Below, in pieces: positions 1 through 64,000 of a DNA stretch of 64,000 bases. The translations under genes and the position numbers were made by a program. Source of the stretch: Ampullaceana balthica (taxonomy: Eukaryota > Mollusca > Gastropoda > Lymnaeidae); NCBI GenBank assembly GCA_944989445.1, contig CALYLW010000128.1:781001-845000 (forward strand), given 5' to 3'. The notes beneath the pieces were generated by a model. The model was not told the origin of the DNA, made no database searches, and saw only the letters and a list, made by a program, of their open reading frames with translations. How positions within the stretch are numbered: the stretch's first letter is position 1; the number at the start of each line of letters is the position of its first letter.

Positions 1-1374
1 TCATGACAGATATGGTAATGTCAATCATAATTACTGAGCAGAAATCAAACCATGACCGACAAGGACTCGCAGGACAGGTTTATGATTCGGCCGAGTCACG
101 AAGGTCGAAAAACAAGTAGAGTTGCTTGTTCAGGGGGACTAATTTGGGTAGAAATTGAGGTCTGAGTCACCTCGGGCCTGTATTATTATTATATGAACAT
201 GATTGTAAGGTTTCATAGCGATTATGTACTTATGTTAGTTAGTACTTACGGATGGTTGTAAATAAATATGAGATGGTTGTATTTTCGTGCTGATGTTTTT
301 TATTATAATTTTTGGCTCCGGGTGACCTCGGGCAAAATTTCATTATAAGGAGATGTAATTATTTATATATATATATATATTTATGAAATTATGAGATATG
401 ATGATAATGATTTTGTTCATGATTATGAGTATTATGATGAATTATGTTGATTACGACTACTATATGCACATGATTGTTATATAATTGATTGTAATGGGTT
501 AAATACAAGCAGGCTGAAATGTCTATAGTCTGGATAAATAGTTATCCCTATAACATTATCTCATGCTGGAGGTAATCCTGGAATAAATATCTTAAGGAAT
601 TTATATGAGGAACCAGTAGAGTCAGTTGGTAAATAGAAAACAATCTAGCGTAAAAATGGTCAATTGTTGGATACTAATATGTGAGGTGTTATGACCAGTA
701 GTAGGTCGAAGGTTGGTTCTTTGAGAATTAAGATAATAATGTACGAGTAGTCAAGAAGTAGGAAGTCAGACCTGTATGGCATGGGAGATAGTCTCCCTTT
801 GTTATATAATTAACCAAGTTCCTGTGTGGCAGGAGCGATGGGCTGTATTTATACACATAGATTTAGAACTGTGCCTATGGAGGGGATAAGAGAGCTCAAT
901 AACACAGGTGGGAAAAATAATTAAGTGAGCAGTGATTGCTCCGTAAGATGCCACATGATGTGGACAAGTGCTTAAGTGTTAGAAATTTTTTGTGTGTGTC
1001 ATTTTTTCCAAGATTTGTAAATTGCATATTGTTAGATAGATTGATTATTATAGATAATGAGATGCATTAAGACTTCACATGTATATATATATTTTTCTTT
1101 TTGCATTGATGTATATATAGAATATGTAATTCATGTGTGGTAGTATGACGTCTGTCCTTCTCGAATGACGTTTGCGGGTTATTGAAGTCGTATACAGGTA
1201 CGACCATTTTGATTTCTTTTCTCATGCATGTTGTATATACTAAATTATTTTTAAAGATATTAATTCATGATGTATTATATTAATGTATTTATAATGTGCA
1301 GTGATTCCATGCCCTGTCTTTGTTGTATTGTGAGATTCTACTCGTAAGTAGAATCTAACGGAAGAGGGGGGATA
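1..1374. other. AT-rich sequence left of an LTR, possibly the 3' internal part of a retrotransposon
   Basis: I find no open frame or protein similarity. Because a purine-rich tract (GAAGAGGGGGGA, 1361-1372) and an LTR-like sequence follow directly, this stretch is probably the untranslated 3' internal part of a plus-oriented Gypsy-like element whose coding part lies off the left edge. A perfect 9-bp-arm hairpin (GATTCTACT / AGTAGAATC, 1333-1354) sits just before the tract. Confidence 0.35.
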
Positions 1375-1840
1375 TGTCAGGGTATGAGAATCACTGCGAA
1401 TGATTGTTGTGAGATTGTTGTGAGCCAGTGTGTGAGTCGGCTCAAGGCGTGCGTGACAAGAGTTCACTTGTGAATATGATGTTAATTGTATTCACCCGCT
1501 ATGCAAGTTAGAGAGCCGTGTCGTGGATAAATGGTGTGTGTGAGAGAGAGGGACGGAGGAAGACTGACCAGTGCAGAGGTCCATAGCCCTTGTTAGGGCT
1601 AGACATTTTGGTATAGAAGCGATGGAGTGATCGAGGGTAGTTCGACTAGCTGGTAACACATCGAGGTGTGCTCGAGGTTACAGCAAAGTGTACGCACTTA
1701 GGAGTAAGGTCCTTGTGAAAGGATTACGTTGGTGTACCTGAAGCTATTGATGTACATACGTTGCTGACTAATAAAGATTATATTATCCATTGACAAGAGT
1801 CGAGACTTGTCTTCTTTTATCCAGAACCCAGAACGCAACA
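1375..1840 (+). mobile_element. LTR (probable 3' LTR of a Gypsy-like retrotransposon)
   Basis: It begins TGTCAGGGTATGAGAATC immediately after a polypurine tract and ends CCAGAACCCAGAACGCAACA, so it has TG...CA ends. AATAAA occurs at 1770-1775, about 70 bp before the 3' end, as expected for an R region. The 31-bp minisatellite starts on the next base, so the element landed in or at the edge of the array. The 5' LTR is not in the window, so a solo LTR cannot be ruled out. Confidence 0.6.
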
Positions 1841-2990
1841 ATTACTACATATATACATAACACAATCACTGATATTACTACATATACATAAGACAATCAC
1901 TGATATTACTACATATACATAAGACAATCACTGATATTACTACGTATACATAAGACAATTACTGATATTACTACGTATACATAAGACAATTACTGATATT
2001 ACTACATATACATAAGACAATTACTGATATTACTACATATATACATAACACAATCACTGATATTACTACATATATACATAAGACAATTACTGATATTACT
2101 ACGTATACATAAGACAATTACTGATATTACTACGTATACATAACACAATCACTGATATTACTACGTATACATAACACAATCACTGATATTACTACATATA
2201 CATAAGACAATTACTGATATTACTACGTATACATAAGACAATCACTGATATTACTACATATATACATAACACAATTACTGATATTACTACATATATACAT
2301 AAGACAATTACTGATATTACTACATATATACATAACACAATCACTGATATTACTACATATATACATAACACAATCACTGATATTACTACATATATACATA
2401 ACACAATTACTGATATTACTACATATATACATAACACAATCACTGATATTACTACATATATACATAACACAATCACTGATATTACTACATATATACATAA
2501 GACAATTACTGATATTACTACGTATACATAAGACAATCACTGATATTACTACATATACATAAGACAATCACTGATATTACTACATATATACATAAGACAA
2601 TTACTGATATTACTACATATATACATAAGACAATCACTGATATTACTACATATACATAAGACAATTACTGATATTACTACATATACATAAGACAATTACT
2701 GATATTACTACATATATACATAAGACAATCACTGATATTACTACATATATACATAAGACAATCACTGATATTACTACATATATACATAAGACAATTACTG
2801 ATATTACTACGTATACATAAGACAATCACTGATATTACTACATATATACATAAGACAATCACTGATATTACTACATATACATAAGACAATCACTGATATT
2901 ACTACGTATACATAAGACAATCACTGATATTACTACATATACATAAGACAATCACTGATATTACTACATATACATAAGACAATCACTGAT
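1841..2990. repeat. 31/33-bp minisatellite, left block
   Basis: About 36 tandem copies of a unit containing CATAAGACAATCACTGATAT, with TACATATACA and TACATATATACA variants that make 31- and 33-bp units. The same unit returns at 5668-6650. Both blocks lie in the CC2D1 intron after exon 12. The repetitive open frames inside are by-products of the period. Confidence 0.95.
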
Positions 2991-4620
2991 ATTAATAATA
3001 ATAATAATAAATTGATTATTTATATAGCGTTGTATCCCAGTAAGGAACTGGGCTCACAGCGCTTTACATGAAAGAAATAACATACTTATAAGTATTAAAT
3101 TAACATTCATATCACAACAAACACACACAATTACAATACATTATACATAAGCTACGTTAATCATTTACAAGAAATGTTGTTTCATCAATTTTAAAAATAA
3201 ATTTTGAAAAGATGTGTCTTAAGTGCAGTCTTGAAGGACTTGGTTGTTTGAATACCACGTATGTGTAATGGTAGAGAATTCCATTGTTTGGCTGCACAAA
3301 AAGAGAACGACCTTTCACCAAACGTTTTGGTGCGTGTCGTAGGAACAGAGAGAACGCGTGTGTCTGCAGAAGATCTTAGCTTGCGAGTGGGTGAGTAGAC
3401 CGACAAAAGTTCAGTAAGATACGATGGGCTTGAGTCCGAAAAGAAATTGTGACAGAGAACGGCCAGTTTGTAATCAATACGGGCTTGTATAGGCAGCCAA
3501 TGAAGTGAGCGAAGAAGTGGAGTAACATGGTCATGTTTTTTTGCATTGAGCACCAGTCTGGCAGCTGAATTTTGAACTTTCTGTAGTCTTTCAATGCATT
3601 GTTTTGGCACACCTGACAGAAGAGAATTGCAGTAATCCATACGAGCCAGTACAAGAGCACAGACTAGTGTTTTTGTGGCACTAACTGTTAAGTAATGACG
3701 GATTGAGCTGATCTGACGAATGGCAGTGTAGGCAGAGCGACAGATGTGATTGATGAAGTTGTTAATAGACATGTTGTCAGAAATAATGTAGCCAAGATTC
3801 CTAGTCGATGTTGTGAACAGAATATCCGAACTGGCTACGTGAATTGACTTCGGAAGAGACAAAGTACTGCGTGATTTATTGTTGCAAAATAGAAGTGCTT
3901 CAGTCTTGTCATCATTCAGCTTGAGTTTGCTTAACGTCATCCAAGACTTCACTTCACCAATGCACTCCTGCAACAATTGGACACCGGAGTCCATATTAGA
4001 GGGATCAGTGTGAATATATAGTTGAGTATCATCTGCAAATGATTGGCTTTTAACTGAATGCTTTTCAAGCAGTAGAAGTAGCGGTCTTGTATACAGTACA
4101 AAAAGTACCGGACCCAAAACAGAACCCTGAGGCACACCATAAAGCAAGTCAGCTTTGTGAGAGATACAACCATCTACTGATACTACCTGTGATCTGTTAG
4201 ATAAGTATGATTGAAACCAAGCCAGAACTGAGCCAGAAATTCCAAAATAACTTTGCAGGGTTTTCAGCAGTATTTGATGGTCAACAGTGTCAAAGGCTGC
4301 ACTAAGATCTAAGAGGACCAATATAGAAATTTTCCCACTGTCCAGTGCGAGCAGGAGGTCATTTGTTACCTTCAACAGAGTGGTCTCTGTGCTGTGAGAA
4401 GGTCTGTAGGCCGACTGATTAGGACTTAATAGAGTGTGGTCATTTAGATAAGAAAAAAGTTGTTTTAAGACTAGTTTTTCAATGACTTTCGACAAAAATG
4501 AAATATTAGACACAGGTCGATAGTTGTTTAAATTGTTTTGGTCTAACCCTTTTTTTTTCAGCAAGGGTTTTATAATATGACTTGTCAGTTTATGCGCCCA
4601 TTGGTCCATACATTATTGCC
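2991..4620 (-). mobile_element. 5'-truncated L2/CR1-type LINE with nearly open reverse transcriptase frame
   Basis: An uninterrupted minus-strand frame, 4609 to 3191 (472 residues), carries reverse transcriptase motifs in order: NYRPVSNISFLSKVIEK, LLDLSAAFDTVDH, YGVPQGSVLGPVLF and SFADDTQLYI, then the family C-terminal block (RMDYCNSLLSGV, LHWLPIQARIDYKLAVL). The 3' UTR contains GCGCTGTGAGC and GCGCTATATAAATA and ends in a short ATT tail (about 2991-3010), typical of L2/CR1-like elements. The endonuclease and the start of the frame are missing, so this is a truncated insertion, and it interrupts the 31-bp array. The open frame suggests a recent insertion. Confidence 0.85.
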
Positions 4621-5667
4621 CCCACATGTATCAAAAACATGTAAACGAAAAATTGTAACTACTTACAAATATGAATAACAAAGAACTATTTATTTTGCAT
4701 GAAACCTTTGAACTAAAGTTTATCACTGGATAAAAGAAAATATTAAAGTATCAACAGTTAATCGTATATACAATTTAATATACACGTTTTTTAGGAATTG
4801 AAATAAACGTTTTCATTATTGCAGATCGATTCATTTGTCAAAATATTGATTTCAAGTCACCGTCTTTTCTTAAGTTTCCATTCTACATCCAATCTTTGAT
4901 AGATTTGCTGCTTTTTACAATATTAGATAGCATCTTCTCTCCCTTCCTTATTATGGAGTTGTTCCCCTGGTACTCCCGTGTTCTACAGTGCAATTCTCTC
5001 TTCTCAAATTGTTTAATTTCTTATCCAGTGATGTGTTTTATTGTTTGGGTGATTAGATTTCATTGACAACAGCCAATAGACTCAACTCTGACCAAAACTC
5101 CAGAAATGATTGGACGATATTTATAGGACTAAACTCCAAAAATATCGACATACAGAAGCCTGTGTAATGGTGTTAGCGGAGATTGTTCCGGGGCGCCGTG
5201 GCGCCTTCGGCGCCCACTTCTTTTAGGGCGCCTACGGCGCCCACCTTATTCATAAGCAAAAATTAAACTTGCTGAAATGTTCACAAAGTATTTTTATAGG
5301 GGCCGCCACTTTTTTTGTCAAAACCCCAAGTAACTTATCCCTTGTTTGATAAATACGAAATATTAAACTTCCTGAAATGTACACAAAGTATTTTATAATT
5401 ATAAATCATCAAATCCTATTTTTACATCGTTCCCTTTTTCCAAAATTAAGATATAAGCTAAAGCAATGACGTCATATAAAATATTTTTTACAGCGCGTCT
5501 TTAATTTGTAATTAATTTGCACACCTTTTGATGCACACCTTGTGTTAAATATAAGATCAACCAATGACGTCATATTAAATATTTTTACAGCGCTAATCAC
5601 CACACGATTTTTTAAAACTGCTATAGACTGTTGTACATCATCAGCGTTCCACATCCAATGAGATTAT
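4621..5667. other. Intronic spacer with a GGCGCC-rich repeat fragment
   Basis: No gene is seen. At about 5188-5260 clustered palindromes of GGCGCC and GTAGGCGCC-like blocks occur, followed by sequence that reappears in reverse orientation at 52440-52975, including AATCACCACACGATTTTTTA at 5596-5615. This marks an unclassified dispersed repeat. The motif CAATGACGTCATAT occurs twice (about 5464 and 5561). Confidence 0.5.
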
Positions 5668-6650
5668 GTACGTATACATAACACAATCACTGATATTACT
5701 ACATATACATAAGACAATCACTGATATTACTACATATATACATAAGACAATCACTGATATTACTACATATATACATAAGACAATCACTGATATTACTACA
5801 TATATACATAAGACAATCACTGATATTACTACATATATACATAAGACAATCACTGATATTACTACATATATACATAAGACAATTACTGATATTACTACAT
5901 ATATACATAAGACAATTACTGATATTACTACATATACATAAGACAATCACTGATATTACTACATATACATAAGACAATTACTGATATTACTACATATATA
6001 CATAAGACAATCACTGATATTACTACATATACATAAGACAATTACTGATATTACTACGTATACATAACACAATCACTGATATTACTACGTATACATAACA
6101 CAATCACTGATATTACTACATATACATAAGACAATTACTGATATTACTACGTATACATAAGACAATCACTGATATTACTACATATACATAAGACAATCAC
6201 TGATATTACTACATATACATAAGACAATCACTGATATTACTACGTATACATAAGACAATCACTGATATTACTACATATACATAAGACAATCACTGATATT
6301 ACTACATATATACATCAGACAATCACTGATATTACTACCTATACATAAGACAATCACTGATATTACTACATATATACTTAAGACAATCACTGATATTACT
6401 ACCTATACATCAGACAATCACTGATATTACTACATATATACATCAGACAACCACTGATATTACTACATATATACATCAGACAATCACTGATATTACTACC
6501 TATACATCAGACAATCACTGATATTACTACATATATACATCAGACAATCACTGATATTACTACATATACATCAGACAATCACTGATATTACTACCTATAC
6601 ATCAGACAATCACTGATATTACTACGTATACATGAGACAATCACTGACTG
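5668..6650. repeat. 31/33-bp minisatellite, right block, touching CC2D1 exon 12
   Basis: About 31 copies of the same unit as at 1841-2990. The rightmost copies, with CATCAGACAAT variants, run straight into the 3' end of CC2D1 exon 12: the minus-strand exon end AACAGTCAGTGATTGTCT shares TCAGTGATTGTCT with the repeat unit. The array therefore contains the 5' splice site region of this intron. Confidence 0.95.
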
Positions 6651-9600
6651 TTTTGTCTCTGAATGGGAGCTGATGATGGTCCAGGCTGCTGGGACGCTGC
6701 ACTTCCATGGGGAGCTCCTGGTCTAGCTGCCACAGCTGGTGCCATGATCGGCTTGTTTGCTACAGCCGGTGGTCCAGCCGGTCTGGTTGCTGTGGTAGGG
6801 GATGTTGCTGGTTTTTGTGCCACGGGCGGTGCAGCAGAAGACGGTGCAGGTGCTGTAGGCTGTGGTGCAGGGCTTGGCTTGTCTTGAGGAATTGGTGCGT
6901 AGCCTGAAAGTGATCAATTAATTGTGAAATAAAAGTGCAGTCAAACAAGCATGTCAGTGACAGAATCAATATGACAATAGATTCTGAGGTGACAGTATCA
7001 ATATGACAATAGATTCTGAGGTGACAGTATCAATATGACAATAGATTCTGAGGTGACAGTATCAATATGACAATAGATTCTGAGGTGACAGTATCAATAT
7101 GACAATAGATTCTGAGTCTACTTCAAAAGGCAGCCTGAGTAAATAAACTAAATTATTGATTAGTTTAAATGTACAACAAAGATAAAGTATGATAGGTCAA
7201 TACTGAAGTTGTTGAGTTGTTAAGATGTACAACAAAGATAAAGTATGATAGGTCAATACTGAAGTTGTTGAGTTGTTAAGATGTACAACAAAGATAAAGT
7301 ATGATAGGTCAATACTGAAGTTGATGAGTTGTTAAGATGTACAACAAAGATAAAGTATGATAGGTCAATACTGAAGTTGTTGAGTTGTTAAGATGTACAA
7401 CAAAGATAAAGTATGATAGGTCAATACTGAAGCATCCTCAAGTAACAACTGGAAACTAACCTGGTGGAGTTGGAAGCTCATCAAAATCTACAGGTTTTCC
7501 CCCTCTATACATTTTGATAGCATCTTCATATTGCTGGAAATAATTATATACGACAAAAAAACATTAGGAGGGTTAGAAAATTGTGATAGATATATTCTAA
7601 TAGCTGTCAATTGAATACACATGACAGCACTAAGATACAGCACTAAGACAACACAAGTTAGTCTTGCAGCACCAAATCTAACAAAGTATGACATTAAAAC
7701 TTCTATTGTCTAATATTTGCACCAAAGAAAGGAATCAACCATCAAAACATGAGTAGAAAGTGTGTCTCACTAACCTTGACTATCCTTCCCATGAAAGTGT
7801 GTCTCACTAACCTTGACTATCCTTCCCATGAAAGTGTGTCTCACTAACCTTGACTATCCTTCCCATGAAAGTGTGTCTCACTAACCTTGACTATCCTTCC
7901 CATGAAAGTGTGTCTCACTAACCTTGACTATCCTTCCCATCAAAGTGTGTCTCACTTACCTTTACTATCCTTACCATGAAAGTGTGTCTCACTAACCTTG
8001 ACTATCCTTCCCATAAAAGTGTGTCTCACTTACCTTGACTATCCTTCCCATGAAAGTGTGTCTCACTAACCTTGACTATCCTTCCCATGAAAGTGTGTCT
8101 CACTAACCTTGACTATCCTTCCCATCAAAGTGTGTCTCACTTACCTTTACTATCCTTACCATGAAAGTGTGTCTCACTAACCTTGACTATCCTTCCCATA
8201 AAAGTGTGTCTCACTAACCTTGACTATCCTTCCCATGAAAGTGTGTCTCACTAACCTTGACTATCCTTCCCATCAAAGTGTGTCTCACTTACCTTTACTA
8301 TCCTTACCATGAAAGTGTGTCTCACTAACCTTGACTATCCTTCCCATGAAAGTGTGTCTCACTTACCTTGACTATCCTTCCCATGAAAGTGTGTCTCACT
8401 TACCTTGACTATCCTTCCCATTCTCCTTGCTTTGCCCGAGTCCCCTTCAGATTTAGCAGAACTTTCAGAAGCTTTGTATTTCTCAAGTCTCTGAGTAAGG
8501 GCTTCCATGACAGTCTTTGGTGCATCAGGGGCATGAAAAATGGCCTTTTCTTCTGTGAGAATATGACATATGAATCAACATAGACAAAGGCATATCTCCC
8601 CAACCCCCCCAATTTACCATGCTGGTAGGGACAGAGAGGAAGGCTATTCCCAAGACTATGATGGTAGGGACAGAGAGAAAGCCTACTCCCACAAATATGA
8701 TGGTAGGGACAGAGAGGAAGGCTATTCCCACAACTATAATGGTAGGAACTGAGAGAAAGCCTAACATCCAAACTTTGATGGTAGGGACATAGAGAAAGTC
8801 TAACATCCTAACTTTGATGGTAGGGACATAGAGGAAGCCTAACATCCAAACTTTGATGGTAGGGACATAGAGGAAGCCTAACATCCAAACTTTGATGGTA
8901 GGGACATAGAGGAAGCCTAACATCCAAACTTTGATGGTAGGGACATAGAGGAAGCCTAACATCCAAACTTTGATGGTAGGGACATAGAGGAAGCCTAACA
9001 TCCAAACGTTGATGGTAGGGACATAGAGGAAGCCTAACATCCAAACGTTGATGGTAGGGACATAGAGGAAGCCTAACATCCAAACTTTGATGGTAGGGAC
9101 ATAGAGGAAGCCTAACATCCAAACTTGTAGTAGTGAGTCACTGTTTCATGATAGTTAGTACACAAATTCCAAAGTCCTTAGCAATTAATTGATTTAAATA
9201 TATTGATGGACCTTGAGTAAATGTATGGATGTAATTGGATAAATAAATGACAAGTCTTGCCCACATGGTCATTCAGTTTTTGTTAACAACAAAAAATTAC
9301 ACATCCAACTATTTGTTACGTTTCAGACTGGTACACATCCAACTGATACTAACACACCAACTGTTACTGCCTACTATTTCTGTACACATTTCACACACGT
9401 CTAAAAAGTACACATTTGACTGCTACTTATACATACACCTATGGCCTAGACATCCATCTGGTACTCACGTTCAGCGCTGACTGTTGGCAGCTCTGGCTCT
9501 TCACCAGCGGCTTGATTGCTTGACCTTTGGACTGCTGTGTTTACCTGGGGCTCAAAGCCAGACCGCACAGCAGTTCCTACATTAAAAAATAGGAATGGAA

Positions 9601-11024
9601 TTCTTCATATGTAATGTTTGTGATTCATCATGTAAGATTTAAGAATATATATTTCTCTAAAATGATGCTAACCTTGTACTTCCTCTGGACCTGGTGGCAT
9701 TTGTGACAAATCAACATTCTTTCCTTCATCTACAGCTTGTATCACATTATCAAATTGCTGGATCAAATTAACATTAAAAAGTTAATAATTATTAATGAGT
9801 TTATTCAAGAACTAACTAAAGGAAAAGTCTTCAAACTTAAGGAGAAACTGATTCCAATTTTTTTTAAAAATCTTACAAATGCCTAGTATTTATGAAATTT
9901 TAAACTACAGTCGAAACCACTTACCTCGAGCTCGGTTAGCTCGACCACCCCACTTACTCTACGTTTTTTATTGGAACCGCCAAATTCTCTCTTTGTCTTA
10001 GCATTTTTTCATTGGCTAATTCGATTTTTCTAAGTCGGCGAAACCTAATACCTCGAGCACAAAAGAGGGCCAAATTTGCAACTTAACGTTGGTTAGCTCG
10101 ATCCTCGTCGGTTCGCCTAGCAATGCATTTTTAGTTCAAAATAGTGTTGACATCTCGCTTTCTTCGAGACGTCCGGCTATTGTGTGATTCTACGAGATTT
10201 CAAAAAAAATTACCTGATGTTATTATCTTCTTTCACTTTCGATCCATGTGTGAATTAGATGTATTCACCCGAGGTGCCCGTAAATCGGCGTTAGCGATCT
10301 TTAATCCGTCATTATTTCGCAGTGCATGTTATATTATTATTAAACTTAATTCATTTTCTGATGCATTGATCATTTTATTTTTTAAGATGAACGAATATCT
10401 TTAGAAATGAAAATAAAGGTTTGTATCGAGAATCGACGTTGGTTTTTATATAATTAAATTAAAAATTATTATTCTTTTAAAAGTTTGTTGTTGCTTTGTT
10501 ACCAGTAAGATACGTGACTGTGACACTAACACGCGCGTGATGATGAAATCAAATCATTTTCTTAATATTCCAGTACATGTATATAATATTATTAATATAC
10601 ACATCATCACTTTTGTAGGTCGAATTTTGATAAGGAATGATTTTTAAAAAAAATTCCCTTAGACTAAGTTGCCGGCCGGGGTTTAACACACAGCCCACAG
10701 CGTGCTGTAATCAACGGTCAAGGCCACCATAGTTTTATTTATATTATTACAAGACTGAGGAAATTCGAGAGCGTTCTGATAGTAACAGATATCCTGCAGG
10801 TCAAAAGCATTAAACTTAAAATTACCATATTGATATGTTTATTTTTATTTTTTTTATTCGCTGATTCGACGGCATTGCAAACACTAGCCGCTGACACGCG
10901 CCATTGACTAGGCGAGGCGTAAACTTTGACCTTTTAGCGCATGCGCAGACAATTATAAACTGGTAACTTATTTTTAATTAATCGAAACATGACAGAGACG
11001 TAAAGTCCTTTACTTCGGCATAAA

Positions 11025-11122
<98 letters not shown>

Positions 11123-14100
11123 TCCAGATTAGTCATAACTTTTCCCGACTTTCAAGGCCGAGAATTTTTTTTAAAGAATTCCCGACTTTTTCGAAGATTC
11201 CTGAGTGGGAACCATGGTTATATTTAAATTTTAAACGGTCCTTAAAATCGAAAGGTCATTACAACCTTAGGAAAGAGTGATGAAATATTAGGGTTCCGAT
11301 ACGATTCGGATTAATCGTCCCATCACTAATTAACGCTAACTAATTAATCATGTACATAATGAAATTTCAAGCACGTTAATATTTTGCCGCCATATTGGTT
11401 TTCGTTTTAACTCGATCATCGGTTATCTCGACCCCATTTTTCATACCCCAACGCCGTCGACTTAAGCGGTTTCGACTGTATTATACTTAAAAGTCACAAG
11501 TTTTTATAGCATCAATGATTTGTTGAAGCAGAATATTGACCTTGGCGATCTTGACGTAACTGCCAGCCTTAGCCATGTCCCCTGATTGTTTAGCCATCAG
11601 TGCAGCTTTCCTGTACTCATCTCTTTTAGCAAGCAACACTTGCTTTGTGTCTGAGGGTCAACGTTAATGAAGCAACATGTAAACAACAGTTTCTTATAGG
11701 CTTAGAGTGTCACATTTAGGATCTTGAGAAAAAAAAACAAACCAGATTATGGAAACCATTGTTAAACTTTGTTTAATTCCATATTTAAAAAAAGGTGATT
11801 TCAAACCCAATATTCTTGAAAAATAGATTTCTTCTATATTAATAAGGTAAACAAGTCTTGCAAACAGAAATTTGACTTAAATAACGGATTTAGATATTTA
11901 AAAAAGATTTTTTTTTAAATTGGTTTGAAAAATATTTGAATACTCTGGTAAGATCAAGAGTCAAAAGTAATTTTATACAGATACTCACTATTGACAGGTC
12001 CAGCTGATGCAGGCATTGGTAGATTCCCTGATGAATTGGCTGGTGATACTGCTGTAAAAACAATGAGAGTTGTTCAGTTGTTTGTAGACAGTTAATCTCA
12101 TTAAAGGATGAAATAATTTACTATAATATCTATTTTAGTTAGTTTGTTTTATAAGAGGATATTTATTTGTGGCATAAAAATGTTGTCAACTGATGAATTT
12201 TGTAACAAAATGAATTTGAAGAAGCCATCAATCAACATCATGAATTTTATTCCAAATTGGATAATTCTAAGAATTAAGGGTCCATTTATATGCGGGTATT
12301 TGTGGTCTTTTTTTAAAAACAAAAAGCTGGGATTGTGCACCTTATTATAAATAATGTAATATATGTCATTTGTGTGTGCTTAAACCTATATTTAAAATGC
12401 ATTTTCCGATAACAAGCCATTTTACCTTCCAAATCCAGAAGCCCATAGACAGTACATGCAAGTTTAAGCTTACCATTACTCGGCTGAGCTAGAGATGGAG
12501 GATTGTCCTGTGTGACACTGCCTGAAGGCTCCAGAGCCACACTTGAACCCATAGCTACAGGAGGAGGAATATCTTCTTCAGTAATAGGCTTCCCAGCTTT
12601 TGCTTGGCGGAGAAGGTCGCTCAGAGTCTAAAAATCATAAAATGACAATTGAAAATATGAGCAACAATCCAGTGAAAATAAAAAAACCCAGAACAAATCT
12701 CAATTGTTGCCTGCTCTAAAAATCAAATATTAGATTACATTAAATCTACATCATTGCAAGTTTTGACTCAATACAGCAATGCTCAATCACCAATGGAGTT
12801 TTCAATTTAAACAAATACTAAGTCGTGCTCTATTGTATTCTTTGTTAAAAATGTAAGTGTCAGATGCCAATTACAATATTTTTACTTAGCTCTATACAGT
12901 TTTTCACTAAGAAAACAATAATTTGCTTTTAATCATGTTTTGACAAGAACTAAACATCACGGAGAACTTAAGTCAGTGATCAAATAAAATTTAAGTGAAA
13001 AGAACTAAATAGTATTTAAAGAAAACGAAATGTTCCAATGAAACTACCTTTATTCCACGATCTAGTCGTCTCTGCTTGGAACTATCCCCAGCAGTTTTAG
13101 CAGCAGCAGATGCTTGTTTATACATAAACAATCTCTCTTCCAGTACTCCTGCCACACCTCCCACATTGCCCACTGGTCTAGGAGTTGGTGCGGGCCCAGG
13201 TCTAGGTGCAGGGCTTGGGGCTGCTGGAGAAGGCAGTTGTCTGGGCACAGGGGTTGGGTTAATGGTAGGCATCAAGGGTTTGGCAGCAGGTTGAGGAAGG
13301 AACTGTTGTGGTGGAGGGGCTGACTGTTTAGGTGCAGAGTAAGGGGCACTATTTGGAATTTGATTGGTCTCATCATCGTCAAGATCTTCTAGCTCTGCCT
13401 TAAGAAAAGGAACAATTAAAAACAGTTTAATTGTATTTTCAATACACTTCAATTGCAAGAAATCCCCATAACATGTTTTAAAATGTAAAAATCTTCAAAT
13501 TAACTTAATTTTTTTTTAATGAACAAAGATAAGAAGAACATAATAGCTGTGCTATGTTGGTTTCATATTTAAGACCATAATCTTTCTGGATGATAATTCT
13601 TTAAGGGTACAGAATATTTAGTTAGTGAAAGTGAAATGACTTGAGATAAAAATAAAAAAAACAATTTTTCATTTTCATTTTCATAAAGATTTCAGTCAAA
13701 TCCTTCGTTAGTAAGAATTTCATGGTCAAAAGAAGCCCCTGGATAAATTCGTAGCAGTAAAAATTAAATGTTTCTATTTGTAATGGCTCAGTTTACATGC
13801 TTCTATTTTGTAATGGCTGAGTTTACATATTTCTATTTTGTAATGGCTGAGTTTACATGTTTCTATTTTGTAATGGCTGAGTTTACATGTTTCTATTTAG
13901 TAATGGCTGAGTTTACATGTTTCTATTTTGTAATGGCTGAGTTTACATATTTCTATTTTGTAATGGCTGAGTTTATATGTTTCTATTTTGTAATGGCTGA
14001 GTATACCAGCAGATCTGGATCCTCTGTGTCAGAAAGGTCTACATGATCCTCTATGTCAGCTTTCGCGATCTTCTCCAACTCCGCTAAAGATATGTGACCT

Positions 14101-17100
14101 GAAATAATAAAATTTATTAGCCTGTTCAAAATGCTCTGATTACTTTCTTTCACGTGGTAACATTTTTAATAATGATTATACTAAAATGCAAATTAAAATT
14201 TTAATTTTTAAAAAAATTAAGAAAGATTAAATGTACTTTACCTCCTTTCTTGGCCTTTGATTTTTTTGCAGGTCTGTATTCTTGTCCTGCAAGTTCTGCA
14301 AGCTCAGCCTCCAGATCATCATCATCATCATCAGCTAAATGGTCCATACCAGGAATAGCACCTAATCCCATCTGCCAATGTTCAAATATTTATCTTAAGT
14401 TTTGAAAACACCACACATCACTAGAGTCATATAAAAATTCTCACAGTGCTGAAATTAAGATCAAATAATTTAATGTAGCATATTTCACTGTAAATAGATT
14501 TCAAATTTTTTTTTAGATGATAGTGTGGAGCTGGGCACAAATTTGTGAATAAGGATTGAAATAACATTATAAATAAAAAAAGAATTATAAATAAAAGAAT
14601 CGCTTTTGCTAGGTTTTAAAGCTAGTATGGTTTAATCATATTTAAAAATGCATTGTTACTGTTAAAAGGCAAATTTTTTGGGCTGATTAAGAATAAAATA
14701 ATCTTTATGGTGTCTTGTAATTTTAATTCTAAAAATAAAATATTGCTGCGAAATAGGTCCATCCAAACCATTTGCCATTTCTTTAAATAATGTTTTCTCA
14801 AAATAATCTTTTTCTTATTTAACCCGTGGACTTATTAAACACAAAGGTTGCAAACATCATCTTTTTTTTATTCATCCAAACTTTTGTTGGTAGTTTTTCT
14901 AAATATAGAGAGCAACAGTTATAATTAAATGAGAAAAAATGTGATATACAGATAATTTTTTCCTGGTGCCATTCTACACTGGTAAAAAATTATTCGATAT
15001 AAAGTCATATAAATATAGGAACTCTTAAATTTATAAATAACAGCTTTTGTTCAGACTCATTGAAATATAAATAGAGGGACAAACAAAAATTAACGATGTG
15101 AGTGGTGCCATTTACAAAGCAATCCTTCACTTTTAAAAGTACCAAAAATGTTTGCATTTGAAATATTGATTGCAAGACATAACTTTTCAAAGACTCCAAC
15201 AAGCGATGGTTGGTACGCCAGCTGAGCACGCATACCGCTCGACATGGTGCCTCACTGTCACTACTCCTTCATATTTATCAATAAACTTCATTTTTAAAAC
15301 CTTTTACTTTTTTGTTACATTTTGGATTTATACATGTGATTTAGTAACATTTTGCTTTGACTTTGACACTTTGAGTGTCTCCAAATCTGTGTTTTGAGGA
15401 TTTGACAAGCCTTGTGACTTTTTTATTTTAAAGTCCATGTATCAAAATGACATTTATGTGTGGCAAATTAAACAACATTGAATGTAAATATTTTAAAATA
15501 TCATGCATAACAATGCATTATTTTTTTAATTCTGTAGGCCTACCAATCTTAGCATTAACTATCATATATATATATATAAAAATCAAACTTTGTTTCTTTG
15601 TTTACGGTGGGTCACTTTTTCATTGTCTGGTATACGTTTTTACATGGATTGATGGATCTTGACCAAACTCGGCACATATGTGCATCATTATCCAGGTCAA
15701 AATATAGAGGGTTTTTTAACTTTACATCAGTCACACTTTAGAAAGGGAATTTGTTTAAATCTTTTAAATTAAATTGCGAATAAATCTAATGCAAATTTTC
15801 ATAATTATTAATTATTATTGTAATGAACCAAGAGTTATCATTCTTATTTTCTTCGATACTACTACAAATAGAAATAAAATATTGAGCTTTTAATTTAATT
15901 TTCTAGAACTGAATTGTAACCACTTAAAATCATTTAAATATCAATATACATAATTCCCGTTGTCTGTATGGATGTAATGCTGTTAGGTGGCGCTGTGATC
16001 GATTTTGTTTTATTTAGAGTGCTGTTAGGTGGTGCTGCGATCGATTTTGTTTTTCTCTTTTCAATTATTGTTATTAAAGAAATTTTGAACTAAATAAATA
16101 ATTATTCCTTTTTTGAATCTATTGTTTTTTTAATTATCTTAAACAAATATTCATTTTTACAGCAGTAATTTTATATTGAATTCAAACCAAAAAAGATTCC
16201 GTCATCTTTGACGGGTTATCTCTAGTGTATAAATAAGCCCTAAAATCATTTTGTTACGACCCAAAGTTTATTTTAATCTGTTTTTGTGTATTTTTTAATT
16301 TTCTGTTTACTTCAATTTCGAATACAATTATAATTTAGATTTTTTTCAAATAACGACGATTAAGTTTTTTCTGTACATTTCTAGAAATTATTTCAACACG
16401 TATAAATAATGCCTCAAAGGACTTATTTACGACTGAATGTCTATTTTAATTTGTTTTAAAGTAATATTTACTAATTATTTCATCTTCGAATACAACTGTA
16501 ATATGGATTTACCATGCAAGGATTATGACTATCGACATCGACCACTAAAAATCAAAGCATTGAGAGCAAGATTCAAAATTTACTATTAAAGGTAAGTTAA
16601 GTTAAGATGTTTTTTTTAATAAATTACTATAGCCGTCAAAATGTATCTCCGTTCTATTTGCATAGTATTTTCATAATCATATTTATTAATATTATATGAT
16701 TTAAATATATTACTAATTCTGCTAAATTTAATAAATAAATTACTATACAATTACTACCCTTTAACCCTTTACTGGGCACAGCAGCCAAAAGTATCGAAGT
16801 GATTATTTGCACGGTAAAAACCGTGCGAATAATGTCGAGTATTATCCACACGGGTCGTAGCGCATGCATATTCTAGCAGCTGATGTCGTTCAAAAAAAAT
16901 AAATGCGCCAGGCGTATACACAATAATAGCCGATATCACTTGATTTACGCTAAATGTGTAATTTATATGCTAATACGTATTAAAATTTCATGATTACTGA
17001 AATTTTACAGTAGCACTACCATAAAAATTGATTGGTGTTCAATAAATGATAATTACTTATAATTTTTAAATATCGCCATCCCATATCAACTTCTCCAGAC

Positions 17101-18270
17101 GAGTGGTAAATCTAAGCGGAGTGCATTTATGGTTAGCGGTTCGAATCCATGGGCGGTCTTAATTTTTTTTTCCTTTTTGCTTTGTTTTACAACCACAGTG
17201 AGGATGCATTCTATCACTCAAGCAGGCTCATTTCAAGAAACATTTTATAATTCCCCCACCCTATATACCTATTTCATCAATTATTGTGTTAGTGTCAGTG
17301 TTAGTCACTGTTACAGACTCTCACTTCTAAATTTTTATGCTGTACCATTTTATCGTCTTTCACTTTTGCATGCTTTAAATTCAATTAACTTAATGGATTT
17401 TTGATATCCAACAATGATAGTTAAAAAAGTTATGGTAAGAATAATAATAGTTAGCCTCTTTAAATACAGAGTTTCACTCAATTATGAATGAAAATGTCAC
17501 CTATGAAAGTTAATAAAGTTACTTCATAATATATATTATATATACTGTACAAAGTTGAGTGCAATGAAACACTCAATAATCCAGTCACTCGAAAGACAAT
17601 TAAAATGACAGTTTAATTATTTTTGTATCCTCCAAACCAAAAGATATAACAAGCAATGCAACATAAATAATAAGCAGTAATAAGAATTTAGATATCGATC
17701 GGCATCACTCTGACGTTCAAAACCGTGCGAATAATGTTCGACATTATTCGCATGGTAAAAACCGTGCGGATAACGCTTGCCTTAAAGTATATAATATGTA
17801 TTAAATAGGGGAAAGGGATTTACTTTATGAATAGGATCCCATTACACAGCGAGAATATAATCATATAATGGGGTATGTAAATTGTAATCTCAAAGAAATA
17901 TGTGGAATCATATGGCTATGGGCATGGGCAAAGTGATTTGACCAAGAATGGGTTCCTATTATTGATCAGGGTCATAATGATAATTGGTGGGGTACAAAAT
18001 GGGATCCTCAATACTGGCCCCCGGGGGAAGCCGGGTATATCAGCTAGTATAATTAAACAGTATAAGTATAATAATAATACATGTACTATGACTCTAACTC
18101 TAAGACTATTACTAATTAATATTAATATTTTAATATTTAAGTTTAAGTCAAGTATTTACTAAAATCCTATATAATATACCATTAAAATAACAAACCTGAT
18201 TCATCAAATCTGTTCCTTTACGCTTTTCTGGTTCCTTTAGAACATCCTTTGTCTTTTTCTTTCCAAACAT
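6649..18270 (-). CDS. CC2D1: CC2D1A/B-like (lethal giant discs) protein, 5' part, 12 exons
   Basis: Exons on the minus strand, in transcript order: 18270-18196, 14371-14242, 14098-14007, 13398-13048, 12627-12474, 12051-11989, 11650-11541, 9757-9673, 9576-9469, 8552-8404, 7533-7461 and 6903 to about 6649. Every junction has AG and GT and the phases fit, giving about 548 residues in the window. An in-frame TAA lies just before the ATG. The start MFGKKKTKD and MGLGAIPGMD followed by an acidic run fit the family. Three DM14 repeats lie near residues 184-242 (LEERLFMYKQ, then LSDLLRQAKAGKP), 289-350 (LLAKRDEYRKAALMAKQSGD) and 400-463 (LTQRLEKYKA, ARRMGRIVK, then QYEDAIKMYRGGKPVDFDEL), separated by Pro/Ala-rich linkers. 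In the known family, DM14 repeats bind ESCRT-III/Shrub (CHMP4) and a C2 domain binds lipid, acting in endosomal sorting and Notch signalling. The fourth DM14 and C2 exons are not in the window and should lie left of position 1. The exon 12 donor is ambiguous (GT at 6648 or 6644). Confidence 0.9.
6952..7114. repeat. 32-bp minisatellite in CC2D1 intron 11
   Basis: About five near-identical copies of a 32-bp unit containing GTGACAGTATCAATATGACA, lying about 45 bp inside the intron from exon 12. Confidence 0.9.
7168..7432. repeat. 56-bp minisatellite in CC2D1 intron 11
   Basis: About five tandem copies of a 56-bp unit containing GATGTACAACAAAGATAAAG, ending about 28 bp from the exon 11 donor. 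Confidence 0.9.
7751..8420. repeat. 37-bp minisatellite built from the CC2D1 exon 10 / intron 10 junction
   Basis: About 18 copies of a 37-bp unit. Read on the minus strand, each copy contains the last 18 bases of exon 10 (ATGGGAAGGATAGTCAAG) followed by a donor-like GTTAGTGAGACACAC or GTAAGTGAGACACAC. The true exon 10 end at 8404 is the first copy in transcript order. Every unit is therefore a potential 5' splice site, and each step would add 37 nt and shift the frame. Confidence 0.95.
8625..9125. repeat. 39-bp minisatellite in CC2D1 intron 9
   Basis: About 13 copies of a 39-bp unit containing GGTAGGGACATAGAGGAAGC. The copies at 8625-8760 are diverged and the rest nearly identical. Because 39 is divisible by three, long repetitive frames appear, but they match no protein and lie in an intron. 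Confidence 0.93.
9908..11478. mobile_element. Tigger/pogo-like non-autonomous DNA transposon, copy 1 (CC2D1 intron 7)
   Basis: Inverted ends CAGTCGAAACCACTTA and its counterpart TAAGCGGTTTCGACTG are flanked by TA on both sides (9906-9907, 11479-11480), the target duplication of Tc1/mariner-pogo elements. Subterminal repeats of the type GTTAGCTCGA fit Tigger-like ends. No transposase frame remains. The interior, for example CCGCCAAATTCTCTCTTTGT, matches the second copy at 21809-22974. A pure AT run of about 90 bp lies inside at 11029-11120. Confidence 0.8.
11029..11120. repeat. (AT)n microsatellite
   Basis: About 45 AT dinucleotides, nearly uninterrupted, inside the Tigger-like element. It should be length-polymorphic. 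Confidence 0.95.
13771..14000. repeat. 30-bp minisatellite at the CC2D1 exon 3 donor
   Basis: About eight copies of a 30-bp unit containing TAATGGCTGAGTTTACATGT. On the minus strand, exon 3 ends CTGCTG and the intron begins GTATACTCAGCCATTACAAA. The array repeats this same intron start as (G/A)TAAACTCAGCC, so the array is an amplified copy of the first 30 intron bases. Confidence 0.92.
14375..15561. other. CC2D1 intron 1, unique-looking AT-rich part
   Basis: No gene, tandem array or transposon end is recognisable here. It is ordinary intron sequence between exon 2 and the Helitron. Confidence 0.5.
15562..18047 (+). mobile_element. Non-autonomous Helitron in CC2D1 intron 1
   Basis: The 5' end TCATATATATATATAAAAAT follows an A, then comes a TTTGTTTCTTTGTTTAC-type start common in Helitrons. 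The 3' end has a GC hairpin (CCCGGGGGAAGCCGGG, 18020-18035) followed by TATATCAGCTAG and then T, fitting the CTRR-T rule with insertion between A and T. There is no terminal inverted repeat or target duplication, as expected. No Rep/helicase frame is seen in about 2.5 kb. Two related internal blocks containing AAAACCGTGCGAATAATGT (near 16793-16835 and 17718-17780) suggest a nested element. Confidence 0.65.
17098..17161 (+). mobile_element. tRNA-like sequence (SINE head or tRNA relic)
   Basis: A perfect B box, GGTTCGAATCC (17138-17148), follows a degenerate A-box-like stretch (GAGTGGTAAATCTAAGCGG) and precedes a T run at 17163 that could terminate Pol III. I cannot fold a full cloverleaf, so it is not called a tRNA gene. 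Confidence 0.4.
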
Positions 18271-18508
18271 TTTTTAAATAAATTAATTACCTTATAATGA
18301 CTTATATCCTAATGTTGTGATTCCTATATCTCTCAAACATCACTTATCTTCCCTATACATAAGAAAGCAGAACAAAGTGAAGTAAACAATTTTTACGCTG
18401 CATTTCCGCAAAGGAGCACACAATAGTCGAAAATTTTACATTCACAACAGCCCGGTGTGTGTAGTTTCTGCCTGTGACTGTGGTAGTAATTCTAGTCTTC
18501 TCATAAAA
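18271..18508. promoter_or_regulatory. Presumed bidirectional promoter between CC2D1 and RPF1
   Basis: Only 238 bp separate the two divergent start codons, so both 5' UTRs and the promoter(s) must fit here unless there are upstream noncoding exons. I see no convincing TATA box at a fixed distance. TTTCCGC at about 18404-18410 resembles an E2F/GABP-type core and CACAACAGCCCGG at 18442-18454 is the most GC-rich part, but these are weak single motifs. The function is inferred from gene geometry. Confidence 0.6.
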
Positions 18509-21500
18509 ATGTCACTAATAATGCCGCAAATCAAAAATAAGCAAAGGCGAGGTGAAGTTTACAAGCAGTATTTAAAAGAGAAACGAAAGGTGGGAATATA
18601 CTTAAACTTTATGAAATTATTAATAACTGGCCAACTGTAAGTTAAGTCACAAGTGACTTAAACTTAAAACTTATGTTAGGTAAATTTATGATATAAAACA
18701 AAGAGTCAAAGAGCCTTCCTCAACGGAAATCAGAACAAGATAGCAAAATTTTACAAAAAGACTTAGATGAATTGATAAAATGGGAAACTAACTGGAGTAT
18801 GTCTTTCCACCCAGAAAAGTGTCAACTGTTAAAAGTAACAAAGAAAAAGAAACAAATAAATTCAAAATATTACATTCATGGAAAAGAACTGAACCAAACT
18901 AAAGATGCAAAATACGTCTTAGGAGTCTTAATAAATGAGAAACTATCATGGAATCCCCATGTCAATGAAGTTATTAAAAAATCAAACAAAACCTTAGGCT
19001 TTATAAAAAGGAACTTTAACAAATGTAATAGAGATATAAAACTAAAATTTAAACTAAAATGCTACCTCACTTTGGTGAGACCTGTACTAGAATATGCATC
19101 TTCTGTATGGGACCCATCCACCAAAGAAAACATTGATAAACTAGAACAAATTCAAAAAAGAGCTGCCAGATTCATTACTGGAGAATATTCGAAACTGACA
19201 AGAATAACACCATTAGTTAGGCCTAAATCATTAAACCTTGAAACACTAGAGGATAGAAGAACCAAGAGCAAAGTAGTAATCATACATAAAGCAATTAATT
19301 CTAATTTAGAAATACAACACAAAGATAACTTAATACAACCCTCAGATAGACATAAGGATAAAAACACCTTTCTTATTCCGTATGCAAGAACAAACACATA
19401 CAAGTTTTCCTTCTTCCCGTCCGGAATTCGGGCGTGGAATGGGTTGCCTGAAGAATCCAGGAAAACCAACACTTTATCAACATTTAAATCTCTAATAAAA
19501 GTGCAGGACTAAACACAAACCATAGATAAGCGTAGGACGCAATAATCTTCTGTATAGAAGGAGCGTCTGCAAACAGATAAGATAAGATAAAAAAACAGGG
19601 TATTAGTAGGCCTGACAAGACGTAACACAACAGCGAACGTTTCGGCAAAGAGCCTTCCTCAACGGATAAATAGTACACACATAAAAAGAAAAACACGGAA
19701 TAATAATAGAAAAACACTTAGCTGCGGTGAAATCCAAGCAGTCCAGTAGGGATCCCTACTGGACTGCTTGGATTTCACCGCAGCTAAGTGTTTTTCTATT
19801 ATTATTCCGTGTTTTTCTTTTTATGTGTGTACTATTTATCCGTTGAGGAAGGCTCTTTGCCAAAACGTTCGCTGTTGTGTTACGTCTTGTTAGGCCTACT
19901 AATATCCTGTTTTTTTATATCATAAATTTACCTAGGCCTATTTAAAAGCCTGATTGCAGTCTCGACCCCATTACTTTTTTTAGACTTAAGTTAACGACTT
20001 AAGTCTTACGGTCCGGTAAGTATAAGTCTAAGTGAATTGTAAGCGTACCTTAAAAATGAAAAAAGGCCGTGCTGTAAGTAAGTAAGCTGACACTAACTTA
20101 GCAATAAATAATTTATCAGTAGTTGTAGCAATTATTAATTAATTTCTCCAAACCCCACAAGAGTCAAAGAGAGGCTCTGGATTTCACAGCAGCTAAGTTT
20201 TAATTTCTAATTTTCTTCATAGGCCCTAGGCCTATTCGTTCTATTTGTTTTTTGTACGTTTTGTTCGTTGAAGAATGTTCTTTGCTGAAACATTTGCTGT
20301 TTTGTGATTCCTTGTCATTCATAGGTACTTTGACAGTGACAGAAAATTTAAATGTAGTTCAATAGGCAATAGGCTTAAACTTAAATAATATATCATTTTA
20401 ATATTTTTTTAAAGGGCTTGCTAAGACCTTTTCAAAAACACTTGTTTTGTCTTTCTATCTTTTATAGAAGTGAAGTTATGATATATTTTTTTCCCTATTT
20501 TTCCTCCCCTTATACTTATATAACCTACATGTATATAATTTATTCCAAAACTTGTTACCCAAATTTCAAAATTCTACTCTTTCTCTCAAAACTTGTGTAA
20601 TTTTAGAGATATTTTGGTATCATATTTTCATGAGACATTCATAATCCAATATACAAACCAATGAACAAGAAATGTATAAAGTATATCAAGATTTTGAATT
20701 TTGTATAAATAGGCTATATTTAATTTGAAATACCCCACACCCTCGAAGCCTGAATATTGAAATTTCAAATTAAAATTAAATAAAATAAGTACATGTATTT
20801 GAAGATTTAAGTATGTCATTAAATCATTTAATGATAATAAGGACATTTTGCATGTCAATTTCTGAGTAAATAACTTGTCTTTATTGTATGCAAATTTCTC
20901 AATATGTCATTCATAACCTTTGTCATTGTCTTCATCAAATATTTGGCAATTGAAGATATTCCGAGTTCTGCAATGGAATATTATTTTTATCTCTTGTAAC
21001 TATTCCTATGCCTATTTTACTTAGTAATATTATTTAATTTTAATTATTGAGAATTATTTCTTTTGATTACTTTATTGTTTGTCAAATGTGTATGTCCTCA
21101 TCTTTGTGAAAAGAAGATGGTGAGTGAGATTTAACAAAAAATGTTTAACAACAAACAATAAATATTAAATAAAAGTATTACATCACCATTATTATTATTA
21201 ATTCTAAGGTAAGTATCAGTTTAGACTTAGCATTAGACAAAACTTTTAATTATGCTCTTAAAATTAATAATTTAATTTTAATAGTTAATAATAGTATTCC
21301 GCATACATTTAATAATATAAATAATTAATTAAAGTAACCCAAATATAACTAAAATACTATCAACTAATACTATAAGATTTTATACTAGAAAACTAATAGT
21401 ATTAGGTTCTAATGTTTATTGGACCTATATTTATATGTAAACTCACTTTAATATTAATAATAATTAATTGTAATAGCCTAGTAACTATTATTATAGTATA

Positions 21501-24500
21501 GTAAAATAAACAATGACAATGAAGAATAGAAGTAATTATCATATTAAATTATGATTGAAATAACTCACTGACTTGTCACGCTCACTCATACTTGTTTGCA
21601 TGCTATCCATCTACTCTACTTATCTACAAGCCTGATTGCAGTCTCACCCACATTTTGTTCAAATTATACTGAGCAGTTCAAACTACTAGTACTAGCCATT
21701 ACACAAATTATTTAAATACTTTTTAAAATCTTGTATCTGTCATTCTAGTTATGGCAGCATAGTTTATTACTTCTTGCACTTAACAGTAAAGGCACTAGAA
21801 TCCATGTACAGTCTAACCCAGTTATCTGAACCTCGGTTATCTCGCCAACCCTATTAAGTCGACGTTTTTGAAGTGGAACCGCCAAATTCTCTCTTTGTCT
21901 TAGCATTTTCTTATTGGCTTATGTCGATTCCTTATGTCGCAGAACCCTAAGATTTCGAGCACAAAAGAGGGCCAAATTTGCAGCTTAACGTTGGTTAACT
22001 TGATCCCCGTCTGTTTGCCTAGCGACGCATTCTCGCATTTTTAGTTAAAAATAGCATTGAAATCTCACTTTCCTTGAGACTTCCGGCTATTGAGTGATTT
22101 GACGAGATTTCAATAAAAAATTACTGGATGTTTTTATCTTGTTTCACTTTTGATCCATGTGTGAATTAGTTTGACGCGGTGGTCGAGTGGCAGCGCACTG
22201 GACTGTCGTACCGATGGTCACGGGTTCAAATCCGTGTGAAGGCAAGGGTTTGTTCCCGGGGCCCAGGGCGTCCCTGAGTCACCCCGCTCCGAATGGGTAC
22301 CTAACACTGTAGTGTTAGGCGGCTGGGTAATGCGTGGAACCCACAAAGCCGTGGCCTGTGAACGCTGCATCACTTGCCAACAGATCATCTGTCATGGTCT
22401 GTGGACGCAACTATCTTCTGCATAGAAGGAGCGTCTGTATAGATAAGATAAGACGCGTCTCTTTCAAGTATGTATTCACCCGAGGTGCTCGAAAATCACG
22501 TTATTGGTCTTCAATCGTCATTATTTCGCAGTGCGTGTTATATTATTATTAAACTTAACTTAATTCATTTCCTGATGCATTAATAATTTTATTTTTTAAG
22601 ATAAACAAATATCTTTAGAGAATAAAATAAAGTTTAGTATCGAGAATCGATGGTGGTTTTTATTTTATATTGGTAAATTTCTGCTGTTAGTTGGTGCACA
22701 TATGGCTTTTGTTGTTAGCAAACATGTATGTACTTTTTTTATAGCATGCCGATCGCTTCATCAAACAAATAATGGCAACGCTGTTGTGTAAAAAAAAACC
22801 TCCAAAAAGACGTGCATGTACGTTCTCATTTATTAACGCACATCACGTACATAAAGAAATTTCAAGCACATGTTAATATTTTGCCGCCATATTGGTTTTC
22901 GTTTATCTCGATCATCGGTTATCTCGACGCTTTTTGGCAAACCTCTAGGCCGTCGACATAACCGGGTTCAACTGTACATTATTCAGAATTAAGCCTTCAA
23001 TTACATCTAAGTCATCAATTAGAATTAGATAGATTTTTTTAAAATTTCATTGTTAACAATTGTCTTTTGATTGTTTTTATTTTTTTTAAAAATCTTTCTG
23101 TTATTTGACAGTGAAGTTACAACATTTTATTAAAAGAGTGTTGAAGTCTTTTTTTAAACAATGAGTTTAGTTAAAATTACTTTTTTTCAGCAGATTAAAA
23201 TGGCACAAAAAAGTGTATATTTTTATATGATGTTATTTAATTTATATTATAAAAAATTTCCTTTTCAATTTCAGGTAAAACTAGAAGAGAAAAAGAAAAG
23301 AAGAAAAGAAGAAAAAGAAATGGGCGCCAAGGTATATACAGACTTTAATTTTTTAAAATAGATTTTTTTTCCACAGTCCCTATGAGAGAAATTTGTTGAT
23401 ACACAGAAAATTTTGAAATTTTAATTTTAACTAAAATATAAGTTGAAATGAGTTCTTGTGCACCAAAATGTGCCAACATGTCATTTTAAAGCAGTCTATA
23501 CCATGTCATTACCACTGATACATCCCTTTATTATATGAACATTGACTTTTTAAATGTGTCTTTTATGCCAATGCTGACTTTTCACCCTCATGTTGACTTA
23601 CACAATCTTTGGTTTGTCCATATGACAAAGGAAGCATATCTGTAAATCAGACAGACTGGGACAAAAATGTCTTTCTAAATCTTTCCATCCTAATTGTAAC
23701 CTTTAAAATAAAACAATGACTAATATGAAGAATCATTGGTTGATAAGACTAAACTGATTAACAAAGTGAAATACTATGTTAATTTGATCTAATTGACATA
23801 TTTTATAATGAGTACATTTAAAATACATCAAAAAGTTACAACTGCTAAAATTATTGTTAGAAAAAACAGACAGTAACAAATTATATGCAAAGTTATTTAT
23901 AATTTTTTATTTATGTATTTTGAATTATATGGCCATTTTGTAGAAATGAAATAACAAAATGGTATTTAAAAATTATGAAGGCACCCCCTAAAAAGAAACC
24001 AAAGACTATTGAAAGTATGAGAGTTCCAGATGAAACAATGGTTGATCCCACTAATTTTGAGGTAAGTACATCTATATTTGTGGTTCATATTCCCAGTTGT
24101 AAAATATCTAACATATTGGACATGGTGGTGTCTGTTAGATGTGAGCTGGATGGTCTCTTGATATAACCAATCCAACCACTTCATGTGGAAGTCTGTATTT
24201 TTTAGGAGCTTGATACTCAAATGTTCATTTTGAATTTTAAAAATCTAATACTTTAAGCACTATTTCGTTTTGCTTCTTTTAGACACAGTTAGACCTTGAA
24301 CAAGATGAAATGGCCCCTTACTTTCACCAAGAGACAACACCTAAAATTCTTATCACAACATCAGACAGACCCAAAAAGGTATCAAGTATATTATAATAAA
24401 GTGGTTTAATTCTTAAAAGTATTAAAAGACACTTGCTTTTTTTCTTTCTATCAACCATTGACAACAATCTTTCATCGTTTCTCAAATGCTTGTATTGAAA

Positions 24501-27500
24501 GACACAAACTAGTTAAATGATTCAACCTTTTATTTTACCTTTTCATCTTGACACCTTAATATTAATTTTGACAACAATCTTTCATCGTTTCTCAAATGCT
24601 TGTATTGAAAGACACAAACTAGTTCAATGATTCAACCTTTTATTTTACCTTTTCATCTTGACAACTTAATATTAATTTTGACAACAATCTTTCATCGTTT
24701 CTCAAATGCTTGTATTGAAAGACACAAACTGGTTCAATGATTCAACCTTTTATTTTACCTTTTCATCTTGACAACTTAATATTAATTTTGACAACAATCT
24801 TTCATCGTTTCTCAAATGCTTGTATTGAAAGACACAAACTAGTTCAATGATTCAACCTTTTATTTTACCTTTTCATCTTGACAACTTAATATTAATTTTG
24901 ACAACAATCTTTCATCGTTTCTCAAATGCTTGTATTGAAAGACACAAACTAGTTCAATGATTCAACCTTTTATTTTACCTTTTCATCTTGACAACTTAAT
25001 ATTAATTTTGACAACAATCTTTCATCGTTTCTCAAATGCTTGTATTGAAAGACACAAACTAGTTCAATGATTCAACCTTTTATTTTACCTTTTCATCTTG
25101 GCACCTGAATATTAATTTTACAGATTGCATTTTTAAAGATTTATTGAAACTGATCATCAACCATTATTTTCCTCTTTTTAGAAGACAAACAGCTTTTGTA
25201 AAGAACTGAAGAAAGTCATTCCAAACTCATTTGTAAAGTACAGAAGGGGATTGGATTTGAAAAAAATTATTCCCCAAGCCATCGCAAGGGACTTTACAGA
25301 TCTTATTGTGATAAATGAGGACGCTGGAGAACCAAGTATCCTTTTATTTGCACTGAAATTGATTTGAACAAGTATTTATTTAAAATGTCATTATGTGTCG
25401 AGGTGAGAATCCCTGACTGTGCGGCACTGAGGCGTGAGAAAGGGGAAGGGGAGTGTATGGTGTAGTTAGAGAGGGGATAGTGTGAAAGCGGAGGTCAGTG
25501 GTCAGTAGTTAGCGTGGGCCCTTCGGTGCAGGTATTCTTTGGCCAAGTATGTTAGCAGAATCCTCGCACTGATGGTCTTATAGATGTAATGTTTTGGCTA
25601 ATAAACCATTTAGTAAATATAATAGTGATTATTCTTCTTGTGAGTGTGGCTGTGTAATTGTTCACCACCAAACCCCTAGACAACGACGCCACAGTGAAGT
25701 TAAAAAGCTTTGCCAGCCTTTTCACTGACTTTGTTTCAGACAAATGTTGCTAGTCCACTGTGCTCACCAGTCATGGCAGGGGGATCATCAATAATTCCAG
25801 AGATTATTTATGGAAATTTAATGTAATTGACAGCAAAACAAACATAAGATAATAATCTGTTCCTCTTGTTAGGTCTTTAAGACTCTGAAGGTCAAGTAAT
25901 TTGTAGACAATAAAACGTCATCGTTTTTTTTGGCCAGCATTTGACGTACTCAAAACAGGACAAAATTTAGACTTTTTAAAATAAATATAATGTCATTACA
26001 GACATAATATGTCAGTCAATTATTTGAGATGAGGCCACAGGCCAGTTAAAATATAAGCTCAGGCCGTGTTTAGCCCATGGGCCGGACTTAGGACACCCCT
26101 GATCTATCTACTGAGACAAATAATTTTAAATTGCTTTGCCACCAATTAGTCCTACACCAAAGACTTACAGTGCACTTGATTTTCACTTTCTTTCTCTGTA
26201 ACTTTTCTGTTCCATTTATGGTTAAGTTGAATTGTCTATCAGTTTTTGTGGATTTTTATTGGCTTCTAAAAGCGAGAAAATCTTACACTGTAAATGTCAA
26301 AGATAGGTTAATCTGTCTATCATTTAAGTTTATAAACTGTTTTTCAAAAAGTATTTTAAACTTAATCAGTCAGTGAAAATCTTTAACACATAAAAGATGG
26401 TTTGGTCCTCTGCCATCTCCCTGATGGTCCCACAGCTGAGTTCAAGATGATGAATGTCAAACTGTGCAAGGAGCTCAAGGTACTCGATAGTAGGCTAACA
26501 CTACATGGGAGTTAACTGTGTGTGATTTTATTGTAAACTCTTTTTGATTTTAGCTTGCCTTGTTCAAGCTAGTCTTTATATTTATATTTTCTTCAATTGA
26601 GATAATGTAAGAATTTTCAATCAAACAATGTGAAAAAAGTTTAATGTATTTGTTACATAATTGGCTTGTTTGTACTTGAGTCAAGCAATAAACTATTGAT
26701 GATGTGACAGTTCTGTGTGGAATCTCTTATGTTACATTGGTGTGACAGTTCTGTGTGGAATCTCTTGTTACATTGATGTGACAGTTCTGTGTGGAATCTC
26801 TTACGTTACATTGGTGTGACAGTTCTGTGTGGAATCTCTTATGTTACATTGGTGTGACAGTTCTGTGTGGAATCTCTTATGTTACATTGGTGTGACAGTT
26901 CTGTGTGGAATCTCTTATGTTACATTGGTGTGACAGTTCTGTGTGGAATCTCTTATGTTACATTGGTGTGACAGTTCTGTGTGGAATCTCTTATGTTACA
27001 TTGGTGTGACAGTTCTGTGTGGAATCTCTTATGTTACATTGATGTGACAGTTCTGTGTGGAATCTCTTGTTACATTGATGTGACAGTTCTGTGTGGAATC
27101 TCTTATGTTACATTGGTGTGACAGTTCTGTGTGGAATCTCTTATGTTACATTGGTGTGACAGTTCTGTGTGGAATCTCTTATGTTACATTGGTGTGACAG
27201 TTCTGTGTGGAATCTCTTATGTTACATTGTTGTGACAGTTCTGTGTGGAATCTCTTATGTTACATTGGTGTGACAGTTCTGTGTGGAATCTCTTATGTTA
27301 CATTGGTGTGACAGTTCTGTGTGGAATCTCTTATGTTACATTGGTGTGACAGTTCTGTGTGGAATCTCTTATGTTACATTGGTGTGACAGTTCTGTGTGG
27401 AATCTCTTATGTTACATTGGTGTGACAGTTCTGTGTGGAATCTCTTATGTTACATTGTTGTGACAGTTCTGTGTGGAATCTCTTATGTTACATTGGTGTG

Positions 27501-30500
27501 ACAGTTCTGTGTGGAATCTCTTACGTTACATTGGTGTGACAGTTCTGTGTGGAATCTCTTATGTTACATTGGTGTGACAGTTCTGTGTGGAATCTCTTAT
27601 GTTACATTGGTGTGACAGTTCTGTGTGGAATCTCTTATGTTACATTGGTGTGACAGTTCTGTGTGGAATCTCTTGTTACATTGGTGTGACAGTTCTGTGT
27701 GGAATCTCTTATGTTACATTGGTGTGACAGTTCTGTGTGGAATCTCTTGTTACATTGTTGTGACAGTTCTGTGTGGAATCTCTTGTTACATTGTTGTGAC
27801 AGTTCTGTGTGGAATCTCTTACGTTACATTGTTGTGACAGTTCTGTGTGGAATCTCTTATGTTACATTGGTGTGACAGTTCTGTGTGGAATCTCTTGTTA
27901 CATTGTTGTGACAGTTCTGTGTGGAATCTCTTGTTACATTGTTGTGACAGTTCTGTGTGGAATCTCTTACGTTACATTGGTGTGACAGTTCTGTGTGGAA
28001 TCTCTTATGTTACATTGGTGTGACAGTTCTGTGTGGAATCTCTTATGTTACATTGGTGTGACAGTTCTGTGTGGAATCTCTTATGTTACATTGGTGTGAC
28101 AGTTCTGTGTGGAATCTCTTATGTTACATTGGTGTGACAGTTCTGTGTGGAATCTCTTATGTTACATTGGTGTGACAGTTCTGTGTGGAATCTCTTATGT
28201 TACATTGGTGTGACAGTTCTGTGTGGAATCTCTTGTTACATTGATGTGACAGTTCTGTGTGGAATCTCTTACGTTACATTGGTGTGACAGTTCTGTGTGG
28301 AATCTCTTATGTTACATTGGTGTGACAGTTCTGTGTGGAATCTCTTATGTTACATTGTTGTGACAGTTCTGTGTGGAATCTCTTATGTTACATTGTTGTG
28401 ACAGTTCTGTGTGGAATCTCTTATGTTACATTGTTGTGACAGTTCTGTGTGGAATCTCTTATGTTACATTGTTGTGACAGTTCTGTGTGGAATCTCTTAT
28501 GTTACATTGTTGTGACAGTTCTGTGTGGAATCTCTTATGTTACATTGTGTGACAGTTCTGTGTGGAATCTCTTACGTTACATTGGTGTGACAGTTCTGTG
28601 TGGAATCTCTTATGTTACATTGGTGTGACAGTTCTGTGTGGAATCTCTTATGTTACATTGGTGTGACAGTTCTGTGTGGAATCTCTTACGTTACATTGGT
28701 GTGACAGTTCTGTGTGGAATCTCTTATGTTACATTGGTGTGACAGTTCTGTGTGGAATCTCTTACGTTACATTGGTGTGACAGTTCTGTGTGGAATCTCT
28801 TATGTTACATTGGTGTGACAGTTCTGTGTGGAATCTCTTATGTTACATTGGTGTGACAGTTCTGTGTGGAATCTCTTGTTACATTGGTGTGACAGTTCTG
28901 TGTGGAATCTCTTATGTTACATTGGTGTGACAGTTCTGTGTGGAATCTCTTACGTTACATTGGTGTGACAGTTCTGTGTGGAATCTCTTATGTTACATTG
29001 GTGTGACAGTTCTGTGTGGAATCTCTTGTTACATTGGTGTGACAGTTCTGTGTGGAATCTCTTGTTACATTGGTGTGACAGTTCTGTGTGGAATCTCTTG
29101 TTACATTGGTGTGACAGTTCTGTGTGGAATCTCTTATGTTACAGCGGCTAGGAGAAATGACTGAACACTTCCCAGAGGTCAACATTCATAACTTCAACAC
29201 TCGTCTTGGTGTGACCATCGGGAGAATGTTGACTTGTTTGTTTCCACACAGACCAAACTACCAAGGCAGACGAGTGGTGACCTTTCACAATCAGAGGGAT
29301 TATATCTTTTTTAGACATCACAGGTAATACCATCACAATAGTCATCAATAGAGATATTGTAGATCTGCAGGTAATAATACCAACATGTTAATCTACATAG
29401 ACCTGGTCTGGTAGGGGATAGAAAGTAATTGTATTGGAAGCCTAGTTATAGTGCAAGACTTATCCAGGTGTTATAAAGTTAATCAAGGTGTATACATTTC
29501 TGTTGAGGAAAGTAGCTGTTTCCATGTTTTGTGATTTGGATGATCTTATGGGTTGATAAAAATATTTCTTTTACACCTGGCGCCCTTTTTCTATACTAAT
29601 GATCTAAAATTAATTACTGATTTCAAATGAAAACTCAGACAAATTTCATCTAAGTACTAATTAGTAGCACTATTATAAAGTTCATGGAAAAAGAAGCATT
29701 AATTGTTTAAATTGTTGCCCTTTGTCAGATACCAGTTCAGAAACACAGAAAAAGTGAGTTTACAAGAACTGGGTCCCAGGTTTCTACTGCGTCTACGATC
29801 ACTTCAAAAAGGAACTTTTGATTCTAAGTCTGGGATGTACCTGTGGATTCACAAGGTAAGTTAATCTCAACTTGGGATTGTCTTAGAAATCATTATATCA
29901 TTTATTTATACAATACTTTGTCACTAACAAAAATAAAAGTGTTTTATTCATATACCTATCACGAAAATATGGAAGTTGGCCATGAGATCAGAGACACTTG
30001 TCGACAATTAGAGATCAAAGCTGAGATATTCAAATTTTTTGTTCTGTACAAGGTTGTGGTATTGAATGAGTGTCACATGCCTCAGTTATGTTTGTTTTGT
30101 TGTTCTGTAACTAATTTGTTGTTCTGTAACTTATTTGTTGTTCTGTAACTAATTTGTTGTTCTGTAACTAATTTGTTGTTCTGTAACTAATTTGTTGTTC
30201 TGTAACTAATTTGTTGTTCTGTATAGGCCTGTCAACGTGTTCCCGGGTACCCGTTGCAGAGCAATTACCCAGATAGTAAAATTGCGCCCGAGTACCTGTG
30301 AAAATGTTACTGCAATGTCTATAACAACGGTGTTCCAACTGTGTATTCACATTTCGGCTTGCAAATAATTTATCAAATTAAAACTTTTCGTTTGAAATAT
30401 ATACTGTGAAATACGCTTAACATAAAATCGCTTAAAAAGAAAAAAACTGTCAAAAGGAAATAAAACACTGTCCCGACAAACTTCAATGTATTTTAAAACA

Positions 30501-31440
30501 CTTTTTTTTCTTGGAACATGAAACAAAAATCATTTAAAACAAAAAGGTTTTGGTTCTTTGAATTGTTCCAGTTAGGAAAATAGAACACAACACTGATAAT
30601 TAGGAAGGGCAGGAAATGGCAGAAATGACCATGGCTTTATTTTTGAAATACTAGCACTTCCGATTGAGACGAGCCAATGTTGTTTATCTCATCCCCCCAC
30701 ACACAATCTCCTTTCTCCACTCCTATTCCCACCATACTTTTAAAAAAAAACACCTGCTATATTCTTTGGTTTTAAAAAAATAAAAAATTTCAATAGTTGA
30801 ATGATTTTCAGTATACATGTAATAACAAAAATAAATGCTGGGGGATGGGTTGACTCAGTAGGGCCAAGTCCCGGAAAGTTTTGTTAATTACAACAGTTTT
30901 CAGCTTTGAACTCGAAATAACCCGCAATGTCATTATACATTTACCACCCATTTTCTTATACGATTTTGTTTAGCCCCACCCCCCCCCCAACCACCCTCTT
31001 AAAAAAATATTAACATTGCACTTTGGCACCCCTCTACTCATTGTTTTTACACCACTGTACTATGGTAGTATTTCAATGTTATCATTTTTACATCACTGAT
31101 TCGTTACATCTAAATTTGCATTTCCATAAATAAACAAAGAAGTATAAGGCTAATAGCGGGCACGACGGCGAAAATTTTGAATCATTTCGAACGAGTAACC
31201 CGAGTACCCGTTCAAGTTTTGGATGGGTATCTGGGCAGCTTTTTTCAACAATATTGACAGACCTAGTTCTGTAACTAATTTGTTGTTCTGTAACTAATTT
31301 GTTGTTCTGTAACTAATTTGTTGTTCTGTAAATAATTTGTTGTTCTGTAAATAATTTGTTGTTCTGTAACTAATTTGTCATTGATAATTTCTTTTCAGCG
31401 CCATGAAATGGACACCAGTAGAAGAAAGTTCCATCTCTAG
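18509..31440 (+). CDS. RPF1: RPF1, ribosome production factor 1 (Brix domain), 9 exons, complete
   Basis: Exons: 18509-18589, 23275-23331, 23981-24061, 24283-24378, 25182-25335, 26397-26479, 29145-29323, 29729-29855 and 31399-31440, 900 bp in total, giving 299 residues. Phases agree at all eight junctions. The N-terminus IKNKQRR then a Lys/Glu-rich helix, [83 protein letters not shown] and the C-terminal [13 protein letters not shown] match the RPF1 family and its Brix domain (about residues 94-285). RPF1 is known as a nucleolar factor in 27S pre-rRNA processing and 60S subunit assembly. The start at 18509 is the only ATG upstream of the conserved block in this frame; the protein lacks the roughly 50-residue N-terminal extension of the human protein. 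The exon 3 acceptor (ATTATGAAG) has almost no pyrimidine tract. An AATAAA lies at 31466-31471, 26 bp past the stop. Confidence 0.93.
18729..19590 (+). mobile_element. 5'-truncated LINE 3' end with GATAA tail
   Basis: An open frame to the stop at 19512 encodes the C-terminal part of a non-LTR reverse transcriptase protein ([58 protein letters not shown]). The catalytic region is absent. The 3' UTR has a stem GACGC...CTTCT/AGAAG...GCGTC, then tandem GATAA. It interrupts a copy of the palindromic repeat whose motif AGAGCCTTCCTCAACGG ends at about 18724. A second 3' end of the family is at 52122-52397. Confidence 0.85.
19592..19913. repeat. Near-perfect 320-bp palindrome (foldback repeat with hammerhead-like core)
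   Basis: Two arms of about 160 bp meet at 19752/19753 (AGTAGGGATCCCTACT) with only a few mismatches. The arm contains CCGTTGAGGAAGGCTCTTTG followed by CCGAAACGTT (complement of 19638-19664), which resembles a hammerhead ribozyme core (C/UUGANGA, stem II, GAAA), as found in Penelope-like retroelements. A single arm of the same repeat occurs at 42930-43105, so the palindrome is two copies in inverted orientation. Confidence 0.85.
19914..21808. other. RPF1 intron 1 spacer with an old relative of the palindromic repeat
   Basis: The right flank of the palindrome (AAGCCTGATTGCAGTCTC) recurs at about 21630-21648. A diverged copy lies at about 20175-20330 (GGATTTCACAGCAGCTAAG ... TTTGCTGAAACATTTGCTG). 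The rest is AT-rich and unassigned. Confidence 0.45.
21809..22974. mobile_element. Tigger/pogo-like non-autonomous DNA transposon, copy 2 (RPF1 intron 1)
   Basis: Ends CAGTCTAACCCAGTTATC and AACCGGGTTCAACTG are flanked by TA. Interior blocks, for example GAACCGCCAAATTCTCTCTT and GAGCACAAAAGAGGGCCAAA, match copy 1 at 9908-11478. A SINE lies inside at 22173-22451. Confidence 0.8.
22173..22451 (+). mobile_element. tRNA-derived SINE sharing the LINE 3' tail
   Basis: The head GACGCGGTGGTCGAGTGG resembles Ser/Leu-type tRNA starts and holds the A box; the B box is GGTTCAAATCC at 22223-22233. A GC-rich body follows. The 3' end (GACGCAACTATCTTCTGCAT then AGAAGGAGCGTCTGTA and GATAA repeats) is nearly the same as the LINE tail at 19531-19590. 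GACGCG occurs at both borders (22173-22178, 22452-22457) and may be part of the target duplication. The related Tigger copy at 9908-11478 lacks this insertion. Confidence 0.85.
24461..25112. repeat. 110-bp tandem repeat in RPF1 intron 4
   Basis: Six nearly identical 110-bp units beginning ACAACAATCTTTCATCGTTT. The array ends about 70 bp before exon 5. Confidence 0.95.
25394..25693 (+). mobile_element. Possible solo LTR in RPF1 intron 5
   Basis: About 300 bp beginning TGTGTCGAGGTGAGAATCCC and ending CTAGACAACGACGCCACA, with AATAAA at 25600-25605. The ends resemble the LTR at 1375-1840 in style (TGTC...GAGAATC / ...CGCMACA). I could not find a matching 5-bp target duplication, so the call is tentative. 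Confidence 0.5.
26070..26100. mobile_element. hAT-like terminal fragment in RPF1 intron 5
   Basis: GGGCCGGACTTAGGACACCC followed by CTG resembles the right end of a hAT MITE (reverse complement CAGGGGTGTCC). The matching left end was not found. Confidence 0.3.
26708..29144. repeat. 38/36-bp minisatellite filling RPF1 intron 6
   Basis: About 64 copies of a unit containing TGTGACAGTTCTGTGTGGAA and CTCTTATGTTACATTG; a two-base shorter form has CTCTTGTTACATTG. The last unit is cut at TTATGTTACAG, which is the acceptor of exon 7 (exon begins 29145). The array therefore abuts the 3' splice site. Confidence 0.96.
30103..30223. repeat. 19-bp minisatellite in RPF1 intron 8, left block
   Basis: About six copies of TTCTGTAACTAATTTGTTG. 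It continues at 31266-31378 after a 1.04-kb hAT insertion. Confidence 0.95.
30224..31265. mobile_element. hAT non-autonomous element inserted in the intron 8 array
   Basis: Ends TAGGCCTGTCAACGTGTT and AATATTGACAGACCTA are inverted repeats, flanked by identical 8-bp GTTCTGTA (30216-30223 and 31266-31273). Subterminal GGGTACCCG / CGGGTACTCG blocks are also inverted. No transposase is visible. Confidence 0.85.
31266..31378. repeat. 19-bp minisatellite in RPF1 intron 8, right block
   Basis: About six copies of the TTCTGTAACTAATTTGTTG unit, ending about 20 bp before the exon 9 acceptor. Confidence 0.95.
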
Positions 31441-31465
31441 ATTTTAATGTTACATTGACTTAGAA

Positions 31466-31471
31466 AATAAA
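31466..31471 (+). terminator. Polyadenylation signal of RPF1
   Basis: AATAAA lies 26 bp after the RPF1 stop codon, followed by T-rich sequence. This predicts an unusually short 3' UTR of about 45-60 nt. Confidence 0.7.
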
Positions 31472-32539
31472 GATTGTATTCTACAAATTTGAAGATAACT
31501 ATTTCTTTGTTGCTTTATGTAAATAGTTTTTTGTTTATTGTTACATGAAAACCATCCTCCTATATAATAAAAGGCAATATTCCGTGCGGTCATCAATAGC
31601 GATTGGTCCCTCAAACAGATATGACTCCTACAGCCAATCATATTGAACACATTTACGAGGACGTTCAAAACGAGTTATTTTTGGTGCAGTATTTCTTACA
31701 AGACTTTATTTTGAGTTATGCGCGTTGGGATTTATAGTCAAAAGCTCTGTTTTTACGAGTTATTTATTTTAACTATAATGAATACAATGTAGTATTTTTG
31801 ACGTGATGCACATGTATGCCGCTCGAGACGGCTGTTGGAGGAGAGTTACAACAACATGCCACCAAAAGGTGGCGGAACGTCCTTGGACAGGCTTTGTTGC
31901 TCGTAGAATATAAGACCATTACCAAATGTAAAGAAATTTTATCCATACTTTGTCAATTTTTAGCATTGTTAGAAAGTTCACTTAAATTGAAAGTATTTAT
32001 ATCTTCACATAAATGTTTGCCACCTGGTTTGTAATTGTCGACAATGGTTATGTTCTTGACCAACCACTTCAATGATGTGTATAGTTACTTTGACCTTTGT
32101 AAAAATTATATTTTAAAAAAATTACTATCCCAATAAAAGGCAAAGACCTTACTTATTTCATCTCTTATTCTATAACTTCTTGTGTTGGTAGTAGGGGTGT
32201 ACCGGATTCTGACACTGGCAAATCCGGAATCCTGCAATTTTTTAAAATCCCGCTCCGGCCAGAATTTCATTCATAAATCCGGCTCCAGACTGATTTCAAA
32301 AATTTGAATTAGGTAAAGCCCTAAAATATATATGTTACAGGCAATGTGCGAAATCAGGCATTCTATAGAATGCCTGATGGTTTCAGGCAAAGTATGAAAT
32401 TTGTAAAACTTTTCCACTTGTTGCCTAGGCATTATATAGAATGCCGGCTTTCGTTTAGGTAAAGTGTAAAAAGAGCACAACAAAAGACTTATTGATAATT
32501 ACTTATTTTAAAGTGGAAGTTATACAAAATAAAGCACAT
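31472..32539. other. Intergenic sequence after RPF1 with partial transposon ends
   Basis: At about 31725-31762 GGATTTATAGTCAAAAGCTC and nearby bases resemble 63605-63640, marking a dispersed repeat. At about 32190 TAGGGGTGTACCGGATTC resembles a hAT left end, but no right end is seen. CCACCAAAAGGTGG at about 31859 is a small hairpin. No gene was found. Confidence 0.4.
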
Positions 32540-33060
32540 GATGTACGCTCTGTATTATTTTTTCGAGGTCTTCCTCTGTTTCCACATCTTGTAAATCATC
32601 GTCAGGTAGGGACAACATTGTGAGGCCTACTTTAGCTCTGCAGCCAAAGAGAGCTTAGTATGGTGATCTTTTAATCCCAGATGAAAATCTCTATTCTTCT
32701 TGAGTTGGAATGACCGTAACCCCTCACTCCAGTGGCCAGTTATTTCATCTTGCATCCAAGCACACAGCATAATTTCGATGTCCTGGTTAGCTCTGTCGAC
32801 GCTTCCCTGACTTTGTGAGTGGCGTGGTTTACCATGAACGATCTCCAAGGTGGGCCAGTATTCCTTTATGCTGCTTTATTACCACATTGTTTGCTGATTC
32901 CCTGCCGTTATTGGACTGTAGAATCATTGGAGCACCAAGCAACGTAAATATGTCTACGAGCCGGTATGCTACTTCTTATGCCCTCTTTGTCTTCAGGGCC
33001 CTGAGAGCTACGAATTTGGTGGGATGATCTTGATACACCATTATAAACTTGTATTCTCCA
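32540..33060 (-). pseudogene. KRBA2-like integrase pseudogene, C-terminal half
   Basis: Minus-strand frames match the integrase region of KRBA2-like/Gypsy-type integrases: PDGEYKFIMVYQDH, FVALRALKTKRA, LVDIFTLLGAPMILQS, then IVHGKPRHSQSQGSVDRAN. There are in-frame stops, and an expected catalytic Asp in the DNGRE motif reads as Asn. It continues at 42021 across the hAT insertion: 33061-33068 is one copy of the 8-bp target duplication. Confidence 0.75.
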
Positions 33061-36045
33061 TCAGGATGCAGAGGTGTAACTAGGTTTTCGGCGCCCTTGA
33101 TAAATTGACAAGTTTCAGCTTTGCGATTTTTCATTTGTTAGACAATAATTACGTAGTCTGAAAGTGACAGTCATACAACGTGAATATAAAAAAATGCGTA
33201 AGACAGGAACAATACTAATTTGCAGTTTATTATAAATTATTTACTAAATAATACCAAATAAATTGAAGGCTAAAACGGGATATTGTTGCATTAATAAAGA
33301 ATACTGCAAAGCTTGAAGTATCATGTATTATAAATAAAAACAATAGTGTCAATGTGTCAAACTCATTATCTCATACATAACGATAGAAACTCAAAATTAA
33401 AAGTAAATTTAAGTATCACTCCACCGATCCAATCATATGTCCTATATCAAAGGTTCAAAGGTTATCTTTTCTTGCTATAATGTTTGCAAAATTGGTGATT
33501 ATTTCATCGAAGTTAATTTGACTGGTAAGTTCACGTTCGATGAAAAGAAGAGCTAGAGATGTTGTGAAGAGCTAGAGATGATGTGAAGAGCTAGAGATGA
33601 TGTGAAGAGCTAGAGATGATGTGAAGAGCTAGAGATGATGTGAAGAGCTAGAGATGATGTGAAGAGCTAGAGGTGATGTGAAGAGCTAGAGATGTTGTGA
33701 AGAGCTAGAGATGATGTGAAGAGCTAGAGATGTTGTGAAGAGCTAGAGATGATGTGAAGAGCTAGAGATGATGTGAAGAGCTAGAGATGATGTGAAGAGC
33801 TAGAGATGTTGTGAAGAGCTAGAGATGATGTGAAGAGCTAGAGATGATGTGAAGAGCTAGAGATGTTGTGAAGAGCTAGAGATGATGTGAAGAGCTAGAG
33901 ATGATGTGAATAGCTAGAGATGATGTGAAGAGCTAGAGATGGTGTGAAGAGCTAGAGATGATGTGAAGAGCTAGAGATGGTGTGAAGAGCTAGAGATGGT
34001 GTGAAGAGCTAGAGATGATGTGAAGAGCTAGAGATGGTGTGAAGAGATGGAGATGATGTGAAGAGCTAGAGATGGTGTGAAGAGCTAGAGATGATGTGAA
34101 GAGCTAGAGATGATGTGAAGAGCTAGAGATGGTGTGAAGAGCTAGAGATGATGTGAAGAGCTAGAGATGATGTGAAGAGCTAGAGATGATGTGAAGAGCT
34201 AGAGATGTTGTGAAGAGCTAGAGATGATGTGAAGAGCTAGAGATGATGTGAAGAGCTAGAGATGATGTGAAGAGCTAGAGATGATGTGAAGAGCTAGAGA
34301 TGTTGTGAAGAGCTAGAGATGATGTGAAGAGCTAGAGATGATGTGAAGAGCTAGAGATGATGTGAAGAGCTAGAGATGATGTGAAGAGCTAGAGATGTTG
34401 TGAAGAGCTAGAGATGATGTGAAGAGCTAGAGATGTTGTGAAGAGCTAGAGATGATGTGAAGAGCTAGAGATGATGTGAAGAGCTAGAGATGATGTGAAG
34501 AGCTAGAGATGATGTGAAGAGCTAGAGATGTGTGAAGAGCTAGAGATGATGTGAAGAGCTAGAGATGGTGTGAAGAGCTAGAGATGGTGTGAAGAGCTAG
34601 AGATGATGTGAAGAGCTAGAGATGGTGTGAAGAGATGGAGATGATGTGAAGAGCTAGAGATGATGTGAAGAGCTAGAGATGATGTGAAGAGCTAGAGATG
34701 ATGTGAAGAGCTAGAGATGATGTGAAGAGCTAGAGATGATGTGAAGAGCTAGAGATGTTGTGAAGAGCTAGAGATGATGTGAAGAGCTAGAGATGATGTG
34801 AAGAGCTAGAGATGTTGTGAAGAGCTAGAGATGATGTGAAGAGCTAGAGATGATGTGAATAGCTAGAGATGATGTGAAGAGCTAGAGATGGTGTGAAGAG
34901 CTAGAGATGATGTGAAGAGCTAGAGATGGTGTGAAGAGCTAGAGATGGTGTGAAGAGCTAGAGATGATGTGAAGAGCTAGAGATGGTGTGAAGAGATGGA
35001 GATGATGTGAAGAGCTAGAGATGGTGTGAAGAGCTAGAGATGATGTGAAGAGCTAGAGATGATGTGAAGAGCTAGAGATGGTGTGAAGAGCTAGAGATGA
35101 TGTGAAGAGCTAGAGATGATGTGAAGAGCTAGAGATGATGTGAAGAGCTAGAGATGATGTGAAGAGCTAGAGATGATGTGAAGAGCTAGAGATGTTGTGA
35201 AGAGCTAGAGATGTTGTGAAGAGCTAGAGATGATGTGAAGAGCTAGAGATGATGTGAAGAGCTAGAGATGTTGTGAAGAGCTAGAGATGATGTGAAGAGC
35301 TAGAGATGATGTGAAGAGCTAGAGATGTTGTGAAGAGCTAGAGATGATGTGAAGAGCTAGAGATGATGTGAAGAGCTAGAGATGATGTGAAGAGCTAGAG
35401 ATGGTGTGAAGAGCTAGAGATGATGTGAAGAGCTAGAGATGGTGTGAAGAGCTAGAGCTGGTGTGAAGATCTAGAGATGATGTGCAGAGCTAGAGATGGT
35501 GTGAAGAGATGGAGATGATGTGAAGAGCTAGAGATGGTGTGAAGAGCTAGAGATGATGTGAAGAGCTAGAGATGATGTGAAGAGCTAGAGATGGTGTGAA
35601 GAGCTAGAGATGATGTGAAGAGCTAGAGATGATGTGAAGAGCTAGAGATGATGTGAAGAGCTAGAGATGATGTGAAGAGCTAGAGATGATGTGAAGAGCT
35701 AGAGATGTTGTGAAGAGCTAGAGATGATGTGAAGAGCTAGAGATGATGTGAAGAGCTAGAGATGATGTGAAAAGCTAGAGATGATGTGAAGAGCTAGAGA
35801 TGATGTGAAGAGCTAGAGATGATGTGAAGAGCTTGAGATGATGTGAAGAGCTAGAGATGATGTGAAGAGCTAGAGATGATGTGAAGAGCTAGAGATGATG
35901 TGAAGAGCTAGAGATGATGTGAAGAGCTAGAGATGATGTGAAGAGCTAGAGATGATGTGAAGAGCTAGAGATGGTGTGAAGAGCTAGAGATGATGTGAAG
36001 AGCTAGAGATGGTGTGAAGAGCTAGAGATGATGTGAAGAGCTAGA

Positions 36046-36265
36046 TGTCACATAGCCGAGTGGGCGTGACCTTATTAACTCTGTTTCACAATAAATCTAT
36101 GAGGCACTGTTTGAATAATACAACTTTTAATCACAACTTCTATTTACATTAATTTACATCAGGAATATCTCACGTCCGTAAAATGGAACCATACACTCAG
36201 TCGCCTTGTTTTATTCTCCCTGTCATGTGACCACTAACACTTATTTTTACCTCCCTCACGTGACA
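36046..36265. mobile_element. 220-bp solo-LTR-like insertion, copy 1
   Basis: Starts TGTCACATAGCC and ends CCTCACGTGACA, flanked by CTAGA on both sides (36041-36045, 36266-36270), a 5-bp target duplication. CAATAAA is present. It differs from copies 2 and 3 at a few bases (GCCTTGTTTT; TTATTTTTACC). Confidence 0.75.
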
Positions 36266-38417
36266 CTAGAGATGATGTGAAGAGCTAGAGATGATGCGAA
36301 GAGATAGAGATGATGTGAAGGGCTAGAGATGATGTGAAGAGCTAGAGATGATGCGAAGAGCTAGAGATGATGTGAAGAACTAGAGATGATGTGAAGAGCT
36401 AGAGATGATGTGAAGAGCTAGAGATGATGTGAAGAGCTAGAGATGATGTGAAGAGCTAGAGATGATGTGAAGAGCTAGAGATGATGTGAAGAGCTAGAGA
36501 TGATGTGAAGAGCTAGAGATGATGTGAAGAGCTAGAGATGATGTGAAGAGCTAGAGATGATGTGAAGAGCTAGAGATGATGTGAAGAGCTAGAGATGATG
36601 TGAAGAGCTAGAGATGATGTGAAGAGCTAGAGATGATGTGAAGAGCTACAGATGATGTGAAGAGCTAGAGATGATGTGAAGAGCTAGAGATGATGTGAAG
36701 AGCTAGAGATGATGTGAAGAGCTAGAGATGATGTGAAGAGATGGAGATGATGTGAAGAGCTGGAGATGATGTGAAGAGCTAGAGATGATGTGAAGAGCTA
36801 GAGATGTTGTGAAGAGCTAGAGATGTTGTGAAGAGCTAGAGATGATGTGAAGAGCTAGAGATGGTGTGAAGATCTAGAGATGATGTGAAGAGCTAGAGAT
36901 GGTGTGAAGAGCTAGAGATGATGTGAAGAGCTAGAGATGATGTGAAGAGCTAGAGATGGTGTGAAGAGCTAGAGATGATGTGAAGAGCTAGAGATGATGT
37001 GAAGAGCTAGAGATGATGTGAAGAGCTAGAGATGATGTGAAGAGCTAGAGATGATGTGAAGAGCTAGAGATGTTGTGAAGAGCTAGAGATGTTGTGAAGA
37101 GCTAGAGATGATGTGAAGAGCTAGAGATGATGTGAAGAGCTAGAGATGATGTGAAGAGCTAGAGATGATGTGAAGAGCTAGAGATGATGTGAAGAGCTAG
37201 AGATGATGTGAAGAGCTTGATATGATGTGAAGAGCTAGAGATGATGTGAATAGCTAGAGATGATGTGAAGAGCTAGAGATGATGTGAAGAGCTAGAGATG
37301 ATGTGAAGAGCTAGAGATGATGTGAAGAGCTAGAGATGATGTGAAGAGCTAGAGATGATGTGAAGAGCTAGAGATGATGTGAAGAGCTAGAGATGATGTG
37401 AAGAGCTAGAGATGGTGTGAAGAGCTAGAGATGATGTGAAGAGCTAGAGATGGTGTGAAGAGCTAGAGATGATGTGAAGAGCTAGAGATGATGTGAAGAG
37501 CTAGAGATGATGTGAAGAGCTAGAGATGATGTGAAGAGCTAGAGATGATGTGAAGAGCTAGAGATGATGTGAAGAGCTAGAGATGATGTGAAGAGCTAGA
37601 GATGGTGTGAAGAGCTAGAGATGATGTGAAGAGCTAGAGATGATGTGAAGAGCTACAGATGATGTGAAGAGCTACAGATGATGTGAAGAGCTAGAGATGA
37701 TGTGAAGAGCTAGAGATGATGTGAAGAGCTAGAGATGATGTGAAGAGCTAGAGATGGTGTGAAGAGCTAGAGATGATGTGAAGAGCTAGAGATGATGTGA
37801 AGAGCTACAGATGATGTGAAGAGCTACAGATGATGTGAAGAGCTAGAGATGATGTGAAGAGCTAGAGATGATGTGAAGAGCTAGAGATGATGTGAAGAGC
37901 TAGAGATGATGTGAAGAGCTAGAGATGATGTGAAGAGCTAGAGATGATGTGAAGAGCTAGAGATAATGTGAAGAGCTAGAGATGATGTGAAGAGCTAGAG
38001 ATGATGTGAAGAGCTAGAGATGGTGTGAAGAGCTAGGGATGTTGTGAAGAGCTAGAGATGATGTGAAGAGCTACAGATGATGTGAAGAGCTAGAGATGAT
38101 GTGAAGAGCTAGAGATGATGTGAAGAGCTAGAGATGATGTGAAGAGCTAGAGATGATGTGAAGAGCTAGAGATGATGTGAAGAGCTAGAGATGATGTGAA
38201 GAGCTAGAGATGATGTGAAGAGCTAGAGATGGTGTGAAGAGCTAGGGATGTTGTGAAGAGCTAGAGATGATGTGAAGAGCTAGAGATGATGTGAAGAGCT
38301 AGAGATGGTGTGAAGAGCTAGAGATGGCGTGAAGAGCTAGAGATGATGTGAAGAGCTAGAGATGATGTGAAGAGCTAGAGATGGTGTGAAGAGCTAGAGA
38401 TGATGTGAAGAGCTAGA

Positions 38418-38637
38418 TGTCACATAGCCGAGTGGGCGTGACCTTATTAACTCTGTTTCACAATAAATCTATGAGGCACTGTTTGAATAATACAACTTTT
38501 AATCACAACTTCTATTTACATTAATTTACATCAGGAATATCTCACGTCCGTAAAATGGAACCATACACTCAGTCGCCATGTTTTATTCTCCCTGTCATGT
38601 GACCACTAACACTTATAGTTACCTCCCTCACGTGACA
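38418..38637. mobile_element. 220-bp solo-LTR-like insertion, copy 2
   Basis: Same ends and CTAGA duplication as copy 1. The flanking variant units match those of copy 3, so this copy and copy 3 arose by duplication of a larger block. Confidence 0.75.
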
Positions 38638-39383
38638 CTAGAGATGATGTGAAGAGCTAGAAATGATGTGAAGAGCTAGAGATGGTGTGAAGAGCTATAG
38701 ATGATGTGAAGAGCTAGAGATGGTGTGAAGAGGTAGACATGGTGTGAAGAGCTAGAGATGATGTGAAGAGCTAGAGATGATGTGAAGAGCTAGAGATGAT
38801 GTGAAGAGCTAGAGATGATGTGAAGAGCTAGAGATGATGTGAAGAGCTAGAGATGATGCGAAGAGATAGAGATGATGTGAAGAGCTAGAGATGATGTGAA
38901 GAGCTAGAGATGATGTGAAGAGCTAGAGATGATGTGAAGAGCTAGAGATAATGTGAAGAGCTAGAGATGATGTGAAGAGCTAGAGATGATGTGAAGAGCT
39001 AGAGATAGTGTGAAGAGCTAGGGATGTTGTGAAGAGCTAGAGATGATGTGAAGAGCTACAGATGATGTGAAGAGCTAGAGATGATGTGAAGAGCTAGAGA
39101 TGATGTGAAGAGCTAGAGATGATGTGAAGAGCTAGAGATGATGTGAAGAGCTAGAGATGATGTGAAGAGCTAGAGATGATGTGAAGAGCTAGAGATGATG
39201 TGAAGAGCTAGAGATGGTGTGAAGAGCTAGGGATTTTGTGAAGAGCTAGAGATGATGTGAAGAGCTAGAGATGGTGTGAAGAGCTAGAGATGGCGTGAAG
39301 AGCTAGAGATGATGTGAAGAGCTAGAGATGATGTGAAGAGCTAGAGATGGTGTGAAGAGCTAGAGATGATGTGAAGAGCTAGA

Positions 39384-39603
39384 TGTCACATAGCCGAGTG
39401 GGCGTGACCTTATTAACTCTGTTTCACAATAAATCTATGAGGCACTGTTTGAATAATACAACTTTTAATCACAACTTCTATTTACATTAATTTACATCAG
39501 GAATATCTCACGTCCGTAAAATGGAACCATACACTCAGTCGCCATGTTTTATTCTCCCTGTCATGTGACCACTAACACTTATAGTTACCTCCCTCACGTG
39601 ACA
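39384..39603. mobile_element. 220-bp solo-LTR-like insertion, copy 3
   Basis: Same ends and CTAGA duplication. The copy 2 to copy 3 distance is 966 bp, equal to 225 plus 39 units of 19 bp. The downstream variant series (AGAAATG, CTATAGATG, GGTAGACATGG) is shared with copy 2. Confidence 0.75.
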
Positions 39604-42020
39604 CTAGAGATGATGTGAAGAGCTAGAAATGATGTGAAGAGCTAGAGATGGTGTGAAGAGCTATAGATGATGTGAAGAGCTAGAGATGGTGTGAAGAGGT
39701 AGACATGGTGTGAAGAGCTAGAGATGATGTGAAGAGCTAGAGATGATGTGAAGAGCTAGAGATGATGTGAAGAGCTAGAGATGATGTGAAGAACTAGAGA
39801 TGATGTGAATAGCTAGAGATGATGTGAAGAGCTAGAGATGATGCGAAGAGATAGAGATGATGTGAAGAGCTAGAGATGATGTGAAGAGCTAGAGATGATG
39901 TGAAGAGCTAGAGATGATGTGAAGAGCTAGAGATGATGTGAAGAGCTAGAGATGATATGAAGAGCTAGAGATGATGTGAAGAGCTAGAGATGATGTGAAG
40001 AGCTAGAGATGATGTGAAGAGCTAGAGATGATGTGAAGAGCTAGAGATGATGTGAAGAGCTAGAGATGATGTGAAGAGCTAGAGATGATGTGAAGAGCTA
40101 GAGATGATGTGAAGAGCTAGAGATGATGTGAAGAGCTAGAGATGATGTGAAGAGCTAGAGATGATGTGAAGAGCTAGAGATGATATGAAGAGCTAGAGAT
40201 GATGTGAAGAGCTAGAGATGATGTGAAGAGCTAGAGATGATGTGAAGAGCTAGAGATGATGTGAAGAGCTAGAGATGATGTGAAGAGCTAGAGATGATGT
40301 GAAGAGCTAGAGATGATGTGAAGAGCTAGAGATGATGTGTGTTGTTGACCTGACGTCGATCTCAAGTAATTTTTGATAATTTTTATTTTGCTGAAATTCC
40401 TTTCAGTAGTGGCTACTGTGGCTGGCATTGTAAGAAATGATTTTAGAGCTCGTTCGATATTCGGTTACGATTCTTGGCATTCCCATGTAGCGAGAACATT
40501 TAGAAGATCTAAATGAAACATGACGTCATCAGGTTTTTTGTTTTGCAATAGTTTAATCATTTGGTGTTTAAGGCATTTTATTTCAATTATAAATTGCTCT
40601 TATTTATTTCAGGATATTTGCCTGATAATAGAATATCCTTAGATTCTAAATCTGCCATTGCAAAAGATTGGAATGCTTTGCCAGTCAGAAAGTTAAAGTC
40701 TTCTGCTATATTATTCAGTGAAAGAAATTTGTATTTGAACTGCATCATTATTGAATCAATGATTGCAACAACAAAAAATTGAATTAATCCAAGTTAGGTC
40801 CTTCCTCTTCAGCATGCTCTCCTGGTATTCGTTTTCGTTTTGCTTTCCTTTTTTGAACTGGCTTGATTTTCATTTTAATACATGACATTTCTTCAAGTTT
40901 GGCAATTTTTTTTTATAGATTTCGTTAGTTCTTAGATGTTCAAAGGCATTTAAAAGTCCTTTTATTAACAATGATGATCGGAAAATATCCTGGTCTTTTG
41001 TAGTGCTAAATTGACTTTTTAAAATATTTTTTCCAATATCAAATTCCAAATAGTTATAAACGAAATGAACTTGTAACTATTGATTTTACGGTGCAATGAT
41101 TTAGCAACAGATAATGCATCACCAAGTAAGTGATTATCCTTCATTTCAATTAATACTAAAATAATTTGCTCATATGCAGCACTTACAGCATTTGCTTTGG
41201 AACACCATGTTGTGTCCGCATGTTTCTTTAGGCTGATTTCAGTGACTGTGGATATTTTTTCCTATCTACTAGTTGACGAGGAGAAAACAATTGTACACTT
41301 CCTGTATTGTTCCGAAAATTGTCACATCTGCATCAATGCTGGCCGCTTACACACCTACCAAATTAAGACTATGTATGTGCAGAACATGTAATATATTGAG
41401 CAAGTGGATTCTCTTTTTCAAGTATGGCTTGAATTCCCTTGTACTGCCCTGCCATGTTGGCCCCATTATATTTGCCACGTACATCTTCAAGTGATAAATC
41501 ATTTTGAATTAATGCTGCTTTAATTTCCAAAGGCAATTCCTTCTGTTTTTTCAGTTTTGTTTATGAAACCAACGAAACTCTTTTCAATGGTATATTCTTT
41601 ATCTGACAATTTTAAATACCGAATAATTTCAGCTAATTGTTCTTTGTGAGATACATCCGGAGTGCTATCAAATATTATACTATAATATTTAGCTTCTTGA
41701 ATTTCTTTTATTATTTCACTTTGTAGTTTCGCTGATAACAAAATAATACATTCATTCTGGATTGTTGGCGACAAATAGCTAGTGTGATTTTTAATATGCG
41801 ATTCAAGGCAATTCTTAAAACCAACATCATACTGACACAAATTTTATCAGATTCAAAAATATACCTCCATCTTGTTCGTGTCCATGAAAAGCTAAGTTGT
41901 TTTCAGCACAAAACAGTATACATTTTAATATAAAAATGAGAGATTTAGTGGCGCCCTTTTGAGCTGGCGCCCTTTGCAACTGCCCCGATGCCAACCCGTT
42001 GCTACGCCACTGTCAGGATG

Positions 42021-42520
42021 TGATTGAAAGTCGATGAGATCGACCTGACTAAGAGAGTTGAATTCAGAAAAAGCCATTGGCTTGACCACAATGACTTTTT
42101 TGACGCCTTTTTATATTTTTTCTGGCAAGGTTCACTAAGGTTATTACACAGTTCAATATCATGACGGGTAGCGTTCTTGTATTTGGGTGAAACTTCTTTC
42201 AACATTTTGTCCCGTCCTCAATGGCCAGATAGGCTTTATGAAGTACGTCAAATATCTCGGAGTCCGCGACGTAAAACAGAATGGCACTCACGCTTTCTTT
42301 AACAGTAACAGGGTAGATCAACTTACTCTTATTTTCCACCCATTATGACATCATAGTGTTTCACCAGCCAATAGTCCCGTGGTTCTTCCTTATTGGAGGT
42401 CTAAGCCATTTTCATATCGTCTACCAATTTTTGGTAACAGTTTCGGTTTTAAAAAACGCTGTTTTTATCAGCATTGGCTCTTACTTTAGATAACTCATTG
42501 TAGAACCGTCATTGCATGTC
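42021..42520 (-). pseudogene. KRBA2-like integrase pseudogene, N-terminal half
   Basis: Minus-strand fragments such as YWLVKHYDVI, RDKML, EVSPKYKNATRHDIELCNNL and SEPCQKKYKK fit the N-terminal and zinc-binding H2C2 part of KRBA2-like integrases. Stops and frameshifts are present. It is the other half of the sequence at 32540-33060, separated by the hAT element. No introns are evident. Confidence 0.65.
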
Positions 42521-42929
42521 AACATGGCGTGATTCCTTTCCCCAGCACTACATTCTCTTCCGACATTGTCACACAGCAATCCAAAAGGAAACCTTATGGG
42601 GGAATGTCTGTGGAATCTCAGCTGGATGATATAAACTGACGTCAGAAGAATTTTAGCAATATTGTCTTTGATTTGCTAGTAGAACCTCGTACCGGCTACA
42701 CGCTGTCTTACAATAACTTTCAACACTCACAGGCTCCGATCGCCATCATCAAACAACGACCAAAGTGCCACCGCCAACATCAGTGTCTAGAAAAATAGCG
42801 GGGGTAGGCCAATTACATTATTTGGCGGATGCCAACTCGGCAGTCTATGGAATGTCTAGGCAATCTATAAACTACCAATCATTTCATAAAGTAATGGGGG
42901 TGAGACTGCAATGAGGCTTTTAAATAGGT
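42521..42929. other. Unassigned spacer
   Basis: No frame, array or repeat end is recognised, except GAGACTGCAATGAGGCTTTT at about 42902-42921, which is the outer flank of the palindromic repeat family that follows. Confidence 0.4.
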
Positions 42930-43108
42930 AAATTTATAATATAAAAACAGCGTATTAGTAGGCCTGACAAGACGTAACACAACAGCGAACGTTTCGGCAA
43001 AGAGCCTTCCTCAACGGACAAATAGTACACACATGAAACGAATAACACGAAATAATAATAAAAAAAACACTTAGCTGCGGTGAAATCCAAGCAGTCCAGT
43101 AGGGATGT
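42930..43108. mobile_element. Single arm of the palindromic (Penelope-like?) repeat
   Basis: It carries the same run of blocks as the left arm at 19592-19752 (GTATTAGTAGGCCTGACAAG, AACGTTTCGGCAAAGAGCC, CACTTAGCTGCGGTGAAATC, AAGCAGTCCAGTAGGGAT). The complement of 42989-43016 holds the hammerhead-like core TTGAGGA ... GCCGAAAC. Confidence 0.75.
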
Positions 43109-43151
43109 CCTACTTCTTATTATCGAGGATAAAAGTGAAAAACAGTCGGAC

Positions 43152-43794
43152 CTCGCTAACTCAAACTTCCCTAAGTCGAAAACCTCGCTATATCGAATTA
43201 ATTGTTAGATCCCGGGCAAATTCAACAAGACTCATGTATTTGAGATCTCCTTAACTCCAAGATTTTCGGCTTTCAACCTCTCTTAGTCGAATTTTCCAAG
43301 GCGTTCAGGTTATTATTCTGGAGTGACATTTCCGTGTTCCGTAGAGTCAAGTAAATGGACGTTATATCTTATCTTAGTGCACTCCACGAGGGATTAAGCG
43401 ACCCTTGCAAGTACAAAACATGACAAAGACAAGAAAAGGAGTGGTAACTAATTCGCGTTCCTTTGCTGCATGATATGACTCTTTTTAACTAGAAAAATCT
43501 TACTCCCCCATCCCACTGTCGAGGGAGTAAAATGGGGAAATGGAGGGAAAGCGTGTCCTCTCACAGGCTTGTGTCGGCATGTCAAAGCAAGTTGGCTTCT
43601 TTCATATAAATATAGACACCGCCTCTCTTTCCTGTCAAGCATACTAGCCGGTATGGCTGTTCCCCCCACCTCTCAATATTTACATTGTCCTTGATTAATC
43701 TGCGCATATTCCGCCATTTTCCCTAACTCAAAAACTCCATAAGTCGATATTTTTCGGGTCCTTTTGAGTTCGACTTAGAGAGGTCCGACTGTAT
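43152..43794. mobile_element. Tigger/pogo-like MITE
   Basis: Inverted ends CAGTCGGACCTCGCTAACTC and GACTTAGAGAGGTCCGACTG with repeated TAAGTCGA-like motifs inside each end. A TA follows the right end; the left TA is not evident. No transposase was found. Confidence 0.75.
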
Positions 43795-43828
43795 TTATTT
43801 AAATACAAATTTAAAAGTTATAGATTAA

Positions 43829-43892
43829 GTGGCGCCCTTTTTAGCTGGCGCCCTTGGCTACCGCCCCGATGCCAACCCGTTGTTACGCCACT
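43829..43892. mobile_element. Right end of a second hAT copy of the 33069-42012 family
   Basis: GTGGCGCCCTTTTTAGCTGG and CCCGATGCCAACCCGTTG then TTACGCCACTG match the terminal 64 bp of the hAT at 41949-42012. Its left part is displaced by the neighbouring MITE and was not located. Confidence 0.7.
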
Positions 43893-44089
43893 GGTTTCCC
43901 CAGTAGTTTGTTTATTTGCTCAACGTCCCCAATGGGGAAAACACAACCAGATCTTAGGTTGTCCCCCCTTATACTATCTCAGAAGTCTAATAATATCTTT
44001 TATCTAAAAGATGTTAACATGTCAGGGCACCAAAATAATCCCAAAGTTCTCGCCGCTGTATGCGCTATCCCCATAAGTCCCAAAGAACA

Positions 44090-44710
44090 GCTAGTATGAG
44101 ACAGCTAGTATGAGACAGCTAGTATGCCACAGCTAGTATGAGACAGCTAGTATGAGACAGCTAGTATGAGACATCTAGTATGACACAGCTAGTATGAGAC
44201 ATCTAGTATGAGACAGCTAGTATGAGACAGCTAGTATGACACAGCTAGTATGAGACAGCTAGTATGAGACATCTAGTATGACACAGCTAGTATGAGACAT
44301 CTAGTATGAGACAGCTAGTATGAGACAGCTAGTATGAGACATCTAGTATGAGGCAGCTAGTATGAGGCAGCTAGTATGAGACAGCTAGTATGAGACAGCT
44401 AGTATGCCACAGCTAGTATGAGACAGCTAGTATGAGACAGCTAGTATGAGACAGCTAGTATGAGACAGCTAGTATGAGACAGCTAGTATGAGACAGCTAG
44501 TATGAGACAGCTAGTATGAGACAGCTAGTATGACACAGCTAGTATGAGACATCTAGTATGACACAGCTAGTATGACACAGCTAGTATGAGACAGCTAGTA
44601 TGACACAGCTAGTATGACACAGCTAGTATGAGACAGCTAGTATGAGACATCAAGAATAAACATTAGATATGACACAGCTATTATGATAGCTAGTATGAGA
44701 CAGCTAGTAG
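44090..44710. repeat. 14-bp minisatellite
   Basis: About 43 copies of ACAGCTAGTATGAG, with ACATCTAG, CCACAGC and GGCAGC variants. Confidence 0.95.
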
Positions 44711-45124
44711 CTATAAAATACTGTTTTTGTTTCTATAACAAGAATAATACAAGACATAATATTATTTGAAAGGCCATTTTATATCTGCTGTCCTTTGTTT
44801 ATGTGTAAGATCTTCAATGGCTCTGTGGTTTCGTGCTCAAATGATCAAACGACCGTCAGACATTCAGGTCTGATGTGTGACGTGTCACTGAGTGAATATC
44901 CTCTGATATTCTCCCCTTGGCAGGGGTGACAATTGCTGCTGTTACTGTCTTGTTACGTCCCATGCTGGCTCTTATGATATCCCCTATATTTAAACTGTGA
45001 CGTCTTTGTTTCTTTAGCATGGCCGCCTTCGTCCAACCTGTAAAAAACAGAGGCTTAGCTCTTACATTATTAGTTGGTACTAATTTGTCTGCCCATTGAT
45101 CAGTGTGCGTGGCACTGTCTTCTT
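44711..45124. other. Spacer between arrays
   Basis: Mixed-composition sequence without a supported gene. GTCTGATGTGTGACGTGTCA and similar stretches are not recognised. Confidence 0.4.
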
Positions 45125-45551
45125 AACGTGTCTCTTAGATTCTCTTAACGTTGATTCTCTTAACGTTGATTCTCTTAGCGTAGATTCTCTTAAAGTTGAT
45201 TCTCTTAACGTTGATTCTCTTAACGTTGATTCTCTTAGCGTAGATTCTCTTAACGTTGATTCTCTTAGCGTAGATTCTCTTAGCGTAGATTCTCTTAGCG
45301 TAGATTCTCTTAGCGTAGATTCTCTTAGCGTAGATTCTCTCAGCGTAGATTCTCTTAGCGTAGATTCTCTTAGCGTAGATTCTCTTAGCGTAGATTCTCT
45401 TAGCGTAGATTCTCTTAGCGTAGATTCTCTTAGCGTAGATTCTCTTAGCGTAGATTCTCTTAGCGTAGATTCTCTTAGCGTAGATTCTCTTAGCGTAGAT
45501 TCTCTTAGCGTAGATTCTCTCAGCGTAGATTCTCTTAGCGTAGATTCTCTT
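45125..45551. repeat. 15-bp minisatellite
   Basis: About 28 copies of GATTCTCTTAGCGTA; the leftmost copies have AACGTT instead of AGCGTA. The 15-bp period gives a five-residue repeating frame that has no supported gene context. Confidence 0.95.
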
Positions 45552-45860
45552 ACCTTCCCCCCGCCCTCACGATTTCAGGCTGTGTCCAATACTACATCTA
45601 CCTTAGTACACCACCAAAATATAAGTCTTTTAATTATTACATAATTAGTAACCGTAGTAGTTAATTCCTCAAGTATTCCTAGAGGTAAAAAGAGAGAAAA
45701 GTTCTATTTGTAGAAAAAGATATTGAACCAACTATTTTTTTTACTTCAATCCAACTGAAAAAAACAAACAAAAACAAACAAACAGCAACAAATAAACAAA
45801 CACAAATATATATATACCATAATACTCCGTGGAGAGAAACGGGTACAAGCATCCCCAGAA

Positions 45861-46022
45861 TCAAAGATGTGTCAAGGCTATCAAAGATGTGTCGAGGCTA
45901 TCAAAGATGTGTCAAGGCTATCAAAGATGTGTCGAGGCTATCAAAGATGTGTCGAGGCTATCAAAGATGTGTCAAGGCTATCAAAGATGTGTCGAGGCTA
46001 TCAAAGATGTGTCGAGGCTATG
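45861..46022. repeat. 20-bp minisatellite
   Basis: Eight copies of TATCAAAGATGTGTCGAGGC, with CAAGGC alternates. Confidence 0.95.
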
Positions 46023-46254
46023 ATCACTTCAAGTAATTTCTGAAAGTCCAATACAAAACCAATGTGCTATGAAACATGAACAGGAGTTTAAATAGAAATA
46101 AATCAGAAACGTTTACAGAACTTCATCAACAAGCGCCCCCCCTCCCCCCCCTCCCGAACCCAAAAATAGTTCATGTTCAACGATTTTCCATGTTAAGAGC
46201 TTTGCGTTAAGTGTATTTCACCGTGTTTGATAATTTGTGGAGCAAATGGATCAT

Positions 46255-47905
46255 CACACCAATTATATATTCTATCATCACAACTGTTATATTTTCTATC
46301 ATCACAACAGTTACATATTCTATAATCACAACAGTTATATATTCTATCATCACAACTGTTATATATTCTATCATCACAACAGTTATATATTCTATCATCA
46401 CAACAGTAACAGTTATATATTCTATCATCACAACAGTTATATATTCTATCATCACAACTGTTATATACTCTATCATCACAACAGTAACAGTTATATATTC
46501 TATCATCACAACTGTTATATATTCTATCATCACAACAGTTATATATTCTATCATCACAACAGTAACAGTTATATATTCTATCATCACAACTGTTATATAT
46601 TCTATCATCACAACAGTAACAGTTATATATTCTATCATCACAACAGTTATATATTCTATCATCACAACTGTTATATATTCTATCATCAGAACAATTATAT
46701 ATTCTATCATCACAACTGTTATATATTCTATCATCACAACAGTTATATATTCTATCATCACAACAGTTATATATTCTATCATCACAACAGTTATATATTC
46801 TATCATCACAACATCTATATATTCTATCATGACAACAGTTATATATTCTATCATCACAACAGTTATATATTCTATCATCACAACTGTTATATATTCTATC
46901 ATCACAACAGTTATATATTCTATCATCACAACAGTTATATATTCTATCATCACAACATCTATATATTCTATCATCACAACAGCTATATATTCTATCATCA
47001 CAACAGTTATATACTCTATCATCACAACAGTAACAGTTATATATTCTATAATCACAACTGTTAGATATTCTATCATCATAACTGTTTTATAATCATCACA
47101 ACAGTTATATATTCTATCATCACAACTGTTATATATTATATCATCACAACAGCTATATATTCTATCATCACAACTGTTATATATTCTATCATCACAACTG
47201 TTATATATCCTATCATCACAACAGCTATATATTCTATCATCACAACAGCTATATATTCTATCATCACAACAGCTATATATTCTATCATCACAACAGCTAT
47301 ATAATCTATCATCACAACAGCTATATATTCTATCATCACAACAGTTATATATTCTATCATCACAACAGCTATATATTCTATCATCACAACAGCTATATAT
47401 TATATCATCACAACAATTATATATTCTATCATGACAACAGTTATATATTCTATCATCACAACAGTTATAAATTCTATCATCACAACTGTTATATATTCTA
47501 TCATCACAACTGTTATATATTCTATAATCACAACATTTATATATTCTATCATCACAACAGTTATATATTCTATCATCACAACTGTTATATATTCTATCAT
47601 CACAACAGTTATATATTCTATCATCACAACAGTTATATATTCTATCATCACAACAGTTATATATTCTATAATCACAACTGCTATATATTCTATCATCCCA
47701 ACAGTTATATATTCTATGATCACAACAGTTATATATTCTATAATCACAACAGTTATATATTCTATCATCACAACTGTTATATATTCTATGATCACAACAG
47801 TTATATATTCTATAATCACAACAGTTATATATTCTATCATCACAACTGTTATATATTCTATCATCACAACTGTTATATATTCTATCATCACAACAGCTAT
47901 ATATA
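46255..47905. repeat. 24-bp minisatellite
   Basis: About 68 copies of a unit containing TATATATTCTATCATCACAA followed by CAGT or CTGT, with occasional six-base additions (CAGTAA). The period is divisible by three, so open frames of nearly 300 residues appear on both strands; they are not considered genes. Confidence 0.96.
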
Positions 47906-47916
47906 GACGACTGTAA

Positions 47917-48030
47917 GTGTACCCATTAAGGTAAAGACTATAGACTGTGAAGTGTACTGTGTACCCATTAAGGTAAAGACTATAGACTGTAAGTGTACTG
48001 TGTACCCATTGAGGTAAAGACTATAGACTG
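47917..48030. repeat. 41-bp tandem repeat, about three copies
   Basis: Units contain GTACCCATTAAGGTAAAGAC and TATAGACTGTAAGTGTACTG. Confidence 0.9.
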
Positions 48031-48337
48031 TAAGTATATCTAATGCTAGGAAAGCCTCTTTGTTCAAAACAAATGCTGGTCCTAAATGTAATGAACAAAT
48101 AAGGAGTACAGATGAAGCATGAGCAAATATCACGCTCCGTCTCCACCACCTGTATTGCCCTCAGCACTAGATGGCATTACGAACACTAGACACATTGACG
48201 TTGGGTTTCCTCGCAAAGCTTTGTTATCAGAAATGTCTGGAATTTTAATTTAGTCTCCCCCCCCCCGTGAAGGGCCAAGCTATTTTGAGCACCCTTCCAC
48301 AAAAAGTCTGCGCATTTGAAGTAGACCTCGAAATATA

Positions 48338-48732
48338 ATTAGGGAAGCAATAGTTGAAGGGTGGTGGGTAAATAAGGGAAGCAATAGTTGAGGGTGGTGG
48401 GTAAATAAGGGAAGCAATAGCTGAGGGTGGTGGGTAAATAAGGGAAGCAATAGTTGAGGGTGGTGGGTAAATAAGGGAAGCAATAGTTGAGGGTGGTGGG
48501 TAAATAAGGGAAGCAATAGTTGAGGGTGGTGGGTAAATAAGGGAAGCAATAGTTGAGGGTGGTGGGTAAATAAGGGAAGCAATAGTTGAAGGTGGTGGGT
48601 AAATAAGGGAAGCAATAGTTGAGGGTGGTGGGTAAATAAGGGAAGCAATAGTTGAGGGTGGTGGGTAAATAAGGGACGCAATAGTTGAGGGTGGTGGGTA
48701 AATAAGGGAAGCAATAGTTGAGGGTGGTCGGT
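48338..48732. repeat. 33-bp minisatellite
   Basis: About 12 copies of a unit containing GGGAAGCAATAGTTGAGGGT then GGTGGGTAAATAA. Minus-strand frames with an 11-residue period are by-products. Confidence 0.95.
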
Positions 48733-48791
48733 ACATAACGGCGGCCATAAATAACCCATGAACCTATGATAGCGGCATGGCGTCAACTTCT

Positions 48792-49190
48792 ATAGATAAG
48801 CCTAGGACGCAATATTCTTCTGTACATAGGTTCCCAAACTTTTTCGGATGGCGACCACTTTTTATAAAAGCCACGTGACCGTGACACCCCCCCTCCCACA
48901 ATTGAAAAAAGCATTTTCAATAAGGTTTTTTAAAAAAAAATAGCTTCATAGCAAAATTTTATTTTAAGGTATGTTTAATAATTAATGTAATGGTTGAAAT
49001 TATACGTCATTAACCAACTTCCGAATGCTCGGTGACTTTTTGTTATGTCTACCTCATTATAGTGAATATTTTTTTGACCAATGTATAATTTGACGACCTC
49101 CAGAAAACACTTCGCTACCTCTTTGGGGGTCGCGACCCACAGGTTGGGAACCTGGGGTTTAGAAGGAGGTTCTTTAACAGATAAGAGTCA
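48792..49190. mobile_element. LINE/SINE tail interrupted by a hAT MITE
   Basis: The left flank GATAAGCCTAGGACGCAATA and right flank AGAAGGAGG...AACAGATAAGAG are the two halves of the GATAA-tail hairpin seen at 19520-19590. Between them (about 48825-49158) lies a MITE with ends AGGTTCCCAAACTTTTTCGG and GTCGCGACCCACAGGTTGGG, typical of hAT-type non-autonomous elements. Confidence 0.65.
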
Positions 49191-49922
49191 ATTGAAATAG
49201 GAATCCTGTCATTCTAAGGAAACTGATGGACCTGACATGTACAACTTTTGAAGGAACTTTAAATATCTCCAAATTGGTATAAGTCATTAGAAAAATACTT
49301 TAAAAATTAGAACGTGTTTTCTTTATTTAAAAAAAAAGAAACAAACACGCCCTTCATTACTTTTTATTTTGTTCAGCCACATAAAAAAGTAATTAAATAA
49401 AAATTAGATAAATACATGCGTGGGACAAACTTGTACTAGGTTTTTAAATGGCAAATACAATAATAAATCGTCTTATCTTCTTGGATTTACACATGTGTCA
49501 CATCTGTGTGTTACAACTTCTGAACTGACAGGCTATTAATCACTCTATGCTAAGCTGACCCTAAGCGCCTAGCGGAGTGTTTGGGGGGGGGCTAATAACA
49601 TTAATTTCCTATCAAGATAGTTGTAACCAATATTTGAGTTAGAGTTTAACACAGAGTGAGACCAACACTGGTTACACGGACACCCACAACTTTCCCCCAG
49701 GAGTTTTCAACATGGACCACCATTTTTTCGCACTGAAACTTGTTATTGTGTGTAACTTCTAATGTAGTGGAAACAGGTGATCGTGTGAGGACTTGTGATT
49801 TTGTGGCACTGTTATTATAATCAATGCGTTTGTCTGGATGTTATTGTGTTATGTTAGGATTAATCGTTTCAATATTTGTTTTATCGTTTCTTAATTCGTG
49901 GTGACAATGTGATAAGGTCATT
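49191..49922. other. Unassigned spacer
   Basis: AT-rich sequence with no gene or repeat that I can support. Confidence 0.4.
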
Positions 49923-50723
49923 CCTACTGGCAGAGGCGTCACTAGAGTTGGTGTCACTGGGTGCGGTATAGCTCACGGTGTCACCTATACACGACTTACC
50001 CCATAGACCTCCTCCGAGTCTACCAGTGCCAAATACCGGGAATATACAGAATCCTTGGTTACGTTTGTAAATGTAGGTCCAATTACTAGGGCTGCGGAAA
50101 TTAATGATTAATTTCTCGATTAATCGTTAAAATTTTTAACGATTAAATTTTTTTAACGATTAATCGACCCACCACTTATAAATGTATTGGAAGTCAAAAA
50201 GTAAAATATTTTGGCCAATAAATATAAACTAATTTCCGGACGATTACACGAACATTTTGGTTTTAAACATTGACTGACGTGAATGTTCAAAATGTTGATA
50301 AAGGTTATAGTGTCTGTCCATTGAGAGAAATCATTTGCCTACCATGCAATTGTCCCTCTAAGTCTAAGCTTCGTTGGTCCGTGTGCAAAGTTAAAAAACA
50401 ACAAAAAAACAACCTTGAGTGCAAAGTTGCACAACGTCCATTTTTGTGCAATATTTTACAAAATTTGCTGCGCGGTGATTCTAAACTCCTGTATGGCGTC
50501 GGTCAAATATCAGCGCAGCCGCGCTGCTTAAAGGGAAAATTGCTACTATGGTTCTAACACATCACCTGCAAACCAAACATCCTCTACAGTATCAGAAACT
50601 TCATCTGAGACAATCTAAAGCTATGTGAACATTACATCTGATCAGCTGGTTACATTGTCAATTAGACCCACTCATCACTTGAATCAAAATAATGTCAATA
50701 CACTTGTCTGATGACCACTCTCA

Positions 50724-52110
50724 TCATATTTGCTGGGCCGCCACATGTGTTCTCTGGTGGCTTATTAACGCTATTTTTGCACGAAAGAGGCGTCCGCATG
50801 TCGGACAAGAGATAGAAGCGGTCCCTTCAGGTGGGTTTTGGTTACGTTCCTTTCTGGCTCGGCGTTTTAACTTGGCAGCCTGTTGTCTATTAGCTTCACA
50901 GACAACTGCGCCATTCCATATCGTAGAGCGCCAGTGGGCTCGGTTACTGGCTGCTGCTTCCCAGGAGTCATGTCCGATGTCAAAGGCCTTCAGAGCCGTT
51001 TTAAGTGCGTCCTTGTAGCGCTTTCGTGGACCTCCGCGTGCTCTATGCCCTTTGGTAAGTTCACCATAGAAGAGCCTCTTGGGTAGGCGATGGTCGGGCA
51101 TGCGCACTAGATGCCCCGCCCAGCGTAGTTGGCTTTGCATGAGGATAGTGTGGATGCTGGGGAGTCCTGACCTGGCTAATATTTCGGTGTCTGGAACTTT
51201 TTCCTGCCATTTTATATTGATACTATTTCTAAGGCTTTTGGTGTGAAAGTGGTTCAGCAACCTCGCATGGCGTTGGTATACAATCCAAGTTTCACATGCA
51301 TATAATAAGGTGGGGAGCACTACAGCTCTGTATACTTTTAGTTTTGTTTGGGTGCTGATTCCCCTTCTGTTCCAGACACTGTCATGTAATCTACCGAATG
51401 CTGCGCTGGCCTTTGAGATTCTGGAGTTCACCTCGTCATCAATATTGGCCTTCTGGGACAGTGTGCTGCCAAGGTAGGTAAAGCGGCTCACTGTGTTGAT
51501 TTTGTTGCCGTTGATGAATATTTTAGGCTCAGTATAAAATTTGCCCGGGGCCGGCTGGTATAGCACTTCTGTCTTCTTTGTGCTGATGGTGAGCCCAAAG
51601 TTAGAGCACGCACTGGAAAATTTATCAGCACTTAGTTGCAGTTGTGCTTCGGAGCCTGCGTTAAGGGCACAATCATCAGCAAAAAGAAGTTCCAGGATGC
51701 TGTCTGATTTGACCTTTGTCTTAGCTTTAAGCCTCCTGAAGTTAAACAGACGACCATCAGTGCGATACCTGAAGTCCATGCCTACATTTCTATTCCTGAA
51801 GGCCTCTGTGAGCATGGCTGAGAACATGAGGCTGAACAATGTTGGGGCCAGAACACAGCCTTGCTTAACGCCATTTGTGACAGGGAATGGTTAAGAGACC
51901 TCTCCGTTGTCCTGGACTCGAGCCTGCATGCCATCATGAAATTGCCTTACAATGGCTATAGACTTATTTGGACACCCATACTTGGCCATAATCCTCCATA
52001 GGCCCTCTCTGCAGACTGTGTCAAAGGCTTTCGTAAGGTCTATGTAAATGGAAAATAGGTCCATATTCTGCTCTTGACACTTTTCCTGCAATTGCCTAGC
52101 TGCAAAAATC
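50724..52110 (-). pseudogene. RTE-like LINE reverse transcriptase with C-terminal zinc finger, one nonsense codon
   Basis: The minus-strand frame has IYIDLTKAFDTVCREGLWRI and GMQARVQDNGEVS, then a stop at about 51892, then PFPVTNGVKQG, LAPTLFSLMFSAML, ELLFADDCAL (FADD catalytic motif), FTYLGSTLSQKANIDDEVN, VLPTLLYACETW, QLRWAGHLVRM and a C-terminal CPTCGRLFRAKIALISHQRTH-type C2H2 finger (19 residues before the end). The stop lies exactly where a Glu codon is expected, so one substitution separates two long open parts. The N-terminal endonuclease is missing. Confidence 0.8.
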
Positions 52111-52121
52111 AGCAGTGCTTA

Positions 52122-52397
52122 TTACAAAGATAACTTAATACAACCCTCAGATAGACATAAGGATAAAAACACCTTTCTTATTCCGTATGCAAGAACAAAC
52201 ACATACAAGTTTTCCTTCTTCCCGGCCGGAATTCGGGCGTGGAATGGGTTGCCTGAAGAATCCAGGAAAACCAACACTTTATCAACATTTAAATCTCTAA
52301 TAAAAATGCAGGACTAAACACAAACCATAGATAAGCGTAGGACGCAATAATCTTCTGTATAGAAGGAGCGTCTGTAAACAGATAAGATAAGATAAGA
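52122..52397 (+). mobile_element. 3' fragment of the GATAA-tailed LINE
   Basis: It encodes the last 65 or so residues of the same protein as 18729-19512 ([40 protein letters not shown], stop at about 52316) and then the same hairpin and GATAA tail. It sits directly against the RTE-like LINE in the opposite orientation. Confidence 0.85.
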
Positions 52398-52439
52398 TTG
52401 ACTCAAATAGTTATTTTTTGGTGCAGTAATTTGGTGAGC

Positions 52440-52975
52440 TGCTTTCTAAATTTTGTTAAAAAATCGTGTGGTGATTAGCACTCAAAAAATTATTATATAA
52501 ATAGTTTGTTTAATTTTCAGGAATATTACGTATTTATCATACAAGGATAAGTTACTTGGGCTTTTGACCAAACAAAAAGTGGGTGCCGTAGGCGCCCTAC
52601 AACGTCTATTTTAAATTACTTTTTGTACATTTAAGGTATTTTAATATTACGTAATCTATCATACAAGGACAAGTTTGTTGGGCTTTTGAAAAAAAGTGGG
52701 CGCCGTAGGCGCCCTAAATAAAAGTGGGCGCCGCAGCACAACCTATATTATATACATATTTTGTGTACATTACAGGAATATTTCGTATTTATCATACAAG
52801 GATAAGTTACTTGGGCTTTTGACATAAACAATATAAAAAAATATAAAAACAAACTTTGTGTACATTTATGAAAGTTTAATATTACGTATTTATCATACAA
52901 GGACGAGTTAGGTGGGCTTTTGAAAAAGGGGGCGCCGCAGGCACCACGGCGCCGCAGCACAAACTAGTACTTGAA
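52440..52975. repeat. GGCGCC-rich dispersed repeat
   Basis: It contains three related internal blocks with TTATCATACAAGGATAAGTT, GGGCTTTTGA and GTGGGCGCCGTAGGCGCC, in inverted orientation to the copy at about 5188-5620 (shared TTAAAAAATCGTGTGGTGAT). Confidence 0.65.
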
Positions 52976-53067
52976 TACAACAGATTATTTCGTGTGAAAA
53001 TAATTTCGTATTAAAGGAAATTTAAAAAATGTACCTATACTCAAGAAAATTAAGTTTCTTAGAGCAG

Positions 53068-53370
53068 TGCTTCTCAGACTTTTTAGTCTAGTGGACCAGC
53101 AGAAAATATTTCATTGCACCAGGGATCGATGAACTATTTTCACTGTAAGCCCTACTGACGTGGTAGCGAAATGTTATTTATTTTATTTGTTTAATTTTAC
53201 GTGCTTATTATCGAATAAATTGACATTTTCTATAGGGTTAGTATTATTGGTTGCAAATAAGGGATTTCAATTATATTTTTCTGTCCTTTCTTGATAACTT
53301 CTGCGGACCGGCAGCGGATGGCCCACGGACTGGCATCGATCTGCGGACCACCGTTTTGAGAAGCACTTAG
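53068..53370. mobile_element. hAT MITE
   Basis: Ends CAGTGCTTCTCAGACTTTTT and CCGTTTTGAGAAGCACTT are inverted; TTAGAG flanks both sides. GGACCAGCAGAAAAT / GCGGACCACC blocks fit known hAT-type MITE ends. No coding capacity. Confidence 0.7.
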
Positions 53371-53587
53371 AGTACACTATCCATTTTTTCACGCTTTTAA
53401 TTAATATATATAAAATGGGGCTGTTAACGATTAAAGTAAATTTAATAGCTAACTTTTGAAAAATGAACGATACATTAATCGTTAATTTCGATTAAAGCAA
53501 AAAATTTGAATTTATGATGTCATAATTAACACTTTGTAAACGTTCTTGTTGAAAATCTAAATAACAATGGAATGTCTCCTTTATCTG

Positions 53588-53640
53588 TCATCTTATCTTA
53601 TCTATACAGACGCTCCTTCTATACAGTAGATTAATGCGTC
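53588..53640 (-). mobile_element. Short LINE/SINE tail relic
   Basis: CTTATCTTATCTATACAGAC followed by GCTCCTTCTATACAGTAGAT is the reverse complement of the GATAA tail hairpin. Confidence 0.7.
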
Positions 53641-54568
53641 TTTTAACCAACTACGCAAATAGACATTACTTGGTTCAAGTGATGAGCGGGTCTAATTGAC
53701 AATATAACCAACCGAGCTGAACAATCATTCACATTGAACTGAGGTAACTGTTATGCACAAAACGGTCTTGGCAAGGAATGGCATTATCGGATATCGGTGT
53801 TCATTAAGTTTCCACAATTGTGGAGGGTTAATGGATTCAGGAACTTACATCTCCATTTTGTAACGCAGTAATTCACCAGCAGAGCTGTCGTCATTTTCTG
53901 TCTCTGAGTAAGACTCCTTTACTGCCATTAGTTTAAAAAGCTTTTCATTTGGTTTGATAAGTAGGCGAAGTTTAGAACCATGGTAGGGCAACTTTATCAA
54001 CATTTTGAACATTCCCGTCAGTCCATAGTTTAAAACCAAAATGTGCGTGCAATCGTCAGGAAATTTATTATTTATCGGCCGCTATTTTCTATAATCTTTT
54101 TTATACTTCTGACTCCCAATAATTTTTAAGTGATGGGTCGATTAATCGTTAAAAAATAATTTAATCGTTAAATTTTTTAACGATAAATCGAGGAATTAAT
54201 AGCTAATTTCCGCAGCCTTAATATAAAACAAACCTATTAACTCAACGACGTTTAATACATACTTTTCCTCTTTAAAAAAATTTATATAGAATTATTTTTA
54301 AAAAAATTTAATTAATTTTTTTAAAAATAAAAACAATTACAAAAATCTCTTGATTTTTTTTCTGGAGAAAAATCTTACCCACCCCCACTCTGGTGGAGGG
54401 AGTAGTGAGGTGGGGTTCGTCCATGATGTCGGTATGTCAAAGCCCAGTTGGCTTTATTTCATTTAAAACAAAAGACGACGCCTTTTTTGATGTCCAGACT
54501 AAAAAGGTGCGGCTTTAAATTTTTTTGTTCTCCCAATTTGTTTTATTGTAGTTTTAGGGACTGTTTCA

Positions 54569-54940
54569 TTATTGCTTGTTAACTGATATATTTTGTATTA
54601 ATAAGTTTTCGCGTTTAACGTATTTCATTGTACTTCGTAATTTTTTTTCTAGGTGAAAAAAATTTGTCCTCTCTTTTTTTGACATAAAATCGTATATAGT
54701 AAAATTTTTGATGTTGGTGTCACGCCCCCCCCTGGTGTCCCCCAGGCGGCCCGCCCCTGCCCTCCCCCCTAGTGACACCACTGCGAGAAACACTTCCCTT
54801 ATTTTTACTTTTCTATTGTGAATATTCACATATCTGATCACTTCGGACATCAGAGCAGTATGTGATGTGTCAGGTGCACTTTGCTTTAATATCAGATACT
54901 CTTTCAGCACTGGATCATATTTAGAAAGTGTCTCAAACAT
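54569..54940 (-). pseudogene. hAT transposase fragment (DUF4371) running into a hAT end
   Basis: The first 50 or so residues (FETLSKYDPVLKEYL, APDTSHTALMSEVIRYV, VKIREVFL) match DUF4371 hAT transposases. After FLAV the frame passes into terminal repeat sequence (GGRAGAGRLGD) and is no longer transposase. The open frame is thus a chance fusion, not a functional gene. Confidence 0.65.
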
Positions 54941-55494
54941 TTCAAAAAAGTATATTTCTTAATAAGCGTTTTCGCGTTGAAAGTATTTCAATGTATTTCG
55001 TAATTTTGTATGGGTAAATAATTTTGGACATACAATCGTACACACAAACTTTTTACATTTTGGTGTAACCCCCAGTGATGGTGTCACCCGTGCGGCCCGC
55101 ACCCCCGCACCCCCTAGTGACGCGACTGCCTACTGGTATTATCTAAGTACACCACTCAAATAATGTCACATTGACATGAAGCTTTCACACCCTGGATAGA
55201 TATATTGAAGCTAAGTGTAATTTCTGATGAATGATTTGAACAGTGAGTGCATCAATTGATTAAGGATTTGAACAGTGAGGATATCATTAAGAATGCGCCT
55301 ATGTACACGGAAGCAGTTCCTGCTTCTGGCCATCACGACTGTTATGACGTGTTCTCTGTTGAGTTTATGGCAAGTGTCACGGTAGGTTGTTCATAGCCTT
55401 GATTTTCTATAAACAGTTAATATTTTACGTCTTGCCAAGGTGCCAACGATTTCAACTTCCAATCAATTGTTAAATATTGAATATGCTTGATAAG

Positions 55495-57044
55495 TAGGGG
55501 GTAGCCGGATATCCGGCATGGATATCTGGGTTTCCGGCACTATCCGGATTTGCCAAATACTTATGGCAGATCCGGGTCGGATTCGGATATCAATGTAGTT
55601 AAGAATTATTTGAAATCAATGAAATTAATTGAATAAAAGAACAGTTTTTTTTTATATTAAGGTTGTTAACGGTTAACTGGTCCTGAGATTGGGACTGTCC
55701 GGTAATAACCGTAACTTCAATTAATCGGTATAAGATTATTACCCGGAGTTCATTTTTGTGTATGTGTTAAATATAGTAAACAATCAATTTCAATAAGAGA
55801 AAAAATATTAAGTTACAAAGTTACAAGTATAGATATTACTCTACTACGTAAGATAACGTAAGAAAGGCCCATGCTGTCAACACTCCTGGAGATGTCCCAC
55901 TCGTCCCTTCTGTTCCCGAACCTTCCGTGCAAGGATCGGCCTCATCAGCCATCTGCGCACGCACAGACAACCCTCGGATGACTAGAGTGGTCCTCGTTGT
56001 ATCGACGGACGAGCGAACAAGATAACAAATTACCGTATATACTCGTTCACAAGCCGACGTTTTTTCGACAAAATCTGGGGGAAAAAGTTGGGGGGTCGCC
56101 TTACGAGTGGGTCATTAACGTATTTCTGCATGGATATTGAATATTTGTGTTGTCATTGTTGATAATCAAGGTCCTTTTCTGCATTCCACAAGATTCGACT
56201 GCTCTTCCAGAAGCTATAATATATTATTAAACATCTGCACTTATCTTATTTAATCATTTTCTTTATTTTTGTGAAATTTTTAATTTTTATATACTTTTTA
56301 AAACAAATTTTGTTTTCAACAACGAATTTTAATGTACGCGCTTTCGTCACTGTTTACCAAAGATTTTTTTTAAAATACTGGTAACTCTTGTCTAACAAAG
56401 AGCACAAAGACAAAGATAGACAGTACAAAGTAAAAAATCATGATGACTGATTTAGCTTGTAGTTTTAAAAAAAATGTGTACCATTTTGTTTAAGCTGTCC
56501 TATTACTTTTGGGGGGTCAGTTTGGGAGCGGGTTATACACTTTTAATACTTTTCTCTTCCAAAAGTGGTGGGGTCGGCTTATGAACGAACGGTCGATAGA
56601 ACGAGTATATACGGTAAATTAACTAACAGCATATTAAACCTAAATCGTCTGAATAAAATAAGAGTTTTTGTTATAGCTCTAGATGACGACTTCTTGTACA
56701 CTACACTACACACTCAGTACAACACTGTTAGCTTAGTACACACTACACAGTTCATTCAACTTCGTTCAAGTTCGTTCATTCAATTCATTGTAAAATGTTC
56801 ATCGTTAACGTTGACAGTGTCACAGACTGCCATTGGTGGAGATAGCAAATACTCTCCATATGTTGGGTAATACATATTTTAATAAATAGTATTAAATACT
56901 CAATAGAAAGTAGTAAAGTGCACCTCCTTAGCTCTTAAAATTAAATCCGGAGATATCCGGATGCGGAATCCGGATCCGGCAAATATTAGGGCCAAACAAT
57001 CCGGATCCGGAAAATAGTAAAAAACCATATCCGGCCGTCCCCTA
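55495..57044. mobile_element. hAT non-autonomous element with TTGATAAG duplication
   Basis: Ends TAGGGGGTAGCCGGATATCC and ATATCCGGCCGTCCCCTA are inverted with subterminal ATCCGG repeats, flanked by TTGATAAG at 55487-55494 and 57045-57052. No transposase is visible. Another MITE is nested at 56035-56616. Confidence 0.85.
56035..56616. mobile_element. MITE with ACCGTATATACTCG ends
   Basis: TTACCGTATATACTCGTTCA and AACGAGTATATACGGTAAAT are inverted. Inner blocks (GGGGGTCGCCTTACGAG / GGGGTCGGCTTATGAACG) extend the inverted similarity. The superfamily is not certain. Confidence 0.7.
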
Positions 57045-57189
57045 TTGATAAGTTGTGCATTCATTAAATCAAATCCCAGCTGTAGTATAATTAACACATT
57101 GACTCCAGATTTTTTCTAATATTTTAAGAGGTAAATTAGGGAAATTCTAACCATTCTTGACTATTACCTTACTCTCCACGTCCTCTAGA

Positions 57190-57440
57190 GCCTGATCCAA
57201 CTTGAATACATCCTAATCCTTATATTTTCTAAAGCCACATTCAATTTGAAGATATGCCGATCCCTATATTTTCTAAAGTCAGATTCAATTTGAAGATATC
57301 CCAATCCTTATATTTTTTTCTAAAGCCAGATTCTATTTGAAGTTATCCTAATCCCTTTATTTTCTATAGCCAGAATCAATTTGAAGATATCATAATCCTT
57401 ATAGTTATATTCTCTCAAGTCTGATTCAATCTGAAGAGTA
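57190..57440. repeat. Diverged tandem repeat of about 58 bp, four to five copies
   Basis: Units contain CCTTATATTTTCTAAAGCCA and GATTCAATTTGAAGATAT with many differences between copies, so it is older than most arrays here. Confidence 0.8.
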
Positions 57441-57588
57441 AATTTTACAGCAAAATGTACGGCTACACTATCCTGTGTAAGAACTGTTTGACATTTAATC
57501 TTTTATTGTAAAAGTGATTTTATGCCTACACATTAAAAGTAAATGTGGGTTTATTCACCTGGCGTGAGACTGTAATGATATACACGAC

Positions 57589-57826
57589 CAGGGGCGGACT
57601 GGAGCTTTAAAGCGGCCCGGGAATTATTTGCAGAGCGGCCCATCTCACTAAAATAGGCCTATGGTAGCAACTCGCCGTACAAATTCTACACCAACAAGAT
57701 ATGCCTATTAATTTGGCCAGCACTTTGCGTACAAAATGATGCTTCTACGAGAATAATATTATTATATTGAACAAAATAGGCCCACCGGGCATTGCCCAAA
57801 ACGCCCAACTGGCCAGTCCGCCACTG
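57589..57826. mobile_element. hAT-like MITE, 238 bp
   Basis: Ends CAGGGGCGGACTGG and CCAGTCCGCCACTG are near-perfect inverted repeats. Flanks TACACGAC and TAACACGA are similar but not identical, so the duplication has decayed. Confidence 0.75.
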
Positions 57827-57894
57827 TAACACGAAACAAAACAACTTAAGTACTGAATGGCAAAATTACGAGTCGATGCGTTGGTAGTGATGGC

Positions 57895-59740
57895 ACGGCA
57901 TCATCATCATCATCATAATCTATCCTTTGAGTTCCTTGTGGAACATAGGGCCTCTATCAAAGCTCGCCACTCTACGCGGTCCCTTGCCAGTCACTTCAAT
58001 TCTTCCCAGCTCTTCCCAGTTCTTCCTGCCTCATCTAACATGCTCCATCTCCATGTACGCTTCGGTCTTCCTCGCTGTAGTTTGCCCTGTTGTTTCGAAT
58101 ATAAGGCCTGCCTAGCTCAGCTGTTATCTTTCCTAAGGGTGTGTCCAATCCATCTCCACTTTCTTTTCATGATCTGTTTGTTCTACTGTTCTTTGTCCAC
58201 ACCTCTCCCACAGTTTGGAGTTTTCGACCTTGTCAAACCATTTTATTTTCAGACTATTTCTGAGGCATCTGTGAACAAAGGTCTGGAATCTATTTTTTAT
58301 TGTCTCTGTCGTTCGCCATGTTTCGGATCCATAAAGTAGGACCGTTTAAACGTTGGTGTTAAAGACCCTTACTTTTGTTATGACAGAGATGTATGTAGAT
58401 CTTCAGACCTGTTTCAGATTGGCAAAAACCTGTTGCGCCAAATTTATTCCTCGTTCGATGTCTTCATCTGTTCCCCCTGATACACTGACCACACCCCCAA
58501 GGTATACAAAGTTATTTACTTGTTCCAAGCTAAGGCTTGCTACTTGTATGCATCCATCTTGTTGGTAGTTTTTTTTTCTTAAATTTTTTTTTGAATGTTT
58601 ATATTGCGTCCTACTATTTTCCCAGTATCACTCAAGACTGTGACTTTGTCTTGTATGTCTTGAAGTCTGTGGGACAGAATGGCCAAGTCATCCACAAACT
58701 CCAAATCTTCTAGTTTTTGCATTAGGTTCCACTGGATTCCTTTTCCATAGCTTGCATAGGCTTCTTTTGTGACACAGTCTAACACAAGAAGGAACAGAAG
58801 TGGTGAAATGAGGCATCCTTGTTTGACTCCAGTTGTGACATGGAATTCATCTGTTAGTCTACCATTATGTACTACATCTACTTGGCAGGTGAAGTTTTCG
58901 TAAACATTTTGGATGATGTTAGTTATTTTGTTTGGTATTCCATAGTGCCTCATTATTGACCATATAGTTTCTCTATTAATGCTATCAAAGGCCTTTTCAA
59001 AGTCCACAAATATGGCATAGAGTGGAGATTGCCATTCAATAGATTGTTCTATAATTATCCGGAGTGTTGCTACTGGTCAATGCACGATCTTCCTTTTCTG
59101 AACCCAGCTTGTTCTTCTCTCAGGAGATCATCGCAGGCATCTTTTATTCTGTTTAGTATTGTTCTTCTAAAGACCTTACTTGGTACTGATAGTAGAGTAA
59201 TTCCTCGCCATTTCTCACGTTGTGACAGATACCAGTTCTTTGAAATTTTAATCAGTAAGCACTTTTTACTTTCTGCAGGAGGGGTTTCAGTGGACAAAAT
59301 TTTGTTGAATATACTGTGGAGTTGGTTGATGATTTCAGCTCCTCCTTCTTTTAGGACCTCGGGTGGTATGTTATCTACACCTGCTGCTTTCCCTGTCTTC
59401 ATTTAATTGATGGCCGTCCATATTTCTAATTTGGATATCTCTTCCATATTTATGTCCAGTGTTTCTCCTTTGGTCAGATCGAGTGGGTTCAGAGGGATTG
59501 GTCTGTTTAGCACTTCCTGGAAAAATTCTTTCCATCTTCTAAGCTACTCATCTATGGAGGAAAGGACTTTACCTTGTTTGTCTCGGACTGATATATTGTA
59601 CTTAGATTTCTTGCCACTCAAGAGTTTAGTTATTTTTTATAACTATTTTAGATCTCCTATTCCTGCTGCTTCTTCCGCCTGTTAAGCTAGCTTATTATAC
59701 TATGTTAGTTTATCATTCTAACCCTTAAAAATCGATTTGC
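57895..59740 (-). pseudogene. Non-LTR retrotransposon (minus copy) with ATG-rich tail
   Basis: From 59740 downwards: GDLK..ITKLLSGKKS and VRDKQGKV, then MKTGKAAGVDNIPPEVLKEG (59402), LREEQAGFRKGRSCIDQ, DFEKAFDSINRETIW (59007), TTGVKQGCLISPLLFLLVLD and LEFVDDLAILSH, where the usual FADD reads FVDD. Several frame breaks are present. The 3' end has GAGCTTTGATAGAGGCCC and an ATGATG run ending at about 57899. Confidence 0.75.
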
Positions 59741-60325
59741 TGCACTACAACTAAATGATGATAATGAAGGAAACATAGACAAAACTTGGGATAACTTCAA
59801 AGAAATTATTAAATGATCTTGCAAGGAAATACTAAAACCTGCCCCGGAAAACAAAAAACACTGGATCAGCGATGAGACATGGCAAAGAATTGAAGATCGG
59901 AAACATGCAAAACAAAAAGTGAATCAAGCCAAAACAAGAAAACATAAACAACTTACTCAACAAGAGTACCATAAAATTTCAAAAGAGGTCACAAAAATGC
60001 TTAGAAATGACAAACGAATATTTTATAATAAGCTAGCTGAACAAGTAGAAGAAGCTGCAGGAAAAGGAGATCTAAAACAGTTATACAAAATTACTAAACT
60101 CTTGAGTGGCAAGAAATCTAACTGCAATGTACCAGTCCGAGATAAACAAGGTAAAGTCATTTCCTCCATAGATGACCAGCTTAGAAGATGGAAAGAATAT
60201 TTCCAGGAAGTCCTAAACAGACCGACCCCTCTGAACCCACCCGTTTTGACCACAGGAGAAACACTGGCGAGCTTTGACAGAGGCCCTATGTTCCACAAGG
60301 AACTCAAAGGACAAATGATGATGAA
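59741..60325 (+). pseudogene. Same LINE family in plus orientation, internally deleted
   Basis: It encodes the region before the reverse transcriptase (KHWISDETWQRIEDRKHAKQ, KQLYKITKLLSGKKSN, RRWKEYFQEVLNRP, TTGETL), then jumps to the 3' tail sequence GCGAGCTTTGACAGAGGCCC ending in ATGATGATG. The entire catalytic part is missing. It lies head to head with the minus copy, giving an inverted repeat of roughly 230 bp. Confidence 0.7.
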
Positions 60326-60840
60326 GGGACCTAGCACAGTTTCTTGTGGAACTCCCGAGTTAAACTTTATTGGTGCAGATTTAGATCCATTAATTATTAC
60401 AGTTTGCTCCCTACCCAAAAGGAAGTTTTGGATCTAGTTATATAAGGGACCTGAGATTCCAAAGTAGTTTTTTAAAGTAAACTAAGGTGGTGAACTTTGT
60501 CAAATGCTTTTGAGAAGTCTAGTAATATTGTGTCTATTTGATCATTATTGTCTAAGCATTTTGATAGTTCATCTATTAAAACTATTAATTGTGTCTCACA
60601 TGATCTGTTTTTTCTAAAGCCGTGTTGATGTGGGCATTGTATTTGTCAAGGTGGTTAACTATTCTACTATATATTATGTGTTCTAGTAATTTACAGTTGA
60701 TACTAGTAAGTGATACAGGTCTGTAATTACAAGGGTCTGATTTATCACCTTTCTTAAAGAGTGTAGTTACGTTAGCTAATTTCCAATCCTGGGGCACTTT
60801 ACCCTGGTTTAGAGATGCTTGAAAAAGAACTACAAGAATT
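60326..60840 (-). pseudogene. Jockey/CR1-like reverse transcriptase fragment
   Basis: The minus-strand frame LFQASLNQGKVPQDWKLANV, TLFKKGDKSDPCNYRPVSL and INCKLLEHIIYSRIVNHLDK, then DTILLDFSKAFDKVHH and SGVPQETVLGPF (about 60360) are reverse transcriptase motifs in order with frame breaks. In GVPQGTVLGP the Gly reads Glu. Confidence 0.75.
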
Positions 60841-60844
60841 GGGG

Positions 60845-61060
60845 ACAGTTCATTTTTAGCTTGGCCACAACCAGATGGTGGTCTGATCCAATGTATGTTC
60901 CTGTTTTTGTTTGTACATCCTGTAATGTGCTCCTCCAGGTGCGGCATATAGTGATGTGGTCTATTTGATTCTCTGTTTTGTTGCCTGGTGAGAACCACGT
61001 TACTTTGTGGTGATGGCCAGGCATGAAAGTAACATATCCGTTTTTCTGTGTCTTTCAAAG
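60845..61060 (-). pseudogene. LINE endonuclease C-terminal fragment
   Basis: HKVTWFSPGNKTENQIDHI, RTWRSTLQDVQTKTGTYI and GSDHHLVVAKLKM match the end of an apurinic-type endonuclease of a non-LTR element (SDHH catalytic motif present). It is probably the 5' part of the LINE at 57895-59740, separated by later rearrangement. Confidence 0.65.
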
Positions 61061-61078
61061 TATTCTACTACTAATAGC

Positions 61079-61520
61079 ACACCAAACTAGTTGGTAAATA
61101 GTACACCAATCTAGTTGGAAAATAGTACACCAATCTAGTTGAGTTGTAAATAGTACGACAATCTAGTTGGTAAATTGTAAACCAATCTAGTTGGTAAATA
61201 GTACACCAACATAGCTGGAAAATAGTACATCAATCTAGTTGTAAATAGTACATCAATCTAGTTGTAAATAGTACATCAATCTAGTTGTAAATAGTACATC
61301 AATCTAGTTGTAAATAGTACATCAATCTAATTGTAAATAGTACATCAATCTAGTTGTAAATAGTACATCAATCTATTTGTAAATAGTACATCAATCTAGT
61401 TGTAAATAGTACATCAATCTAGTTGTAAATATTACATCAATCTAGTTGTAAATAGTACATCAATCTAGTTGTAAATAGTACATCAATATAGTTGTAAATA
61501 GTACGAGACTCAAGTTGGTA
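61079..61520. repeat. 23-bp minisatellite, first array
   Basis: About 19 copies related to TAGTACATCAATCTAGTTGTAAA written as TAGTACATCAATCTAG plus TTGTAAA. The left copies have TTGGTAAA and TACACCAA forms. Confidence 0.93.
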
Positions 61521-61579
61521 AATTGTTTACAACTCTAACAATTCGTAGCATAATATATATTTCTTATTTCATAGTGCAC

Positions 61580-62060
61580 CATGGCTCTATTTACAGTACA
61601 CCATATCAGTATTTCAAATTACACCATGTCAGAATTTCAGTAAAAATCATGTCAGTATTTCTTAGTACACCATGTCAGTCTTTCATAGTACACCATGTCA
61701 ACATTTCATAGTAGAACACAATGTCAGTATTTCATAGTACACCATATCAGTATATCATAGTACACCATGTCAGTATTTCATAGTAGAACACCATGTCAGT
61801 ATTTCATAGTACACCATGTCAGTATATCATAGTACAACATGTCAGTATTTCATAGTAGTACACCATTTCAGTATTTCATAGTACACCATGTCAGTATATC
61901 ATAGTACACCATGTCAGTATTTCATAGCAGAGTACACCATGTTAATATTTCATGGTGCACTATAGCAGTATTACATAGTGCACCATGACACTATTTCATA
62001 GTGCACAATGTTCGTATTTCATAGTGCACCATACCTTTATTTCATAGTGCACCATGGCAG
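61580..62060. repeat. 23-bp minisatellite, second array, degenerate
   Basis: About 20 copies of CATAGTACACCATGTCAGTA plus TTT, with insertions (GTAGAAC) and TGCACC variants to the right. It shares AGTACACCA and the 23-bp period with the first array. Confidence 0.9.
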
Positions 62061-62233
62061 TTATGCATTGTGCACCATGCATGTATTAAGGGAACAATGT
62101 ATTCTTCTCTAAAGTACATAATTCTATAGTCTTTATAAAAAAATTATACTATTATGTTAAATTAAAATACTTTAGTATGTGAAAGTACACCATTCTAGTA
62201 TATTCTAGTGCATCATTTTAATATGTTTTAGTG

Positions 62234-64000
62234 CAGTGGTCGGCGAACTTTTTTGCCCGTTACCCCAAAATATAAAATGTTATGTTGCCTTTACCCCCCG
62301 AAGGCGCAATGTCCTGCCCACACCATTTAGGCTTTTCGGGTTTGGGTCTAGGGGTAAGCCCAAGCCAAAATCGCATTTGTTGATTTTTAAAAGCCGGACA
62401 AGTGTCTAAATATGACCCGAATAGGATTTAGCGTATGATGCAATTATAAAAGTTAACAATCAAATATAAAATTATTGTTTTAACGGGCAATTCTATACAT
62501 AATGATAAATCTGACGTAATGCGATAACGTCGGATTAACACAAATTTAATTTAAAAAAAGCATAATTAATAAATTTAATATAAATTAATTTCTTCAATTT
62601 TTATTATCAAACACCAATGTTTTTTTCTTTAAATCTCATTATAGTTCAGTATTTTTAAAACATGATGTTGTTTCATTTTTGACACAATTCCATCAAAATT
62701 GGGGCTTTTTGATGTCAGGGAAAGTTGCATGCTGTCTTCAGGGTCCAATCGATTTCGCAGCTTTGTTTTTATGTTCACTAGAGTGGAAAATCCTTGTTCA
62801 CAAAGGTACGTTGATACAAAAGGCAGCAACGTCTTGTCGGCCTCTTCATGCGCAGTGTTGAAAGCCTTTGCAGGATTTGACATCCAAAATTGTGTCAGAT
62901 CTGCTTTGTTTGCAAACATCATACGTGCCTCATTCTAGACTGAAGTTCAAGAAGTGCTTCTGCCAACCCTTGTGGCTCATCTGGTACATCTGCAATGTCA
63001 CATCGAAATGGATCTACAATACAACTGAATTTATGCGAATCAGTAATTGGAAAGTATATAGTGAAACGCTCTTTGAGCTTGTTAAGATGCCTGATAACTA
63101 TATACTTGATGTGGTTAAAAGTTATATTTCCACAATCTTCCAAGTACAAGGCCAACTTTGAAAAGGCCGCTAACTTGTTTCCTTCTGATTTTTAAATTCC
63201 TTATATTAGCTTCACCGTCTTGTCTTTCTCTCTGTCGTGGGCTCACGGTCGGTAGGGCGGACGGAAAAACAAAAGTAAAAAATGACTCATTTCCCGTGAT
63301 GCTATCGAGCTGTAATTTTGCACATAGACTTTTGTCACCATACCATGCATTGTATCACAATTTCAGATCGATCGAATGTACCGTAATTATATAAATGCAT
63401 TTTAGTTTATCTCAATATATCGGAATATAGCCGTCTGCAATAGTTGTCCTCCACGTGTCTTTGGAGTTCACTCCAGCCATTGATGACCACATCCCCGTAT
63501 TTTACAGCAAGGTGAGTTCAGTCACTTTCAGTTTGTAAATGTTTGTCGTGGGATGCGTATTATATTGAACATAATCACTACTTTTAGTCATGTCTCATAT
63601 ATAATGGATTTATAGTCAAAAATTTTATATTTACGGGTTGTTTGATTGTTTCCAATATGAAATCTTTATTCCAAATGCTGCAATCCTCTCTCTGGCTGTA
63701 ATTATATTGATATTTTTTCCCTGCAATTCTTTGTTCAACGCATTCACATGCTCCAAAACATCAGCTAAATATGCGAGATGTGCAACCCAACAATAGTTCG
63801 GAAACTTAGTCGCCAGTGCATGCTTTTGACCAGCCAGAAATGTTTGAAGTTCCGCTTTCAGAGCCAAAACTCTGTTCAGAACATTGCCGTGTGAAAGCCG
63901 CCGTACCTCGTGATAAAGTAAGTCTGTATATTCAGCCTCGCCATCTTTACATAAATCACGAAACAGTCGTATTTGCAGTGCATGCCCTTTAATGAAATTT
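62234..64000 (-). mobile_element. hAT element (ZBED5/SCAND3-like), cut by the window edge
   Basis: The left end CAGTGGTCGGCGAACTTTTT is a typical hAT terminus. A transposase on the minus strand fills the interior and the element runs off the right edge, so its other end and target duplication cannot be seen. Confidence 0.75.
62629..64000 (-). pseudogene. ZBED5/SCAND3-like hAT transposase, interrupted
   Basis: From the right edge: GHALQIRLFRDLCKDGEAEY, HEVRRLSHGNVLNRVLALKA, NYCWVAHLAYLADVLEHVNA and IAAFGIKISYWKQ (to about 63645). A 450-bp insertion follows (about 63190-63645, origin unknown). Then YLEDCGNITFN, HLNKLKERFTIYFPI and DPFRCDIADVPDEP, a frameshift at about 62920, and the dimerisation end TLLPFVSTYLCEQGFSTLVN with KTKLRNRLDPEDSMQLSLTS, stop at 62629. 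The catalytic N-terminal part lies outside the window. With an insertion and a frameshift it is non-functional. Confidence 0.75.

Follow-up and report, generated by a model that had tools for sequence, protein, structure and literature searches.

A hAT element and the array it carries

The window (the whole 64,000-nucleotide stretch analyzed here) contains a DUF4371/ZMYM1-like hAT element on the minus strand at 33069..42012, identified from its ends, its target-site duplication (TSD), Pfam domains, and tblastn of the transposase P0001. In the sense of the element, the 5' terminal inverted repeat reads CAGTGGCGTAGCAAC (41998..42012), while the 3' repeat reads CAGAGGTGTAACTAG on the plus strand (33069..33083); one terminus begins CAGAGGTGTAACTAG and the other, once reverse-complemented, CAGTGGCGTAGCAAC. 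These short inverted repeats are of the CAG(T/A)GGCGTA kind, a motif typical of hAT ends. Consistent with the intact ends and perfect duplication claimed in the earlier note, the 8-bp TSD expected of a hAT, TCAGGATG, is present without mismatch on both the low-coordinate (33061..33068) and high-coordinate (42013..42020) sides. The traits of Helentrons, i.e., no TSD and rolling-circle ends, are not those of the window element, which has an 8-bp TSD and inverted ends. The C-terminal dimerization region (Dimer_Tnp_hAT, PF05699; 40288..40464, minus strand) exceeded its Pfam cut-off (E 7e-8) and continues into the array. A piece of the DUF4371 domain (41520..41843, minus strand; Pfam and tblastn of P0001) scored 29.3 bits, below the Pfam threshold of 32.1, in this frame-broken copy, and PF14291 is present in the closest homologs. 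P0001 is 77% identical across 97% of the query used, its sequence stopping just short of the array site, and alignment to it showed that the element is internally deleted and non-autonomous, with N-terminal codons absent and the coding frame broken in several places. A solitary 5' end was also found at 43808-43893, which does not flank both sides of the neighboring 14-bp array.

Within the element, an array of ~6.8 kb with a 19-bp period (TRF score 9952) occupies 33547..40339 on the minus strand. As assembled, it comprises 321 in-register units of CACATCATCTCTAGCTCTT (minus-strand sense), of which 207 are identical to that sequence, in agreement with a previous estimate of about 320; it also holds three inserts and one extra 18-bp unit. 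A 220-bp insert, which has the TSD TCTAG and short inverted termini (TGTCAC...), interrupts three of the 321 units. Copies 1 (39384..39603) and 2 (38418..38637) are each 98.7% identical to copy 3 (36046..36265), all on the minus strand, and copies 1 and 2 lie 966 bp apart. The insert was duplicated together with a block of the array, revealing that ~1 kb was copied within it. Since the units of the window copy also diverge less than its flanks (2.2% versus 4.0%), growth of the array after insertion is supported. The earlier description of a satellite in a hAT frame holds, although it missed the three copies of the small inserted element and the broken coding frame.

Each 19-bp unit codes for T-S-S-L-A-L, six residues of the dimerization region of the hAT transposase. 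Translation confirmed that the transposase frame runs into the array, as IKNYLRSTSGQQHTSSLAL, and resumes on the far side, as TTSLALLFIEREL...KDNL, before a stop codon at 33455-33457, as had been proposed; the C-terminal codons beyond the array (LFIERELTSQINFDEIITNFANIIARKDNL) span 33455..33546 on the minus strand. Four of the five arrays translated from the family (n = 3, 4, 6, and 14) end the frame at SSLALHIISSSSHHL*, and the fifth (n = 2) loses it by frameshift. The arrays hence remove the C-terminus of the transposase. Reading the array as an intron (splice sites ...TCAG/GT and CTAG/) would keep the frame on paper, but at the loss of eight residues of the conserved motif, and was set aside.

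One-unit copies and further arrays across the genome

We scrutinized the 1.10-Gb genome for the family with a 39-base single-unit pattern, allowing ≤3 mismatches. One unit was present at 312 places, while reversed control patterns for this and the other pattern searches returned no matches genome-wide. A single unit with its context reads QQRTSSLALLSIE, the conserved dimerization motif. The 30 single-unit loci that were extracted are all exact pattern matches, so that their reading as QQRTSSLALLSIE follows from the search itself; the same frame was stop-free across the 54 codons examined in 18 of them. The motif was contiguous at the array site in 189 of 214 homologs (≤9 of 22 residues differing), and 188 of these 189 proteins end 21-35 residues beyond it, leaving no space for an array. 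P0002 and other homologs carry the same dimerization motif as here, and a distant hAT of the same genome (L017) has GQDRLSDLALLIIE once. DUF4371/ZMYM1-like homologs that keep the motif thus have it a single time, whereas the window copy has 321 units. The 312 genomic places and the homologous proteins together bear out the claim that this stretch is encoded by the unit and that the ancestor had one copy, and one unit was found at the codon position in related hAT copies, where the earlier note had suggested looking. A coding stretch that is single in relatives is also what characterizes transposon-derived satellites of the Jozin type.

Arrays were not confined to the window. The left junction followed by two or more units occurred at 88 places, two of which proved to be single, leaving 86 arrays. 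Exactly two units were present at eight places, one of them outside the 86, and three further arrays that lacked a match to the junction pattern were read by hand and also lie inside the hAT family. At least 90 family copies (the 86 plus four found otherwise) therefore have an array of two or more units at this site, a count that may include allelic pairs, since some loci may be represented by both alleles in the assembly (the flanks of L070 and L073 are identical). The search patterns favor the 19-bp unit length, so duplications of other lengths at this site would escape. In an unanchored search, all eight arrays among the matches listed sit at these codons in the same hAT family. Of 49 arrays read, 35 were complete, spanning 2 to 321 units, and every one of these had an identical register with the same two boundaries. 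TSDs differed between copies; both ends were found for six of nine copies, with five perfect TSDs (including that of the window) and one matching at 7 of 8 positions. The idea of an in situ expansion therefore stands as regards growth after insertion, but not as one array in one element.

These data leave little room for two alternatives. Capture of a pre-existing satellite by a hAT, making the codon match secondary, is highly improbable: nothing was found in its favor, the unit consists of the transposase's own codons, single at 312 places in agreement with homologous proteins, and no array free of the element, or outside the family, occurred among the eight listed and three hand-read arrays found without the junction pattern. 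It is equally hard to credit that mis-assembly accounts for the length of the array, or for all of the arrays. Of all the data, the sizes of long arrays are the least certain, but at least 90 arrays are spread over many contigs, with private variants, a strict register, and ordered blocks of variants.

Probable birth, transport, and growth of the arrays

We favor, at a probability of roughly 70%, a reading in which the window array is an in-register repeat derived from codons, the duplication having arisen once or a few times in the family, spread by transposition, and inflated or collapsed in each insertion. This is founded directly on the observed single-unit form, the common register, and the location of arrays in separate insertions with differing TSDs. 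A tandem duplication of the T-S-S-L-A-L codons would have been carried to new sites by transposing non-autonomous copies, presumably mobilized in trans by the transposase of a one-unit copy. Within each insertion it may then have been inflated by replication slippage and unequal exchange, while some arrays would have collapsed back to one unit in place, such that few births plus collapses, and not dozens of births, would account for the pattern.

Unit variants point to transport. L012 and L056, neighbors on the tree (99/76), have the same doubly changed last unit, indicating that arrays travelled inside the element. L011 and L066 have a single last-unit change in common, which L068 carries plus one more, and the three form one weakly supported group (86/0); the L011/L066 change also occurs, together with another, in the unrelated L075 and is therefore able to recur. 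The window copy belongs to a group dominated by arrays (19, against 3 singles) and so probably landed with an array already, which then expanded. Units are younger than flanks in eight of nine copies compared, as judged from their lower divergence, the exception being L012.

The distribution of arrays on the tree is less easily accommodated. A single clade for array copies was rejected (AU p 3e-40), and the mixing of arrays and singles (19 changes) was barely better than that of shuffled labels (21.4; 74 of 500 shuffles as low), making frequent independent births or exchange possible. No clear age difference was detected between array copies and singles (p 0.14), nor any relation between n and branch length (p 0.16). 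This mixing, the recurrence of a last-unit change in L075, and the missing trend with age or n all count against the favored reading.

Such dispersal could reflect duplication of the same 19 bp independently after landing, with fixed ends set by a break- or slip-prone sequence or by repair, in dozens of insertions preserving 1 to 321 units. We consider this possible though doubtful. It would suit the rarity of two-unit copies, which rapid growth of newborn arrays would explain, a surrounding genome rich in tandem arrays (29% of the window), and the single-unit copy L039, in which another stretch of the frame is repeated. Against it, the two boundaries are identical in all 35 complete arrays although the junction shares only one base, and L012 and L056 resemble one array that moved. 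A hairpin in the unit as the cause was likewise not supported, its folding being no better than that of shuffled sequence. Alternatively, gene conversion or ectopic repair may have transferred a single original array to other dispersed copies, which we regard as unlikely. Flanks are ~90% alike (4 to 14% difference among nine copies), enough for recombination, and scatter on the tree combined with a single common register is what exchange would leave; however, 62 of the 89 unit variants occur in a single array each, and the more frequent of the shared variants involve one change, which can recur.

A further point against the favored reading, transposition of few duplications, is the scarcity of two-unit copies (8) relative to one-unit copies (312), which a slow stepwise collapse would not produce unless one unit is the end state. 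How unique sequence turns into an array can rarely be observed, as the single-copy ancestor is usually lost. In this family a conserved protein motif represents that ancestor and makes both the starting point and the boundaries clear. The birth, transport, and inflation of a repeat array can probably all be traced within this one genome, which has more than 300 one-unit matches, a handful of two-unit copies, and ~80 longer arrays. As many of these lie in insertions datable by their flanks, rates of birth, growth, and collapse are measurable. The array disables its source gene yet reached new places, presumably mobilized by one-unit relatives.

Relation to known transposon-borne satellites

The earlier note judged a satellite born from transposase codons unusual. 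Satellites of this origin are already known, as in Chenopodium, where a tnp2 fragment of the CACTA element Jozin gave rise to the satellite CficCl-61-40 (PMC7320549). An array from a hAT transposase frame was, in contrast, absent from the literature searched, including Table 1 of PMC9659126 and passages of PMC12628747, with subscription journals largely outside that search. In Jozin, ~40 bp of transposase coding sequence likewise formed the starting monomer, and the DNA transposon copies carrying the array are deletion derivatives (PMC7320549). Jozin differs in being a plant CACTA element whose 40-bp unit became the most abundant satellite (PMC7320549), whereas the present case involves a hAT and a 19-bp unit that has so far been found only within the element, in a genome where one-unit copies are also numerous. 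In Xenopus tropicalis, a satellite monomer was similarly born and amplified inside a non-autonomous DNA transposon, miDNA4, which is however a Tc1/mariner MITE whose unit is not described as transposase codons in section 4 of a review (PMC9659126). The non-autonomous Cg_HINE Helentrons of Crassostrea gigas resemble our family in that satellite-like arrays are carried inside, and dispersed by, a DNA transposon (PMC7492417). They are rolling-circle elements with units mostly of 140-180 bp and a longest array of ~29 units (PMC7492417), in contrast to the 8-bp TSD, the coding-derived 19-bp unit, and the arrays of up to 321 units described here.

The hAT element and its array in the window

On the minus strand, a hAT element at 33069-42012 has matching ends, is flanked by a perfect 8-bp duplication of its target, TCAGGATG, and is interrupted by a 6,793-bp tandem repeat (33547-40339, minus strand). 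Cut into units, this repeat resolves into 321 strictly in-register copies of CACATCATCTCTAGCTCTT. The intact ends, the target duplication and the roughly 320 19-bp units in the transposase frame claimed in the earlier note are thus all present. Identical units number 207 of the 321, the commonest changes fall at unit position 5 (46 C, 24 A), and one further unit is 18 bp long. Three units of the array are split by the three copies of a 220-bp insert, which has TGTCAC inverted ends and a TCTAG duplication. The first two inserts lie 966 bp apart with variant units in nearly the same order around both, hence a block of the array including the insert was copied. The third, 98.7% identical to either of the others, has only its nearest units in common with them; it could stem from a further block copy or from a separate insertion. 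At window 43808-43893, 1.8 kb outside the element, its 5' end recurs on its own (86 bp, 88% identity).

Upstream of the array, the transposase frame reads IKNYLRSTSGQQHTSSLAL, part of the hAT dimerisation domain, and continues into the array. It exits as TTSLALLFIEREL...KDNL, with a stop codon at 33455-33457, as the note had read it. Among the matches listed, the nearest protein was P0001 (804 aa), a DUF4371/ZMYM1-like transposase homologue with 77% identity to a query built from family copy L009. Alignment to P0001 shows that about 275 codons are missing from the start of the window copy and that its frame shifts in several places. Array copies L013 and L014 retain codons from about 205, so arrays are present in more than one deletion form. 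In the one two-unit copy translated, the frame shifts and then stops; with three or more units, it stops after SSLALHIISSSSHHL in all four copies translated. Array copies therefore lack roughly 30 residues at the C-terminal end of the dimerisation domain, and those compared additionally lack the transposase start; we infer that they were mobilised by a one-unit transposase. The frame of P0001 itself terminates in KNT, immediately short of the site that arrays occupy, and this protein may be another broken copy, given that a one-base loss in the family sequence would yield such an ending.

One unit as the ancestral state and arrays across the family

A 39-base pattern spanning a single unit and both its flanks (up to 3 mismatches) matched 312 places in the 1.10-Gb genome, at least 53 of them exactly among the matches listed, and its reversed control matched none. 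Thirty loci were cut out, all exact matches that consequently read QQRTSSLALLSIE by construction; this frame was stop-free over the 54 codons shown in 18 and contained a stop in 12. Both element ends were seen in eight of the 30, with a perfect 8-bp duplication in six, 7/8 in one and none in one. A like motif occurs in 189 of 214 homologous proteins among the matches listed in two protein searches, 188 of which end 21 to 35 residues beyond it; it was not seen in the other 25, P0001 included. A distant hAT in the same genome likewise has the motif once. Hence one unit at the dimerisation codons is the ancestral state: other hAT copies do carry a single unit at this position, and the genomic matches and homologues bear out the one-unit ancestor proposed earlier. 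The distant hAT survives as DUF4371-type remnants upstream of the L013 copy (sequence L017, 6573-7731), and its single dimerisation motif has a stop codon.

An unanchored two-unit search gave 1,875 + 2,072 matches, those listed covering eight places outside the window, all within the same hAT family and at the same codons. A left-junction pattern, which selects the register at one end and leaves the right end free, found 88 places; two of these were one-unit copies matched by chance, and the remaining 86 are arrays, among them the window array and the eight unanchored places. Exact unit pairs with an atypical base directly after them occur at 27 places, of which 22 fall by position in or near listed arrays (one on contig C271, 6.4 kb from its junction) and five sit on C1585, C1959 and C3184, outside the left-junction list. 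The three arrays on these contigs were read, and all lie within the hAT, each missing 3 bases in or beside the first unit. In arrays L092 and L094, the first unit lacks one ATC, at 16 bp against 19 bp for later units. A two-unit place on C6, matched by the exactly-two-unit pattern, is absent from the other array lists. Two or more units are thus documented in at least 90 family copies, so that array formation is not confined to one element; no array outside the hAT family was found among the eight listed unanchored places and the others read.

Among the 86 left-junction arrays, 49 were read, 35 complete and 14 counted as cut off (36 to 59 units; L053, with 59, just reaches the right flank). 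Complete arrays had two units in five cases, three in three, and otherwise 4, 5, 6, 6, 7, 12, 14, 15, 16, 17, 17, 18, 19, 19, 20, 23, 23, 25, 25, 31, 36, 36, 39, 43, 51, 189 and 321, with an identical right end in 35 of 35. One unit (312 places) is far commoner than exactly two (8 matches), these counts being places in the assembly, where some contigs may be second alleles, and understating diverged copies, which unit patterns miss. Two-unit copies L070 (C1017) and L073 (C2609) have identical flanks and are perhaps two alleles of one insertion.

History of the array copies

Different copies occupy separate sites with their own target duplications, and so moved separately. The main tree included 46 copies with arrays and 26 singles, the latter drawn only from exact pattern matches, after 3 array rows and 4 single rows had been removed for excessive divergence. 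A single clade of arrays was rejected (AU p 3e-40, log-likelihood lower by 310). At least four changes between array and single states are required by well-supported branches and 19 by the whole tree, hardly fewer than with shuffled labels (21.4; 74 of 500 shuffles as low). The result was the same in a smaller tree with 8 arrays and 26 singles, from which 5 rows were left out. Independent births of arrays at a hotspot are a less likely account of these copies: the boundaries of the duplicated stretch have only one base in common, which makes a few births seem more plausible than a recurrent origin with identical ends. Exchange between dispersed hAT copies is slightly less probable still; 62 of 89 unit variants are private to one array.

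Under the favoured reading of few births, the 19-bp stretch of dimerisation codons would have been duplicated and copies with the duplication would then have transposed. At each insertion, slippage and unequal exchange would have altered unit number, up to 321, perhaps with collapse to one unit, where further slippage would be impossible. The window copy belongs to an array-rich, short-branched group (19 arrays, 3 singles; support 88/96). Within it, neighbours L012 (7 units) and L056 (3) have a common doubly changed last unit and, most simply, would have moved as one array that later changed length. A single last-unit change is common to L011 (3 units), L066 (6) and L068 (3, with one more change), a weakly supported group, and also occurs in unrelated L075. 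Across nine copies, units diverge from consensus by 0.3 to 3.7% and flanks by 2.7 to 8.0%, units being younger than flanks in eight. Array copies were not clearly older than singles, and unit number did not track branch length.

Other tandem repeats and known systems

In the window, 21 tandem arrays that do not overlap, their units 14 to 110 bp long, cover 18,664 bases (29%; 21% without the hAT array). The genome looks rich in minisatellites and, because of this coverage, seems to favour array growth. Arrays at 30096-30223 and 31266-31378, 1.0 kb apart, have a common 19-bp unit, TTTGTTGTTCTGTAACTAA, and its rotation, unrelated to the hAT unit. One 31-bp unit forms three arrays within about 15 kb of contig (window 1841-2994 and 5669-6647; neighbouring sequence L020, 3367-5304). 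In L039, a one-unit hAT copy, a 45-bp tandem repeat (3.1 copies, 343-482) appears by eye to be another coding stretch of the same hAT. A proline-rich open frame at window 12991-13494, minus strand, resembles a CC2D1-type gene exon.

Table 1 of a 2022 review (PMC9659126) includes no hAT. Transposase codons are reported to have seeded a satellite in the case of Jozin in Chenopodium (PMC7320549), as in the hAT array, and oyster Helentrons carry arrays within a DNA transposon (PMC7492417), as does this hAT family. Within the literature searched, three features seem to be new: the hAT host, the position of the array inside dimerisation codons, and a single genome with a series of unit numbers ranging from 1 to 321.
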